Assembly (NCBI GenBank): GCA_025465535.1 | Contig: JAODMY010000070.1 | Span: 1 to 64,000, forward strand | Direction of reading: 5' to 3' | From: Glaciihabitans sp. | GTDB taxonomy: Bacteria; Actinomycetota; Actinomycetes; Actinomycetales; Microbacteriaceae | DNA length: 64,000 nucleotides | Shown: in pieces, positions 1 through 64,000 of the stretch | Numbering within the stretch: position 1 is the stretch's first letter | Layout of the letters: every line of letters starts with the position of its first letter | Notes under the pieces: model-generated | What the model was told of the DNA's origin: nothing | The model's database searches: none | What the model saw: only the letters and a program-made list of their open reading frames with translations | Position numbers and translations under genes: made by a program

Positions 1-12
1 GCGTGACAAGCG

Positions 13-990
13 CTACTTTGCCTGTACGGAATTGCGCAGCTTGAGGCGACCGGCTGGCTCGCCCTTGCCGACCTCGACCTGGGATGAATGGGACTTCACG
101 AAGTCGGAAAACGAGCTGAACCCGAGGGATTTCTCGTTGAACGACGGATCCATCCGCATCATCTGGCTCTTGACGCCGCCGCTGTGCAGCCACTCCTCGT
201 CGGATCCGGCGTGCCCGAGTCGCAGCGCTCGGACGAGGAGGTCCGTCGCGGCCTGGGCGGGATCCACCGGCTCGACGACCTCGGGATCGGTGGACTTTTG
301 CGGTGAGGAGGCGCGCCGTCGCGCCGGCTTCTTCTCTGCGGGCGCGGGAGCGGCATCCGCATCCGGCACGACGGCCTCGACGACTTCCGGAGCTACCCCT
401 GGAGCGACTTTGGGCCTGGCCGGCTTCACCCCGGGGAGGTCGCCGTAGTACTTGAACTCGTTACAGGCGGCCGCAAGCTGCGGGCTGGTCGCACCGGAAA
501 CGCCGATCCCTACGACGTAGCGCCCCAGCCGCTTGCAGCGCTGTGCGAGCGGGATGAAGTCGGAGTCGCCGGCAACGATCACCACGTGGGTGATGTCGGG
601 AAGGCGGAACATGTCCTCGACGACGTCCACGGACAGGCGGATGTCGGCGCCGTTCTTCGCGTACGCGGCGGTCGGAAACATCTGGGTCAGATCCACTGCC
701 CGATCGACCAGCTGGCGCGAGTAGCGCGAGTTAGCGGGAACCGACCAGTCCGCGAACGACCGGCTGATGACGACCGTGCCGAAGGATGTCGCGTAGTCGA
801 GGATCGCGCCGACGTCGACGATTGCGCGCTCGGCCTCGTCGTCGATTGGCGCATCCTTCTTCGGCGCACCGATGTTGCGCGCCTTGTCCGACATAAACTT
901 GCCGCGCCCGTACACCTCGTCGTAGCGGGAGATCACGATGTTGTCGAAGTCGATGTAGACGGCCACGCGAGGATCGGACAGTTCGGCCAT
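13..990 (-). CDS. NYN (LabA/DUF88-like) domain protein with C-terminal OST-HTH-like region
   Basis: 325 aa ORF; VAVYIDFDNI start and VIVAGDSDFIPLA motif typical of NYN/PIN-like nucleases. Confidence 0.85.
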   Translation of the reverse strand: MAELSDPRVAVYIDFDNIVISRYDEVYGRGKFMSDKARNIGAPKKDAPIDDEAERAIVDVGAILDYATSFGTVVISRSFADWSVPANSRYSRQLVDRAVDLTQMFPTAAYAKNGADIRLSVDVVEDMFRLPDITHVVIVAGDSDFIPLAQRCKRLGRYVVGIGVSGATSPQLAAACNEFKYYGDLPGVKPARPKVAPGVAPEVVEAVVPDADAAPAPAEKKPARRRASSPQKSTDPEVVEPVDPAQAATDLLVRALRLGHAGSDEEWLHSGGVKSQMMRMDPSFNEKSLGFSSFSDFVKSHSSQVEVGKGEPAGRLKLRNSVQAK

Positions 991-1152
991 TGAGGCACCT
1001 TCCGGAAAGGGATGCCCCCAGTCTTCCGGGTTGCGACGCGGGAGGCAATGCGCGCATCCGGCAATGCCGAGGCAGTCCAGGATCTGCGCGCCGCCGACAG
1101 AGCGCCGTCGAGGGCAATCGCCTACATCCTCCGTGTTGGCCGGTGACGTTTC

Positions 1153-1214
1153 ATCGAATGCCCTCTAACTGCGGATGTCTCGTCGCCGGCATCCGCAGTT
1201 ATAGGGCATTCGAT
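1153..1214. repeat. 25-bp inverted repeat with 12-nt loop, one mismatch
   Basis: atcgaatgccctctaactgcggatg / catccgcagttatagggcattcgat. Confidence 0.9.
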
Positions 1215-1258
1215 AGGACCCCGGAGCGCCGCCTACTGAGCGCCGTCGAAAGCGTCAG

Positions 1259-1969
1259 CTAGAACGCGCCGCCGTGGACGATGAACTGTGTCCAGGTCGG
1301 GGACGTGAAGGCGATCAGCGCCGCGATATTGAGGGCGACGGTGCCCCAGAACGCGCGACGAAATTCGATCTTGCGGGTCTTGTGGCGCAGGACCTGCTGG
1401 GCGAGCATGGCGCCGGGCCATCCGCCGAGGAGTCCCAACGCGAGGAGGGTGCCCTCGCGAACCCGCCACTGGCGAGCCTGAGCCGCGCGCTTGTCCATGT
1501 AGTACCCGATGTAGGCGGAGAGACTCGTGACGGCGTAGAGCGCGATGACCCAGTCCGGAACGCTCCAGTGCGCCTCGAGTGTCGCGAAAACGGCGAGGAA
1601 GCCGAAGAAGACGGCGCTGCTGGCGACAACCTGGGTGTCACGCTGGTCACCCGTGGCAACGGTCGACGAGGAACCCAGTGGGGTCGAACCGCCGATGCCG
1701 CTGACCCGAATCGCCCGAATTCGACCGGTCGTCCTTTGATCGACCTCGAATTCGAGTGGGGCGCCCACGGTCGGTCGCGCACCGTCCCTCGGGAACTCCG
1801 AGACGTGCACGAACAGCTGCGAACTTCCGCGATCGGGCTCGATGAACCCGTAGCCGCGGCCATGGTTCCAGGTCGCGAGCGTGCCGGTGTGTCGTCGATT
1901 TACGGGCGGATGAGGGCGGGGTGCGCTCAGCGGGCTGGCCATCGATCTGCCGACGTTCGCATTCGTCAT
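1259..1969 (-). CDS. Cold-shock domain + DUF1294 membrane domain fusion protein
   Basis: GTLATWNHGRGYGFIEPD..LFVHVSEF (CSD) followed by DUF1294-like YYMDKRAAQ..LLGGWPGAMLAQQVLRHKT; start at internal Met. Confidence 0.85.
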   Translation of the reverse strand: MTNANVGRSMASPLSAPRPHPPVNRRHTGTLATWNHGRGYGFIEPDRGSSQLFVHVSEFPRDGARPTVGAPLEFEVDQRTTGRIRAIRVSGIGGSTPLGSSSTVATGDQRDTQVVASSAVFFGFLAVFATLEAHWSVPDWVIALYAVTSLSAYIGYYMDKRAAQARQWRVREGTLLALGLLGGWPGAMLAQQVLRHKTRKIEFRRAFWGTVALNIAALIAFTSPTWTQFIVHGGAF

Positions 1970-2134
1970 CCCGAAATCTCCCCTTACGCCGCCGCGCCTT
2001 CCCCAGCGTACGTCCGCAAACGCTCGTTCGCTCGCCCCCAAAACGTGGCACGAATACCGCCCGGCGAGCCCCGCCCCTCGTTCTTGAGCAGAGCGGGGAT
2101 CGACTACCCATTGTCACGCGCTAGCCTCGAAGGG

Positions 2135-3613
2135 ATGTCCCAAACGTCTCCCGCCGTGGAGCTCGACCCCCGTCGGTGGCGCGCACTCTTCATCCTCCTC
2201 ATGGGCCAGTTCTGTGCGCTGCTCGACGTCAGCGTCACCAACGTCGCCCTCCCCTCGATCGGCCGCTCGACCGGAGCGGGGCCAGCCGAACTCCAGTGGA
2301 TCGTGAGCGGGTACGTCCTTGCGTTCGGCCTCATGCCCGTCATCGGCGGCCGACTCGGCGACACCCGCGGGCGCCGCCGCATGTTCATCATCGGTCTCAC
2401 TGGATTCGTGATTGCCAGCGCGATCGTCGGTCTGTCACCGGATCCGCTCGTGATGATCGGCGCTCGTGTCGTGCAGGGACTGTTCGGCGGGGTGATCGGC
2501 CCGCAGGTTTCCGGATACATCCAGAACGCGTTCCCGCGTTCAGAACGAGGTCGCGCCTTCGGCGGCCTCGGGCTCACGGTCGGCGTCGGAACGGCGTTGG
2601 GCCCGGTCGTCGGTGGACTGCTGATCGGAGTCGGCGGTCCCGAGTTCGGCTGGCGGCTTGTCTTCTTCATCAACGTGCCGATCGGTATTGCCGCCGTCAT
2701 CCTCGCGCGACTGTGGGTCGCGAAACTCGAGCCGGCCGGAGACCCGAAATCACAGAAACTCGACCTGGCCGGGGCGTTGCTGCTCGGCGCCACACTCCTC
2801 TGCATCCTGTTCCCGATCGTCGAGTTCAACGAGTTCCACAGCGGATGGCTGTTCCTCCTGTTCGTCCCCGCTGCGCTTTTCCTGCGTGGGTTCATCCGTC
2901 GTGAATCGCGCCTGACCCGCGAGGACGCGTCGCCGCTCCTCGACCTTCGCCTGTTCCGGGTTCCGACATTCGTGACCGGCGTCGCCTTCGCTGTCGTCTT
3001 CTTCTGCAGTAACACCGGGATTCCGCTCGTGCTCTCCCTCTACTTCCAGGAGGGCCTCGGATTCGCGGCGCTGCAATCCGGGCTGGGAGTCTCGGCCCTC
3101 GCGCTCGGATCCGTGGTCGCCGCTCCCATCGCGGGCAGGCTCGTTCCGAGGATCGGACGCCCGCTGGTCGTCGGGGGAGTGGCCGTCTTCTTCCTCACCA
3201 CCATCGTCGTCGGCCTCGTGGTGCGCACCTCGCCCGATCTCACGAACCCGCTCGACGTCGTCCTGCGCCTGGTGCTTCCGCTCTTCTTCCTCGGTCTCGG
3301 CGGCGGTTCGATCGTGACGCCCAACCAGACGCTGTCGCTGATGGATGTCGACCCGAGAATCGGCGGATCCGCCGGTGGCGTCCTCCAAACCGCGCAACGC
3401 GTCGGCTCCGTCACCGGGCAGACCGTTCTCGGCACGCTGTTCTTCGTGGCGGTCGCGGGAACGCAGGCGTCGACGGTCATCGGCAAGCCTGCGCCGAATC
3501 CCGCGGCCTTTGCGGATGCGCTCGACATCGCGCTGCTCGGCTCGCTCGTTTTCTCTGGCGCCGCGCTGACGCTCGGGATCGTGGATTTGCGGCGGAAGCA
3601 TTCGCGCGGGTAG
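2135..3613 (+). CDS. MFS transporter, DHA2/EmrB-QacA-like
   Basis: ATG at 2135 inside long ORF; 14-TM-like, GRLGDTRGRRRMF and DVSVTNVALPSI motifs. Confidence 0.88.
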   Translation: MSQTSPAVELDPRRWRALFILLMGQFCALLDVSVTNVALPSIGRSTGAGPAELQWIVSGYVLAFGLMPVIGGRLGDTRGRRRMFIIGLTGFVIASAIVGLSPDPLVMIGARVVQGLFGGVIGPQVSGYIQNAFPRSERGRAFGGLGLTVGVGTALGPVVGGLLIGVGGPEFGWRLVFFINVPIGIAAVILARLWVAKLEPAGDPKSQKLDLAGALLLGATLLCILFPIVEFNEFHSGWLFLLFVPAALFLRGFIRRESRLTREDASPLLDLRLFRVPTFVTGVAFAVVFFCSNTGIPLVLSLYFQEGLGFAALQSGLGVSALALGSVVAAPIAGRLVPRIGRPLVVGGVAVFFLTTIVVGLVVRTSPDLTNPLDVVLRLVLPLFFLGLGGGSIVTPNQTLSLMDVDPRIGGSAGGVLQTAQRVGSVTGQTVLGTLFFVAVAGTQASTVIGKPAPNPAAFADALDIALLGSLVFSGAALTLGIVDLRRKHSRG

Positions 3614-3711
3614 GAATTGCTCTTTGCTCGCGCGTTACTCAACCAACAACATGTTTGCATGAGTGCAAAGTTGCAATTGCGTAGAAATGCATGCTGTGCA
3701 ATAATTCAGAT

Positions 3712-4344
3712 ATGCAAACTTCTGAGCCCGGGCTTCGTGAGCGCAAACGCGTAGAAACTCGCGACAAGCTCGAGACTGCAGCCGTGACTCTCGTGCTGCA
3801 CGACGGCCTCGAGCACGCGACCCTGGATGCGATCTGCGAATCAGCCGGTGTCTCGAACCGCACCTTCTTCAACTACTTCGATAGCAAAGAAGACGCGATC
3901 CTCGGACTAACGGACTCCGAGATCACCGACGACTCGGTCGCGGAGATCATGGCCGCCTACCCGGCCGCCGACGTGGTCGAACTCACGGTGCGCCTGATGA
4001 TCGGCGTCATCAATCCGTCGATCACGTCATCCAAGCTGCTGAAATCGCGGATGAAGATCGTGAAGCTTCACCCCCACCTGCTCGGTCGCTTCGCGTTGCA
4101 GATCCAGCGCATGCACGACCAATTGACCACCGCGATCCGGCCGATGCTCGCCGCGGCCCCAGGATTCGCGGACCAAAGCCCCGAAGAGTCCGAACTCTCG
4201 GCAGACGTGATTTTGTCCCTCTGTAGCGGTGCCGCTCGTGCCGCTGTGAAGGAGTGGACGACCACCGGAAACAAGGCGCCCATCGAGGCGGTAGAAGATC
4301 GAGCCATCGAGCTCGTGAGAAACACAGTTAAGAGACTGAAATGA
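3712..4344 (+). CDS. TetR family transcriptional regulator
   Basis: MQTSEPGLRERKRVETRDKLETAAVTLVLHDG..NRTFFNYFDSKEDAIL HTH; stop overlaps next gene ATG. Confidence 0.9.
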   Translation: MQTSEPGLRERKRVETRDKLETAAVTLVLHDGLEHATLDAICESAGVSNRTFFNYFDSKEDAILGLTDSEITDDSVAEIMAAYPAADVVELTVRLMIGVINPSITSSKLLKSRMKIVKLHPHLLGRFALQIQRMHDQLTTAIRPMLAAAPGFADQSPEESELSADVILSLCSGAARAAVKEWTTTGNKAPIEAVEDRAIELVRNTVKRLK

Positions 4345-5906
4345 CAAGCACAACCGTCGCGCCCAAGACCGCGGCAGAACTCGAAACGGATGCGGCCAAC
4401 AGGCGCCACATCCTGCTCATCTTTGCCGGCCTCATGGTCACAATGCTCCTGGCATCCCTCGACCAGACCATCTTCTCAACCGCGCTTCCGACAATCGTCG
4501 GCGACCTGCACGGTGTCGACCAGCAGCTGTGGGTGACCACGTCCTACATCCTGGCCTCCACCATCATGCTTCCCGTCTACGGCAAGCTCGGTGACCTCAT
4601 CGGCCGTAAGGGCCTGTTCATCGGTGCGATCGCGATCTTCATCGCCGGGTCGATCGTTGGCGGTCTCGCCACGGACATGACCACCCTCATCATCGGGCGC
4701 GCGGTCCAGGGTCTCGGCGGTGGCGGCCTCATGCTGCTGTCGCAGGCGATCATCGCGGATGTCGTTCCGGCTCGCCAGCGCGGCCGCTACATGGGCGTTA
4801 TGGGCGGCGTCTTCGCGCTTTCGTCCGTGGCTGGTCCGCTTCTCGGCGGCTACTTCACCGACGGACCCGGCTGGCGCTGGGGTCTCTGGATGAACGTCCC
4901 GCTCGGCATCCTCGCCATCGCATCCGCGATCTTCTTCCTTCGCCTTCCGAAGAACACCAAGGGTGTTCCGACGATCGACTTCGCGGGAATGGGATTGCTG
5001 GCCCTGGCGTCGACGGGCGTCGTGCTGATCACGGTCTGGGGCGGAACAACTTACAAGTGGGATTCCCTCACGATCATGGCCCTCATCGCCGCGACCGTGA
5101 TCGCGGCCGTGCTCTTCGTCCTGGTGGAGCGCAAGGCGGCCGAGCCGATCATGCCGCTGCACCTCTTCAGGCAGGCCAACTTCAATCTGACCACCGCGGC
5201 CGGACTGATCATCGGCGTCGCGATGTTCGGGGCGCTCGGCTACCTGCCGACGTTCCTGCAGATGGTGACCGGCGTCGACGCGACGCAGGCCGGCCTCCTG
5301 CTGATCCCGCTGATGGCAGGCCTGCTGGTGACATCCGTCGCCTCGGGGCAATTCGTGAGCAAGACGGGGCGCTACAAATTCCTGCCGATCATCGGAACCG
5401 CGATCACCGCCGTTGCGCTCGGGCTGTTGTCGACCATGTCGCCGACCATGCCGGTCTGGCAGATCTGCGCGTACCTCGCGATCATGGGCATCGGGCTCGG
5501 GATGGCGATGCAGATCCTGATCCTGATTGTGCAGAACACGTTCGCCAACTCGGAGGTCGGAACGGCCACCGCGTCGAACAACTACTTCCGCCAGATCGGT
5601 GCTTCGATCGGATCCGCGGTCGTCGGCAGCGTCTTCGTCGCGAACCTGCAGCACCTGCTCGCGGTCCGGCTTTCGAGCGCGGGTAGTGCGGCGTCTGGTG
5701 GGGCAACGAACTCCTTCACCCCCGAGGTCGTGAAGGCCCTGCCGAGCGCAGTTCGCCAGATCATCGTCGGCGCGTACAGCGACGCGCTCACCCCGGTGTT
5801 CCTCTACATGGTTCCGCTGATGCTCATCGCGACCGTTCTGCTTTTCTTCGTGAAGGAGAAGGCGCTGGCCACAACGATCGAGCACGAGGTCGTCACGGCC
5901 GCGTAG
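4341..5906 (+). CDS. MFS transporter, DHA2 (EmrB/QacA subfamily)
   Basis: 521 aa; LASLDQTIFSTALPTIVGDL motif; ATGA overlap with TetR gene. Confidence 0.92.
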   Translation: MTSTTVAPKTAAELETDAANRRHILLIFAGLMVTMLLASLDQTIFSTALPTIVGDLHGVDQQLWVTTSYILASTIMLPVYGKLGDLIGRKGLFIGAIAIFIAGSIVGGLATDMTTLIIGRAVQGLGGGGLMLLSQAIIADVVPARQRGRYMGVMGGVFALSSVAGPLLGGYFTDGPGWRWGLWMNVPLGILAIASAIFFLRLPKNTKGVPTIDFAGMGLLALASTGVVLITVWGGTTYKWDSLTIMALIAATVIAAVLFVLVERKAAEPIMPLHLFRQANFNLTTAAGLIIGVAMFGALGYLPTFLQMVTGVDATQAGLLLIPLMAGLLVTSVASGQFVSKTGRYKFLPIIGTAITAVALGLLSTMSPTMPVWQICAYLAIMGIGLGMAMQILILIVQNTFANSEVGTATASNNYFRQIGASIGSAVVGSVFVANLQHLLAVRLSSAGSAASGGATNSFTPEVVKALPSAVRQIIVGAYSDALTPVFLYMVPLMLIATVLLFFVKEKALATTIEHEVVTAA

Positions 5907-5926
5907 CTCGGCTCGCGAAATCAGAT

Positions 5927-5954
5927 CGGCCGTCTCGGGCAACCGAGGCGGCCG
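5927..5954 (+). terminator. Hairpin terminator after MFS gene
   Basis: cggccgtctcgg gcaa ccgaggcggccg. Confidence 0.6.
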
Positions 5955-5980
5955 TTTGCGTGTCCCGCGGAGGCAGTCGC

Positions 5981-6427
5981 TTAGATGAAGTGCGCGACGA
6001 CGCCGAGGAGAACGACGTTGCCGACGAAGAGGCCGCTCAGCACTACGGCCGGAACCCTGTCGCGGAACGTGATCGCCCGACGCAGCGAGTGGCGCTGGGC
6101 AACTTCGTACTCGACCACAACCTCATCGATCGGAGTCTGGGCGGCCGGAGTCTCGGCGACCATGGGCCGAGCAGGGCTCTCGATGCGGGATTCGAACACC
6201 AGGTCAAGGGTGTACTTGAATTCCGGATCGGACTCGAGGTCGGGAACCAGCGACAACTCGTGCTCCGGAACGGCGGAAAAGTAGTCGGTCCACTCGGCAC
6301 CGTCGAACCACTGGCGGCGTGAGCGATCATTCCGGTCGGGATACCATCCCGCCGGAATGCGTCGCACAACCGCTGTGGCTGTCATGGTTTCCACCAATGC
6401 ATTCGGATGATTTGTTGGGTAAGACAA
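5981..6427 (-). CDS. DUF2510 domain membrane protein
   Basis: AGWYPDRNDRSRRQWFDGAEWTDYF DUF2510 motif, C-terminal TM. Confidence 0.75.
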   Translation of the reverse strand: MSYPTNHPNALVETMTATAVVRRIPAGWYPDRNDRSRRQWFDGAEWTDYFSAVPEHELSLVPDLESDPEFKYTLDLVFESRIESPARPMVAETPAAQTPIDEVVVEYEVAQRHSLRRAITFRDRVPAVVLSGLFVGNVVLLGVVAHFI

Positions 6428-6606
6428 CGATAAAAGAAAATATCGCTTTCATGCTTGCCCCAGTTCGCGGGGCGAAACCTCTTCGCATGCTTTCCTCCCC
6501 GCAATCATTCATGGCGAGCTCATAGCAAGGTCATGTTCCGCTAATCGGCTCGGGGTGCAAGCTGTTTTACGAGTTCACGATCACATAGTCAGATCACCTG
6601 TTTGAC

Positions 6607-6636
6607 CCGGCCGCCGCGGAATACCGAGGCGGCCGG
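6607..6636 (-). terminator. Hairpin terminator after sigma factor gene
   Basis: ccggccgccgcgg aata ccgaggcggccgg. Confidence 0.6.
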
Positions 6637-6671
6637 ATGTGTGTCCGGACCCGGTCGCCTCGTCGGCTGAA

Positions 6672-7904
6672 TCAGAGCGCTGCGCGTCTGCGCTCGAGCT
6701 GTTTCCGAGTCGAGGCGTCGGTCGTCAGCGAGATTGCCTTGTCATACGCGGCCTCGGCCTCCGGGATGCGCCCGGCTCTCGCGAGCAGGTGGGCGCGGGT
6801 CGCCCAGGCCGGCTGGAATCGTGGAGCGTCGATCCCCTCCAGCGCGGCGATTCCCGCATCCGCGCCGTCGACCTCACCGATCGTCGCGGCCAGCGAAACC
6901 CGGGCGCCGAGCGTCGGCGCGATGCGCACGAGCGCCTCGTAGAGCTTTTTCAGCGCGATGAAGTCGGTGTCGCCGCCGGCGAACCGCGAACAGTGGACCG
7001 ACTGGATGGCCGCCTCGAGTTGAAACCGCCCAGGCCGACCGAAGGTGTGGGCGTGCCGGAGCTGGCGCTCGCCGTTCGCGATGAGTTCGGCATCCCAGAG
7101 GGCGGTGTCCTGTTCGTCGAGGGGAATGCCTCCGAGCCTGGCCTCGGCCCGCGAACTGGAGAGCGCGATCAGCGCGGCGAGGCCGAACGCCTCCGGTTCG
7201 TTGCCGAGCAGTGTCGCGAGCGTGCTGGCCAGATAGAGCGCCTCGCCCGACATCGACTCGCGCTCCGTGGTTCCGGAGACGAGCATCCAGTCGATCGCGT
7301 ACGCGCCGTAGATCGCCTCGAGCACCGCGGGGAGGCGGGTCGGCATGTCGTCACGCGAGGGGATCGCGAACGGGATCCGGGCATCCCGAATCCGCCGCTT
7401 GGCGCGCACGAGGCGCTGGGCCATTGCGGCCTCCGGCACGGCGAACGCGGCGGCGATCTGGGCGGACTCGAAGCCGAGAACGGTCTGGAGCATGAGCGGC
7501 GTTCGAATGCCAGCATCGATTGCGGGATGCGCGCAGACGAACAGCAGCTCGAGCCGCTTGTCCGGGATCGCGGCTATGTCGAAGTCAATGTCGAAGTCGA
7601 ATTCGAAGTCGGCCCCGGTGCTGGTGGCGCCGAACACCGCGAAGGTGTCGTCAAGTGTGGCTCTCGACCGATGAGCCGAGGACTTGTAGAGGTCGCGGAG
7701 CCGATTGCGAGCCACGGTAACGAGCCACCCCTCGGGGTTGCCGGGGATGCCGCTTGTCGGCCAGGTTTCCAGCGCCCGTTCGAAAGCGTCGGAGAGCGCG
7801 TCTTCCGCCGCCGGGATGTCGCCGGTCGGTGCCGCGATGACGGCCAGAAGTCGCCCGTACGAAGTGCGGGCGACTCCCTCCGCGGTTGCCTGCGTGGCCG
7901 TCAT
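6672..7904 (-). CDS. ECF RNA polymerase sigma factor, ECF42-like (long C-terminal TPR-like extension)
   Basis: GDIPAAEDALSDAFERALETWPTSGIPGNPEGWLVTVARNRLRD; paired with YCII gene; start MTATQ at 7904. Confidence 0.88.
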   Translation of the reverse strand: MTATQATAEGVARTSYGRLLAVIAAPTGDIPAAEDALSDAFERALETWPTSGIPGNPEGWLVTVARNRLRDLYKSSAHRSRATLDDTFAVFGATSTGADFEFDFDIDFDIAAIPDKRLELLFVCAHPAIDAGIRTPLMLQTVLGFESAQIAAAFAVPEAAMAQRLVRAKRRIRDARIPFAIPSRDDMPTRLPAVLEAIYGAYAIDWMLVSGTTERESMSGEALYLASTLATLLGNEPEAFGLAALIALSSSRAEARLGGIPLDEQDTALWDAELIANGERQLRHAHTFGRPGRFQLEAAIQSVHCSRFAGGDTDFIALKKLYEALVRIAPTLGARVSLAATIGEVDGADAGIAALEGIDAPRFQPAWATRAHLLARAGRIPEAEAAYDKAISLTTDASTRKQLERRRAAL

Positions 7905-7915
7905 CGCGTGTTCTG

Positions 7916-8293
7916 TTACACCAGGCTGTGCCAGGCGCCGTCCTGGAAGACGATCGCCGACGGGCGGATTTCGACGGCGCCATACTGCGCGCCCGGACAC
8001 TTTTCGGCCCAGGCGATGGCGGCATCCAAATCCGGGACGTCGATTACGAACGTGCCGTTCAGGCGTTCCTTGGTGTCGGCGAAGGGGCCATCCTGAACCG
8101 TGGTCGCGCCATCCCGAACGCGGATGGTCGTCGACGCCGCGACGGGCTGCAGGATGTCGGCGGTCAACAGGACGCCCGCGGCATCGAGCGACTTGGCGTA
8201 GTCGTCGAACGCGGCACGGCCCCAGGCCAGCTGTTCTTCCGTGACGCCGGCGGTGTCGGCTTCCTGCGCCACGACGAGGAGTGAGTACTGCAT
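7916..8293 (-). CDS. YCII/DGPF-related protein
   Basis: MQYSLLVVAQEADTAG..TVQDGPFADTKERLNGTFVIDVPDLDAAIAWAEKCPGA. Confidence 0.9.
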   Translation of the reverse strand: MQYSLLVVAQEADTAGVTEEQLAWGRAAFDDYAKSLDAAGVLLTADILQPVAASTTIRVRDGATTVQDGPFADTKERLNGTFVIDVPDLDAAIAWAEKCPGAQYGAVEIRPSAIVFQDGAWHSLV

Positions 8294-8331
8294 GGGAATT
8301 CCTTCCGATCCATTGATACTGACACCTCTAT

Positions 8332-8358
8332 GACGAGCAAGCCATGGCCCGATCGACA
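8332..8358 (-). promoter_or_regulatory. Putative ECF42-type promoter upstream of YCII gene
   Basis: minus strand TGTCGA-N17-CGTC. Confidence 0.45.
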
Positions 8359-8384
8359 CCAATCGGTACTAGCTGGCGTCGGTA

Positions 8385-9101
8385 CTAGCTGACGGCGGCG
8401 ACCGCCCTCTTGATGAGTGCTGCTGCGGCAGCCGGGTTCGCGATGAAGGCGACGTGGGACCCCGGGATGGTCTCGGTCGTCGCACCCATGCGCTCCGCGA
8501 AGAAGTGCTGGACCTCGGGGCTGACCGAATTGTCGTCCGCAGAGACGAGGTACCACGATGGCCTGGTCTTCCAGCCGGCCGCGCTGGCCGGTTCGCCGAG
8601 GGCCGCCGCGGCAACCGCGCGCTGCGTTACGGCCATGACCTCGGCGACGTCCGCAGGGAGGTCGGCCGCGAAAGTCTCGCGGTATCCGGCGTGATCGATG
8701 GTGATGTCGGGTCCGCCAGGGCTGCCGACAGCCTCGTACGACGTGGTCCGAGCCGTGGTCCCGAGCATCGTCGGGGCAAACGGCGCCTGGACGCTCAGGC
8801 AGTCTTCGCCGACCTCGAGGGCGAATGCCGCGAAATAGACCAGGCCGACGACGTTATCGAGCGAGGCCGAAGCCTGCGTGATGACTGCGCCGCCGTAAGA
8901 GTGGCCGACGAGGACGACGGGACCCTCGATCGCGCCGACGTACGCCTTGAGGGCCTCTGAGTCGGTCGACAGGCTGCGAAGTGGATTGGCCGGTGCCCTA
9001 ACTGTGAGGCCGTCGGATTCGAGCTCGTGGATGATTGCGGCAAAGCCGGATGCGTCGGCGAATGCGCCGTGGACGAGCACGACGGTGGGGGAGTCGGTCA
9101 T
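8385..9101 (-). CDS. Alpha/beta hydrolase
   Basis: VVLVHGAFADASGF, VGHSYGGAVI nucleophile elbow. Confidence 0.9.
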   Translation of the reverse strand: MTDSPTVVLVHGAFADASGFAAIIHELESDGLTVRAPANPLRSLSTDSEALKAYVGAIEGPVVLVGHSYGGAVITQASASLDNVVGLVYFAAFALEVGEDCLSVQAPFAPTMLGTTARTTSYEAVGSPGGPDITIDHAGYRETFAADLPADVAEVMAVTQRAVAAAALGEPASAAGWKTRPSWYLVSADDNSVSPEVQHFFAERMGATTETIPGSHVAFIANPAAAAALIKRAVAAVS

Positions 9102-9248
9102 GGAACTGTACCTTTCAGTGGGGATCGAGCCGCCCGGTCGGGCGCATCACGGGATGCCAGATGGCTCCCCTCGACCGTATGTCAGCCGGGTGTGTGCTGG
9201 CTCGACGCGAGCCGGGTACGGGCTGACTGGCCACCGGCAAAGCCGCAG

Positions 9249-10025
9249 CTAGTTGCTGAGGAAACCCAGCGCCGCATCCCGGAAGTGTTTCGACGTCGGG
9301 GCATTGAAGTGGTTGCGCCCCGGGATCTCGAAGAACGTCCCGTGCGGCGCCGCGGTCGCGAGAGACCGTGACGCTTCGATGATGCGATCTTCACTGCCGG
9401 TCGCGAACAGTATCGGCTGCGAGGGTGGGTTCGCGGGATCGGGCTGGACGCCGCCGCGCATCCCCTCGACCAGCGCGATGAGCGCGTGCAGGTCGTTGTT
9501 CGGGATGCCGCCGGCCATGCTCAGATACGCCTGCGTCAGGCGATCCTCGACCTCGATCCCGTCCGCAAGGAACGCGCGTGCCTGGTCAATCCGAAACCGC
9601 GTGAGCGGATCGCCGTCGGGAATTCCGCCAAGGACGGCGCGCGTGATCCGATCCGGCAGGTCGAGCGCGGCCTGCCAGCCGACTCGCGCACCGAGCGAGT
9701 AGCCGGCGAATTGCGTGTCGTCGATCATGTACGTGTCCGTGACGGCGAGAAGGTCATCGATCAGCAGCGCCATCGTGTAACTGGCCGGGTCGTGCGGCTT
9801 GTCGCTTGCGCCGTGTCCACGCTGGTCGAGGGCGATCACCCGGAATCCGGCGCGAGTGAGGTCACGCACCCATCCCGTCGCCTGCCAGTTGAGAAGGGCA
9901 CCCGAGGCGAACCCGTGTACCGCGACGACGGTGGGCGCATCCGCCGCGCCCCACTCGTAGGTCGCGATCTTGAGGCCGTCCGCCGACATGACAAATTGTG
10001 GAGTGACCGGTTCAGCGATCTGCAT
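9249..10025 (-). CDS. Alpha/beta fold hydrolase
   Basis: VAVHGFASGALLNWQ, DQRGHGASDKP, AGYSLGARVGW. Confidence 0.9.
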   Translation of the reverse strand: MQIAEPVTPQFVMSADGLKIATYEWGAADAPTVVAVHGFASGALLNWQATGWVRDLTRAGFRVIALDQRGHGASDKPHDPASYTMALLIDDLLAVTDTYMIDDTQFAGYSLGARVGWQAALDLPDRITRAVLGGIPDGDPLTRFRIDQARAFLADGIEVEDRLTQAYLSMAGGIPNNDLHALIALVEGMRGGVQPDPANPPSQPILFATGSEDRIIEASRSLATAAPHGTFFEIPGRNHFNAPTSKHFRDAALGFLSN

Positions 10026-10099
10026 CCCTCTATTCGATCACGTACAAACAACCTCTGTAGTCTTCTGCCTCAGGCACTTCCTGGAAGGATTCCCGCCCC

Positions 10100-10930
10100 T
10101 TGGCATTTTCGAAAAAATGGCCGGTTTTTGCGACGCTGGTTGGCATCCTCGCGGTCGCGTTTGCGGCCAGTGGATGCTCGTCCTCGAGCGTCGCCGATGC
10201 CGCACCGGCGCCAAAGGTCGGATCCTGCTGGACGACGACGTACGGGGCCGCGACCGGATCCTCGGACTGGGAGGGTGCGCCGGCAGTGTCGTGCAGCGCC
10301 GCCCACCAGTCGTACACCTATGCCGTCCGATCCCTGCCGCAAAAGCCGGGTTCATCGATAGTCGGGAGCGACGGCGTGGTTTCGAGCACCATCGTGACCG
10401 CGGCGAGCGACACCTGCCGAACGGCGCGGGATGCGCTGGTTGGCTCAACGACAGGCGCGCCGCTGCTCGTTCCCCTGACCTTCCTTCCGAGCGTCAAGGA
10501 GTGGGACTCCGGGGCGCGCTGGGTGCGCTGTGACCTCGCGGAAATCGCGATCGGGAGTGGCGTCGGCGAGCCGAGGCTGGCGCAATTGCCGACCCGCTTC
10601 TCGACGCTGGTAGCGACCCTGAAGTCCACGCCCAAGAGATTCGCGCTGTGCGAGGACGACCCGGCGAACAACGGTCCGGATGGCGCACAGACCACCTACG
10701 CGGACTGCACCGGCGGCGCCGATTGGACGATGGTGACTTCGCTCACCATGGCGGGAGCCAAGGGCGCTCCCTATCCGGGACTCGCGGCGCTCAAGAAGAT
10801 CGGTGCGACCAGGTGCGCAGTAGTGGTGAGGGCCACGCCGGGGCACGAGGCGTTCGCCGAGCCGCCCACGCAGACGCTGTGGACGAGCATCGACGATCGT
10901 GAGCTCGACTGCTGGATCAACAACAACTGA
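10100..10930 (+). CDS. Septum-formation-like secreted lipoprotein
   Basis: TTG start; signal peptide with lipobox FAASGCSSSS; VGSCWTTTYG..VSCSAAHQSYTYAV resembles septum formation domain. Confidence 0.65.
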   Translation: MAFSKKWPVFATLVGILAVAFAASGCSSSSVADAAPAPKVGSCWTTTYGAATGSSDWEGAPAVSCSAAHQSYTYAVRSLPQKPGSSIVGSDGVVSSTIVTAASDTCRTARDALVGSTTGAPLLVPLTFLPSVKEWDSGARWVRCDLAEIAIGSGVGEPRLAQLPTRFSTLVATLKSTPKRFALCEDDPANNGPDGAQTTYADCTGGADWTMVTSLTMAGAKGAPYPGLAALKKIGATRCAVVVRATPGHEAFAEPPTQTLWTSIDDRELDCWINNN

Positions 10931-10960
10931 CCTGTGGGGGTAAGCAGGCGAGCGCCCGGC

Positions 10961-11611
10961 CTACTGAATGGTGAGCGTCGGCGTCATCGCCTCGAGATCG
11001 GCGCTAAGCCCGACGTCGATCAACCGCACCTCGCCGGTGAAGGCCGAGGCCGGCGCGAGGAACAGCCCGGCCTTGTAGCCTCCGAACGTCACGGTGAGGT
11101 CCGCGCTCAGCACGGTCGGGTCGGGAACGCTTCCGTCATCCGGATTGATGCCGCTCGGGATGTCGACCGCGACGATCTTCGCCTGCGAAGCGGATCGTTG
11201 GATGGCCGCGACCACCTCGCGTGAAGTGCCCCGCAGCGCCGGGCTGGCGTTGGCGCCTATGCCGAGGATGCCGTCCACGATGACGTCGACAGACTCCGCG
11301 AGGCGAGCCGCGAGAGCGGGCGACCGCAGCTGTGCCCCTGCGGCGAGGGCGGCGTCGAGCGCGGGCTGGTTCGGGTGATCCGAGGTCGGGACGAGGGCGA
11401 CATCCAGTCCGCTGCCTGCCAGCTCTGCTCCCGCCCAAAGGGTGTCCGCTCCGTTGTTTCCTGACCCGACGAGCAGCAGGATGCGGTGGCCCCCGAGCCC
11501 GCGGATTTCGGCCGCAAGACCGGCCGCGGCCCGCGTCATCAGCGGCTCGCCGCCCGCGAGATGAGGTGCTTCTGCCGCCCGGATCTGCGCGGCCGAGTAT
11601 GCCTTGATCAC
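10961..11611 (-). CDS. nnrE: NAD(P)H-hydrate epimerase
   Basis: GTG start; YSAAQIRAAE, LLVGSGNNGADTLWAG, VAVDIPSGINPDDG motifs of YjeF_N domain. Confidence 0.88.
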   Translation of the reverse strand: MIKAYSAAQIRAAEAPHLAGGEPLMTRAAAGLAAEIRGLGGHRILLLVGSGNNGADTLWAGAELAGSGLDVALVPTSDHPNQPALDAALAAGAQLRSPALAARLAESVDVIVDGILGIGANASPALRGTSREVVAAIQRSASQAKIVAVDIPSGINPDDGSVPDPTVLSADLTVTFGGYKAGLFLAPASAFTGEVRLIDVGLSADLEAMTPTLTIQ

Positions 11612-11657
11612 CTTCCGACTATGGCACGTCGAGCACCCGCGGGTGTTCAATGTCAGG

Positions 11658-12416
11658 ATGACCGAGACGACGAAGTCCGCAGACGGCACAACCATCGCGT
11701 TCGACCGGGCGGGATCCGGCCCCGCGCTGGTGGTCACCGGTGGGGCACTGAGCACGCGGCAGGGCGCTGCGGAGTTCGTGCCGCTGTTGACCGACCGCTA
11801 CACCGTCGTCAGCTGGGATCGCCGCGGCCGTGGCGACAGCGGCGACACGTTGCCGTGGTCGATCGAGCGCGAGGCGGAAGACCTGGGCGCCGTGATCGAG
11901 GCCGTCGGCGGATCCGCGTACGCGTACGGGCACTCTTCCGGCGCGATCGTCTCGCTCGAGGCCGCGGCGCGGGGCGCGAACATCCTGAAGCTCGCCGTCT
12001 ACGAGCCGCCGTATGTTCCCGAGCTCGATGGACCGAATCCGATGGACGACGTGCAGCCCAGCCTCGACGCCGGCGACCCGGAATCCGCCGTCAAAGCGTT
12101 TCTCCGCGGAACAGGGATGTCGGATCCCGAGGCACTCACGCACGCCCCGTTCTGGCCGGCAATGGTCGCGCTCGCGCACACCCTTCCCTACGACCTCGGG
12201 CTCGCCGGCGACGGAACCATTCCGGTCGCGCGATTCGGCAGGATCACGGTTCCGACGCTCGCGATGGATGGCGGCATCAGCCCCAACTGGGCGGCCGCGG
12301 CATCCATGGCACTCGGCGACGCCATTCCGAACGCGCGGCGCCTAACGGTCGAAGGACAGAGCCACGCTGTCGCGCTCGATGTGCTCGTTCCGATCCTGCG
12401 GGAGTTCTTCGCCTGA
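11658..12416 (+). CDS. Alpha/beta hydrolase
   Basis: SWDRRGRGDSGDT, AYGHSSGAIVSLEAA. Confidence 0.9.
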   Translation: MTETTKSADGTTIAFDRAGSGPALVVTGGALSTRQGAAEFVPLLTDRYTVVSWDRRGRGDSGDTLPWSIEREAEDLGAVIEAVGGSAYAYGHSSGAIVSLEAAARGANILKLAVYEPPYVPELDGPNPMDDVQPSLDAGDPESAVKAFLRGTGMSDPEALTHAPFWPAMVALAHTLPYDLGLAGDGTIPVARFGRITVPTLAMDGGISPNWAAAASMALGDAIPNARRLTVEGQSHAVALDVLVPILREFFA

Positions 12417-12467
12417 ACCTTCAGAAGCGCTAGTCTCGTCAGCTCATGCTCGGCGGAGGTTAACGAC

Positions 12468-12499
12468 GGATGCCGCGACGATTTCTCGTCGCGGCATCC
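12468..12499. terminator. Perfect 14-bp stem hairpin between convergent genes
   Basis: ggatgccgcgacga tttc tcgtcgcggcatcc. Confidence 0.65.
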
Positions 12500-12520
12500 C
12501 GATCCCCAGGGTGGTGGGAA

Positions 12521-12925
12521 CTACGCTGCTGGCTTGACCGAGGCCTTCGCCGTGGCCTTCCTTGGCGCTGCGCCCGCGGACGTGGCCTTCTGTGCGGTCG
12601 CGATCTGGATCTTCCGCGGCATAGCCTTCTCGGCCACCGGGATGGTCACGCTCAGGACGCCCGCGTCGTAGGTGGCACTGATGTTCTCGCGGTCAACGCC
12701 CTCACCGAGGGTGAGGCGGCGCAGGAACGATCCACTGCGGTTCTCGCGAGCGAGCCAGCGTGCGCCCTCGACGCTCGGCGCGGTGCGCTCGGCGCGGATG
12801 GTCAGAAGCTGGCCGTCGACATCGAGATCAACCGATCCCGGGTCGATTCCGGGCAGGTCGGCGGTCAGTGTGTAGTGATCGCCGTCGCGGTAGAGATCGA
12901 TCGGCATCTTGAAAAGTACTGCCAT
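12521..12925 (-). CDS. Hsp20/alpha-crystallin small heat shock protein
   Basis: MPIDLYRDGDHYTLTADLPGIDPGSVDLDVDGQLLTIRAERT..GVLSVTIPVAEKAMPRKI. Confidence 0.93.
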   Translation of the reverse strand: MAVLFKMPIDLYRDGDHYTLTADLPGIDPGSVDLDVDGQLLTIRAERTAPSVEGARWLARENRSGSFLRRLTLGEGVDRENISATYDAGVLSVTIPVAEKAMPRKIQIATAQKATSAGAAPRKATAKASVKPAA

Positions 12926-12976
12926 TGTGCTCAACTCCTCCTCGTCGAACCTCGGCTCGACAATGTGATTCTCAAA

Positions 12977-12997
12977 GTTGAGTCGTACCGGCTCAAC
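12977..12997 (-). promoter_or_regulatory. HAIR-like (HspR operator-like) inverted repeat
   Basis: minus strand GTTGAGC-N7-ACTCAAC; HAIR consensus CTTGAGT-N7-ACTCAAG. Confidence 0.55.
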
Positions 12998-13007
12998 GTT
13001 GATAAAT

Positions 13008-13034
13008 CTAGCACTCGGGGGTGGAGAGTGCTAA
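13008..13034 (-). promoter_or_regulatory. CIRCE element (HrcA operator)
   Basis: CTAGCACTC-N9-GAGTGCTAA, one base off the TTAGCACTC-N9-GAGTGCTAA consensus. Confidence 0.9.
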
Positions 13035-13133
13035 CAAATACGGCCCGGTTCTCGCAGGGCGAACAGGTGCACCGTGGCGGGCGGCACACGGGGCCGTCCG
13101 CGGACTCACGGCGGCGCTCACGCAGTCACTTAC

Positions 13134-13191
13134 GGGGTCAATGCGGTCAATCGGGGCGTCCGCGGATGCCCCGATTGACCGCATTGACCCC
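13134..13191. repeat. Perfect 24-bp inverted repeat, 10-nt loop
   Basis: ggggtcaatgcggtcaatcggggc gtccgcggat gccccgattgaccgcattgacccc. Confidence 0.92.
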
Positions 13192-13319
13192 GATTGACAT
13201 TGCCGCTGGCGACGTGGGCACGGGAGCGCTGGCGACGTGGGGCGTGCGATCACGGGAGTGCGTGCGGTGAGGGCGGCGGGCTGTACGGCGCGGTCGGGGG
13301 TGCGCGGGATACTGGGCGC

Positions 13320-14453
13320 ATGGCGATCGATGTGTCCCCGAGGGAGGTGCTTCGCCTGCGGCTTCGCACCCAGCGCATCGAGGGGGCGGCAAGCACGACC
13401 GCGGCCAGCACGACCGCAGCCAGCACAGCCACCGCCAGCGCGGCCACCGCCAGCGCGACCGTCGCCGACACAGTGCGGCACCTCCTCGCGACCCAGGCCC
13501 AGGACTTCGCGCAGTCCCTGTGGGCGGTGGGGCTCCGAACGCCCGGCGCTACCCGCAGTGACGTATTGGCCGCGCTCGAGTCGGGCGAGGTCGTTCGCAC
13601 TCTTCCCATGCGCGGGACCCTTCACCTGGTCCCGGCCGAAGACCTGCGTTGGATGCTGGGGCTGACTTCGGCGCGGATGCTGCGGGCCGCATCCACGCGC
13701 TTTCGTGATCTGGGCCTCGACCAGGCGACGCTCGACAGTGCGGAAAAGCTCGTGGCACGCGAGCTCGCAGGCGGGGGATCGGCCACCCGCGACGAGTTCA
13801 TGAAACTGCTCGAGCGCCACGGAATCTCGGCCGAGGGCCAGCGCGGCTACCACGTGATCTTCTTCCTCTGCCAACGGCAGCTGATCTGCTGGGGGCCACC
13901 GCGCGGAACGCAACAGGCGCTGGTTCTTGTGGACGAGTGGATCTCGAAGTCCCGGGAACCCGATCGGGACGAATCCCTTCGCGAGTTTGCGCTGCGCTAC
14001 TTCGCGGGGCACGGCCCCGCGACGGTTCGCGATCTCGCCTGGTGGACCAAGCTGACACTCGCGGATGCCCGGGCGGCGACCGCTGCAGCGTCGGGCGAAC
14101 TGACCGAGCTGACGCTGGACGGGGTGAGCTATTGGATCGCGACGAGCGAGCTGGATGCCGCGGCATCCGGGAGCACGGCCGCCGTGCACGCCCTGCCCGG
14201 TTTCGACGAGTACCTGCTCGGCTACCAGGACCGGTCGTTGGCGCTGGCGGAAGAGAACTCGAGCCGAATCGTGCCGGGAAAGAACGGGATCTTCCTTCCC
14301 CTCATCGTGGCGAGGGGCGAGGTGATCGGAACGTGGCGGCGAGCACAGAAGGGCACGACGATCGTGCCAGAGCACTTTGCCGCGGCAACCAAGGCCCAGC
14401 ACGCCGGCTTCGAGCGCGCAGCGAAGGCCTACGCGAAGTTCATCGCGGGCTAG
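13320..14453 (+). CDS. Winged helix DNA-binding domain protein (HTH_42/AlkZ-like)
   Basis: VADTVRHLLATQAQDFAQSLWAVGLRTPG, LPMRGTLHLVPAEDLRWML, LPGFDEYLLGYQDR typical of the family. Confidence 0.9.
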   Translation: MAIDVSPREVLRLRLRTQRIEGAASTTAASTTAASTATASAATASATVADTVRHLLATQAQDFAQSLWAVGLRTPGATRSDVLAALESGEVVRTLPMRGTLHLVPAEDLRWMLGLTSARMLRAASTRFRDLGLDQATLDSAEKLVARELAGGGSATRDEFMKLLERHGISAEGQRGYHVIFFLCQRQLICWGPPRGTQQALVLVDEWISKSREPDRDESLREFALRYFAGHGPATVRDLAWWTKLTLADARAATAAASGELTELTLDGVSYWIATSELDAAASGSTAAVHALPGFDEYLLGYQDRSLALAEENSSRIVPGKNGIFLPLIVARGEVIGTWRRAQKGTTIVPEHFAAATKAQHAGFERAAKAYAKFIAG

Positions 14454-14872
14454 CTCGGCGGCCAGACTCCGATGATGACGGCCATGACCACGATGGTGAC
14501 CAGTTCGTGGGCGAGGTTCAGGATGGTGAGCCCGCTCGGGCGCTGGTCGAACGCGTCGTGGGTGACGAAACGCGCGGCGGTGAATCCGGCCCAGAGCAGG
14601 ATGCCTGTGACGATCGCGTTCACCAGGAAGCTTCCGCCGTAGAAGCTCTGCGCGATGAACACGGCGCCGGCCAGGACCCAGGCCGTAATGAAACTGACGA
14701 TCACGGTGGTGATGATCGGCCCGACGGCATCGCTGGCCCTACCGGACGGCGTCACCTTCGCGGCGCGCATCCAGTAGTTGCCAAAGACTTTTGGGGTGTA
14801 CCAAATGGATCCGACGACCATCGTCGACAGTGTTGCTACGACCACGGCCCAATAGTTGATGTTCGGGATCAT
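14450..14872 (-). CDS. DUF1761 membrane protein
   Basis: INYWAVVVATLSTMVVGSIWYTPKVFGNYWM hallmark. Confidence 0.88.
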   Translation of the reverse strand: MIPNINYWAVVVATLSTMVVGSIWYTPKVFGNYWMRAAKVTPSGRASDAVGPIITTVIVSFITAWVLAGAVFIAQSFYGGSFLVNAIVTGILLWAGFTAARFVTHDAFDQRPSGLTILNLAHELVTIVVMAVIIGVWPPS

Positions 14873-14892
14873 GCTCGAAGCATAGTGATCAC

Positions 14893-15219
14893 TCAGCTAA
14901 TAGCGGAGAAATCCGTAGGTGTCATGAAAATCGAGTCGACGCGGGCAACGAGCGGGCCGTCGACCTCGGACGCCGCCTTTGCCGAGATCCAGATCGGGTC
15001 GGCCTGCATTGCCGCCCAGTTCTCTTTCGGGTCGCCGGAGTGGCGCAGCACGTAGAGCAGCGTGTTCGGGATCTCGGACTGGATCCAGTAGCCGACGCTC
15101 TCCATCTGGTGACTCGCGAAGATCGCGAGCGTGTGATCGCGGAAGCGAGTCAGGAGCGCGTCGAGTTTGCCCTCGTTCGCGGTGTAGGTACGGAGTTCGA
15201 AGTTTGCGCTATCAGCCAT
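14893..15219 (-). CDS. NIPSNAP family protein
   Basis: FELRTYTANEGKLDALLTRFRDHTLAIFASHQMESVGYW. Confidence 0.9.
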   Translation of the reverse strand: MADSANFELRTYTANEGKLDALLTRFRDHTLAIFASHQMESVGYWIQSEIPNTLLYVLRHSGDPKENWAAMQADPIWISAKAASEVDGPLVARVDSIFMTPTDFSAIS

Positions 15220-15233
15220 GTGTCAATGATGGC

Positions 15234-16187
15234 TTACTGCATGCCGGGCAAGATGTGAGCCCAGACAAGATCGAGTTCAGCTCGCATGTCGGTGAGCTCA
15301 GCCGTCAGGACGACCACCGCATCCTGCTCCGGCATCACGATGCAGAACTGCCCGTCCTTGCCGTCGCCGCGGAACGCGCCGAACCTGCACTGCCAGAACT
15401 GGAAGCCGTAGCCCTGGATCCAGTCGGGCTGGTCCGATGAGCCCTCGTTCGAGACCTGCCGGGAGGTTGCCTGGCTGACCCAGTCGGCCGGCACAAGCTG
15501 CGCGCCCTCCCACTGCCCGTGCTGAAGGTAGAGCTGACCGAACCTGGCGACGTCCTCGGTGCGGATCGAGAGTCCCCACGCACCGACGGTGATTCCCTGG
15601 GGCGACTGCTCCCAGGTGGGTCCGGTGATCCCGAGGGGCTCGAAAATGCGCGGCGTCAGGTAGTCGAGCACGGTCTCGCCGGTGAGCCGCTGCACGATCG
15701 CGGACAGCAGGTAGGTGGCGCCGCTGTTGTAGACGAAGCGGGATCCCGGCTCGAACTCGAGAGGCTGTGCGAGTGCGTGGCGGGCCCAATTGGTGTCGGC
15801 GCCACGGTCACTGTCGGGAAGGGATTCCGACGCGTGGCCGCTGGTCATGGTGAGGAGGTGTCGCACCGAGAGCGCAGCGAGGTTCGCGTCGATTTCGGCG
15901 GGGACATCCTCGGGCAGCAGATCGACGATCCTGTCGTCGAGGCTCAGCAACCCATCCGAAATCACGAGCCCGACGGCGGTACTCGTAAAGCTCTTGCTGA
16001 GCGACCACATGACGTGCGGGATGTCCGGACCGCCCGGAGTCCACCACTGTTCGCCCACGACCTTGCCGTGTCGCAGGACCATCATGCTGTGCACGCTGTC
16101 GAGCCCGCCGAGGGCTGTGGCGAAATCGCTGATTGCCGACGCTGAGACGTTCTGGGACTCTGGGGTGCTGCGGGGAAGTGAGCTCAC
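15234..16187 (-). CDS. Serine hydrolase, beta-lactamase class C-like
   Basis: VMWSLSKSFTSTAVG (SxxK), RFVYNSGATYLLS (YxN-like); GTG start at 16187 likely. Confidence 0.88.
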   Translation of the reverse strand: MSSLPRSTPESQNVSASAISDFATALGGLDSVHSMMVLRHGKVVGEQWWTPGGPDIPHVMWSLSKSFTSTAVGLVISDGLLSLDDRIVDLLPEDVPAEIDANLAALSVRHLLTMTSGHASESLPDSDRGADTNWARHALAQPLEFEPGSRFVYNSGATYLLSAIVQRLTGETVLDYLTPRIFEPLGITGPTWEQSPQGITVGAWGLSIRTEDVARFGQLYLQHGQWEGAQLVPADWVSQATSRQVSNEGSSDQPDWIQGYGFQFWQCRFGAFRGDGKDGQFCIVMPEQDAVVVLTAELTDMRAELDLVWAHILPGMQ

Positions 16188-16237
16188 GATGACAGCGTAT
16201 CGGGCGAACGTGGAGGCGGCCGGCGTAGCGTAGAAGC

Positions 16238-17077
16238 ATGACATCTGTGCCCAACATCACCCTGAACAATGGCGTGGAGATCCCCCAGCTCGGCTTTGGA
16301 GTCTTCCAGATCGAGCCGGCGGAGACCGAGAAGGCGACCCTGGATGCCCTCGAGGTCGGCTACCGCCACATCGACACCGCCGAGATGTACGGCAACGAAA
16401 AGGAGGTCGGTCTCGCGGTGCGGGGCTCCGGCCTCAAGCGTGAAGACATCTTCGTCACGAGCAAGCTCAACAACGGTTTCCACGCGCACGACGCCGCGCT
16501 GAAGGCGTTCGACGGAACCCTTGAGGCGCTCGGGTTCGACTATCTCGACCTGTTCCTGATCCACTGGCCCCTTCCCGCCGTCGGCGACTTCGTCGAGACG
16601 TGGAAGGCGCTGGAGGAGATCCACAAGACCGGACGCGTTCGGGCGATTGGCGTCTCGAATTTCCAGCCAGATCACATCCGTCGACTGCTCGACCAGACCG
16701 ACACAGTGCCCGCGGTCAACCAGATCGAGGCGCACCCGTACCTGACCCAGGATGACGTGCGGGCCTTCGACTTCGACAACGACATCGCGACCGAGGCGTG
16801 GTCACCGATCGCGCAGGGCAAGGTGCTCGGCGACCCGGTCATCCAGAACATCGCCGATCGCGTCGGCAAGACCACGGCCCAGGTCACCCTGCGCTGGCAC
16901 ATCCAGCGCGGCGACATCGTGTTCCCGAAGTCGGTCACTCACAGTCGCGTCGTCGAGAACTTCGAGATCTTCGACTTCGAGCTGACCAAGGATGACCTTG
17001 TCGCGATCACGGCTCTCAACAAGAACGAGCGCACGGGCCCCGACCCTGACGAGTTCAACTGGATCCCCGAGAACTAA
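16238..17077 (+). CDS. Aldo/keto reductase (2,5-diketo-D-gluconate reductase-like)
   Basis: VEIPQLGFGVFQIEP, GYRHIDTAEMYGNEKEVG, DLFLIHWP. Confidence 0.92.
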   Translation: MTSVPNITLNNGVEIPQLGFGVFQIEPAETEKATLDALEVGYRHIDTAEMYGNEKEVGLAVRGSGLKREDIFVTSKLNNGFHAHDAALKAFDGTLEALGFDYLDLFLIHWPLPAVGDFVETWKALEEIHKTGRVRAIGVSNFQPDHIRRLLDQTDTVPAVNQIEAHPYLTQDDVRAFDFDNDIATEAWSPIAQGKVLGDPVIQNIADRVGKTTAQVTLRWHIQRGDIVFPKSVTHSRVVENFEIFDFELTKDDLVAITALNKNERTGPDPDEFNWIPEN

Positions 17078-17559
17078 CTCGGTTCCGTACCCGGTCCCGG
17101 CGCCTGTCTTTCCAGGGCGCCGAGGATCGGGAGTTGTCCCTTCACCAGCTTGATCCTGGCCTCCTCAAGCGGGAACCAGCGAGCGTCGTCGATCTCGGGG
17201 AACTCCTGCTGGCGGCCGGAGTGCGGCGGCCACTCGAGCACGAACGTGTTGCTCCGCACCTCGGTTACCTCGAGGTCGGACTCGGCGGCAAACGCGACGA
17301 TGATCTTTCCCGACGACTGCCTGAACTCGCCAAGCCGCACATAGTCGAGCGCGGGAGCGGGTACGCCGATCTCCTCTGCGAACTCGCGCGCCGCGGCCGC
17401 GAGCTCATCCTCTTCGCCCGGGTGCTCGCCCTTCGGGATCGACCAGGCCGCGGCATCCTTCCTCGCCCAGAATGGTCCGCCCATGTGCGCGATGAAGACC
17501 TCGAGGCGGCTGTCGCGCATCCGCCAGAGCAGGATGCCGGAGCTGCGGATCGTCGCCAT
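17074..17559 (-). CDS. NUDIX domain protein
   Basis: SIPKGEHPGEEDELAAAAREFAEEIGV Nudix box; ATG at 17559. Confidence 0.9.
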   Translation of the reverse strand: MATIRSSGILLWRMRDSRLEVFIAHMGGPFWARKDAAAWSIPKGEHPGEEDELAAAAREFAEEIGVPAPALDYVRLGEFRQSSGKIIVAFAAESDLEVTEVRSNTFVLEWPPHSGRQQEFPEIDDARWFPLEEARIKLVKGQLPILGALERQAPGPGTEPS

Positions 17560-17562
17560 GCA

Positions 17563-17643
17563 CCCATCCTCCTCGCGAGGCGCCCCATCGTCCTCGTGAA
17601 AGGCCCATCCTCCTCGGGAAGGGCCCATCCTCCTCGGGAAGGG
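17563..17643. repeat. Four-unit tandem repeat, period 20-21 bp, upstream of NUDIX gene
   Basis: cccatcctcctcgggaaggg-type units starting 17563, 17584, 17604, 17624. Confidence 0.88.
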
Positions 17644-17649
17644 CGAGGG

Positions 17650-19176
17650 CTAGTGCCCCACGGGGGCGGCAGCGCCAGCGGTCGGCAGCGGCGGACGCAC
17701 GAAGAATGCGGCCGGGATCGCGAGTACCGAGATGATCGCCGCGACCAGGAAGGCGTAGTGCACACCGATTGCCGTCGAGGCCGCCGTCGCAGGCAGGATC
17801 GGCGATGGATGGATCTGGTGCGCCGACAACACCGTCACGAGCAGCGCGGTACCGGCTGCACCCGCAACCTGCTGCACCGTGCCGACGATCGCGCTGCCGT
17901 GCGAATACAGCGACTCCGGCAGTGAGCCGAGGCTTGCGGTGAACAGCGGTGTGAACAGCAGCGCAAGTCCGACGCTCAGTGCGAGGTAGGCGACGAAGAC
18001 CCACCACACCGAGGTGTCGGCGTTGATCATCGTCATCAGCCAGAAGGTGAGGCTCGTGATGATCGCGCCGGTGGTCAGCAGCCCGGTCGGTCCGTGCCTG
18101 TCGTAGAAGCGTCCGACGAACGGAGCGAGGAATCCCATCAACAGGCCGCCGGGCAGGAGTACGAGTCCGGTCTGCAGCACGCTGATCCCGAGCACCGACT
18201 GCATGAAGATCGGGAGCACGATGATGGTGCCGAAGAACGCCATCATGCTCACCACGAGCATCGCGATCGAAAAGCTGAACGTCGACGACTTGAAGGTGCG
18301 CAGGTCGAGGAGGGCGTCATCCCTTTTCTGCAGGGACAGCTGGCGAAGGATGAATGCGGCGATGCCGACCGCTCCGACTCCGAGCGGCAGCCAGCCCTCG
18401 AGCCCTATGGTGCTGGCGGTGGCCGTGCCGAGGTTGCTGATTCCGTAGACAAGGCCACCGAATCCGAACGCGGAAAGGATTACCGAAAGCACGTCGAACT
18501 TCGTCTTCTTGGGCGTTGTCACGTTCTTCACGCGAATCGCACCGAAGATCAGCGCGGCGATGGCGATAGGCGCGACGAGGATGAACATCCACTGCCAGTT
18601 GCCGAAGGTGTTAAGGATGAGGCCGGAGATGGATGGCCCGATCGCCGGAGCCACCGAGATCACAATCGAGATGTTGCCCATCGTGCGTCCACGGGTCGCC
18701 GGCGGCACGAGCGTCATGACCGTCGTGATGAGGAGCGGGAACATGATGGCGGTTCCGCAGGCCTGCACAACGCGCGCCACGAGCAGCACCTCGAAACCGG
18801 GAGCCAGTGCGGCCAGCACGGTGCCAGCGCTGAAGAACGACATGGCCGCGATGAAGACCGGTCGGGTGTTGAAACGCTGCAGCAGGAAGCCCGTAATCGG
18901 GATGACAACGGCCATGGTCAACATGAACGCGGTGCTCAGCCACTGGGCCGCGTCGGCGTCGATCTTGAACACCGTGATGAACTGCGGAATCGCGACGCCG
19001 ATGATCGTCTCGTTCAGGATGACGATGAACGTCGAGATCATGAGCAGCCCGATGACGAAGCGGTTGCGTGCGCTCATTGACTCGTCCGTGTTGGCTGCAT
19101 CAGCGGTGGTCGGTTCTGTGGCGGTTGATTCCGTGCCGGTCGGTTCGGCGGTGGTCAGTTGGGCAGTGTCAGTCAT
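17650..19176 (-). CDS. MFS transporter, DHA2 family
   Basis: 508 aa from MTDTAQLTTAEP; LNETIIGVAIPQFITVFKIDADAAQWLSTAFML. Confidence 0.9.
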   Translation of the reverse strand: MTDTAQLTTAEPTGTESTATEPTTADAANTDESMSARNRFVIGLLMISTFIVILNETIIGVAIPQFITVFKIDADAAQWLSTAFMLTMAVVIPITGFLLQRFNTRPVFIAAMSFFSAGTVLAALAPGFEVLLVARVVQACGTAIMFPLLITTVMTLVPPATRGRTMGNISIVISVAPAIGPSISGLILNTFGNWQWMFILVAPIAIAALIFGAIRVKNVTTPKKTKFDVLSVILSAFGFGGLVYGISNLGTATASTIGLEGWLPLGVGAVGIAAFILRQLSLQKRDDALLDLRTFKSSTFSFSIAMLVVSMMAFFGTIIVLPIFMQSVLGISVLQTGLVLLPGGLLMGFLAPFVGRFYDRHGPTGLLTTGAIITSLTFWLMTMINADTSVWWVFVAYLALSVGLALLFTPLFTASLGSLPESLYSHGSAIVGTVQQVAGAAGTALLVTVLSAHQIHPSPILPATAASTAIGVHYAFLVAAIISVLAIPAAFFVRPPLPTAGAAAPVGH

Positions 19177-19334
19177 GGCAGGTCCCCGATTGTCAGTGTG
19201 TCCAAAGAATTGGCACAGGAAGCGCACGGCGTCGTGCAGGCTGAATAGGTAAGCGTCCCGGTCGCGGACGTATTCCCCAGTCTGGCCTATTCCTCCGACA
19301 CTGCGCGAGGGGCGCCGCGACAGTGACCGTAAAG

Positions 19335-20690
19335 CTACGAGAGCAGAGCCGTCTTTCGCTCGAGACTCCGCTGCGAGGTCGACCATGGGCGCCAACCGAG
19401 CAGCAGCACCGAGGCGGCCATGCAGACTGCGCCGAGCACCGCGAAGTCGAAGTCGAGAAACCACTCGAGGACCGCGAATGCAGGGATGAAGGTCAGCGCC
19501 GCGGCGATCCCGACGGCGAGGGCCGACGGCGTCGTCGTGAAGGTGCGTGGGCGTTCGAAGCGGCCGACAAGGAACGAGATCCCGTACAGCCCGATGAGCA
19601 CCACCAGGAAGAACGGGATGCGCGTCCACCACCAGGCCGCACTCGCGGGCTCCGGCAGCGCGCCGGGGACGATCAGGCAGAGTCCCGACAGCGCGATGAT
19701 GAGGGGCAGGTGCCAGAGATAGATCGTCATCAGCCGGGTGCCGGCGAGGTAGACGAATCCCTGCGCACCACGCGTTCGCATGAGTGCCGCGAGTGGGCGC
19801 TGGAGCAGCCGAAGCACACAGGCCTGCGCCACGGCGAGCACGATCAGTGGAATCGTGGGCGGATTCAGGTTGCTGAGCATGTCGGCGGAGTAGGTGCCGA
19901 TCGTCGTCAGCGGCACGAGAGCGACGTAGCAAAGCACTGCGATCAGGACAAGCTGCCACCACGCCCGGCGAGAGAACCAGCCATCGGCGTACCAGAATCC
20001 GACCTGCTGGATGAAGAGCCAGACGAAGGCGAGGCTGATGAGTCCAACCTCGATGACGCCCGTGCTGTACCGGATGACGTCCACGACGATGGCACCGGCC
20101 AGCAGGATGAGCAGGGTCAGTTTCGGCGACCGCTGGTGGAATCCAGCCATGATCGGAACGCATGCCTGGACGAGTACATAGGCCGCGATGAACCAGAGCG
20201 GCGACCCGGCGCCGGTCGTGATGCCCTGCAGGAACGAGGGGTCGACGCCGGCGAGAATCGCGGCACCGATGACGATCACGTAGAAGATGAACAGCGGCAG
20301 CGTCGGTAGCGCGAGCCGAATGACCCGACCGCGAACGTACTCTGTCGCGGTACCGCCCCTGCGAACCGCGCTGCGCCACGCGGTCAGGCTCGCGAACCCG
20401 CCGACGACGAAGAACAGCGGCATGATCTGTCCGCCCCAGCTCAGGCCGTTGAACCAGGGCTGCAGTTCGAGCGTGCGCGCGACCGTGATCTGGCCGGCGG
20501 CGTTTCGCCCGATGCCGACCAGGAGCAGGTGAGTGATGACGACGAGGATCACGCAGAGCACCCTGGCGAAGTCCAGCGTCAGGTCGCGGTGGGACAGGTC
20601 TCGGGCGGCGGCGGTTGGTTGCGGCGCTGTCGGCGTAGTGGATACGGTCGAGCTCGAAAGTGAGGGGTGGTCGTCATCGGTCACGAGCAT
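19335..20690 (-). CDS. Acyltransferase family membrane protein (acyltransferase_3)
   Basis: LDFARVLCVILVVITHLLLVG, GGQIMPLFFVVGGFAS, multi-TM. Confidence 0.85.
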   Translation of the reverse strand: MLVTDDDHPSLSSSTVSTTPTAPQPTAAARDLSHRDLTLDFARVLCVILVVITHLLLVGIGRNAAGQITVARTLELQPWFNGLSWGGQIMPLFFVVGGFASLTAWRSAVRRGGTATEYVRGRVIRLALPTLPLFIFYVIVIGAAILAGVDPSFLQGITTGAGSPLWFIAAYVLVQACVPIMAGFHQRSPKLTLLILLAGAIVVDVIRYSTGVIEVGLISLAFVWLFIQQVGFWYADGWFSRRAWWQLVLIAVLCYVALVPLTTIGTYSADMLSNLNPPTIPLIVLAVAQACVLRLLQRPLAALMRTRGAQGFVYLAGTRLMTIYLWHLPLIIALSGLCLIVPGALPEPASAAWWWTRIPFFLVVLIGLYGISFLVGRFERPRTFTTTPSALAVGIAAALTFIPAFAVLEWFLDFDFAVLGAVCMAASVLLLGWRPWSTSQRSLERKTALLS

Positions 20691-20775
20691 CACTATATGA
20701 AATGTGAACGGAGTTCCCTTCCCAGTTGGAGGAGATATCCAAATAATCGCGCCTCGGTTGGGAGAAACTAAAGCC

Positions 20776-21471
20776 ATGACGATCACACTCATCACCGGAG
20801 CGAATAAGGGCCTCGGCTTCGAGGCCGCGTGTCGGCTTGTCGAGCACGGCCACAATGTCTACCTCGGCGCCCGCGACCCGAAGCGCGGACGTGCCGCCGC
20901 CGACGTGATCGGCGCTCGGTTCCTGCAGCTCGACGTGACGGACGACAAGTCGGTGGATGCCGCGGCCGCAGACATCAAGCGTCGCGACGGCAAGCTCGAC
21001 GTGTTGATCAACAATGCGGGAATCGCGGGCGGCAGGATCCCAGCGGGGGAGGTCACGGCCGATGCGATCCGCAGCGTCTTCGAGACCAACGTGTTCGGGA
21101 TCGTCCGGGTGACGCACGCCATGCTGCCGCTGCTTCGCGAATCCGATGCTCCCGTCATCGTGAACGTGTCGAGCGGGCTCGGCTCTTTCGGCATCGTGAC
21201 CGATCCCAAGCGCCTGGAGTCACAGCTCATCGCGCTCAGCTATCCGTCATCGAAGTCCGCCGTTGCGATGCTCACGCTGCAGTATGCGAAGGCGTTTCCG
21301 GAGTTTCGGGTCAACGTGGTCGACCCCGGCTACACGGCGACCGATTTGAACAACAATTCCGGAACGCAAACGGTCGAGGAGGGGACGGATGCCATAGTGC
21401 GTCTCGCCACGATCGGCGCGGACGGACCCACCGGGCGTTTCGAGGATCGCGGCGGAGTCATCCCCTGGTAA
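20776..21471 (+). CDS. SDR family NAD(P)-dependent oxidoreductase
   Basis: TLITGANKGLGFEAA, LINNAGIAGG, YPSSKSAVAM. Confidence 0.93.
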   Translation: MTITLITGANKGLGFEAACRLVEHGHNVYLGARDPKRGRAAADVIGARFLQLDVTDDKSVDAAAADIKRRDGKLDVLINNAGIAGGRIPAGEVTADAIRSVFETNVFGIVRVTHAMLPLLRESDAPVIVNVSSGLGSFGIVTDPKRLESQLIALSYPSSKSAVAMLTLQYAKAFPEFRVNVVDPGYTATDLNNNSGTQTVEEGTDAIVRLATIGADGPTGRFEDRGGVIPW

Positions 21472-21531
21472 CGGCCCGCGAGTGTCTGTAGTGGGTAGCG
21501 CGGGCGGCTGGCGACCGTCAGACTTGGATCG

Positions 21532-22455
21532 ATGACTACCTCGCAGCGTGCCCTCCTGATCCTCGCCGACGACCATCGCGACAGTCTCGAAAAGCAGCTG
21601 TACCAGCTGACCGAGCCGCCGACGCAGGAACAGTCGGCTCGCATCCGCGCCGACAAGATGCTCGTGTACGAAGCCCTGGTGGATGCGACCGACCGGCTGC
21701 CCGACGGAGCCCAGGCCGGCATCCTCGTCGATGAGGAGTACGGGACAGAGGTTGCCGAGCTGGCCCAGGATTCCGATGGTCGCATCAACCTCTCGATGCC
21801 GCTGGAGGCGAGCGGCAAGGACTGGTTCGAATTCGCTTACGGCGACGACTGGCAGCGGCACGCGGAACTCTTCCGCACCGATCACGCGAAGGTTCTGATT
21901 CGGGACAACCCGTCGCTTCCGGCCGTGGATCGCGCAGGCCAGGCGGCAACGCTCAAGCGCGTCTCCGAGTGGGCGGCGTCGGCGGGCCGCCAGCTCATTG
22001 TCGAGCTGCTCGTGCCGGCAGGTGACGACGACCTGAAGTCGGTCGGGGGCGACCCAAGACGCTACGACGACGAGCTTCGCCCTCGCCTCACCCTCGAGGT
22101 CATCAGCTATCTTCAGGACAACGGCGCGGACCCGGCCCTCTGGAAGGTCGAAGGCATGGACCGGGTGGAGGATGCCGCTGCCGTCGCCGACCTCGCCCGT
22201 CGCGACGGGCGCACCGCCGACTGCATCGTTCTCGGCCGTCATTCCAGCAGGGAAGACCTCGACCACTGGCTCGAAGTCGCGGCACCGCTCTCGGGCTATG
22301 TCGGCTTCGCCATCGGACGCAGCATCTGGTGGGATCCGCTCGCCGACCTTCTCGCCGGAACCATCGGCCCGGAGGTCGCGAAGGCGCGCATTACGCAGGC
22401 CTACCTCGACTACGCGAACGACTTCATGAAGGCTCGCACCCGGTCGGTCGAGTAG
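21532..22455 (+). CDS. DUF2090 family protein (IolC C-terminal domain-like aldolase)
   Basis: LLILADDHRDSLEKQLY, GILVDEEYGTEVA, LWKVEGMD. Confidence 0.8.
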   Translation: MTTSQRALLILADDHRDSLEKQLYQLTEPPTQEQSARIRADKMLVYEALVDATDRLPDGAQAGILVDEEYGTEVAELAQDSDGRINLSMPLEASGKDWFEFAYGDDWQRHAELFRTDHAKVLIRDNPSLPAVDRAGQAATLKRVSEWAASAGRQLIVELLVPAGDDDLKSVGGDPRRYDDELRPRLTLEVISYLQDNGADPALWKVEGMDRVEDAAAVADLARRDGRTADCIVLGRHSSREDLDHWLEVAAPLSGYVGFAIGRSIWWDPLADLLAGTIGPEVAKARITQAYLDYANDFMKARTRSVE

Positions 22456-22490
22456 GCCCTCCCTGGGTTGCCGCCGGGGGAGCAGGCCGC

Positions 22491-22580
22491 CCGCGGTTCT
22501 CCTGCTGGCCGAGTAGGCGTCCGCGGTTCTCCTGCTGGCCGAGTAGGCGTCCGTGGTTCTCCTGCCAGTCGAGTAGGCGT
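22491..22580. repeat. Three-unit tandem repeat of exactly 30 bp
   Basis: ccgcggttctcctgctggccgagtaggcgt x2 (identical) plus one diverged copy. Confidence 0.95.
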
Positions 22581-22628
22581 CCGTGGCCGTATCGAGACCC
22601 ACTGTCGGCGATACGTCAGACCGCCCGT

Positions 22629-22726
22629 GTTCATAACTCCTCCTGGTTGTGTCCGCGGCGGGTGCGAAGTGGCGGATTGTCGCGGGTTGGTCGGCCCCGC
22701 TTCCTCAATTAGGAGGAGTTATGAAC
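22629..22726. repeat. Perfect 16-bp inverted repeat flanking a 66-bp segment
   Basis: gttcataactcctcct (22629-22644) / aggaggagttatgaac (22711-22726). Confidence 0.9.
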
Positions 22727-22842
22727 CGGCGCGGAGGCGTTATGACCCCGGCGCGGAGGAGTTATGACCCGGGCGTGGAGGAGTTATGACCCCGGAGCGG
22801 AGGCGTTATGGCCCGGGCGCGGAGGAGTTATGACGCATCGCG
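22712..22842 (+). repeat. Six-unit tandem array, 22-bp period, consensus GGAGGAGTTATGACCCCGGCGC
   Basis: units start 22712, 22733, 22755, 22777, 22799, 22821. Confidence 0.95.
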
Positions 22843-22935
22843 TGATGGACCGGCGAGCAGGACGCCCGCCGACGCGCTCGCCCGACCGCAACTCATGAAC
22901 GCGATCATCCTGCATGTCGCTGCGGTGTAGCGCGG

Positions 22936-23370
22936 TTACGCCCAGATGACCGCTTCGCGCTCGCGCACGACGGGTGCCTCGTACTCGAAGCTGTCATCGA
23001 GCGGATCGCGTCGGTAGGGAACCAGCAGGGTCAGGCTGACGCCGTCGTGGTGTTCGAGCCGCACCTCGATCGCGTCGAGGTCGCGGTTCGGAGCTCGCCC
23101 GTTGACTCCGATGGCGAGCGCGCGGATCGAGGTCGCCCGATCCCGGAACAGCGTGACGATGCGGGTCACGACGTCCTCGGCGTCGGCGGTCTCGGGCATG
23201 GGGGGAGTGCCGACGCGAGTCACCTCGCCGTTCGACCTGATCACGATCGGGAACGGCAGGAAATCGCCGTCCTCGTCGAGAAGACTCTCGGCGAAACCGA
23301 TGGTCACCTGGGCCAGTCGATCGAGGTCCGCCTGGGCTTCTTCGGATGCGGCATTGCGCCAGTCGGTCAT
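22936..23370 (-). CDS. Hypothetical protein
   Basis: 144 aa ORF with coding-like codon use (ADLDRLAQVTIGFAESLLDEDGDFLPFPIVI). Confidence 0.75.
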   Translation of the reverse strand: MTDWRNAASEEAQADLDRLAQVTIGFAESLLDEDGDFLPFPIVIRSNGEVTRVGTPPMPETADAEDVVTRIVTLFRDRATSIRALAIGVNGRAPNRDLDAIEVRLEHHDGVSLTLLVPYRRDPLDDSFEYEAPVVREREAVIWA

Positions 23371-23445
23371 GCCTGTAACGCTACAACGCTTGCGGAGGAC
23401 GCCCCGTTGGTTGACAACGGGCTCGACCGGGCTTACCTTGGTATG

Positions 23446-23463
23446 ATCAACTAAAGGGTTGAT
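23446..23463 (+). promoter_or_regulatory. Putative ArsR operator
   Basis: ATCAAC-N6-GTTGAT dyad just upstream of ATG; further GTTGAT half-site at 23474. Confidence 0.5.
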
Positions 23464-23474
23464 AAAGCGATAGG

Positions 23475-23831
23475 TTGATTATGAAGCAGAACGAGTCGGT
23501 GGATGCGCGGCTCGACCGCGCGTTTCTCGCGCTCGCCGACCCCGTACGGCGCGCGTTGATCGCCCGCCTGTCGCGGGGTTCCGCCACGGTGAACGAGCTT
23601 GCCGAGCCGTTCGCGATGTCGAAGCAGGGCGTCTCAAAGCACATCCAGGTGCTCGAGAGTGCCGGCCTCATCACGCGAACGCGTAACGGCCAGCAGCGTC
23701 CGTGTCATCTCGATCCGGCGGCCCTCGAGTCCCTCACCGCGTGGATCGACACCTATCGCCTCGAGGCCGAGCGGCAGTTCCGCCAGCTCGACTCGCTCCT
23801 CACCGCAATGAAGCAAGGAGAACAGAAATGA
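23475..23831 (+). CDS. ArsR family transcriptional regulator
   Basis: LADPVRRALIARLSRGSATVNELAEPFAMSKQGVSKHIQVLESAGLI. Confidence 0.93.
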   Translation: MIMKQNESVDARLDRAFLALADPVRRALIARLSRGSATVNELAEPFAMSKQGVSKHIQVLESAGLITRTRNGQQRPCHLDPAALESLTAWIDTYRLEAERQFRQLDSLLTAMKQGEQK

Positions 23832-24295
23832 GTAATTCAACTACCATCACCGCCCAGCCGGGCGAGCAGGTCGTCGACATCGAGCGAGTTCTCGATGCGC
23901 CGATTGCCGACGTTTACCGGGCATACACGCAACCCGACCTGATCGCGCAGTGGCTCGGCCCGCGCGGGTACGAGATGGAGGTCGGCAAATTCGATCTCCG
24001 GAACGGCGGCGAATGGGCGTATGTCCACACCTCGCCGGACGGCGGAGTCTTCGGTTTCCACGGCTGCTTCCACAGCGTGCAGCCGCACGAGCGGATCATC
24101 CAGACCTTCGAGTACGAGGGTGCGCCGGGGCACGTGAGCCTCGAGTCCGTGACCTTCGAGGATCTCGGCGGCAAGACCCGAGTGTTCGGTCACGCCGTCT
24201 ACCAGTCGGTGGAGGACCGGGACGCGATGGTCGCCAGCGGGATGGCGCAGGGCGTGACCGAGGGCTTCGAGCGCCTCGACGAACTCCTCGCCTGA
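23828..24295 (+). CDS. SRPBCC (AHSA1-like) domain protein
   Basis: IERVLDAPIADVYRAYTQPDLIAQWLGPRG; ATGA overlap with ArsR. Confidence 0.92.
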   Translation: MSNSTTITAQPGEQVVDIERVLDAPIADVYRAYTQPDLIAQWLGPRGYEMEVGKFDLRNGGEWAYVHTSPDGGVFGFHGCFHSVQPHERIIQTFEYEGAPGHVSLESVTFEDLGGKTRVFGHAVYQSVEDRDAMVASGMAQGVTEGFERLDELLA

Positions 24296-24418
24296 ACAGT
24301 GAGGAGCCGCGCAGTGGCTGGCGCCCAGGCGGCGTCGGTCCCGAGGTGCCTCGGCCGACCGATGAGCAGATCGTTCGCTTCGTCCGGAGCACTCGTTGAT
24401 CCAAGCTTTAAATGAGAA

Positions 24419-24446
24419 CGAGCCGGGCCCGTGTGGGCCCGGCTCG
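24419..24446 (-). terminator. Hairpin terminator of small basic protein gene
   Basis: cgagccgggccc gtgt gggcccggctcg. Confidence 0.65.
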
Positions 24447-24465
24447 CGAAGTTACGCCAAAGACG

Positions 24466-24576
24466 CTATCCGTTGTTCTTCGAAGCAGACTTGGTCTTCT
24501 TCTCAGCACGCTTCTCTTTAAGAGACTTGGAAGCAGCGGTCTTTGCGCTGTTCTTCTTAGGCGATTTGTCTGCCAT
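24466..24576 (-). CDS. Lysine-rich 36-aa small protein
   Basis: MADKSPKKNSAKTAASKSLKEKRAEKKTKSASKNNG; RBS-like gggatgccc context, own terminator. Confidence 0.7.
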   Translation of the reverse strand: MADKSPKKNSAKTAASKSLKEKRAEKKTKSASKNNG

Positions 24577-24709
24577 AGGGCATCCCTCCCTCGGAAGCAC
24601 GGATGGCTTCGGTACGCGGAAGCCTACCCCTCGTCGAGACCGCGTGGGGCGACCGCCAGTGCATTCCCAAGCACGGGTGGGGTGCAGGTGGCACATTTAG
24701 GCTCTGAGG

Positions 24710-25096
24710 ATGAACCCCCTGCGATTCTCCGCCCGCCTCGCGCAATTCTTCGACGTCGTCCTCGTCCTGGTATTCGTGCTCATCGGTCGAGTGAGCCACG
24801 GGGAAAACCTCGGCATCACCGGTATCTTCACCACACTGTGGCCGTTCCTGGTCGGGCTCGTGGTCGGGCACATCGTGACGCGCGGCTGGCGGCATCCATT
24901 TCGCGTGTTCTGGAACGGAATCGGCATCTGGATAGTGACGGTCGCTCTGGGGATGCTCCTTCGCGTCGCCAGCAACCAGGGCATCGAGGTGAGCTTCGTG
25001 ATCGTCGCGGCTGTCGTGCTCGGAGTGTTCCTGCTCGGTTGGCGCGCAATCGCGCTCCTGGCCACACGAAAGCGGCGCGCAAAGCGCGCGGTGTGA
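24710..25096 (+). CDS. DUF3054 membrane protein
   Basis: FFDVVLVLVFVLIGRVSHGE..FLVGLVVGHIVTRGW. Confidence 0.88.
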   Translation: MNPLRFSARLAQFFDVVLVLVFVLIGRVSHGENLGITGIFTTLWPFLVGLVVGHIVTRGWRHPFRVFWNGIGIWIVTVALGMLLRVASNQGIEVSFVIVAAVVLGVFLLGWRAIALLATRKRRAKRAV

Positions 25097-25168
25097 CGTC
25101 GCCTAGGAAATTATGCGGAGCCAGTCAAGGCGGTTGATCGAGAGCCAAAACCGGCGAAGAGTTGGTTT

Positions 25169-26614
25169 ATGGCAACAACGAAAAAGGCGTCAAACGCCAA
25201 AATAATCGGCCTAGCAATTGCTGGGGCTATCGGGGGATTTCTCTTCGGATTCGACTCCTCGGTGGTCAACGGGGCAGTCGATCCGATCTCGGCTCAGTTC
25301 GACCTGACGAAAACGCTCACGGGCCTCGCCGTCGCCAGCGCGCTGCTCGGCTGCGCAATCGGGGCCGTTCTCGGCGGGCGAATCGGCGATCGCTTCGGCC
25401 GGATCCCGACCATGGTGGTCGCCGCGATCCTGTTTTTCGTCAGTGCCATTGGCGCGGGCTACGCGCCGGATGTCTGGCTCTTCATTATCTGGCGCCTGAT
25501 TAGCGGTCTCGGTATTGGCATCGCCTCCGTGGTCGCGCCCGCGTACATAGCCGAGATCTCGCCCAAGGCTCTGCGCGGACGGCTCGCATCACTCCAGCAG
25601 TTGGCGATCACGCTCGGTATCTTCGCCGCGCTGCTCTCGGACTCGATCTTCGCCGCCGCCGCCGGGGGCGCGGCAGCGAAATTCTGGCTGGGGCTGGAGG
25701 CCTGGCGCTGGATGTTCCTGGTCGGAGTCATCCCCGCGGCCGTCTATGGCGGCATCGCGCTGTTCCTCCCGGAATCGCCGCGCTATCGGGTATTGAAGGG
25801 CGAAGACGATCGCGCACGAGCAGAATTCACGCGACTGTGGCCCGATGAGGACGTCGACGCCGCGCTCAAGGAGATGAAGAAGAGCGTTGAGGAAGACAAG
25901 GAGTCGAAGGGCAATCTTCGCGGCAACCGATTCGGGCTGAAGCCGATCGTTTGGATCGGCATCATCCTCTCGGTATTCCAGCAGTTCGTCGGAATCAACG
26001 TCATCTTCTACTACTCGACGACGCTGTGGCGTGCCGTCGGGTTCACAGAGAAGGACTCATTCACCGTCTCCGTTCTCACGTCGGTAACCAACGTCGCCGT
26101 CACCATCGTTGCGATTGCACTCGTCGACAAGGTCGGTCGTCGGCCCATCCTGCTGTTCGGTTCTATCGGGATGACGCTGTCACTGGCCGCCATGGCACTC
26201 TCGTTCAGCCAGTCGCACGACGTGAATGGCGCACCGACCCTGCCCGGTGGATGGGGGCCTCTCGCTCTCATCGCTGCCAACGTTTTCGTGATCAGCTTCG
26301 GGGCATCCTGGGGTCCGATCATCTGGGTCCTGCTCGGCGAGATCTTCCCGACCAATATTCGGGCTCGGGCGCTTGGCGTCGCTGCGGCGGCGCAGTGGAT
26401 CGCGAACTTCGTCGTGACAATCACCTTCCCACCCCTTTCAGCGGTATCCCTCGTTCTCACTTACGGCTTGTACGCGCTGTTTGCACTGCTCTCGTTCTTC
26501 TTCGTCATGCGAATGATTCCCGAGACGAGGGGCATGTTGCTTGAGGACGCCGAGCACCTGTTCGACGAACATCGGAAGAACCGCACGGCCGCCGCCGGAG
26601 CACGCGGGAAGTAA
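25169..26614 (+). CDS. Sugar porter family MFS transporter
   Basis: GGFLFGFDSSVVNGAVD, GRIGDRFGR, FLPESPRY, VDKVGRRPIL. Confidence 0.93.
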   Translation: MATTKKASNAKIIGLAIAGAIGGFLFGFDSSVVNGAVDPISAQFDLTKTLTGLAVASALLGCAIGAVLGGRIGDRFGRIPTMVVAAILFFVSAIGAGYAPDVWLFIIWRLISGLGIGIASVVAPAYIAEISPKALRGRLASLQQLAITLGIFAALLSDSIFAAAAGGAAAKFWLGLEAWRWMFLVGVIPAAVYGGIALFLPESPRYRVLKGEDDRARAEFTRLWPDEDVDAALKEMKKSVEEDKESKGNLRGNRFGLKPIVWIGIILSVFQQFVGINVIFYYSTTLWRAVGFTEKDSFTVSVLTSVTNVAVTIVAIALVDKVGRRPILLFGSIGMTLSLAAMALSFSQSHDVNGAPTLPGGWGPLALIAANVFVISFGASWGPIIWVLLGEIFPTNIRARALGVAAAAQWIANFVVTITFPPLSAVSLVLTYGLYALFALLSFFFVMRMIPETRGMLLEDAEHLFDEHRKNRTAAAGARGK

Positions 26615-26645
26615 CCAACGGCGACGGCGGTGCGGTCACAGCCGG

Positions 26646-27071
26646 TTACCGGGAAGTGCTCACGGTAACCGGCGCCAGCACCGGGCTGTTGTGATATGCG
26701 GCGATCAGCCACTGGCCGTCCCGCTTCTCGAAGACCCAGGTCGCGTTCGCCTTGCCGGCTTCCGGAACCTCGGTCTGGCCGGGGAACAGGATCCCGGATT
26801 CGCTGACGACGATCGCGGCATCCCTGCCGACGAAGCGGAGGCTGCGCTGCCTGTTGTAGGTCGAGCTGTCCTTGAGCGGTCCCTCGAAAGCCAGGGCCAT
26901 GCTGTCGCGGATCACGTCACGGCTGTCGCGGAGCGATCCGGTCATGATGGCGGTCGCGTCCGCGGTGTAGTTGGCGACCATGCCGTCGGCGTCGCCGGCC
27001 TCCCACGCCTGATAGGACAAGGCCAATACCGCGTGGATGGCGGCCCGGTCTTCTGCACGATTGTCTGACAT
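26646..27071 (-). CDS. SgcJ/EcaC-type SnoaL-like protein
   Basis: DRAAIHAVLALSYQAWEAGDADGMVANYTADATAIMTGS. Confidence 0.88.
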   Translation of the reverse strand: MSDNRAEDRAAIHAVLALSYQAWEAGDADGMVANYTADATAIMTGSLRDSRDVIRDSMALAFEGPLKDSSTYNRQRSLRFVGRDAAIVVSESGILFPGQTEVPEAGKANATWVFEKRDGQWLIAAYHNSPVLAPVTVSTSR

Positions 27072-27149
27072 CGGATTCTCCCTCTGTGATCGGTTCGCAC
27101 GGGGTGATCCGGCGAACTCGTCAATACATACCGGCGCCGGGGTGGGAAT

Positions 27150-28163
27150 TCATCGCGCCGGCGGCAAAGAGGTGTTGCGACCCTGGGCGTCGAGTCCGGC
27201 CGCCAGACCGAAAGACGCGAAGACCTCGGGATCCTGGAACACCGAATTCCGGCTGATTCCCTCGGCGGTGACGGTGAAGATCTGAAGCGTGTGCAGTTCG
27301 TATTCGACACCGTCATCAACACCGACATCAATTCCGACGCGCCGATAGGCTGCGAAACCGGGCTGGCCGTTGGCTGTTACCGACTTCAGGTACCAGTGCG
27401 TCCCGGCCTTCTCGAAGACCCACTCCATGAACAGGCCGTAGTTGTCGGGGCCGACGAACCAGTTGAGCATGGGCGGCATCTCCATGAGCACGTCGGCGGT
27501 GAGCAGCCGTTTGAGGCCCTCGACATCGGCGTTCTCGAATGCCTTCATGTAGCGATCGACCCAGGCGCGTTGTTCGGCTGCGGACGGCTCGCTGAGCTGC
27601 TCCTGCCGGACCCCGGCATCCGTCACCCGGGTACGCGCCCGCTGGAGGGAACTGTTCACCGACACCACGGTGGTGCCGAGGATTTCCGCTGTCTCGGCTG
27701 CCGAAAAGCCGAGCACATCACGCAGGATCAGCGCACCGCGCTGACGGGCCGAGAGGTGCTGCAGTGCGGCAACGAACGCCAGGCGCAGACTGCTGCGGTC
27801 GACCACGGTCGTGGCCGGATCGCCGGCATCCAGCATGGAGTCCGGCAGGGGCTGGAGCCAGGCGACGTTCTCTCCCGGCACGAGCGGACCGAGCGGATCC
27901 GATGCGCCCACCAGCCCCGATGGCAACGGTCGGCGGCCGCGGACCTCCAGTGCGGTCAGGCAGGCGTTTGACGCGATCCGGTAGAGCCAGGTACGCAGTG
28001 AGCTGCGAGTCTCGTCGTACTGGTCTCGCGCCCGCCACGCCCTCAGGTAGGTGTCCTGAACCAGGTCCTCGGCCTCGTGAGACGAGCCGAGCATCCGGTA
28101 GCAGTACGCAAGCAACTCCGAACGGAACGGTTCGAGCAGGCCCCCGAAACCGTCTGCCGTCAT
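27150..28163 (-). CDS. ECF sigma factor with C-terminal SnoaL-like domain (SigG/SigX5-type)
   Basis: FRSELLAYCYRMLGSSHEAEDLVQDTYLRAWRARDQYDETRSSLRTWLYRIASNACL; C-terminal RYMKAFENADVEGLKRLLTADVLMEMPP. Confidence 0.9.
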   Translation of the reverse strand: MTADGFGGLLEPFRSELLAYCYRMLGSSHEAEDLVQDTYLRAWRARDQYDETRSSLRTWLYRIASNACLTALEVRGRRPLPSGLVGASDPLGPLVPGENVAWLQPLPDSMLDAGDPATTVVDRSSLRLAFVAALQHLSARQRGALILRDVLGFSAAETAEILGTTVVSVNSSLQRARTRVTDAGVRQEQLSEPSAAEQRAWVDRYMKAFENADVEGLKRLLTADVLMEMPPMLNWFVGPDNYGLFMEWVFEKAGTHWYLKSVTANGQPGFAAYRRVGIDVGVDDGVEYELHTLQIFTVTAEGISRNSVFQDPEVFASFGLAAGLDAQGRNTSLPPAR

Positions 28164-28183
28164 CGTCGCACCCACCCGTCCAA

Positions 28184-30292
28184 CTACACGCTCGAGTGTG
28201 AAGAGCCGGGAATCGTGCCGATCCACAGCCCGTCACGGGCTCGCGTCATCGCGACGTAGAGTTCTCGTTTCTGCAGCTCCGTGTGCTCGGCCGCGGCCCC
28301 CTCCTCAGCGACGCTGAGTGGGTTGTGCCCCGGCAGGAGTGTCGCCGGAATCTGCGTCAGGAGTACCTGCTTGAACTCGAGGCCCTTGGCGCGCTTGACC
28401 GTGCCGACCTTGACGGCATCCACCGGCCTGCCGTTGTAGTTGGTCAGCTCGATCACCGGGATGTTGGCTTTGCGCAGCGACTCGATGGCCGCCCGGACGC
28501 CAAAGGTGGTGAGCGCGAGGATACCGATGTCGCCGTAGGTGGTGCCCGATTTGTCGAGCGTGGCGCGCACCCGGCGCGGTAGCTCTGCGTCGTGGGTCGC
28601 GCGGTTGGTGAAGCGAACCACGAGGGGAGCCGGACCCGTGCGCGCGGCCGTAGCGCCGCCGGCGCGCGTGGGAATTCCCTCGATGTCGGGGTACTCTTCG
28701 TCCCCGTTCACTCCCTCGGCAAAATCGAGGATCTCTGCGGTGTTGCGGTAGTTGTTGCTCATCACGATGCTGCGACCGGAAAGGGAGATACCGACCTCGC
28801 CAAGCGTGTATCCGCCGGGGTAGATGGTCTGCCTGCCGTCATCGATGAGGGTGAGCCCGTCTGTACTGTTACCGACCAGAAGGTGAAGCATCCGGATCAT
28901 GGCTGAGGAGAGATCCTGAGCCTCATCCACGATCACCGCGCTGTAGCGGTCGAGCGGTGTCTCCCGCAGTGAGGCCTCGGCGAGCAGCACGAGATCCGCC
29001 TCATCGTGTGCGTTGCGGGCATCCATTCGCGACTGGTAACCGCTGTACAGCTCCCAGACCGCGCGACGCTGCTCGAGCGTGAGCCCACGTCGGCGACCCG
29101 TTCGGGCCAGGTCGGCGTAATGCTCGAAGGAAGTGATTCCTCGGCCCTTGATGACGTGCTCGATCTCGTCTTCCCAGTAGGTGGCCTTCGGTTCGAGTTG
29201 ACCGAGCGGCCCGGGGCGACCGATCGTTCGCCACACCAGCTCGAACTCGGCGTCGGCGATGGCCGGCTGATGATTGACCCGGATGCCGCGATCGGTCAGC
29301 AGGCGCTTCGCGAACGCGTGGGTTCCCGCGAATTCGATTCGTGGACTGATATCCGGCGCGAGTCGATCCATGTGCGACGAGAGAACGGCGGGCAGTGTGC
29401 TCACGTACGAGGTGACGAGAACGATGCCGGGCCGCGAGCGGGCGAGATAGGCCGCGCGATGCAGCCCGACAACGGTCTTGCCGGTGCCTGCCGCGCCGCG
29501 GATACGGGAGGGCCCGTTGAAGCTGCGCCGCACGAGACGAGCCTCCGCGGGGGCGAGGAACGCCATCCAGTTTTCGAGGGGCGGCGCGCTCAACGCGGCA
29601 TCCACCTGGCGCATGAGGCCGGAGTTGCTGGGCAGCGGGATGGTGTCGAAGTCGGCATCGTCGTTCGTAGGCTCTGCGCTCGCTTCGGGCTGAGCCGGAT
29701 CGCCGGCCAGCGGGAAGTAGTCGCGAGCCGCCGCCGCGACACGATCGACCTGGCCCGGCGACAGGCGCACGCCGCGGGAAAGGATGTACTTTGCGACATC
29801 CGGCTCACCGACCATCTCGACCGTCCCGATGCGAGCCCGGACTGTTCTGCCGGCGAGCACGACGAGCGGATGTATTTCGCCGGGAGCAAGACCGATCGCC
29901 GCCATGGTCTCTTCTGTCGCGTAGGCGAGATCGGCGAGGCTGGCGAGGTCGTCGGTCACGTCGCGGCTGCCGCGGTAGACGTGTGTCGCCTCAGTCGTTG
30001 CCTCAATCGTGACGTTGCTCCACGACTTCGTGTCGACAATGTAGAGCCCGCTCGGGCCCACAACGATGAAGTCGACCTTGGCGATTCTGCTGCCGGGCCA
30101 TCGGCGATTGGGCAGGAGGGTGTAGCCAAGCTCGGCAAGGGGGGCGATGGCCGCGATGACGTCGCGCTCGACCTGCGGCGCGACCTGGTGGCGGGCGGCT
30201 GCCCGGCGGGCGATGGCGGCGGTACGCTCGCGTTTCTCTGCGAGCATGAGCTGTCGTCGTGACTCGAGCCCTGCGGATGTTCCCGCAGTCAT
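28184..30292 (-). CDS. NERD domain + UvrD/Rep-like superfamily 1 helicase
   Basis: KVDFIVVGPSGLYIVDTKSW (NERD), RIRGAAGTGKTVVGLHRA (Walker A), VIVDEAQDLS (Walker B); ORF could extend to 30514. Confidence 0.88.
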   Translation of the reverse strand: MTAGTSAGLESRRQLMLAEKRERTAAIARRAAARHQVAPQVERDVIAAIAPLAELGYTLLPNRRWPGSRIAKVDFIVVGPSGLYIVDTKSWSNVTIEATTEATHVYRGSRDVTDDLASLADLAYATEETMAAIGLAPGEIHPLVVLAGRTVRARIGTVEMVGEPDVAKYILSRGVRLSPGQVDRVAAAARDYFPLAGDPAQPEASAEPTNDDADFDTIPLPSNSGLMRQVDAALSAPPLENWMAFLAPAEARLVRRSFNGPSRIRGAAGTGKTVVGLHRAAYLARSRPGIVLVTSYVSTLPAVLSSHMDRLAPDISPRIEFAGTHAFAKRLLTDRGIRVNHQPAIADAEFELVWRTIGRPGPLGQLEPKATYWEDEIEHVIKGRGITSFEHYADLARTGRRRGLTLEQRRAVWELYSGYQSRMDARNAHDEADLVLLAEASLRETPLDRYSAVIVDEAQDLSSAMIRMLHLLVGNSTDGLTLIDDGRQTIYPGGYTLGEVGISLSGRSIVMSNNYRNTAEILDFAEGVNGDEEYPDIEGIPTRAGGATAARTGPAPLVVRFTNRATHDAELPRRVRATLDKSGTTYGDIGILALTTFGVRAAIESLRKANIPVIELTNYNGRPVDAVKVGTVKRAKGLEFKQVLLTQIPATLLPGHNPLSVAEEGAAAEHTELQKRELYVAMTRARDGLWIGTIPGSSHSSV

Positions 30293-30566
30293 GATTGCCT
30301 CGGCTTCCTGCCCGAACATGCCATCCAGAAGAGATGGATAACTCAGCTTCACACGATTTCCGCATCCGCAATATTCCACTTTCGGGGGACGCGGGAGCGC
30401 ATCCTCCTGCTCTCCACATCCACATCCACTTCGCCGCCCGCCGTGAGCTGGCAGTAGTTGTCGTTGCGGCTCCCCTGAGGTGGCAACGAATGTCAGCTCG
30501 GCGAGATTAGCCACACCTGCAAGCGTTCAGCTCACGCAACGCACACAACCTCCGTGGGAAGACCGC

Positions 30567-31136
30567 CTAGCGCTCCACGGTGCCATCGAGCCGACCGCGG
30601 GCGATCACGTGACCGCTGGCGGCGGCGACGACGGCATCCGGTGTCAGGTCTTTCGGCAGGTCGAGGACGGTATCGAGTGCGAACAGCTGCCAGACGTAAC
30701 TGTGCGGACCGTGTCCCTGGATGGGTCGTGGGCCGGAGTACCCTCGGCGACCGAACGATGCGTTGGCCGCACCGAACAGCTCGCCCTCGTTCATTGCGCC
30801 CTCGCCGATGTGGTTCGCCTTCGGCGGGATTCCGGTGACGACCGCGTGCGTGATCGGCCTGCGGAACGGCACATCCGGATCCTCGACGATCAGCACGAGC
30901 TGCTGCGCCTCGGCCGGGACGTCGCTCCAGTCGAGGGCGGGGGAGAGGTTGTCGCCGAGCCCCTTGGCCGCGTGCCTGAGCGGAATGGGCGCGCCGTGCT
31001 CGAACGACGGGCTGGAGAGCTGGATGCGCTCGACGGCAGCCAGCCCGGCCACGTGCCACGCCAGTGTTGCCTCGCCCGCGCGACGCTTGCGCAGCATCCG
31101 TCCGAGTAGCCCAGCAATCGAGGGTTGAGCAGCCAC
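30567..31136 (-). CDS. YbhB/YbcL family Raf kinase inhibitor-like protein
   Basis: SPALDWSDVPAEAQQLVLIVEDPDVPFRRPITHAVVTGIP. Confidence 0.93.
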   Translation of the reverse strand: MAAQPSIAGLLGRMLRKRRAGEATLAWHVAGLAAVERIQLSSPSFEHGAPIPLRHAAKGLGDNLSPALDWSDVPAEAQQLVLIVEDPDVPFRRPITHAVVTGIPPKANHIGEGAMNEGELFGAANASFGRRGYSGPRPIQGHGPHSYVWQLFALDTVLDLPKDLTPDAVVAAASGHVIARGRLDGTVER

Positions 31137-31231
31137 CGAAGCCCCGTTCCATTGGTCTCCTCAAGTATGCCGTTCAGCACCGGGCGGCGACGTCGGGTTC
31201 AGCGAAGAAATGCCAGCGAATTTTGTCAACC

Positions 31232-31259
31232 TGTCGTTTTGGGCCTGCCGCTGTTCGTA
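31232..31259 (+). promoter_or_regulatory. Putative ECF42-like promoter
   Basis: TGTCGT-N18-CGTA 33 bp upstream of YCII ATG. Confidence 0.35.
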
Positions 31260-31291
31260 GTACTCACGTACCGTCAAACAAAGGAGACCTC

Positions 31292-31627
31292 ATGGAATAC
31301 ATGCTTTTCATTGCGAGTGACCAGAACCCCGAGCCGGGAGTCGAGCAGCCCGGAGAGATCCAGGCCTGGGTCGAAGAGGGCAGGCAGCGGGGGATCAGCA
31401 TCCGCGGCGACCGGCTTCGTCCGATCGAGGATGCGACCACCGTTCGCGTGCGCGGCGGCGAATTGCTCGTCACCGACGGACCCTTCACGGAATCGAAGGA
31501 GTGGATCGCCGGCTACGACCTCATCGAGTGCACCGACCTCGACCAGGCGATCGACTACGTGTCGCGGCATCCGATGGCGAAATTCGGGCGCATCGAGATC
31601 CGCCCGATGTGGCCGCTGGATTTGTGA
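31292..31627 (+). CDS. YCII/DGPF-related protein
   Basis: MEYMLFIASDQNP..LLVTDGPFTESKEWIAGYDLIECTDLDQAIDYVSRHP. Confidence 0.92.
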   Translation: MEYMLFIASDQNPEPGVEQPGEIQAWVEEGRQRGISIRGDRLRPIEDATTVRVRGGELLVTDGPFTESKEWIAGYDLIECTDLDQAIDYVSRHPMAKFGRIEIRPMWPLDL

Positions 31628-32844
31628 ACGCGGATTTCGCTGCGGTTTCCGGGGTAGTCGCCGCGGTGCACCGCGCGGAGTGGGGGCGCATCGTCTCCGG
31701 TCTGATTCGGCTGACCGGCGACTGGGCGCTCGCCGAAGATGCGGCCCAGGATGCCTTCGCGACGGCGCTCGAGCGCTGGCCGGAGGGCGGCATCCCGGGC
31801 AATCCGGCGGCATGGCTGGCGCTCACAGCGCGGAACAAGGCGATCGATCGACTTCGTTCGGCAGGCACCGAACGCCGGAAGCTTGGGGAGATCGCCGCGC
31901 TCGAGGAGGTCGGTATTTTCGGGGAGGTCGGGATGCCGACGATCGAAACCGACATCGAGGATGACCGGCTTCGCCTGATCTTCACCTGTTGCCACCCGGC
32001 CCTTCCGCTGCCCGCCCGCGTCGCGCTGACCCTGCGGACCGTCGCGGGCCTCACCGTCGCGGAGATCGCCAGCGCGTTTCTCGTGCCGGAGACGACCATG
32101 GCGCAGCGGCTCGTGCGGGCTCGGCGCAAGATCGAGAATGCCGGCATCCCGTACCGCATCCCGCCGGCCGAGCTGCTCGAGGAGCGACTCGACGGCGTGC
32201 TTGCCGTGCTGTACCTCGTCTTCAACGAGGGCTACAGCAGCCGGAGTCATCTCGCTGCTACGGCACTCGATCTCGCGACGGCGGTGGTCGACCTCATGCC
32301 GCTCGAGTCGGAGGCGCGAGGGCTCCTCGCGCTCATGCTGCTACAGAATTCGCGGCGGGGCGCACGCGTGTCGGGCGGCGAACTGTTGACCATCGAGGAG
32401 CAGGATCGCTCGTTCTGGGACGCGGCCGACATCCAGCGGGGACTCGCGATGTTGGCGTCCGCGCGGGACCGCGGCGCATACGTGCTCCAGGCGTCGCTTG
32501 CCGCCTGTCACGCCCGGGCGTCCTCCGCCGAGACCACGGATTGGCGCCGCATCGTCGCCCTGTACGACGAGCTTCTCGTGCGGACGCCCTCGCCGGTCAT
32601 CGAACTCAACCGCGCGATCGCGATCGGGATGCGCGATGGTCCGGATGCCGGACTCGCCCTGATCGACGCCCTCGAACCGCGGTTGCTCGGCTACCGTCTC
32701 GTGCCAGCCGCTCAGGCCGATCTGCTGCGTCGCGCCGGTCGGACTTCGGCCGCGGCGGCACGTTACCGCGAGGCGCTCGCGCTCACGACCGATCCCGCCG
32801 ATCACGCCCAACTAGAGCGTCGGCTCGCCGAACTCGAAGCGTGA
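31624..32844 (+). CDS. ECF sigma factor, ECF42-like with long C-terminal extension
   Basis: GTG start overlapping YCII stop (GTGA); LTGDWALAEDAAQDAFATALERWPEGGIPGNPAAWL. Confidence 0.92.
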   Translation: MNADFAAVSGVVAAVHRAEWGRIVSGLIRLTGDWALAEDAAQDAFATALERWPEGGIPGNPAAWLALTARNKAIDRLRSAGTERRKLGEIAALEEVGIFGEVGMPTIETDIEDDRLRLIFTCCHPALPLPARVALTLRTVAGLTVAEIASAFLVPETTMAQRLVRARRKIENAGIPYRIPPAELLEERLDGVLAVLYLVFNEGYSSRSHLAATALDLATAVVDLMPLESEARGLLALMLLQNSRRGARVSGGELLTIEEQDRSFWDAADIQRGLAMLASARDRGAYVLQASLAACHARASSAETTDWRRIVALYDELLVRTPSPVIELNRAIAIGMRDGPDAGLALIDALEPRLLGYRLVPAAQADLLRRAGRTSAAAARYREALALTTDPADHAQLERRLAELEA

Positions 32845-32870
32845 TGCGGAGGGACGATTTGTCGTAGAGA

Positions 32871-33056
32871 ATGGACACCATGAACGTCTTCGCCTTCATT
32901 GTTGCTTTCGCCCTCTTCATCTTCGGGCTGTTCCTCTTCGGCTACGCGTTCGACGTCCCCTCGTGGGAAGCGGTGATGTTCCTCGGCGGCATCGCCTGCG
33001 TCTCGATCTCCATTGCGATTCCGTTCCACGTCCTCGGGCACGGGGAGCAGCGCTAG
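32871..33056 (+). CDS. Small membrane protein
   Basis: 61 aa, two predicted TM segments (FAFIVAFALFIFGLFLFGYAF). Confidence 0.6.
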   Translation: MDTMNVFAFIVAFALFIFGLFLFGYAFDVPSWEAVMFLGGIACVSISIAIPFHVLGHGEQR

Positions 33057-33085
33057 CAGTCCGTCTGTTCCTTTGCCGCGCGCAG

Positions 33086-33832
33086 CTAGCGCGTCGCGGT
33101 CAGGATCCGCGAGCTCATCCACGGGCCGGACCACCACATCCGCCATCCGGCCGGGGAGTCCTCCGATGGCGTGATGTTCAACTCGCCCAACTCTTTGCGG
33201 TACTCGGCCACCTTCGAGATGTCGACGATGAGCAGTTTTCCGCCGGGCTTGAGTACCCGAATCGCTTCCCTGAGCGCCGCCGCCCGACCCCGGGATGACG
33301 GCACGTTGTGGATCGAGAGGCTCGCCGTCGCGAGATCGAACGTGTTGTCGCCGAACGGCAGCCTCGTCATGTCCGCGGTCGCCAGCGTGACGCGATCGGC
33401 CACTCCGTTGAGTTTCAGGTTGGCTTCGGTCGCGGCCACGCTGTTGCCGGACTGGTCGACGCTGCGCCACAGGTCGATGCCCGTGACGTGACCCTCGGGG
33501 AGCCGGAGGGCGAGCTGGACGGTCACGGCCCCGCGACCGCATCCGATATCGAGCGCCCTCTCGTTCCCCGCGAGCGCAGCCGAATCGAGAACCTCGGACC
33601 AGACCTGGAACTTTCCGCGGAACGTCGAGTTCAGATAGACAAGGCCGCCGACGATCCAGACGAGGCCGCCGACCAGGAAGTAGACGACGCTGATGACGTA
33701 CCAGGCGTCGAATCTGCCGAACAGGTTGATGACCCCGAACGCGATGAAGACGACGCCGAGCCCGAGCCACAGCACCGGCACCCACGGGGCGTCGATCCCG
33801 TACTTGCCTGCGATTCTCGGGCGGCCGGACAT
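33086..33832 (-). CDS. Class I SAM-dependent methyltransferase with N-terminal TM region
   Basis: ALDIGCGRGAVTVQLALRLPEGHVTGIDLW. Confidence 0.88.
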   Translation of the reverse strand: MSGRPRIAGKYGIDAPWVPVLWLGLGVVFIAFGVINLFGRFDAWYVISVVYFLVGGLVWIVGGLVYLNSTFRGKFQVWSEVLDSAALAGNERALDIGCGRGAVTVQLALRLPEGHVTGIDLWRSVDQSGNSVAATEANLKLNGVADRVTLATADMTRLPFGDNTFDLATASLSIHNVPSSRGRAAALREAIRVLKPGGKLLIVDISKVAEYRKELGELNITPSEDSPAGWRMWWSGPWMSSRILTATR

Positions 33833-34282
33833 CTACATCCAGCCAGTCCGTTGCTCGAGCACCTTCGCGAACCGGCCCTCGAGCGCTTCGTCGAGGTAGG
33901 CATCCACTCCGGGCGACCCGACGAAGCTCGGGGAGAATGCGCCGAGCAGGCGATTGGTTCGCACGGCGATCACGCCGTTGTCGGCCAGCTGTCGGATCTC
34001 CTCGACGATCCATTCGATCTGATCCGCACGCTCCTCCGGTTCGAACGGCAGCTCCCAACGGAACGTGTCGCCGGCGGTGAGGACGAACCGGTCGTCGGAG
34101 TTCACCGCGAGCCACACGGGAACGGCATCATCACCGGCCGGGGCGAACTCGACGCGGGTGAACCAGATGCCCTTCTCGTACGGATGCACGGTGATCCGCA
34201 CCAGCGGATACGCGGCCGAGATCCGGCGCACCACCTCGTCGGCGATGCTGCGTCCGTATTCGGCGTGCGACCTGTCGTTCAT
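33833..34282 (-). CDS. Hypothetical protein
   Basis: 149 aa, abuts the methyltransferase gene. Confidence 0.7.
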   Translation of the reverse strand: MNDRSHAEYGRSIADEVVRRISAAYPLVRITVHPYEKGIWFTRVEFAPAGDDAVPVWLAVNSDDRFVLTAGDTFRWELPFEPEERADQIEWIVEEIRQLADNGVIAVRTNRLLGAFSPSFVGSPGVDAYLDEALEGRFAKVLEQRTGWM

Positions 34283-34323
34283 CCCTCAAGAATCGCACGA
34301 CTGACTGCGACGACGCCGGGTTT

Positions 34324-34363
34324 TGTCATCGCCGCGCCTGCTGTGGCAGGCGCGGCGATAACA
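34324..34363 (-). terminator. Hairpin terminator
   Basis: tgtcatcgccgcgcctgc tgtg gcaggcgcggcgataaca. Confidence 0.65.
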
Positions 34364-34381
34364 AGCGGGCGCATCGTGACC

Positions 34382-34876
34382 TCACCCCGCGGGCAGCAAC
34401 TCGCGCGTGAAGTTGTCGAGGCGGGCGAGCAGCCCTGACGTGCGGTCTGAGACCACGGCATCGGGACGCGGCTGCAGATCGTGCGGCGGCGGGACGATCC
34501 GGATAATCGTCGAGCAGGCAAGGTCCGAGCAGATGTAGGTGCCGATCGTGTTGCCGTTGCGTCCGGCCTCGCCGGCCTTCGGAACCGTGAACAGCGAGAC
34601 CTGGTTGCCGGGCTGATGGGTTCGGCAGAGCGAACACATGGCCGAGATCCCGCGCGACATCGATGAGGATGCCGACCGAAGCACGATCCCGAACGGCTTG
34701 CCCTCGCGCCAGTACACGATGTACCCGCGCTGGGCGAAGGTTGGATCGAGCCAGCCGAGGTATTCGCGGTCCGCCCAGACGGTCTCGTGGATTCCGGGGA
34801 GGGGCATCCTCGCAACGACGTCAGACGGCGCGTTGACGAAGGATGCCCGAATCTCGGCTTCGGTCAGCTCCTGCAT
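34382..34876 (-). CDS. FBP domain protein (EF-G-binding treble-clef zinc finger-like)
   Basis: CSLCRTHQPGNQVSLFTVPKAGEAGRNGNTIGTYICSDLACS. Confidence 0.85.
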   Translation of the reverse strand: MQELTEAEIRASFVNAPSDVVARMPLPGIHETVWADREYLGWLDPTFAQRGYIVYWREGKPFGIVLRSASSSMSRGISAMCSLCRTHQPGNQVSLFTVPKAGEAGRNGNTIGTYICSDLACSTIIRIVPPPHDLQPRPDAVVSDRTSGLLARLDNFTRELLPAG

Positions 34877-34899
34877 GCGTTCTCCAATACTGCGGCTGC

Positions 34900-35877
34900 C
34901 TAGAATCCCTCGAGCGCGTGAGGAACGTAGTGCTCCTCGAGCTGGTCGAGTTCCGCGTCGGTGAGCTCGAGTTCGACGGCCGCGGCCGCGTCATCGAGGT
35001 GGTTCGCCTTGGTGGCGCCGACGATGGGGGCGGTGACGGCATCCTGCTGGGCCACCCAGGCCAGCGCGACCTGCGCGCGCGGGACTCCGCGAGCCTCCGC
35101 GACGGCGGCAACGGCATCCACGATCTTCTTGTCGGAGTCGACGGTCTGCTGGTAGAGGCTCTTGCCGAAGGCGTCGGTGTCGGCGCGCTTGGTGATCTCA
35201 TCCCACGGACGGGTCAGCTTGCCGCGGGCGAGCGGGCTCCACGGGATGACGCCGACGCCGGTCTCGAGGCAGAACGGGTGCATCTCGCGCTCCTCCTCGC
35301 GGTTGATCAGGTTGTACTGGTCCTGCATGGAGACGAACGGGGTCCAGCCGTTCAGCAGGGCCGCGTGCTGCATCTGCCCGAACTGCCACGCGAACATGGA
35401 GGAGGCCCCGATGTAGCGAGCCTTGCCGGCGCGAACGACGTCGTGCAGCGCCTCCATCGTCTCCTCGATCGGAACGGTGGGGTCGAAACGGTGGATCTGG
35501 TACAGGTCGACATAGTCGGTCTTCAGACGCTTCAGCGAGGCATCGATCTCGTTCATGATCGACTTGCGCGAGAGACCGTGACCATACGGGCCGGGGCGCA
35601 TCGCGCCGTGCACCTTCGTGGCGATGACAACGTCTTCGCGCTTCGCGAATTCGCCGAGAAGCTGACCGGTGATCTCCTCGCTGGAACCGAGGGAGTAGAC
35701 GTTCGCGGTGTCGAAGGTCGTGATCCCGAGTTCGATCGCCTGCTTGAAGAAGGGGCGACTCTCATCGAGCCCAACGCTCCACTCGTGGCTGCCGAGCTTC
35801 GGGTCGCCGTAGGACATGCAGCCGAGGATGACGGCCGAGACCTGGAGGCCGCTGTTGCCGAGGTTGACTGTTCTCAC
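34900..35877 (-). CDS. Aldo/keto reductase
   Basis: LGCMSYGDP, FDTANVYSLGSSEEITG, YVDLYQIHRFD. Confidence 0.92.
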   Translation of the reverse strand: MRTVNLGNSGLQVSAVILGCMSYGDPKLGSHEWSVGLDESRPFFKQAIELGITTFDTANVYSLGSSEEITGQLLGEFAKREDVVIATKVHGAMRPGPYGHGLSRKSIMNEIDASLKRLKTDYVDLYQIHRFDPTVPIEETMEALHDVVRAGKARYIGASSMFAWQFGQMQHAALLNGWTPFVSMQDQYNLINREEEREMHPFCLETGVGVIPWSPLARGKLTRPWDEITKRADTDAFGKSLYQQTVDSDKKIVDAVAAVAEARGVPRAQVALAWVAQQDAVTAPIVGATKANHLDDAAAAVELELTDAELDQLEEHYVPHALEGF

Positions 35878-36018
35878 TCGGAGACCTCCGAACCGGAGCA
35901 GACCGCTTCAATCGAGCGGATTACGTCTTCGAGTTTTGGGGTGGTGTGTGGGCGAACCGCGTGCGGCAGCTTGTCGTTGGTGGCCATACCTCAAGCCTAG
36001 ACACGATTGAATTGACGG

Positions 36019-37680
36019 ATGGATCCCAACGTCGATGCCTCAGGTAATCCGCAGGCCCCGAAGCCGGACGCCATAGTTGCCGATGCAAGGCTGATCGCCG
36101 CGCTCCGGGCCGATCTGCTCGCCGCCGGCTTCGACGTCGCGGGTCTTGGCGAACTCTGGGGAGAGGATGCCGCTGCCGCTCTGCACCGCGCGCATCGCGT
36201 CCCCGCTCGGCGCGCCCTCGATCGCGTGGCTGGGTTCAGTGCCGCCGCTGTTCTGGCCCGGCTCTTCGTGCTGGGGTTGCCCGTTGCCGGCGAAGATCTC
36301 GCCACGGCACTCCCGTCGCTCGGCGTCGAAGGCGCCGTCTCGCTCGGACTGGTTGCAGCATCGACAGGCCTGATCACGCCGCTGGTCGACCTGCGCCCGT
36401 ACTCCTTCACGGATTCGTGGGGAGAGGCCAACTGGTGGATCGCGAGCGACCTCGGCGAGCTCAGCCTCGGCCGCGCGCTCAACGAGAACCACGTCCTTGG
36501 CGTCGGAGGCGCGAGCCTCACACTCACCGGCCTGATGATCGACCGGTCCGCGCGGACGACGCTCGACCTCGGGACCGGATGCGGCATCCAGGCGATGCAC
36601 GCGTCCCGGCATTCCGGCCGGGTCATCGCGACGGACATCTCGGAGCGGGCGCTCGACTACGCGCGGTTCAATGCAACCCTCAACGGCATCGCAAACATCG
36701 AGTTCCGACTCGGTAGCCTGTTCGAGCCGGTCGCGGGGGAGCGCTTCGACCACATCGTTTCGAACCCGCCGTTCGTGATCACACCCCGAGCGGAGGGCGT
36801 TCCGGCGTACGAGTATCGCGACGGCGGCCGCGTGGGTGACGCGCTCGTGGCCGAGGTCGTCGCCGGGGCGGCAACACACCTGCGTCAGGTCGGTGTCGCC
36901 CAACTGCTCGGCAACTGGGAGTACCGCGCGACCGAGGACGGGCTGGAGCGGGTCGCCGACTGGCTTGACGGCACCGACCTCGATGCCTGGATCGTCGAGC
37001 GCGAGGTCCAGGATGCGCCGCTCTATGCCGAGACCTGGATCCGGGATGGCGGCACGCGATCCGGCGACGAGTTCGATCGGCTCTCTGGCGCCTGGCTCGA
37101 CGACTTCGAGGCGCGCGAGGTCACGAGCGTTGGCTTCGGATATCTCACGCTGCGGAAGCCGGCATCCGGCGCGCCAACCCTGCGCAGGCTCGAGCGTCTC
37201 GACGGGCCGGTGGGGAACTCGCTCGGCCAGCACATCGGTGCGACTCTCGCCGCGTATGACTGGCAGGCATCTCTCGACGACTACGCCCTGTCGCGTGCGA
37301 TGCTGACCGTCGCATCGGATGTCACTGAGGAACGCCACTACTGGCCGGGGGACGAGCATCCGGCGGTCATGAACCTCAAGCAGGGCGGAGGGTTCGCGCG
37401 CAGCTACCCCCTCGATACCGTTCTTGCCGCGGTCGTCGGCGCCTGCGACGGCGAGCTCAGCATCGCCGCGATCTGCGGTGCGCTGGCCGAACTGCTCTCT
37501 GTTGACCAGGGCGACGGTGCCGACCAGGACGGGGCTGACCAGGACGGAGTCGACCAGGACGACGGGGCTGACCAGGACGGTGCTGAGCCGATCGACCCGG
37601 ATGCGCTCCTTGCGGAGACACTGCCGATGATTCGAGAGCTGGTCACCGTGGGCATCCTCCGGCGTCCAGAGCCCTCCTAA
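36019..37680 (+). CDS. Class I SAM methyltransferase (HemK/N5-glutamine MTase-like)
   Basis: LDLGTGCGIQAMHASRHSGRVIATDISERAL, DHIVSNPPFVI (NPPF motif). Confidence 0.9.
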   Translation: MDPNVDASGNPQAPKPDAIVADARLIAALRADLLAAGFDVAGLGELWGEDAAAALHRAHRVPARRALDRVAGFSAAAVLARLFVLGLPVAGEDLATALPSLGVEGAVSLGLVAASTGLITPLVDLRPYSFTDSWGEANWWIASDLGELSLGRALNENHVLGVGGASLTLTGLMIDRSARTTLDLGTGCGIQAMHASRHSGRVIATDISERALDYARFNATLNGIANIEFRLGSLFEPVAGERFDHIVSNPPFVITPRAEGVPAYEYRDGGRVGDALVAEVVAGAATHLRQVGVAQLLGNWEYRATEDGLERVADWLDGTDLDAWIVEREVQDAPLYAETWIRDGGTRSGDEFDRLSGAWLDDFEAREVTSVGFGYLTLRKPASGAPTLRRLERLDGPVGNSLGQHIGATLAAYDWQASLDDYALSRAMLTVASDVTEERHYWPGDEHPAVMNLKQGGGFARSYPLDTVLAAVVGACDGELSIAAICGALAELLSVDQGDGADQDGADQDGVDQDDGADQDGAEPIDPDALLAETLPMIRELVTVGILRRPEPS

Positions 37681-37693
37681 CCCCGTTGTAATC

Positions 37694-37765
37694 CCTGTCT
37701 GCCCCCGGGTGATGCGTCTGCCCCCGTACGTCCGGGGGCAGACGCATCACCCGGGGGCAGACAGG
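37694..37765. repeat. Perfect 33-bp inverted repeat, 6-nt loop (copy 1 of dispersed palindrome)
   Basis: cctgtctgcccccgggtgatgcgtctgcccccg tacgtc cgggggcagacgcatcacccgggggcagacagg. Confidence 0.95.
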
Positions 37766-37934
37766 AATCAGTCCGAGGCAGGAAATCGGCACGCGAGGCG
37801 GAGGCGTCATGCGCCAGGCTGGCCAGTCGCGGCTGGGAGTTCTCTGGGTGAGCGCTCTGAACCTTCGAGCATTATCAGGAATCCTTCGTGTCGCCGCATT
37901 GGAGATTCACTGGAAGACACGCCATTCTTACAGG

Positions 37935-38597
37935 ATGTTCTTTCTCCAGCAGTCGGCTTCGATCGGCCAGTTTTTCGACCCAAGCGTCTTCCTGAAGTCG
38001 GTCGGACCGTGGGCGCTGCTCGTCGTCATCGTCATCGTCTTCATCGAAACCGGCCTGCTCTTCCCCTTTCTCCCGGGTGACAGCCTCGTGTTCGCGGCGG
38101 CGATAGTGGTCGGCAGCCTCGGCGTACCGCTCTGGGTTCTCATGCTGGTTGTCGCCGTAACGGCAACTGCAGGCAGTAGTACGGCGTTCGCGATCGGTCG
38201 GCGAACGGGGCCGAGGCTGTTCAAGGACGACGCCCGGATCTTCAAGACCCGCTATCGGGACGAGGCGGACGCTTTCTTCGGAAAATACGGCGCGGGCGCT
38301 CTCGTGCTCGCCCGGTTCGTTCCCATTGTGCGCACGTTCGTTTCCCCGATCGTCGGCGCTTCGACCATGTCCTGGCGCAGGTTCATGCTCTGGAACGTCG
38401 TTGGCGCGGTACTGTGGGCGGTCGTTCTCGGCCTCGCCGGGTTCTTTCTGGGAAAGATCACGTTCGTTTCCCACAACATTGAGGCGATCGCGATTGTCAT
38501 CGTCGTGGTTTCGGTGCTCCCCATTGTGATCGGGCTCGTGCGGAACCGCCTGCGTGAGCGTCGTGCGGTTACGGCAATGCGATCGAACGCCGACTAG
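37935..38597 (+). CDS. DedA family (SNARE-associated) membrane protein
   Basis: VFIETGLLFPFLPGDSLVFAAA, ARFVPIVRTFVSPIVGASTMSWRRF. Confidence 0.93.
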   Translation: MFFLQQSASIGQFFDPSVFLKSVGPWALLVVIVIVFIETGLLFPFLPGDSLVFAAAIVVGSLGVPLWVLMLVVAVTATAGSSTAFAIGRRTGPRLFKDDARIFKTRYRDEADAFFGKYGAGALVLARFVPIVRTFVSPIVGASTMSWRRFMLWNVVGAVLWAVVLGLAGFFLGKITFVSHNIEAIAIVIVVVSVLPIVIGLVRNRLRERRAVTAMRSNAD

Positions 38598-38640
38598 GCG
38601 GGCACTGCGTGGTCGCGCATAAACGCGCAAGCTGGAGATC

Positions 38641-39423
38641 ATGAATCTCTTGCCGTTCGTGGTGACCGTGGCGATCCTCGCCGCGCTGAGTCTCGCGATC
38701 GTCGCACTACTGCGGCTCGAGCGTCCCTATCTTCAACCGGTCGCGATCCTTCGGGCGGTGCTTCAGCTTGCCATCCTCACCCTGATCCTCAACGGTGTGA
38801 TCTCGGACGGGATCTGGGTGGCCCTGTTTCTCGCGGTGATGGTCGGCGCGGCAACCTGGGTCGTGGTGCGCCGGCTCGAGATGCCGTTTCGGATGGCCTG
38901 GCTCATTGCCGTCGTCATCACGGTCGCCTCGGCTGTTCCGGTCGTCGTGATCTTCCTTTCCGGCACCGTCCAGTTCAGCCCGCGCTACGTCCTCGCGGTC
39001 GGCGGGATCATCATCGGCAACACCATGACGGTTTCGACGCTCATGGGTCGCTCGCTGGCCGCCAGCTTCGACTCCGGTCGGGACGAAATTGAGGGTTGGC
39101 TCGCGCTCGGGGCGACTCCGCGCCTTGCATCCCAGCGCGTCGTCCGGGTTGCGGCATCCACGGCTCTCATTCCGGGGACGGACCAGGCGCGCACCACGGG
39201 GTTGGTGACGCTGCCCGGTGCATTCGTCGGTGCCATCTTCGCCGGTGCGTCACCGCTGGTTGCAGCGGAATTCCAGGTGCTGGTGCTCGCATCCATCCTC
39301 GTCGCCAGCGCGCTGACGGTCGCGTTCTTCGCCAGGATTTTTGGAGCGCCAGCGGTCGTTCCGACGAATGGAAGGCTGCGGGAGAGAGCCGCACGCGCCA
39401 GGGAACTGAAGGCTACGAGCTGA
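38641..39423 (+). CDS. fetB: ABC transporter permease, FetB (UPF0014) family
   Basis: IIIGNTMTVSTLMGRSLAASF, RTTGLVTLPGAFVGAIFAGASP. Confidence 0.85.
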   Translation: MNLLPFVVTVAILAALSLAIVALLRLERPYLQPVAILRAVLQLAILTLILNGVISDGIWVALFLAVMVGAATWVVVRRLEMPFRMAWLIAVVITVASAVPVVVIFLSGTVQFSPRYVLAVGGIIIGNTMTVSTLMGRSLAASFDSGRDEIEGWLALGATPRLASQRVVRVAASTALIPGTDQARTTGLVTLPGAFVGAIFAGASPLVAAEFQVLVLASILVASALTVAFFARIFGAPAVVPTNGRLRERAARARELKATS

Positions 39424-40714
39424 ATCCGCCGTCGAGGCGCCGGACGATCTCCACGCGGGGCGACCAGTGCGCCACCCTGACCTTGATTCGCAGTTCGTGT
39501 CGACGTGCGAGATGGATGCCGATCGCGAGCGCCGCGATCGCCGGAACCGTCCCAGCAACGGCCATGCCGACGTGAGGTCCCCAGTTGGAGACGATCCATC
39601 CGGTCAGCGGGCCACCGAGTGCCTGCCCGCCGAGAAGGACGAGAACGTAGACCGACATCACCCGGCCGCGGATACCCAGGTTCGACGACATCTGCACGAG
39701 TGCGTTCGCCGCCGTGATGAACAGCAGGTTGAATAGCCCGATGCCGATGAGCAGTGCCCCGAGGCTCCATTCGCTCGGCATGAGGGAGGCGACCACCTCT
39801 GTGACCCCCCAGAGGCCGGCCGTGATGATGACGCCCCGCAGCCGCACGACCCGGCGCCGAGTCGCGAGGATTCCGCCGGTCAGCGCTCCGGCCGCGACCA
39901 GCGTGTTGAAGAGTCCGTAACCGGACGCGCCGATATTGAAGATGTTGTTCGCGTAGGCGGCGAGGATGACCGGCATCGTGACCGCGAACACCGAGGTGAT
40001 CGCCACCATCACGATCGACCAGAGGATGGCGGGCTTCCGCCTGACGTAGCGAAGACCCTGCCTGAGCTGGCCCTTTTCTCTCGGCATGCGCGGACTTCGC
40101 TGCAGCTTCGAGGTTTTCAGGAGGAAAAGCGCCAGAACCACGCCGAAGCAGGAGAGTCCGTTGATCCCGAACGCCCAGCCCGCGCCGACGAGGTCGAGAA
40201 GAAGGCCGGCGATCGCGGGGCCGATCAGGCCGCCGAGTTGGAAGACGGACGAGTTGATGGCGATCGCGTTGCGCAGGTTGCGCGGTCCGACCAACTCGTT
40301 GACGAACACCTGTCGCGTCGGGTTGTCGATGATGACAACGAATCCGCCGATGAATGCCAGCAGGTAGACCTGCCAGACCTGGACGGTGTGGGTGAGCGCG
40401 AGGGTCGCCAGGATGAGCGCAAGGATGCCGAACGTCGACTGCGTCAGCATCAGCAGCATCCGCTTCGAATAGCGGTCGACGATCAGTCCGCCGTAGAGGC
40501 CGAAAAGAAGCATCGGCAGGAACTGCGCGGCGACGGTCACGCCGACCGCGGCGACGTTGTGCGAGAGCTGGAGGACGAGCCAGTCCTGCGCGATCCGCTG
40601 CATCCAGGTGCCCGACATCGCGACGACGTTCGAGATTGTGAACAACCGGAAATTGGGGACCCTTAGGGCGCTGAAGCTCTCGGCCCACGACGGCCGTTCC
40701 TTGATCACCTGCAT
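39413..40714 (-). CDS. MFS transporter, EntS/DHA3-like
   Basis: SWAESFSALRVPNFRLFTISNVVAMSGTWMQRIAQDWLVL; start could be 40840. Confidence 0.88.
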   Translation of the reverse strand: MQVIKERPSWAESFSALRVPNFRLFTISNVVAMSGTWMQRIAQDWLVLQLSHNVAAVGVTVAAQFLPMLLFGLYGGLIVDRYSKRMLLMLTQSTFGILALILATLALTHTVQVWQVYLLAFIGGFVVIIDNPTRQVFVNELVGPRNLRNAIAINSSVFQLGGLIGPAIAGLLLDLVGAGWAFGINGLSCFGVVLALFLLKTSKLQRSPRMPREKGQLRQGLRYVRRKPAILWSIVMVAITSVFAVTMPVILAAYANNIFNIGASGYGLFNTLVAAGALTGGILATRRRVVRLRGVIITAGLWGVTEVVASLMPSEWSLGALLIGIGLFNLLFITAANALVQMSSNLGIRGRVMSVYVLVLLGGQALGGPLTGWIVSNWGPHVGMAVAGTVPAIAALAIGIHLARRHELRIKVRVAHWSPRVEIVRRLDGGFSS

Positions 40715-40892
40715 TGGTTCGGTAGGTGGGAAGGCGGACGTGGTCGGAGCGGAAGTCAAAAAGGATCCTGAAATTACGGCTGGATGGTCGGCGGCGGTGC
40801 TGAATCGCTCAGTTCTTAACGGTAGTCGCGCGCGCTTCATTCCCCGACTAAATTGAACCTATATCTGTCATTGGATTTCGTAATGAGGGCTC

Positions 40893-41747
40893 GTGTTTGA
40901 TCCAATCCTTCTCAAAACTTTTCTCGCTGTCGCCGAGACTCGTAGCTTCACGAACGCCGGCGTCCAACTCGGACTGAGCCAGCCAACGGTGAGCCAGCAC
41001 GTGCGCAAACTCGAGGATGCGGCGGGCCGCACGCTCGTCTCGCGCGACACTCGCGACGTGCGCCTCACCGACAACGGGGATGCGATGGCCGGGTTCGCGC
41101 GCACGATCCTGGCCGCCCACACCGTGGCCTCGAGCTACTTCAGCGGATCGGCGATGCGAGGCAGGCTGCGGTTCGGAACGGGGGATGACCTCGCTATCAC
41201 GCAGCTGCCGCGGATCCTCCGTCACTTCCGACAGCTCTATCCGCAGATCAACCTCGAGCTCACGGTGAGCCAGACGGGTGCGCTCGTTCGCCGCCTGCAC
41301 GCCGGCCAGCTCGACCTCATCTTCATCAAGGAGAACCCGGACGAGAGCGCGGATGGCGTCCGCGTTAGCCGAGACACCATGGTTTGGGTCGGTCACGAGA
41401 AGACGATCATCGAGACGGACGAGCCGGTGCCGGTCGTCGCGTACAACGCGCCGAGCTTCAGCAGGCAGGTCGCGATCGACGCGCTCGAAGCCGTGGGGCG
41501 CACCTGGCGGATCACCTGCAACTCGCGCGAGGTCAGCGGACTTCTCGCTGCCGTTCGCGCCGGGCTCGGCGTCGCTGTTTTCCCGCAGTCGCTCATTCCC
41601 GAGGATCTCGTGAAGGTCACCAATCGGTTCGGCCTTCCCGTGCTCGGCGATGTGGACTTCACCCTGCGCGCCAATCCGAGCGCTCCGCCCGAGCCGACCG
41701 AGGCATTGATTTCGGCGATCATGGGCCGAGGTCTCGCGCGTGGCTGA
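40893..41747 (+). CDS. LysR family transcriptional regulator
   Basis: LLKTFLAVAETRSFTNAGVQLGLSQPTVSQHVRKLEDAAG; GTG start. Confidence 0.93.
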   Translation: MFDPILLKTFLAVAETRSFTNAGVQLGLSQPTVSQHVRKLEDAAGRTLVSRDTRDVRLTDNGDAMAGFARTILAAHTVASSYFSGSAMRGRLRFGTGDDLAITQLPRILRHFRQLYPQINLELTVSQTGALVRRLHAGQLDLIFIKENPDESADGVRVSRDTMVWVGHEKTIIETDEPVPVVAYNAPSFSRQVAIDALEAVGRTWRITCNSREVSGLLAAVRAGLGVAVFPQSLIPEDLVKVTNRFGLPVLGDVDFTLRANPSAPPEPTEALISAIMGRGLARG

Positions 41748-41782
41748 GCCGGTTGCGGCGGATGGGCGCATAGTCTCGGCGG

Positions 41783-42631
41783 GTGAATGACTTCGACCGG
41801 TACGGCTCCGATCCCTACGGTGCCGACGTGCTCGCGAACTTCTCCCGCCGGACCCCAACGGTGCAGCCGCGCATCGTCGAGGCGGATCGCGGTCTCGTCG
41901 TGGAAGAGGCCGCCACGGGATTCGTCGGTGCGGTTCTCGGGCTCGAGGGTCGGCTGATCCGGCTCGAGGATCGCCGGGGAAGCGTGAGGCTGTTCCCGAT
42001 CGGTCCCGGATTCCTGATCGACGGTGAGCCGGTCGCGCTTCGCGCTCCGAAGGTGGTGAAGGTGGCGGCGCGCACGGCATCCGGATCGTTCGCGGTCGAA
42101 CAGGATCGTGCGCGGGTCGCCCGTGCCAGCCGCATCTTCGTCGAGGGCCGACACGACGCCGAGCTGGTCGAACGCGTCTGGGGTGCTGACCTCCGTGTGG
42201 AGGGTGTCGTCGTTGAATATCTCGAGGGTGTCGACAACCTCGAGGAGGTTGTCCGTGATTTCGCGCCGGGGGATGGCAAGCGCATCGGCGTTCTTGTCGA
42301 TCACCTCGTTCCGGGGTCGAAGGAGAGCCGGATCGCGGATGCGGTGGCTCGCGGTCCGTTCGGGGACGGTGTGCTCGTGGTCGGACATCCATTCGTCGAC
42401 ATCTGGCAGGCGGTCAAGCCGTCGCGGGTTGGACTTCGAGAGTGGCCGGTCATCCCGCGCGACATCGAGTGGAAGCACGGAATCTGTGCGGCGCTCGGCT
42501 GGCCGCACGAGGACCAGGCGGATATCGCCAGGGCCTGGAAGCAGATCCTCGGCCGGGTCGACAGCTACGCCGACCTTGAGCCGCTGTTGCTCGGTCGGGT
42601 CGAACAACTGATCGACTTCGTCACGACTTAG
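41783..42631 (+). CDS. DUF3097 family protein
   Basis: RIFVEGRHDAELVERVWGADLRVEGVVVEYLEGVDNL. Confidence 0.9.
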   Translation: MNDFDRYGSDPYGADVLANFSRRTPTVQPRIVEADRGLVVEEAATGFVGAVLGLEGRLIRLEDRRGSVRLFPIGPGFLIDGEPVALRAPKVVKVAARTASGSFAVEQDRARVARASRIFVEGRHDAELVERVWGADLRVEGVVVEYLEGVDNLEEVVRDFAPGDGKRIGVLVDHLVPGSKESRIADAVARGPFGDGVLVVGHPFVDIWQAVKPSRVGLREWPVIPRDIEWKHGICAALGWPHEDQADIARAWKQILGRVDSYADLEPLLLGRVEQLIDFVTT

Positions 42632-42711
42632 CCGGCTGGGGGTCGACCCTGACCACGAAATCGGGGGATACCCCGATGGTGGTCCGTTGCCGAAGCGATG
42701 ACGCTTGAGTC

Positions 42712-42909
42712 ATGGCTGAACTCAGAAGACCCAAAACAGGAAGAGTCATCGCCGGCGTCTGCGCCGCAATCGCGGATCGCTTCGGAATCGGGCGAACCAC
42801 TGTGCGTGTCCTCGCGGTGATCTCGTGCATTTTGCCCGGACCGCAGTTCGTTCTCTACCTGATCCTCTGGATCGCGATCCCGGCAGAGGTCACCGAAGTC
42901 GCTGCGTGA
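42712..42909 (+). CDS. PspC domain protein
   Basis: LRRPKTGRVIAGVCAAIADRFGIGRTTVRVLAVISCILPGPQFVLYLILWIAIP. Confidence 0.93.
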   Translation: MAELRRPKTGRVIAGVCAAIADRFGIGRTTVRVLAVISCILPGPQFVLYLILWIAIPAEVTEVAA

Positions 42910-42930
42910 TGTGGTCGGCGAGCACGCCCG

Positions 42931-43950
42931 CTAGATCCAGCCGACCTTCTTGAAGACCGTGTACAGCACGACGCCGAGCGCGAGCATGAGCGTGAGCGCG
43001 AACGGATAGCCGAGCGGCCAGCTGAGTTCCGGCATGTTCTTGAAGTTCATGCCGTAGATGCCGGCAACCAGCGTCGGCGCGAACAGGATGGCCGCCCAGG
43101 ACGAGATGCGCTTGGCCTGGTCCGCCTGTCGGAGGCTCGCTTCGGTCAGCGCCTTGGTCTCATCGTTCTGTCGCTGGCCGACCAGGGTCGCGTGCACCAT
43201 CAGCGCGTTCTGCAACAGTGTGCGGAAGCCGTCGACGCGCTCGACGAGAGCAAGGACGTGGTCCTCGACGTCTCGCAGGTCGCGGTGCAGCTCGAGGGTG
43301 CGCGGGTCATCGCTCGTGATGCGCTCGCGAAGCAGGGCGAGCATCCCGATGAGGGGCTGGGTCGCGCGCTGGAACGCAATGACCTCGCGCGAGAGCTCGT
43401 AGATTCGGCGGGAGACGTTCGCGTCTTCGCTGAAGAGCTGGTCTTCGATCTCGTCGATGTCGTTCTCGACGCCGCTCACCACGGGGGCATATTCGTCCAC
43501 GACCTGGTCGAGTACCGCGTACATGATGGCCAGCGGCCCGAGGTTCAGCAGCTCGGGATTCGACTCGAGCCGCTTGCGAACTCGCCCGAGATCGGGGGAT
43601 TCCGCGTTGCGGATCGTGATCGCAAAGTCGGCTCCGATGAACATGTGAACCTCACCGAATTCCACCTCCTCCGACGCGTCGAGGTAGCGAGCGGGACGAA
43701 GCACGATGAACTGGATGTCGCCGTAACGCTCAAGCTTCGGGCGCTGGTGGCGCTCGAGGGTGTCTTCGACGGCAAGGTGGTGGAGGTTGAACTCGTCGGC
43801 AACCGACTTGACCTCTTCCGGCGTCGGGCGATACATCCCGATCCACGCCATCCCGTGACGCTCGCGCAACCGTTCGAAGGTCTCATCGAGGTTTTCGGGA
43901 TTCGCGGTCCGCACGCCATTGACATAGATCGCGTTGTCGATGATCGGCAT
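42931..43950 (-). CDS. corA: CorA-family magnesium/cobalt transporter
   Basis: C-terminal YGMNFKNMPE motif and two TM helices; start MPIIDNAIYV. Confidence 0.93.
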   Translation of the reverse strand: MPIIDNAIYVNGVRTANPENLDETFERLRERHGMAWIGMYRPTPEEVKSVADEFNLHHLAVEDTLERHQRPKLERYGDIQFIVLRPARYLDASEEVEFGEVHMFIGADFAITIRNAESPDLGRVRKRLESNPELLNLGPLAIMYAVLDQVVDEYAPVVSGVENDIDEIEDQLFSEDANVSRRIYELSREVIAFQRATQPLIGMLALLRERITSDDPRTLELHRDLRDVEDHVLALVERVDGFRTLLQNALMVHATLVGQRQNDETKALTEASLRQADQAKRISSWAAILFAPTLVAGIYGMNFKNMPELSWPLGYPFALTLMLALGVVLYTVFKKVGWI

Positions 43951-44002
43951 GTGCCAAGTCTGGCTTACGAAGCTGTGCTCGCGAAGATGGCACACTGGAC
44001 GG

Positions 44003-45112
44003 GTGAACCCCGTTGCCGCACCGAACACCCGAACGATCAGGCGGTGGCGACAGTATCTTGCGGCCGAGCGCGCGGAGGCGACCGTCTACCGCCAGCTCGC
44101 AAAGCGTCGTCACGGCGAGGAACAAGAGATCCTGCTGGCGCTCGCCGATGCCGAGGGACGACACGAAGCCCACTGGCTCGATCTGCTCGGTGATAACGTC
44201 GGCCGTCCGCGCAAGAGCGATCTGCGCACCCGGTTCCTGATCCTGCTCGCCCGGGCGTTCGGGTCCGTGTTCGTGCTCGCCCTCGCCCAGCGTGCCGAGG
44301 GCCGCTCGCCCTACGAGGACGATGAGGATGCGACCAGCGCGATGGCAGCGGACGAAGCCATCCACGAGGAGGTCGTCCGCGGGCTTGCCGCCCGCGGCCG
44401 CAACCGACTGAGCGGCACCTTCCGAGCTGCCGTGTTCGGGGCCAACGACGGTCTCGTGAGTAACCTGTCGCTCATCCTCGGTGTCACAGCCGCCAACATT
44501 CCGCCCGGAGCAGTTCTTGCGACGGGGATCGCGGGCCTCCTGGCCGGCGCGTTGTCGATGGGTGCTGGGGAGTTCGTGTCCGTGCACTCGCAGCGCGAAC
44601 TGCTCGAGGCATCCTCTCCCAATCCCGACGCCGAGAGAGCTGTGTCGAAACTCGATGTCGACGCCAACGAACTCGAGCTCGTCTATCGCGCTCGTGGAAT
44701 GAGCAAAGAGGAGGCCGCTGCACACGCCTCCGAGGTTCTCACCGCGAACAGCGTCAGTGCCGCAAGAACGAAGCCGACGATCAAGCCGAGAATATTCGAC
44801 GCGGGTGTCACCCCACCGGACGCGCACGAGGCGATCGGCACCGGATTCGGTGCCGCGGCCTCCAGCTTTTGTTTCTTCGCAAGCGGGGCGGTGGTCCCCC
44901 TGATTCCGTACTTCTTCGGGTTGCAGGGGATCGTCGCCGGCCTCGTCGCCGCCGGTCTCGTCGGTCTCGCACTGCTCGGCACGGGATCGATCGTCGGCCT
45001 GCTTTCGGGTGGCTCGCCACTGCGGCGGGCGCTTCGCCAACTGGTCATCGGGTATGGCGCCGCCGGGGCCACCTACCTCCTCGGACTCCTGTTCGGCGCG
45101 GCGGGCGCGTAG
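44003..45112 (+). CDS. VIT1/CCC1-family transporter with N-terminal ferritin-like/rubrerythrin domain
   Basis: AAERAEATVYRQLAKRRHGEEQEILLALADAEGRHEAHW; FGANDGLVSNLSLILGVTAAN; GTG start. Confidence 0.9.
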   Translation: MNPVAAPNTRTIRRWRQYLAAERAEATVYRQLAKRRHGEEQEILLALADAEGRHEAHWLDLLGDNVGRPRKSDLRTRFLILLARAFGSVFVLALAQRAEGRSPYEDDEDATSAMAADEAIHEEVVRGLAARGRNRLSGTFRAAVFGANDGLVSNLSLILGVTAANIPPGAVLATGIAGLLAGALSMGAGEFVSVHSQRELLEASSPNPDAERAVSKLDVDANELELVYRARGMSKEEAAAHASEVLTANSVSAARTKPTIKPRIFDAGVTPPDAHEAIGTGFGAAASSFCFFASGAVVPLIPYFFGLQGIVAGLVAAGLVGLALLGTGSIVGLLSGGSPLRRALRQLVIGYGAAGATYLLGLLFGAAGA

Positions 45113-45113
45113 C

Positions 45114-46046
45114 TTGCAGGCCAGCAGCGCGTCGCCCAGTGACCGGTCGAGGCCGCCCGGGTTCCGCGCGCGCTGGCGGGCCACGCTGCTCGACATGCTC
45201 TCCGGGGCACCCGACGGGATACCCGACTGGGTCAAGGCGCTGGCCGAAGGCGAGGACGAAGGATATTTCGGGCCTGGATCCGCGGTCTGGGCGGTACACG
45301 GCGGCATCCCGGTGCTGGTCGCTGGGATGCGCGCCCTGCTGCTCCAGACGCTGCATCCGGGCGCGATGGCCGGTGTGCACGACTGGTCGCGCTATCGCGA
45401 GGATCCGCTCGGCCGATTGAACGGGACCGTCCGCTGGGTTCTCACGACGAGTTTCGGTGATCGCGCGCAGGCCGAGGCGGCCTGCGGATTCGTCGGCAAC
45501 CTGCACGTCAAGGTGCGGGGGAGTTACGCAACGGCTCACGGTGAGCAGGCCTATTCCGCGAACGATCCCGCGCTGCTCAGCTGGGTGCACGTCGCCTTCG
45601 CCGACTCCTTTCTGCGCTGCCAGGAGACCTGGGGCGGACCGACGCCGGGTGGATCCGATGCGTACGTCGCGGAGTGGGCGGCGGCGGGCGATCTCATGGG
45701 AGTCGGCAATCCACCACGGTCGGAGAACGAGCTGCGCGATCAGCTGGCAGCCTTCGGGCCCGAGCTCCAGACGAACGAGCGGGTGAAGGATGCCGTGCGC
45801 TTCATCCGCAGGCCGCCGCTCGGAAGGTCGACCGGCATCGGCTACCGCATCCTCTTCGCCGGGGCGGTGGCCACGATTCCGCTGGAGTACCGACGGATGC
45901 TCGGCGTCCGTCGAGCCTGGTGGCCCGCGATCACGGTCACCCGCTGGACTCTCGTGCTGCTGCGCAGGTTGCTCGGCAGGCCATCGTCGAGCGAGATCTA
46001 CGCCCACAAACGCATCGCCGCACTCGAAGCGGCGCGCGGTGCCTGA
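45114..46046 (+). CDS. MpaB family oxygenase (DUF2236)
   Basis: VHGGIPVLVAGMRALLLQTLHPGAMAGVHDWSRYREDPLGRLNGT; possible TTG start. Confidence 0.85.
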   Translation: MQASSASPSDRSRPPGFRARWRATLLDMLSGAPDGIPDWVKALAEGEDEGYFGPGSAVWAVHGGIPVLVAGMRALLLQTLHPGAMAGVHDWSRYREDPLGRLNGTVRWVLTTSFGDRAQAEAACGFVGNLHVKVRGSYATAHGEQAYSANDPALLSWVHVAFADSFLRCQETWGGPTPGGSDAYVAEWAAAGDLMGVGNPPRSENELRDQLAAFGPELQTNERVKDAVRFIRRPPLGRSTGIGYRILFAGAVATIPLEYRRMLGVRRAWWPAITVTRWTLVLLRRLLGRPSSSEIYAHKRIAALEAARGA

Positions 46047-47502
46047 GGGCCAGCGCAGAACTGCCGGCACTGACGCCATTGTGGTCGGTGCCGGTCCGAA
46101 CGGGCTGGCCGCCGCAGTCACCCTTGCGCGCGCGGGGCTTGCCGTGACCCTGTACGAACGGGCCGCAACCATCGGCGGCGGTGCTCGCACCGCCGAACTC
46201 ACGCTGCCCGGCTTCCTGCACGACGTGTGTTCCGCCGTGCATCCGATGGCGCTCGCGTCCCCGTTCTTCCGCGCGTTCGGGATGGCGGAGCGGATCGAAC
46301 TTCGGGTCCCGGAGATCTCGTACGCGCATCCACTCGACGGAGGCGGAGCCGGTGTCGCCTATCGCGACCTCGAGCGAACCGTCGAGGGACTCGGCACCGA
46401 CGGTTCGGCCTGGCGCGGACTCCTGCGCGTGCTCGCAGACCACGCGGTGGAGCTCGGCGAGGTCACGGGTTCGACGCTCGTGCGCCTGCCGCGGCATCCG
46501 CTCGTGCTTGCGACGCTCGGGCTGCGCGCCCTCGAGCAGGGTGGTGCAGCCTGGAATGCGCGCTTCCGGAACGACGCCGCGCCAGCCATGCTGACCGGCG
46601 TGATCGCCCACGCCAATCGACTCCTGCCGGACGTCGCCTCCGCGGCTGCGGGACTCGTGCTCGCGGCGCACGCGCACGCCGGCGGCTGGCCGATCCCGAT
46701 CGGCGGAAGCCAGTCGGTCATGAACGCGCTCGCCGCGGACTTCGTCGCCCACGGCGGGGTCATCGAGACGAGCACCGACGTCACCTCCCTCGCGGACCTT
46801 CCCCGCGCGAAGGCCGTGCTCCTGGACCTCTCCCCTCGCGCATTCCTGCGGCTAGCGGGAGGGACGCTGCCGGATCGCTACGCCCGCCGCCTCGGCCGAT
46901 TCCGCTACGGCAACGCGGTTGCCAAGGTCGACTTCGCGCTCGACGGGCCGGTTCCGTGGCAGAACTCGCAGCTATCTGCCGCGCCGACCCTGCACCTCGG
47001 CGGAACGCGCGCGGAAATCGTCGCTTCAGAGCGCGAGGTCGGCGTGGGGCGCACGCCAGCGTCGCCCTACGTTCTCGTCTCGCAACCGTCGATCCTCGAC
47101 ACCACCCGGGCTCCCGCTGGCAAGCACGTGCTCTGGGCGTACACGCACGTGCCAGGCGGCTCGACCGAGGATCGCAGCGACGCGATCACGAGCCAGATCG
47201 AGCGATTCGCCCCGGGGTTTCGGGATCGCGTTCTCGCATCCCGTTCGTCAAGCGCGGCCGGGGTCGAGGCCTACAACCCGAACTACGTCGGCGGCGATAT
47301 TTCCTCGGGGGACGTATCGTTTCCGCAGCTGGTCTCGCGGCCGACGGTCTTCGATCCGTGGCGCACACCGATCGACGGCGTCTACCTGTGCTCCGGTTCT
47401 ACTGCACCGGGACCCGGCGTGCACGGGATGGGCGGACTGAACGCGGCGAGGCGAGCGCTCGCCCGCCAGTTCGGAATCACCGAGTTGCCGAAGCTGAATT
47501 AG
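46039..47502 (+). CDS. NAD(P)/FAD-dependent oxidoreductase (phytoene desaturase-like)
   Basis: DAIVVGAGPNGLAAAVTLARAGLAVTLYERAATIGGGART; PGPGVHGMGGLNAA; GTG start overlapping previous gene. Confidence 0.92.
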   Translation: MPEGQRRTAGTDAIVVGAGPNGLAAAVTLARAGLAVTLYERAATIGGGARTAELTLPGFLHDVCSAVHPMALASPFFRAFGMAERIELRVPEISYAHPLDGGGAGVAYRDLERTVEGLGTDGSAWRGLLRVLADHAVELGEVTGSTLVRLPRHPLVLATLGLRALEQGGAAWNARFRNDAAPAMLTGVIAHANRLLPDVASAAAGLVLAAHAHAGGWPIPIGGSQSVMNALAADFVAHGGVIETSTDVTSLADLPRAKAVLLDLSPRAFLRLAGGTLPDRYARRLGRFRYGNAVAKVDFALDGPVPWQNSQLSAAPTLHLGGTRAEIVASEREVGVGRTPASPYVLVSQPSILDTTRAPAGKHVLWAYTHVPGGSTEDRSDAITSQIERFAPGFRDRVLASRSSSAAGVEAYNPNYVGGDISSGDVSFPQLVSRPTVFDPWRTPIDGVYLCSGSTAPGPGVHGMGGLNAARRALARQFGITELPKLN

Positions 47503-47513
47503 CCGACGAGCAG

Positions 47514-47855
47514 CTACTTCTTCGTGGCCGGCTTCTTGTCGGGCTCGACGATGGACTGCGGCGGCTCGTTGATGAACTGCAGCCCCTGCGCCGAATTCGC
47601 CGACAGCGTGAGCAACTCGAGCCACTCCCGATTGATCGTCGGCGGCTTACTTCCGTAGAACTTGAAGTAGAGCGGAATCGCGGCGTCGATCCAGATCGCG
47701 CTGCGTCCCTCGCCCTGGCTCGGGTCTTCCTTCCAGGTGAAGAAGAAGCTCTCCCGCCGACGCAGCTTTGCGCCGATGACGAGTTGGAGATGCGCCATGT
47801 CGCGATCGTCGAACACGATCTCCATACCCGAGTCCCCATAAAGGATCTTGCCCAT
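47514..47855 (-). CDS. DUF7882-like small protein
   Basis: MGKILYGDSGMEIVFDDRDMAHLQLVIGAKLRRRESFFFTW. Confidence 0.8.
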   Translation of the reverse strand: MGKILYGDSGMEIVFDDRDMAHLQLVIGAKLRRRESFFFTWKEDPSQGEGRSAIWIDAAIPLYFKFYGSKPPTINREWLELLTLSANSAQGLQFINEPPQSIVEPDKKPATKK

Positions 47856-47922
47856 GACCTCACCCGTCCGATCTCTGCGCATCCGAGTTATTCGGACTAA
47901 CAATAGATCACGACGCGACGGA

Positions 47923-47976
47923 GGTCACGACGAGAGGCCGGGTCGCGACGAGAGGCCGGTTCGCGACGAGAGGATG
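47923..47976. repeat. Three-unit 18-bp tandem repeat
   Basis: ggtcacgacgagaggccg / ggtcgcgacgagaggccg / gttcgcgacgagaggatg. Confidence 0.9.
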
Positions 47977-47986
47977 AGGCGCGGTC

Positions 47987-48190
47987 TTAGGAGAAGCGGA
48001 CCATCTGGACGGCGCGATCCCAGGACAGCGACTGTCCTATCTCGACGGCGTGGCTCACGGAGTCTCCACTCAACGCGACATAGACGTTGCCGACTTTGTG
48101 AACAAATCCCAGGGTTTCGCGATCGGACAGCACACTGTACACATCGTCGGCGACCAGTGCGATGGTCGGTTCGCGGGTGAGAATAGCCAT
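47987..48190 (-). CDS. Small hypothetical protein
   Basis: 67 aa, MAILTREPTIALVADDVYSVLSDRETLGFVHKVGNVYVAL. Confidence 0.65.
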   Translation of the reverse strand: MAILTREPTIALVADDVYSVLSDRETLGFVHKVGNVYVALSGDSVSHAVEIGQSLSWDRAVQMVRFS

Positions 48191-48361
48191 TTTCTTGCCC
48201 TCCGCGTTGAGGATTCCGATTGACTTTGGGAACGGCCCCGATTGGGGTGTTTTTCATTGAAACACGGAGCATGGGACACGGCAAGTAGTCAATTCGGTCG
48301 CGAGGTACCCCTTGACAAAATCGAGATTCTGATCGGGGTCGGAGGAAGCTTTCGGGGTCGG

Positions 48362-50068
48362 TCAGCTCCGGCGAAGGATCACCGCGGAGTGCCCGGTCAG
48401 TGTCATCGATTCCCTGTGCACGACGGTCGCGGGATCGGTCGACAGCAGGGTCTCGCCACCGACCGCGAGGTCGACGGATGCCGCACCAAAGTTGGCGATA
48501 ATCGTCACGCCCCCGCGGTCCAGGCGGAACCACCGCGCGTCGTCGTCGAAGCTGGCTGCGAGGCGCGCGAACCGCGGATCACTGAGCTCGGGAATCGCGC
48601 GCCGGAGCCGCGCAAGCTCGCGATAGAGCTCAAGTAGCCGGGCGTGGTCGCCCTCGGTGCTCTCCTGCCAATTCAACCGGGAGCGGCGGAAGGTCTCCGT
48701 GTCCTGGGGGTCTGGGACGACATCCGGATCCCAGCCCATCCGCTCGAATTCGGCGATGCGGCCCTCGGCCGTGGCGCGGCCGAGATCCTCCTCCGGGTGA
48801 GAGGTGAAGAACTGCCACGGCGTCGTCGCGGCCCACTCCTCGCCCATGAACAGCATGGGTGTGAACGGACCGGCGAGCGTCAGCACCGCGGCGATCGTGA
48901 GCTGGCCGAAGTCGAGCGACTCGGTGAGTCGATCGCCGGTTGCGCGGTTGCCGATCTGGTCGTGATCCTGGGCGAACGTGACCAGCCGCCAGGTCGGGAC
49001 CTGGCGGTCGATCGGATGCCCGTGGTCACGACCGCGGAACGACGAGTGCGTTCCGTCGTGGAAGAAGCCCCTCGTGGAGGTCTTGGCGAGGGCGCCGAGG
49101 GAAGCGAAGTCCTCGTAGTAGCCGGTCGTCTCGCCGGTCAGCGCGACATGGAGGCTGTGGTGATAGTCGTCGCTCCACTGCGCGGCGAGGCCGTATCCGC
49201 CGGCCTCGCGGGGCATGATCAGCTTCGGATCGTTGAGATCTGACTCGGCGATGAGAGTGAGCGGGCGACCGAGGTGCGCGCTGAGAGCATCCGTCTCCTC
49301 AGCCAACTCGCGCAGGATGTGCGTGGGCGATTCGTCGACCAGCGCGTGCACGGCATCCAGCCGCAGGCCGTCGACGTGGTAGTCGCGCAGCCACATCTCG
49401 GCGTTGTCGAGGATGTAGCGGCGCACGGCTGGCTCCGCGAGGTTGACCGACGAGCCCCAGGTGTTGGCGCTGGCTTCGGTGAGGTACGGGCCGAAACGGG
49501 GAAGGTAGTTGCCGCTCGGGCCGAGGTGGTTGTAGACCACGTCCTGCAGCACGGCGAGGCCGCGCGCGTGGCAGGCATCCACGAATCGCTGGTAGGCCGC
49601 GGGGCCGCCGTACCCCTCGTGGACCGTGTACCAAAGCACGCCGTCGTAGCCCCAGTTGTGCGTTCCGTTGAAGCCGTTGACGGGCAGCAGCTCGATGAAA
49701 TCGACGCCGAGCCCGACGAGATGATCGAGCTTGCCGATCGCGGCATCGAGCGTGCCGTCGGGCGTGAAGGTGCCGATGTGCAGCTCGTAGACGATGCCCC
49801 CGGCGAGCTGGCGCCCTGTCCAGTCGGAGTCGGTCCACCGGAATGCCGTCGGGTCAAAGGCCCGGCTTGCCGCGTGCACGCCGGCGGGCTGTCGGCGGGA
49901 GCGCGGATCGGGAACGGGTTCGGCGCCATCCAGCACGATCGAGTAGTCGGTGCCCGCCGGGAGGTCGGGCGCACGCCAGTGGCCGTCGCCCGCTGGCTCA
50001 AGGGGGATATCGCCGTCGGCGGTGCGGATCGCGACCGTACTCGCGAGGGGTGCCCAGATTTCGATCAT
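48362..50068 (-). CDS. treZ: Malto-oligosyltrehalose trehalohydrolase
   Basis: [53 protein letters not shown]. Confidence 0.95.
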
Positions 50069-50113
50069 GCGGTCTCGATCATGCGGTCTCGATCATGCCG
50101 TGCCCGATCATGC
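50068..50113 (-). repeat. 14-bp tandem repeats (GCATGATCGAGACC) at treY/treZ junction
   Basis: minus strand ATGATCGGGCACGGC-ATGATCGAGACCGC-ATGATCGAGACCGC-ATGATCGAAATC. Confidence 0.95.
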
Positions 50114-52444
50114 GGGCACCAGCAGCGCGACGGGATATGCGGCCAACAGGTCGCCGAGCGCGAGCGGGCCACCGTCGAAGCGCCGATCGGAGATGACATC
50201 GACGAGTGGATGCCCCGGCAGCACGACCACCGTGTCGCCCCATCCGCCGCGCGCCTCGAGGCCGAGGGGCAAGCGGGTCCCGACGGCCACCGCGCCGCCT
50301 CGATCGAACGCGACGACGTGTCGTTCCGCGTCCCCGAGGGCCGGCAGCGGCGCATAGCGCGTGAACAGCTCTGGTCGATCGCGCCGAAGCCGAAGGGCTC
50401 GCGTCGTCACCAGCAGTTTCACCGCGCCGGATTCATCGATCGGCGGATGTGCGCCGGCATCCACAGCCGCGAGGTACAGGCGCCGGATGTCGAAGTCGAC
50501 CGTGCGGCGATTGTCCGGGTCGACGAGACTCGTCTCCCACAGCTCGCTGCCCTGGTACACATCCGGAACTCCGGGAGCCGTCAACTGGATCAGCTTGGCC
50601 GTCAGCGAGTTCGACCAGCCCGCCTGTGCGATTCGTTCGACGAAGCCGTCGATGATCGAAGCGACCTGTTGGTCGTCGAACACCGAGTCGACAAGGGCGT
50701 GCATCCGGGTCTCGAAGTCGTGATTCGGATCGGTCCAGTGGGTGGATGACCCGGCCTCGCGCGCCGCCTTCTCCGCGTAGTCGTGCAGCCGCTCGCGGGA
50801 TGCCGGCCAGGCTCCGACGATGGATTCCCAGAGCAGGTTCTCCAACTCGCCATCGTCGAGGGGCGCGAGTTCGCGGAGCTGCCCGAGGGTCTCCTCCCAC
50901 TGCTCGGGAATTTCGGCGAGAACGCTGATGCGCGCGCGGGTGTCCTCTCCACGCTTGGTGTCGTGGGTCGTCAGCGTGGTGAGTGAGGCCGGTGAGCTCG
51001 CCTGGCGGTCGAGCTGGCGCTGGTGGAACACATCCACCCCGATCGAGAACTCCGCGGGATCCGAGCCGACCTCGGTCAGCGACGACAGGCGGCTGTAGCG
51101 ATAGAACGCGGTGTCTTCGACGCCCTTGGCCATGACCATTCCCGAGGTCTGCTGGAAGCGCAGCGCGACCGGCTGGGCGGCATCGGCCAGCAGCGGCAGA
51201 AGCGCGTCGATGGTCGGAATCAGCTCCGGACGGTGTTGCCTGGCGAGCCGCGCGGCCTCGACCAGGTGCTCCTCGCCGACCGGCAGGTAGGAGCGGTAGA
51301 CCGGGAAGCAGGCGAGAAGTTCGGCGAGGGTGTCGGCGACGGCCCCCTCGACGAGTTCGTCGGGGAGGTCGGGGAGGTCGGGGAGCGAGAGGACTTCGCG
51401 CTCGAGTCGCAGCACCTCCGAACGCAGGATGCCGTCGGCGATCGAGCGTTTCGTCCCGTGGATGAGCGTGGCCCAGTCGATCGGCTGGGCGCGGCCGCGG
51501 AGGCGAGTGTCGAGCGCGTCCAGCGCCATCCGTCCTTCCGGATCCACGAGCACGCGGTCGAGGTCGCCGAGGGCGTCGTAACCGGTGGTCCCGGCGGTCG
51601 CCCAATAAGCGGGAAGCTTTTCATCGCCCTCGAGGATCTTCTCGACCCAGACCTCCGTTCCGCCCGTCGCGGTCGCCAGCGCGTCGAGGTAGCCGCCCGG
51701 GTCGCGAAGGCCATCCGGGTGATCGACACGGATCCCATCCGCGATGCCGTCCCTCACCCAGCGCACGATCTCGACGTGGCTCTCTTCGAACACCCACGGA
51801 ATCTCGACTCGGATGCCCGCGAGCGAGCTGACCCCGAAGAAGCGCCGGTAATTCAGTTCGGCGTCCTCGCGGCGCCAATTCACGAGCTCGTAGTGCTGGC
51901 GGCCGACGACGACGTCCGGTGTCGCGCCATCGTCCGCGCTGCCCGGCGCGAGCGGATACCGGTTGTTGAAGTAGTGCAGTTCGTCGCCGACGATGCTCAG
52001 TTCGTCCGCTTCGAGGGCCTCCTCGATGGAACCGCCCAGCACCGGAATCCGCAGTTTGCCGGCGCCGAACTCCCAGTCGATGTCGAACGCCTCCGCGTAG
52101 CGAGAGTCCTGGCCGTTGGCGAGCACATCCCACCACCACGAATTCTCCTGCGGAAGCGCAACCCCCATGTGATTGGGCACGATGTCGAGCAGGATGCCCA
52201 TGCCGCGCCCGTGCGCGGCGGCCGACATCCGATCGAGGGCTTCGCGCCCACCGCGGGCAGGGTCCACGAGGGAATGGTCGACGACGTCATAGCCGTGATC
52301 GGATCCGGTGGTCGCCCGCAGCAGCGGCGAGAGGTAGACCCAGTCCACGCCGAGGTCGTGGAGGTAGCCCGTGATGTCGACCGCGGCATCGAGCGGAAAC
52401 TGCTTGCGAATCTGCAGGCGATAGGTCGAGCTCGGGACGGCCAT
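50108..52444 (-). CDS. treY: Malto-oligosyltrehalose synthase
   Basis: STYRLQIRKQFPLDAAVDITGYLHDLGVDWVYLSPLL; GILLDIVPNHMGV. Confidence 0.95.
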   Translation of the reverse strand: MAVPSSTYRLQIRKQFPLDAAVDITGYLHDLGVDWVYLSPLLRATTGSDHGYDVVDHSLVDPARGGREALDRMSAAAHGRGMGILLDIVPNHMGVALPQENSWWWDVLANGQDSRYAEAFDIDWEFGAGKLRIPVLGGSIEEALEADELSIVGDELHYFNNRYPLAPGSADDGATPDVVVGRQHYELVNWRREDAELNYRRFFGVSSLAGIRVEIPWVFEESHVEIVRWVRDGIADGIRVDHPDGLRDPGGYLDALATATGGTEVWVEKILEGDEKLPAYWATAGTTGYDALGDLDRVLVDPEGRMALDALDTRLRGRAQPIDWATLIHGTKRSIADGILRSEVLRLEREVLSLPDLPDLPDELVEGAVADTLAELLACFPVYRSYLPVGEEHLVEAARLARQHRPELIPTIDALLPLLADAAQPVALRFQQTSGMVMAKGVEDTAFYRYSRLSSLTEVGSDPAEFSIGVDVFHQRQLDRQASSPASLTTLTTHDTKRGEDTRARISVLAEIPEQWEETLGQLRELAPLDDGELENLLWESIVGAWPASRERLHDYAEKAAREAGSSTHWTDPNHDFETRMHALVDSVFDDQQVASIIDGFVERIAQAGWSNSLTAKLIQLTAPGVPDVYQGSELWETSLVDPDNRRTVDFDIRRLYLAAVDAGAHPPIDESGAVKLLVTTRALRLRRDRPELFTRYAPLPALGDAERHVVAFDRGGAVAVGTRLPLGLEARGGWGDTVVVLPGHPLVDVISDRRFDGGPLALGDLLAAYPVALLVPA

Positions 52445-52446
52445 CC

Positions 52447-54696
52447 CTAAGCTCGCGGCGGATCGGTCGTGGGCGCCGTGGCCGGGATGGTCTCGACGGG
52501 AGGTGCCGGCGCCTCGGCGACGCTCGGGACGATGAGCGGCACGGGGGCGGACAGCGACGCGGCGACGGAGTGATCCGCCTCGGCCTCGGCTGGCGTGTGC
52601 GCGCGCAACACCATGAGCGACTTGCCCTCGACCGGGATGGCGGCCCCGGCCTCCCGGGGCGCCGAATCCGCGCTCGCACCGGCCGTGTCGACGACGATCT
52701 CCCAGATCGACGAATACTCCTCCGGCGGGAGGGTGAAGTCGATCGGATCGTCGCCCGCATTGAACAGGATGAGGAAGTTGAGGTCGGTGATGCGCTCGCC
52801 GCGGGCGTCGCGCCCGTGGATGCCCTCCCCGTTCAGGAAGACCGCGATCGAGCGCCCGAAGCCGGAATCCCAGTCGCCCGGCGCCATGACGGCGCCATCC
52901 GGCTGCAGCCAGACGATGTCGGGCAGCGGCTCGCCCTCGCCTCGAACGGCCGGCCGGCCGTCGAAGAATCGCGATCGCCGGAACGTCGGATGCTCCTTCC
53001 GCAGTCGCGCAAGTGCTGAGGTGAAGTCGATGAGCGGCTGGTCGGCCGTATCCCAGTGCACCCACGAAAGCGGCGAATCCTGGGCGTACGTGTTGTTGTT
53101 GCCCTCCTGCGTGCGCCCGAGTTCGTCGCCGTGCAGCACCATCGGCACACCCTGCGAGAGCAGGAGGGTGGCGAGAAAATTGCGCTGCTGTCGGGCGCGC
53201 AGCGCAACAATTTTCGGATCAGCGCTCGGGCCCTCGACACCACCGTTGTACGAGCGGTTGTCGTCCGCGCCGTCCTTATTGTTCTCGCCGTTGGCTGTGT
53301 TGTGTTTGTAGTTGTAGGAGACGAGGTCGCGCAGTGTGAACCCATCGTGCGCCGTGACGAAGTTGATCGAGGCGACCGGGCGTCGACCGTCGTGTTCGTA
53401 CAGGTCGGATGAGCCGGTCAGCCGCTCGGCGAACTCGCCGAGCGTGGATGGCTCGCCCCGCCAGAAGTCGCGAACGGTGTCGCGGTACTTGCCGTTCCAC
53501 TCCGTCCACTGCGGGGGAAAATTGCCGACCTGGTATCCGCCGGGGCCGACATCCCACGGCTCGGCGATGAGCTTGACCTGGGAGACGATCGGGTCCTGCT
53601 GGACGAGTTCGAAGAAGGCGGAGAGCTTGTCGACGTCGTAGAACTCTCGAGCGAGCGCGGCGGCAAGATCGAAGCGGAACCCGTCGACGTGCATCTCGAT
53701 CACCCAGTAGCGCAGGCTGTCCATGATGAGCTGCAACGAGTGCGGATTACCGGCGTTGAAGGAGTTTCCGGTGCCGGTGTAGTCCATGTAGTACTCGGGT
53801 GTTTTGTCGACCAGCCGGTAGTAGGCCGCATTGTCGATGCCCTTGAACGAGATGGTCGGGCCGAGGTGATTGCCCTCTGCCGTGTGGTTGTAGACGACGT
53901 CGAGAATGACCTCGATACCGGCGGCGTGCATGGCCCGCACCACACCCTTGAACTCCTGGACCTGCTGGCCGACATCGCCCGTCGACGCATAGGAATTGTG
54001 CGGCGCGAAGAAGCCGATGGTGTTGTAACCCCAGTAGTTCGACAGGCCCTTCTCTTCGAGCGTCGAGTCGTTGACGAACTGGTGAACAGGCATGAGCTCG
54101 ATGGCCGTGACGCCGAGCTTCACCAGGTGCTCGATGAGCGCCGGATGCGCGAGCGCCGCATAGGTGCCGCGGATCTCCTCCGGGATTCCGGGGTGCAGTG
54201 CGGTGAGCCCCTTCACGTGCGCCTCGTATATGACGCTGTCGGCATACGGGGTTTTTGGCGCTCGATCCCCGGCCCAGTCGAAGAATGGATTGATGACGAC
54301 GCCGTGCATCATGTGCTGGGCGGAGTCGTCGTTGTTCTCCGACTCCGGATCCCCGAAGTTGTAGGCGTAGAGGGACTGGTCCCACGTGATCTCCCCCCAG
54401 GTTGCCTTCGCATAGGGATCGAGCAACAGCTTCGACGGATTGAATCGGAGCCCCGACTTCGGATCGTACGGGCCGTACACGCGGTATCCGTAGCGCTGGC
54501 CGGGCTGAACATGGGGGAGGTAGGCGTGCCAGACGTAGGCATCCACCTCGGTGAATTCGACTCGCGTCTCAGTGAGGTCGGAATCGAAAAGGCAGAGCTC
54601 GACCTTCTCCGCTGCTTCGCTGTAGAGAGCGAAGTTGGTGCCGTTGCCGTCGAACGTGGCTCCGAGCGGGTATGCCGTTCCTGGCCAGGTTTTCAT
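52447..54696 (-). CDS. glgX: Glycogen debranching enzyme
   Basis: GLTALHPGIPEEIRGTYAALAHPALIEHL; SNYWGYNTIGFFAPH; glgX/treX family in a tre operon. Confidence 0.95.
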   Translation of the reverse strand: MKTWPGTAYPLGATFDGNGTNFALYSEAAEKVELCLFDSDLTETRVEFTEVDAYVWHAYLPHVQPGQRYGYRVYGPYDPKSGLRFNPSKLLLDPYAKATWGEITWDQSLYAYNFGDPESENNDDSAQHMMHGVVINPFFDWAGDRAPKTPYADSVIYEAHVKGLTALHPGIPEEIRGTYAALAHPALIEHLVKLGVTAIELMPVHQFVNDSTLEEKGLSNYWGYNTIGFFAPHNSYASTGDVGQQVQEFKGVVRAMHAAGIEVILDVVYNHTAEGNHLGPTISFKGIDNAAYYRLVDKTPEYYMDYTGTGNSFNAGNPHSLQLIMDSLRYWVIEMHVDGFRFDLAAALAREFYDVDKLSAFFELVQQDPIVSQVKLIAEPWDVGPGGYQVGNFPPQWTEWNGKYRDTVRDFWRGEPSTLGEFAERLTGSSDLYEHDGRRPVASINFVTAHDGFTLRDLVSYNYKHNTANGENNKDGADDNRSYNGGVEGPSADPKIVALRARQQRNFLATLLLSQGVPMVLHGDELGRTQEGNNNTYAQDSPLSWVHWDTADQPLIDFTSALARLRKEHPTFRRSRFFDGRPAVRGEGEPLPDIVWLQPDGAVMAPGDWDSGFGRSIAVFLNGEGIHGRDARGERITDLNFLILFNAGDDPIDFTLPPEEYSSIWEIVVDTAGASADSAPREAGAAIPVEGKSLMVLRAHTPAEAEADHSVAASLSAPVPLIVPSVAEAPAPPVETIPATAPTTDPPRA

Positions 54697-54753
54697 CGGG
54701 TCCTTTCGTTGGTGCATTTCCACAGTAGCCAATGGGCGTGCCTACACTGCGGT

Positions 54754-55287
54754 ATGGCTGGAAGATACGTTGTGCTTCTGCGGGGGATCAACGTGAACCC
54801 CTCGACCAGGGTGGCGATGTCGGACCTGCGCGATCTCGTGAGCGAACTCGGGTATTCGGACGTCCGAACGCTGCTGCAGAGCGGCAATGTGATTCTCAAT
54901 TCGGATGCGGCGCCGGATGTCGTGTCCCTCGAGTCGGCGATAGTCGCGAAGACCGGCGTGAAGTCGCGGGTGGTGGTCCTGTCGCTCGCGCATTTTCGGA
55001 AGGTACTGGAGGCCAACCCGCTTCTGGATGTCTCCGATGACCTGTCCAAAATGGTCATCACGTTTCTCGACGGCGACATCAAGGCCGCCGAGGTCGAGCA
55101 TCCATCGGATGATGACCTGGCACCCGAACGACTCGTCATCTCTCCGCGCGCCATCTATCAGTGGTGTCCGGACGGCATCCTGAAGTCGAAGCTGAAGCCG
55201 GCCTTCTGGCGGCAGTTCGGCCCCGTCGCGACCACTCGAAACGTGCGCACGGCCAATCGCATCCTGGAGCTGGCGGAGCGCGAATGA
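54754..55287 (+). CDS. DUF1697 protein
   Basis: MAGRYVVLLRGINVNPSTRVAMSDLRDLVSELGYSDVRTLLQSGNVIL. Confidence 0.93.
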   Translation: MAGRYVVLLRGINVNPSTRVAMSDLRDLVSELGYSDVRTLLQSGNVILNSDAAPDVVSLESAIVAKTGVKSRVVVLSLAHFRKVLEANPLLDVSDDLSKMVITFLDGDIKAAEVEHPSDDDLAPERLVISPRAIYQWCPDGILKSKLKPAFWRQFGPVATTRNVRTANRILELAERE

Positions 55288-55426
55288 GGTGCTGCCTCGC
55301 GGCGGCCAAATCCGCGGTAGTCGGGCGCAGTTTCGGATCGCAGAGTAGGAGCTTTCCGGCGGATGGCTCACAGCGTAGGAGTTTCAGGCCAGCGGGTCGC
55401 GGTAAGTCCTACGTTGTGGGGCGCCG

Positions 55427-55702
55427 GTGATGACCGGGGTGTGGCGCCGCACCTGCCTCATCGGCGCGAGCGACGGGGATGACGTGGTCATCGTGGCATC
55501 CATCGGCGGAGCCCCCAAGCACCCCGTCTGGTATCTCAACCTCGAGGCGAACCCGCGCGTTTGGGTTCAGCAGGGCGCCGAGTCGTTCTGGACGATCGCG
55601 CACACCGCGGATGAGGCTGAGAAGCCCCGACTCTGGGACAAGATGGTCGGCCTCTTCCCGGATTACGCCGGCTACCAGAAGAAGACGGATCGCGTCATAA
55701 AC
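55427..55702 (+). pseudogene. Truncated deazaflavin-dependent nitroreductase family (DUF385) fragment
   Basis: VVIVASIGGAPKHPVWYLNLEANPRVWVQQG..FPDYAGYQKKTDR; N-terminal part missing, tail runs into palindrome. Confidence 0.7.
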
Positions 55703-55705
55703 CCT

Positions 55706-55777
55706 CGCGTCTGCCCCCGGGTGATGCGTCTGCCCCCGTACGTACGGGGGCACACGCATCACCCGGGGGCAGACGCG
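55706..55777. repeat. 36-bp inverted repeat, no loop, one mismatch (copy 2 of dispersed palindrome)
   Basis: cgcgtctgcccccgggtgatgcgtctgcccccgtacgtacgggggcacacgcatcacccgggggcagacgcg. Confidence 0.95.
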
Positions 55778-55790
55778 GTAAAGTGGGGTC

Positions 55791-55885
55791 CGAACACGGG
55801 AGTCCGGTGATGCCGGGCTGAGAGGAAGCTTCTCCAAGCTTCGACCGTCGAACCTGATCTGGATCATGCCAGCGCAGGGAGGCAA
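55791..55885 (+). promoter_or_regulatory. TPP riboswitch (THI element)
   Basis: cacgggagtccggtgatgccgggCTGAGAGG...CGAACCTGATCTGGATCATGCCAGCGCAGGGAGG. Confidence 0.95.
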
Positions 55886-55927
55886 AATCTCTTCGAACCC
55901 GTGCCATTTCATCGTGAAAGGCACGCA

Positions 55928-56545
55928 ATGACTATCACCGCTTCCACGCCGATCCGGCGCAGAATCAATTTCCGCTGGCGCGTCGTCGACATCGTCATCG
56001 CTGCGGTCCTTGCCGTGGCATCCGGCGTCGCATTCTGGGGCTGGGACGCCGCGTGGACCCCGCTCAGCAGACCGCTCGACGCCCTGCTGCCCGGCCTCGA
56101 CTCGCTGTTGGGCGGAGTTTGGCTGTTTCCGGCGGTTCTGGTCGCCCTCGTTGTGCGCAAACCCGGCGCCGCCCTCTTCGCGGAGCTCGTCGCCGCGACG
56201 GTCGAGGCCCTGCTTGGCACCTACTGGGGTGCGTCGACGCTGCTTTCCGGGTTGATTCAGGGGCTCGGGGCGGAGATCGTCTTCGCGCTGTTCCTGTACC
56301 TGAGTTGGCGGCTGGGAACGGCCATCCTCGCCGGCGCGGGCGCGGGGCTCGCGCTCGCCATCCTTGACCTGATTGTCTCGTATCCGGGATCCAAGCCGGA
56401 GTTCCTCGTGATCTACCTGGTCGGCTCGATCATCTCCGGAGCGGTGATCGCGGGATTCCTGTCCTGGCTGATGGTCCGAGCGCTGGCGAAGACCGGCGTA
56501 CTCAATCGGTTCGCCGCCGGGCGTAGTTTCACCACGCTGGTCTGA
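55928..56545 (+). CDS. ykoE: ECF transporter S component, YkoE family
   Basis: RVVDIVIAAVLAVASGVAFWGWD, AALFAELVAATVEALLGTYWG; downstream of TPP riboswitch. Confidence 0.9.
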   Translation: MTITASTPIRRRINFRWRVVDIVIAAVLAVASGVAFWGWDAAWTPLSRPLDALLPGLDSLLGGVWLFPAVLVALVVRKPGAALFAELVAATVEALLGTYWGASTLLSGLIQGLGAEIVFALFLYLSWRLGTAILAGAGAGLALAILDLIVSYPGSKPEFLVIYLVGSIISGAVIAGFLSWLMVRALAKTGVLNRFAAGRSFTTLV

Positions 56546-56547
56546 TC

Positions 56548-58014
56548 GTGCCCATATCGCCGACCGTTCGTCCGGCCAGGGTTGACGCCGTCGGCTTCGG
56601 CTGGCGCCATGCCGGACGCCGCGCGTGGGCGGTGCACGACCTCGACCTGGTGATCGAGCCGGGGGAGCGCGTGCTACTGCTCGGCGCATCCGGGGCGGGC
56701 AAGTCGACGCTGGTCTCGGCGCTCGCCGGTGTGCTCGGCGGGGATGACGAGGGTGAGCGGGCCGGCTCGCTGCTGATCGATGGAGTCGGGCCGGCTGGGT
56801 CGCGCGGTCGAGCCGGGCTCGTGCTGCAGGATCCGGATTCGCAGGTAATCCTGGCCCGCATCGGGGACGACGTCGCCTTCGGATGCGAAAACCTCGGCGT
56901 CCCGCGGGACGAGATCTGGCGGAGGGTCGCCGAAGCGCTCGATGCGGTGGGTCTCGACTTTCCACTGGACCACTCGACGTCGGCCCTCTCCGGCGGACAG
57001 AAGCAGCGGCTCGCGCTCGCCGGCGTTCTCGCAATGCGGCCGGGCCTGCTGCTGCTTGACGAGCCCACGGCAAATCTCGACGCCGATGGCGTTTCCGAGG
57101 TGCGGGACTCCGTCGCGCGGTCGCTCGATCGCACCGGCTCGACATTCATCGTGATCGAACACCGGGTCGAGGTCTGGAGGTCGCTCGTGAACCGGGTCGT
57201 CATCCTGTCGCCGGATGGGGGAGTGCTGGCAGACGGCGCACCGGACGACGTGCTGTCGGCGAACGGCGCGGCTCTCGCGGCATCCGGGGTCTGGGTGCCG
57301 GAGTTTCCGCCGACGGTGCCCGCTCGCAGGACTCGGGCCTCCGCGGATGCCCTGATCAGCGCCGTCGAGCTGTCGGTGGGGCGCAGCAGCACGGTCAAAT
57401 CGGGCATCGATCTCGATCTCACCGCGGGTGGTTTTCTCGCGATCACGGGCTCGAACGGCGCTGGCAAGTCGACTCTCGCCCTGACTCTCGGTGGGCTCCT
57501 CCGCCCGGTTGCGGGGCGGGTCGAGGCGAGCGAGGAAATCGCGACCGGCATCTCGCGGCGTCCGATCGAGTGGAAATCCAAGCAGTTGCTTTCGCGCATC
57601 GGGAGTGTGTTCCAGGATCCGGAACACCAGTTTCTGAGTTCGACGGTTCGCGACGAGCTGGCTGTCGGTCCCAGGGCGCTCGGTCTTCCGCCGGCCGAGA
57701 TCGATCAACGCGTCGAGGAGGTGCTCGAGCGCCTGAGGCTTGACCGGCTCGCCCTTGCGAACCCGTTCACATTGTCGGGTGGTGAAAAGCGCCGCTTGTC
57801 TGTCGGCACGGCACTCGCCACGAGGCCGCGCGTTCTCGTGCTCGACGAACCGACGTTCGGCCAGGATTCGCGCACCTGGCGGGAGCTGGTTGCGCTCATC
57901 TCCGATCTCCTCGATGAGGGATCATCCGTCGCCGCGGTCAGCCACGATGCCCAGTTCGTCGCGGCTCTTGCCACCGCCGAGTTCGCATTCGCCCCGACCG
58001 AGGTTCTGCGATGA
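56548..58014 (+). CDS. ykoD: Duplicated ABC ATPase of ECF transporter, YkoD-like
   Basis: Two Walker A (GASGAGKSTLV, GSNGAGKSTLA) and two signature motifs (LSGGQKQRLA, LSGGEKRRLS). Confidence 0.93.
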   Translation: MPISPTVRPARVDAVGFGWRHAGRRAWAVHDLDLVIEPGERVLLLGASGAGKSTLVSALAGVLGGDDEGERAGSLLIDGVGPAGSRGRAGLVLQDPDSQVILARIGDDVAFGCENLGVPRDEIWRRVAEALDAVGLDFPLDHSTSALSGGQKQRLALAGVLAMRPGLLLLDEPTANLDADGVSEVRDSVARSLDRTGSTFIVIEHRVEVWRSLVNRVVILSPDGGVLADGAPDDVLSANGAALAASGVWVPEFPPTVPARRTRASADALISAVELSVGRSSTVKSGIDLDLTAGGFLAITGSNGAGKSTLALTLGGLLRPVAGRVEASEEIATGISRRPIEWKSKQLLSRIGSVFQDPEHQFLSSTVRDELAVGPRALGLPPAEIDQRVEEVLERLRLDRLALANPFTLSGGEKRRLSVGTALATRPRVLVLDEPTFGQDSRTWRELVALISDLLDEGSSVAAVSHDAQFVAALATAEFAFAPTEVLR

Positions 58015-58769
58015 CGTCCGCAATCCTGCGCGTGAACCCGGTCGCGAAGCTCGCGGTCTCGTTTCTCCTCGGCATCACGCTCGTGCTCACGCTCGACTGG
58101 GTGTCGGCGACGGTCGCCATCGTGCTCGAGTCGATCCTGTTCTTCTGGGCCGGCGTATCGTGGCGCACCTTCTGGCTGCGAACTCTGCCGGTCTGGACCG
58201 CCGCGCCGCTGGTCGCTCTCACGATCGCGCTCTACGGCAGGGTCAGCGGGCACAGCTACTTCGAGTGGTACCTGGTGCAGGTGACGAGCGGATCGATCAC
58301 GCTCGCGATTGCGACGGCGCTGCGGGTACTCGCGATCGGCCTGCCCGCCGTCGTCCTGTTCATCACGATCGACCCGACGGATCTCGCGGACGGTCTCGCC
58401 CAGCTGGTTCGGTTGCCCGCGCGGTTCGTGCTCGGTTCGCTCGCCGCACTGCGTCTCGTCGGACTGTTCATCGATGACTGGCGATCGCTCGAGCTCGCGC
58501 GGCGCGCGCGCGGAGTTGCCGATCGCGGCAGGCTCCGTCGGTTTGCCGGGCAGGTGTTCGCGCTGCTCGTGCTCTCGATCCGTCGCGGCAGCAAGCTCGC
58601 CACCGCGATGGAGGCGCGCGGGTTCGGGGCGAGTGGCCAGCGCACCTGGGCGCGTGAGGCGTCATTCGGTTCGCGCGAGTGGGTCCTGGTCGCGCTGGGA
58701 GTTGCCATCGCCGCGGCGGCCATATCGGCTTCCGTTCTCACCGGGCACTGGAACTTCATTGGCTCCTGA
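58011..58769 (+). CDS. ykoC: ECF transporter T component, YkoC-like
   Basis: ELARRARGVAD, AMEARGFGASGQRTW T-component motifs. Confidence 0.92.
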   Translation: MTSAILRVNPVAKLAVSFLLGITLVLTLDWVSATVAIVLESILFFWAGVSWRTFWLRTLPVWTAAPLVALTIALYGRVSGHSYFEWYLVQVTSGSITLAIATALRVLAIGLPAVVLFITIDPTDLADGLAQLVRLPARFVLGSLAALRLVGLFIDDWRSLELARRARGVADRGRLRRFAGQVFALLVLSIRRGSKLATAMEARGFGASGQRTWAREASFGSREWVLVALGVAIAAAAISASVLTGHWNFIGS

Positions 58770-58773
58770 CGAC

Positions 58774-59277
58774 ATGGGCGAGCTTGTGGACGCGATCAAC
58801 GCGGCGGTGGCGGCTGGCGAGCGCCAGGTCATCCTCATCGACGGCGGCTCTGGGTCTGGCAAGACGGAACTCGCCGCGGTACTGGCGCCCGCCATCGGGG
58901 CGGAACTCGTGCGCCTCGATGACATCTACCCGGGGTGGGACGGACTCGAGGCGGCGAGCCAGATGGTTCCGGGCATCATCGATGCGAATCGCTGGCGCCG
59001 CTGGGACTGGGTGGCCGGTGAGCCAGCCGAGTGGCATGACCTCGACCCGCATCGTCCGCTGGTGATTGAGGGCTGCGGATCACTGAGCCGGGCCAATCGT
59101 GCGCTCGCGACGTTCGGCATCTGGGTCGAACTCGACGAACCGACTCGCAAGGCCCGCGCGCTGGCTCGGGACGGTGACGCCTACGCCCCGCACTGGGATC
59201 GCTGGGCCGCGCAGGAGCGGGCATTCTTCGAGCGCGAGCGGCCCGACCGGCTGGCCGACGACATCCGTGCCGATTAA
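58774..59277 (+). CDS. P-loop nucleotide-binding (uridine kinase-like) protein
   Basis: VILIDGGSGSGKTELAAVLAP, LVRLDDIYPGWDGLEAA. Confidence 0.88.
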   Translation: MGELVDAINAAVAAGERQVILIDGGSGSGKTELAAVLAPAIGAELVRLDDIYPGWDGLEAASQMVPGIIDANRWRRWDWVAGEPAEWHDLDPHRPLVIEGCGSLSRANRALATFGIWVELDEPTRKARALARDGDAYAPHWDRWAAQERAFFERERPDRLADDIRAD

Positions 59278-59297
59278 TACGCGCCGCTGAAGTCGAG

Positions 59298-59651
59298 CTA
59301 GCCCCAGCCGAGATTCTCCAGCTCCTCGTCATCGAGCCCGTAATAGTGGCCGATCTCGTGCACGAGCGTCACGTGGATGTTGGTCTTCAGGTCTTCGAGG
59401 TCCCGAGAGATGCGCAGCAGCGGCTCGCGGTAGACCACGATCCGGTCCGGAAGCTCGCCGTGGCCGTATTGCCCACGGCGAGTCAGGTCGACGCCGGTGT
59501 AGAGGCCGAGCAGGCGCAGCGATCCATCGTCCGGGCGATCCTGTGTGACGAATCCGACGTTCTCGATCCCGTCGATCATGTCGTCGGGCAGCAGGTCGAG
59601 CTCGGCGACGACAAGGCGCTCGAACTCTGCTGCATCGACCGTGTCGATCAC
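59298..59651 (-). CDS. Metallopeptidase family protein (zincin)
   Basis: VTLVHEIGHYYGLDDEEL HExxH motif; GTG start overlapping preceding stop. Confidence 0.92.
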   Translation of the reverse strand: MIDTVDAAEFERLVVAELDLLPDDMIDGIENVGFVTQDRPDDGSLRLLGLYTGVDLTRRGQYGHGELPDRIVVYREPLLRISRDLEDLKTNIHVTLVHEIGHYYGLDDEELENLGWG

Positions 59652-60124
59652 CGGTCGACCGCCTGCACGAGCGTCTCCTGCAGGTAGCCGAGCCAGTTGT
59701 AGATCGCGAAATCCAGGTGCCCGCCCGCGGTCGGGCCGCCGGTCTCGTCGATGCCAAGTCGCGTGGCGTAAGCCAGCCGGATGTCGGTGAGCGAGCGCAA
59801 CCAGGCGAAGGCCTGCCCGGTATCCAGCTCGACCGTGACCTTCTTTGCACCGGGTGTCGGCTCGAGGGACTCGGCGAGGGCGAGAGCGCCACGAACCTTT
59901 TCGTCGCCGAGCTCTTCCTCGGTGAAACGACGGAACTCTGCGGCATCCTCTGCGCTGTCGCGATAGGCGTCGGGCAGGAGTCGCGCCAGAGCTGGATCCG
60001 GGGCGGATTCGTCGCGATCGGAAATCAGGGTCGCAAGCTGCCTGGCCAGCCCGGCGAGGAGCTCGGCATTGCCGAGGCTGAACCGGGCGGATGCTCCGCC
60101 CGTCGTCGCGCGGAAACGGCTCAT
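59648..60124 (-). CDS. DUF2017 family protein
   Basis: LLPDAYRDSAEDAAEFRRFTEEELGDEK; ATGA overlap with clpS. Confidence 0.88.
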   Translation of the reverse strand: MSRFRATTGGASARFSLGNAELLAGLARQLATLISDRDESAPDPALARLLPDAYRDSAEDAAEFRRFTEEELGDEKVRGALALAESLEPTPGAKKVTVELDTGQAFAWLRSLTDIRLAYATRLGIDETGGPTAGGHLDFAIYNWLGYLQETLVQAVDR

Positions 60125-60441
60125 GCCTCGTCCTGCTTCTGCAGGGTCGCCCACAGTCCGTAGCCGTGCATGGCAACCACGTGGCGTTCCATCTCCTCGC
60201 GCGTGCCGGTCGCAACGACAGCGCGGCCCTCCTGGTGCACCATCATCATTCGCCGCCGCGCTTCCGGTTTGTCGAACCCGAAGTAGGTGCGGAACACCCA
60301 CTCGACGTAGGACATCAGATTGACCGGATCGTTCCAGACAATGGTGATCCACGGCGTCTGCAGGAGGGTCTGCGCCCACTGCTCCGTGCGCTCGTCTGTG
60401 TCAGGGGTTTCAACACCCGTGAGCTCGATCGTGTCTGCCAC
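60121..60441 (-). CDS. clpS: ATP-dependent Clp protease adaptor ClpS
   Basis: PWITIVWNDPVNLMSYVEWVFRTYFGF..MMMVHQEGRAVVATGTREEMERHVVAMHGYGLWATLQ. Confidence 0.95.
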   Translation of the reverse strand: MADTIELTGVETPDTDERTEQWAQTLLQTPWITIVWNDPVNLMSYVEWVFRTYFGFDKPEARRRMMMVHQEGRAVVATGTREEMERHVVAMHGYGLWATLQKQDEA

Positions 60442-60488
60442 AGTGCCAGCTTTTCACAGGCTGGGGACTCGCGCCGCGGAGAAACGAA

Positions 60489-60516
60489 AAACGGTCCGGC
60501 CGAAGCCGAACCGTTT
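60489..60516 (-). terminator. Terminator hairpin downstream of tRNA-His
   Basis: aaacggtccggc cgaa gccgaaccgttt followed on minus strand by tcgtttctc. Confidence 0.65.
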
Positions 60517-60538
60517 CGTGTGGATTTTCTTACCTTGG

Positions 60539-60612
60539 GGTGGACGACGGGGCTCGAACCCGCGACCCCCGGCACCACAAGCCAGTGCTCTACCAACTGA
60601 GCTACGCCCACC
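60539..60612 (-). tRNA. tRNA-His(GTG)
   Basis: Cloverleaf GTGGGCG..CTGGC-TTGTGGT-GCCGG..CGTCCAC; G-1 opposite C73; CCA encoded at 60536-60538. Confidence 0.95.
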
Positions 60613-60661
60613 ATGCCGTTGTTCGTGCAGATAAACCGCACTTCGCAACCCAAGGATTCTA

Positions 60662-61282
60662 TTACAGGCGCGGGGCCCATTTCTCCACGACGGCCGCCGC
60701 GACGCCCTGCGCCTCGTCAGATGTCGGCCCAGGCTCGCTCACAAACGCGATGCCGCGGTAGTACTCGAGTTCGCGAATCGACTCGAGGATGTCCGCCAGC
60801 GCCCGGTGTCCGCCGTTCTTTGCAGGCGACGAGAAGTAGATCCGCGGGAACCAGTGCCTGGCAAGTTCCTTGATTGAGGAGACGTCGATGCTTCGGTAGT
60901 GCAGGTGACCGTCCACGCGTGGCATGAATTTCGCCAGGAACATCCGATCGGTGCCGATCGTGTTGCCGGCGAGGGGAGCGCTCTGGCCCGCGGGCACGAA
61001 CTTCAGGATGTATTCGAGAACCTCGTACTCGGCCTCGGCAAGGCTCTTGCCGTGCGGAATCTCGTCGATGAGTCCGCTCGTGGTGTGCATGTCGCGCACG
61101 AAATCGCCCATGTGGTCCCACGCGGTCTGGTCGGGCTTGATGACGATGGTGAAACCGGGATCCACCGGCACAAGGTCATAGTCGGTGATGACAACTGCCA
61201 CCTCGACCAGTTCGTCGACCGCGAGGTCGAGACCGGTCATTTCACAATCGATCCAGACCAATCGGTCATCCGCTGAAGCCAC
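60662..61282 (-). CDS. orn: Oligoribonuclease
   Basis: LVWIDCEMTGLDLAVDELVEVAVVITD; HRALADILESIRELEYYR. Confidence 0.95.
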   Translation of the reverse strand: MASADDRLVWIDCEMTGLDLAVDELVEVAVVITDYDLVPVDPGFTIVIKPDQTAWDHMGDFVRDMHTTSGLIDEIPHGKSLAEAEYEVLEYILKFVPAGQSAPLAGNTIGTDRMFLAKFMPRVDGHLHYRSIDVSSIKELARHWFPRIYFSSPAKNGGHRALADILESIRELEYYRGIAFVSEPGPTSDEAQGVAAAVVEKWAPRL

Positions 61283-61337
61283 CCCGCTATCCTACCGACG
61301 GCTGCTGACCGCCAAATCGATTCGTAAACTCGATGGC

Positions 61338-61559
61338 ATGACTGCAGCGATCGTCCTTCTCGTCAGTGGCGTTTTCAACTTCATCGTGTGGCCGCCGTTC
61401 TATCGCCGCACCGCCGCCGATCCGCGCGCACACGACGAGCGCGGCAAGGCGACGCGATTCCTGCGCGTGCACGCGATCCTGATCGGTTCGGCGCTCCTGA
61501 TCGCCATCGTGTCCCTCGTGGTGGGAATCCTCACGATTACCCGCGTTCTGGCAAACTAG
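61338..61559 (+). CDS. SCO4848-like small membrane protein
   Basis: SGVFNFIVWPPFYRRTAADPRAHDERGKATRFLRVHA. Confidence 0.8.
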   Translation: MTAAIVLLVSGVFNFIVWPPFYRRTAADPRAHDERGKATRFLRVHAILIGSALLIAIVSLVVGILTITRVLAN

Positions 61560-61563
61560 AACC

Positions 61564-61839
61564 ATGACGAACGAACAGCCAACGCTCAAGCACGGCGACG
61601 AGTACATCGTTATTTTCTCGGGTGGTCCAAGTGACGGGCAAACCGACCGCCGGATCGCGACAGCGTCCGGCTGGGATGACGAGATCATCGTCAACGGGCT
61701 CGAGTCCTCGGCCGCCGCGGAGTTCGCCTACGCGGCGACCACCGCGAAGCAGGTCGGTGACCGCGTGCACGTCACCTATGTCTGGGATCCGAAGGATGCC
61801 GACGACCTCGAAGCCGCCGAAGAGCGCTACGACACCTAG
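61564..61839 (+). CDS. Hypothetical protein
   Basis: 91 aa ORF with coding-like composition, 2 bp after preceding gene. Confidence 0.75.
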   Translation: MTNEQPTLKHGDEYIVIFSGGPSDGQTDRRIATASGWDDEIIVNGLESSAAAEFAYAATTAKQVGDRVHVTYVWDPKDADDLEAAEERYDT

Positions 61840-62136
61840 ATGAGTGAGTCCTAATCGAGGCGTGGCCGCGTGGAGGCTGTAAATCGAAGGCGGAGGGTGT
61901 TAATCCTGCGGGTGAAGAAAGATTTGAACGCCCTCCTGACCACTTTTACGTCCATCTCGACGATCGGATCCTGCCTGCCCTTGGCCTCTCGCGGTATGGT
62001 CACTTTGGCTGCAAACAAGCCGAGCTCGGGGATCAGGTTCAGGGTCGCTCGCTCAAGTCGGTGAGGTCTTCGTGATGTGGTTCTTGTGCAGCTTGTGGGA
62101 ATACTCACCAAGATTCCTCTTCCCATAGATGCTCGC

Positions 62137-63456
62137 TTACTCCGAAGTGTCGTACGCGAACTTCGCATTGTCTCGCGCCGGCCGAACAGCTGCGACAACC
62201 GCCCAGCAGAACGGGCCGATGGCGTACAGACCCGGCAGGACGTGCCGCCAATTCTCGATGCCGTCGTCGGCCCAGGCGATGAACACGAACGCACCAAACC
62301 ACAGCAGCGACAGCAGCACCGTGAAAGCCGAGGACCGCCGTTTGGTCCGCCACGCAACAACAATGGCGACGACGATCGAGGCGGCTCCGGCCAGATAGGT
62401 AAGCACGTTGAGCGCCCTACCCAGGAGGGTCACCATCGTCGGGAAGGCAGTTACAAGCACGTGCCCGCGCGGATCGTACGCGGCGTACTGAAGGACTGAC
62501 GCCCCCACCCAATAGGTGGGGTTCAGGAATGCGGCCATCGTGGAAATTGGGTTTGCGAGCAGCTCCGACTCCCATGACAGGCCACCACTCTGAAGCCACT
62601 TCTGATACCCCGGACAGGTGGAGTGCCGGGCAAGGTCGAGTCGCACCGTCGACGTTTGGGGGGTGGTTAGCGCCGTTTCGAGCGCGGGGCACGACGGCAT
62701 CCCGTGTGTTTTCGCTGCCGCCAGATAGCCCGGGTCGGATCCTCGCAAACCGAGACGCTCCGCAGCACGTGTTTGCACCATGGATCCGCCCCCAGCGATA
62801 TATTCGAACTCGACCACTTGCCAGACTGCAAACAAAGAAATTACGGCGACGACCGCTCCGCCCGTGAGGAGCACGCGTCTCGGGATCCCGCGCCGCCACA
62901 CTGGTGGCAGAAGGAGTGCGAGAGCTAGAAGTGGGAGCACGAGTACAGCGGAGTATGGGCGTGACAGAATCGCCGCCGCGCTGCCCGTTATGGCGAGCGT
63001 AAGTGCGGGCACACGCTTTGCGGAGCCGACGACGAACACGGCACAGCCGACAGCAGCGAGGACGCACCCTGCGATGTTGACCGCTTCGGTCAGATACCAA
63101 GCGTCCCAGATCGAGGCCCAAGGATTCAATGATGCTGCCAACATCAGTCCGAATATGAGCCACTTGTGCCGTTTAGCGACCGCAAACAGCAATATCGCCG
63201 CCGCCGACCACAGCGCACCCGAAACGATCACCTGCGCGACCACGCCCCACACGCCGGGCAATAGGAACAACGTCTGATCGAACACACCGGGTCCTTGACC
63301 CATCCACACCTCGAACACCGCTGCGGGATTCGACGGTGAACGGTACCGGATTGAATCGCCTGCGACTACCGGTGCTATTGGCAACACTGCGGTAATCCGG
63401 ATGAGGACCACAACTGCCGCGATGATCCACGGCATGAGAGACGACTTTGAGCGCAC
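62137..63456 (-). CDS. Polytopic membrane protein (possibly GT39-like)
   Basis: 439 aa, around 10 hydrophobic segments, next to a glycosyltransferase. Confidence 0.75.
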   Translation of the reverse strand: MRSKSSLMPWIIAAVVVLIRITAVLPIAPVVAGDSIRYRSPSNPAAVFEVWMGQGPGVFDQTLFLLPGVWGVVAQVIVSGALWSAAAILLFAVAKRHKWLIFGLMLAASLNPWASIWDAWYLTEAVNIAGCVLAAVGCAVFVVGSAKRVPALTLAITGSAAAILSRPYSAVLVLPLLALALLLPPVWRRGIPRRVLLTGGAVVAVISLFAVWQVVEFEYIAGGGSMVQTRAAERLGLRGSDPGYLAAAKTHGMPSCPALETALTTPQTSTVRLDLARHSTCPGYQKWLQSGGLSWESELLANPISTMAAFLNPTYWVGASVLQYAAYDPRGHVLVTAFPTMVTLLGRALNVLTYLAGAASIVVAIVVAWRTKRRSSAFTVLLSLLWFGAFVFIAWADDGIENWRHVLPGLYAIGPFCWAVVAAVRPARDNAKFAYDTSE

Positions 63457-63467
63457 GCCTGACCCTA

Positions 63468-63526
63468 CTGTCTATAGGATGAGTTTTGCTAACATTCTGT
63501 CTGTAGAATGAGTTTTGCTAAACATT
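63468..63526. repeat. Tandem direct repeat, 29/30 bp, between divergent genes
   Basis: ctgtctataggatgagttttgctaacatt / ctgtctgtagaatgagttttgctaaacatt. Confidence 0.95.
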
Positions 63527-63609
63527 GAGCTTGGCGAGTCAATGGATGGTGGCCGATATATTCATCCCTGGTCAAGCTTCGATGACCTCTATTGCGACGA
63601 GGACAAGAG

Positions 63610-64000
63610 ATGACGGCGGTGGTGACAGTCATCATCCCCACCTTCAATGAAGCCCCTAACATCGCCGAACTGGTTGGCAGAGTCGTCGCCGCGTGTATCG
63701 CGACCGTTTCCGCGGAGATCCTGTTTGTCGACGATTCGCTGGACGACACGCCTGACACCATCCGTAGTGTCGCAAAGAGCGCACCCATGCCCATCCGGTT
63801 GATCCACCGCGATAGCCCGACCGGTGGCCTGGCAGGCGCGGTCCTCGCGGGCATCGAGGCGAGCGAGAGCAAGTGGTGCCTGGTGATGGACGGCGATCTC
63901 CAGCACCCGCCCGAGATGATCCCGGTGCTGATCGCCGTCGGCGAGGAGTCCGGCTGCGACGTTGTAGTCGCATCACGCCGGGTCGTCGGTGGATCGAGTG
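63610..64000 (+). CDS. Family 2 glycosyltransferase (polyprenol/dolichol-phosphate mannosyltransferase-like), truncated by window end
   Basis: VTVIIPTFNEAPNIAELVGRVVA..EILFVDDSLDDTPDTI..VMDGDLQHPPEMIP; read directly from + strand. Confidence 0.9.
   Translation, partial: MTAVVTVIIPTFNEAPNIAELVGRVVAACIATVSAEILFVDDSLDDTPDTIRSVAKSAPMPIRLIHRDSPTGGLAGAVLAGIEASESKWCLVMDGDLQHPPEMIPVLIAVGEESGCDVVVASRRVVGGSS

Follow-up and report, generated by a model that had tools for sequence, protein, structure and literature searches.

The window, by which we mean the whole stretch of 64,000 nucleotides of Glaciihabitans sp. DNA that was analysed, contains on its minus strand an operon in which glgX, treY and treZ follow one another. 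The profile matches listed below firmly identify the three encoded proteins. The features of the operon and of the treY-treZ junction are as follows.

52447..54732, minus strand: glgX, next gene upstream of treY in the same operon (TIGR02100, 996 bits)
50108..52444, minus strand: treY, malto-oligosyltrehalose synthase (TIGR02401, 843 bits), start ATG 52444, stop TGA 50110-50108
48362..50068, minus strand: treZ, malto-oligosyltrehalose trehalohydrolase (TIGR02402, 728 bits), start ATG 50068
50099..50113, minus strand: unit 1, a diverged 15-nt copy, GCATGATCGGGCACG, containing the treY stop and ATG 50111
50085..50098, minus strand: unit 2, GCATGATCGAGACC, containing ATG 50096 in frame with ATG 50111
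50071..50084, minus strand: unit 3, GCATGATCGAGACC, containing ATG 50082
50057..50070, minus strand: unit 4, GCATGATCGAAATC, containing the treZ start
50079..50111, minus strand: mini-ORF 1, 10 protein letters, whose start overlaps the treY stop and whose stop overlaps ATG 50082
50065..50082, minus strand: mini-ORF 2, MIETA*, whose stop overlaps the treZ ATG 50068
50096..50124, minus strand: predicted RNA hairpin, TGCTGGTGCCCG-CATGAT-CGGGCACGGCA, -17.1 kcal/mol, z of -3.0 against shuffles, noticed after the fact

Read along the minus strand, treY ends with GTG CCC GCA TGA and the array runs in the order GCATGATCGGGCACG, GCATGATCGAGACC, GCATGATCGAGACC, GCATGATCGAAATC. Four ATGA stop/start overlaps, with their ATGs at 50111, 50096, 50082 and 50068, succeed one another at spacings of 15, 14 and 14 nt. 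The start codon that overlaps the treY TGA (50110-50108) is the ATG at 50111; it opens a mini-ORF and is not the start of treZ, which lies 42 nt past the treY stop. The ATGs at 50111 and 50096, 15 nt apart, share a frame and both lead to the TGA that overlaps ATG 50082, from which MIETA is read up to a TGA overlapping ATG 50068. This last ATG is unambiguously the treZ start, because, going upstream from it, the treZ frame runs into a stop codon before a further start codon is reached. Our re-reading of the minus strand reproduced the coordinates, peptides and spacings that the first-pass annotation had given for this relay. Its description of the repeat as consisting of 14-bp units holds for units 2 and 3, the only exact copies of GCATGATCGAGACC, but not for the diverged 15-nt unit 1; the last unit is the treZ start itself, with 12 of 14 bases matching. 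The relay geometry of that annotation is supported as well, and so is the rule that a unit length of 2 mod 3 preserves the ATGA handover: as 14 is 2 mod 3 and the ATG frame of the unit has no stop, each added copy constitutes a mini-ORF that overlaps both the preceding stop and the next start.

The array reached a score of 87 in Tandem Repeats Finder, against a maximum of 69 among 20 dinucleotide shuffles of the window, and since no shuffled window attained its score it is not a product of chance. A search of its own genome located the array at one site only and detected no dispersed family of the junction unit; the sole other notable match was a 24-base stretch within an apparent glutamine synthetase coding sequence (gene named by eye). 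Given that this genome is fragmented in 152 contigs, the repeat might have been created by an assembly error. We consider this extremely unlikely, as the array spans about 55 nt, which is below the length of one sequencing read, and the same architecture was found in a sister sequence and in several Microbacterium genomes that look finished, having a contig of >4 Mb (e.g. G645 and G477).

Other tandem repeats were observed in the window. A 20-bp repeat in four copies (17563-17644) and an 18-bp repeat in 2.8 copies (47923-47973) are both apparently intergenic, and an AT-rich 29-bp direct repeat, CTGTCTATAGAATGAGTTTTGCTAAACATT, is located at 63468-63526, the remaining window being GC-rich.

The predicted hairpin is strong, the -17.1 kcal/mol applying to its extended fold. 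It has a perfect 7-bp stem and a loop that holds ATG 50111 and the treY stop, and its GGTGCCC arm can alternatively bind the WAP codons of treZ. In L011, a locus of the same genus, the treY stop is covered by another 7-bp hairpin, GCGATGA-GGC-TCATCGC, and among the other junctions there was no general trend towards a hairpin over this stop. When units were removed in the folding, the accessibility of the treZ start was little altered (0.37 to 0.44). An Rfam scan of the window yielded one tRNA as its sole match and thus no known RNA element at the junction.

For comparison, treY-treZ loci were drawn from the genus, the family, a named genome collection, the genus Microbacterium and further stretches, which gave 194 distinct junctions. 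Repeat number had been proposed as the character to compare across relatives. Unit steps recur in the sister locus L011 and in Microbacterium; 129 of the 194 junctions show a plain overlap of the NTGA or TGATG type. In a further 44 no start codon overlaps the treY stop, and in three such a start is present and leads nowhere. The remaining 18 were scored as mini-ORF relays, of which about 14 are good and 17 at most may be genuine; the good count excludes L259, whose start is mis-set, as well as L079, L133 and L218, which may be due to chance. The plain stop/start overlap is probably the ancestral state of the junction.

Within the genus, L011 adjoins the window on the tree and enters treZ through a single 14-nt step (ATG AGG CTC ATC GCA TGA); the overlap is direct in L013 and L012. 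L010 lacks a relay and has a Shine-Dalgarno sequence and a gap of 27 nt. In one Microbacterium subclade the treZ start takes one of three positions relative to the treY stop, -1, +16 or +33, which amount to a 17-nt unit present 0, 1 or 2 times, and L153, L163 and L160 align accordingly as 0, 1 and 2 copies. On the tree, the number of units in this genus underwent no fewer than six changes. The two genomes that bear the label M. oxydans (L101 and L110), whose TreZ proteins are 93% identical, carry longer arrays with 17-nt repeats that differ from each other and that are both still chained to treZ. The earlier suggestion that the junction is prone to changes in repeat number is therefore borne out by the Microbacterium species and by the two M. 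oxydans arrays.

Seven significant tandem repeats lay at the junction or spanned it, with periods of 14, 17, 17, 17, 15, 15 and 18, none of which is 1 mod 3; those of 15 and 18, found elsewhere, extend treZ in frame or adjoin the junction. Periods of 1 mod 3 would disrupt the link; that none occurred is suggestive only, as seven out of seven would arise with a chance of about 0.06 and the sample is small. At the L189 (G470) junction we observed 18-bp tandem copies containing GCGGTGATG, in frame, which provide several alternative GTGATG starts for treZ and form no relay. Altogether, the repeated stop/start relay at treY-treZ is a real and recurrent architecture, and the similar steps found in relatives at the same spot suggest that duplications keeping the link are tolerated there.

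Assuming a typical 16S tail, the treZ start of the window pairs with the anti-Shine-Dalgarno sequence at -3.0 kcal/mol; the medians were -2.4 for internal ATG/GTG codons and -8.2 for direct overlaps. This near-lack of a Shine-Dalgarno sequence fits a dependence of treZ on coupling. In reporter experiments hardly any reinitiation is left at spacings of 20-40 nt (PMC10666635), so a gap of 42 nt that lacks a Shine-Dalgarno sequence should lower TreZ unless it is bridged. Of 19 spaced treY-treZ junctions in which a start overlaps the treY stop, 17 connect to treZ, compared with 7.6 expected by shuffling. Because relatives are not independent, these may represent 8-10 origins, against 2, and three of the connecting junctions (L079, L133 and L218) are doubtful. 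Our data suggest that ribosomes likely use the mini-ORFs.

Many of the +16 steps of Microbacterium also carry a good Shine-Dalgarno sequence, with strong pairing in L149 (-11.2), L164 (-10.2) and L158 (-9.7). The inserted 14-17 nt might then have served to supply or reposition the Shine-Dalgarno sequence of treZ, the mini-ORF being incidental, and a TGA followed by GGAG indeed fits the +13/+16 spacing, at CTGA junctions likewise. As a general account this is very unlikely, since it misfits the window (-3.0) and is a poor fit for L011 (-4.9) and L163 (-4.4).

A first shuffle test, in which 20 of 46 junctions were connected against 9.7 expected, suggested genome-wide selection for relays, and the first background set contained 28 other relays at unrelated junctions. 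A larger comparison covered 861 pairs of neighbouring genes, taken from six Microbacteriaceae genomes (about 2.05 million bases), with genes called by a simple script. On this basis genome-wide selection for relays was rejected: with gaps of 4-60 nt and in-frame cases excluded, virtual single-step relays occurred at 12 of 41 NTGA junctions and at 23 of 98 CTGA junctions, a control that has no start on the stop. Being nearly as frequent at a TGA that lacks a start, these relays give no sign of general selection. Downstream of TGA-stopped genes with gaps of 4-60 nt, CTGA included, the next start was in phase 1 mod 3 above an even spread, an excess that is probably set by the TGA-GGAG layout of the Shine-Dalgarno sequence.

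The window itself holds a second array of this appearance. At 22712-22834 on the plus strand, six near-copies of GGAGGAGTTATGACCCCGGCGC, each with a strong Shine-Dalgarno sequence and ATG(A), form a 22-nt array in which some ATGs chain by ATGA (22721 or 22742 to 22786 to 22830). It sits between convergent genes with no gene directly downstream on that strand; as these ATGs chain and yet lead to no gene, a relay-like chain can arise without a target for the handover. The motif recurs in inverted form, TCATAACTCC, at 22631, a 30-bp repeat in three copies (22491-22583) adjoins the array directly after a gene end, and GGAGTTATGA was absent from the approximately 2 million bases sampled from the rest of the own genome and five related genomes.

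These observations bear on an alternative in which the treY-treZ duplications are tolerated and the mini-ORFs remain unused, treZ being reached by short-range scanning, by rebinding of the 30S subunit or by independent initiation at the last ATG. Any ATGA tandem repeat whose period is 2 mod 3 would then look like a relay. The 28 relays at unrelated junctions, the 22-nt array that chains with no gene behind it and the similar spacing phase of NTGA and CTGA junctions, together with the lack of general selection for relays, all agree with such a by-product, as do some synthetic constructs in which coupling is good up to +25 nt and weak far beyond (review PMC12548453). However, the treZ start of the window is almost devoid of a Shine-Dalgarno sequence, the unit changes at the treY-treZ junction are recurrent and keep the phase, and nearly all of its spaced junctions connect. 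We therefore regard unused mini-ORFs as a possible but rather doubtful explanation.

The explanation that we favour, with somewhat better than even confidence, is a tandem duplication that preserves coupling through serial termination-reinitiation and that has been kept mainly through its low harm. At the outset treY and treZ would have shared a plain ATGA overlap of 4 nt. This overlap would then have been multiplied when some 14 nt surrounding it were duplicated in tandem, probably by replication slippage. Serial termination-reinitiation would maintain the coupling of treZ to treY despite their separation by 42 nt, and the duplications may have been retained mainly because they are nearly harmless.

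A regulatory role had also been proposed for the repeats, namely that slippage tunes the TreZ:TreY stoichiometry. If repeat number set this ratio, each reinitiation would cut TreZ by a fixed factor and slippage would generate heritable variation. Each reinitiation is expected to fall below full efficiency, and the unit number does vary among close relatives; however, most of the family lacks the repeats and no trait tracking unit number was found. Tuning of TreZ:TreY by repeat number is thus unsupported, and we judge it quite unlikely. Also unlikely, to a slightly lesser degree, is the wider proposal that step lengths are held to 2 mod 3 (relay) or 0 mod 3 (in-frame extension) and that the number of mini-ORFs acts as a discrete, slippage-adjustable attenuator setting TreZ against TreY.

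If ribosomes do traverse the mini-ORFs, an operon junction can gain DNA and yet keep its translational coupling, and the arithmetic rule of a unit of 2 mod 3 would predict which duplications survive. The Microbacterium junctions with 0, 1 and 2 units represent a natural series for the cost of one reinitiation step. The same series bears on the effect of stop-to-start distance, for which published reporter studies conflict (PMC10666635; PMC12548453).

Our search of the open-access literature, whose coverage is incomplete, found no report of such repeats at treY-treZ. Among known systems, gene pairs coupled through NTGA overlaps by termination-reinitiation belong to the same class as the treY stop and treZ start of most relatives, with an ATGA at each handover; the junction described here differs from them in that the overlap is repeated and one or more mini-ORFs lie between the genes. 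Very short ORFs of the axe-txe minigene type (PMC8708949) resemble the mini-ORFs in that an ORF located just upstream may raise translation in cis, but, unlike treY-treZ, they show neither serial stop/start overlaps nor tandem repetition. The MIRUs of Mycobacterium tuberculosis are tandem repeats between senX3 and regX3 (Supply et al. 1997, via PMC12548453); the ORF within the unit is coupled by a -4 nt spacing and the make-up of the units varies among strains (PMC12548453; copy number in PMC4213456). The published lengths of the MIRU units, 77 and 53, likewise give 2 mod 3 by our own arithmetic. Like MIRUs, the treY-treZ units stand in tandem between operon genes and contain ORFs that overlap their neighbours by ATGA; MIRUs, however, are longer, dispersed and apparently mobile, whereas the 14-nt unit is local and undispersed. 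In principle the treY-treZ repeat resembles this system, but it is not a MIRU: it is a short, undispersed copy of the junction itself.
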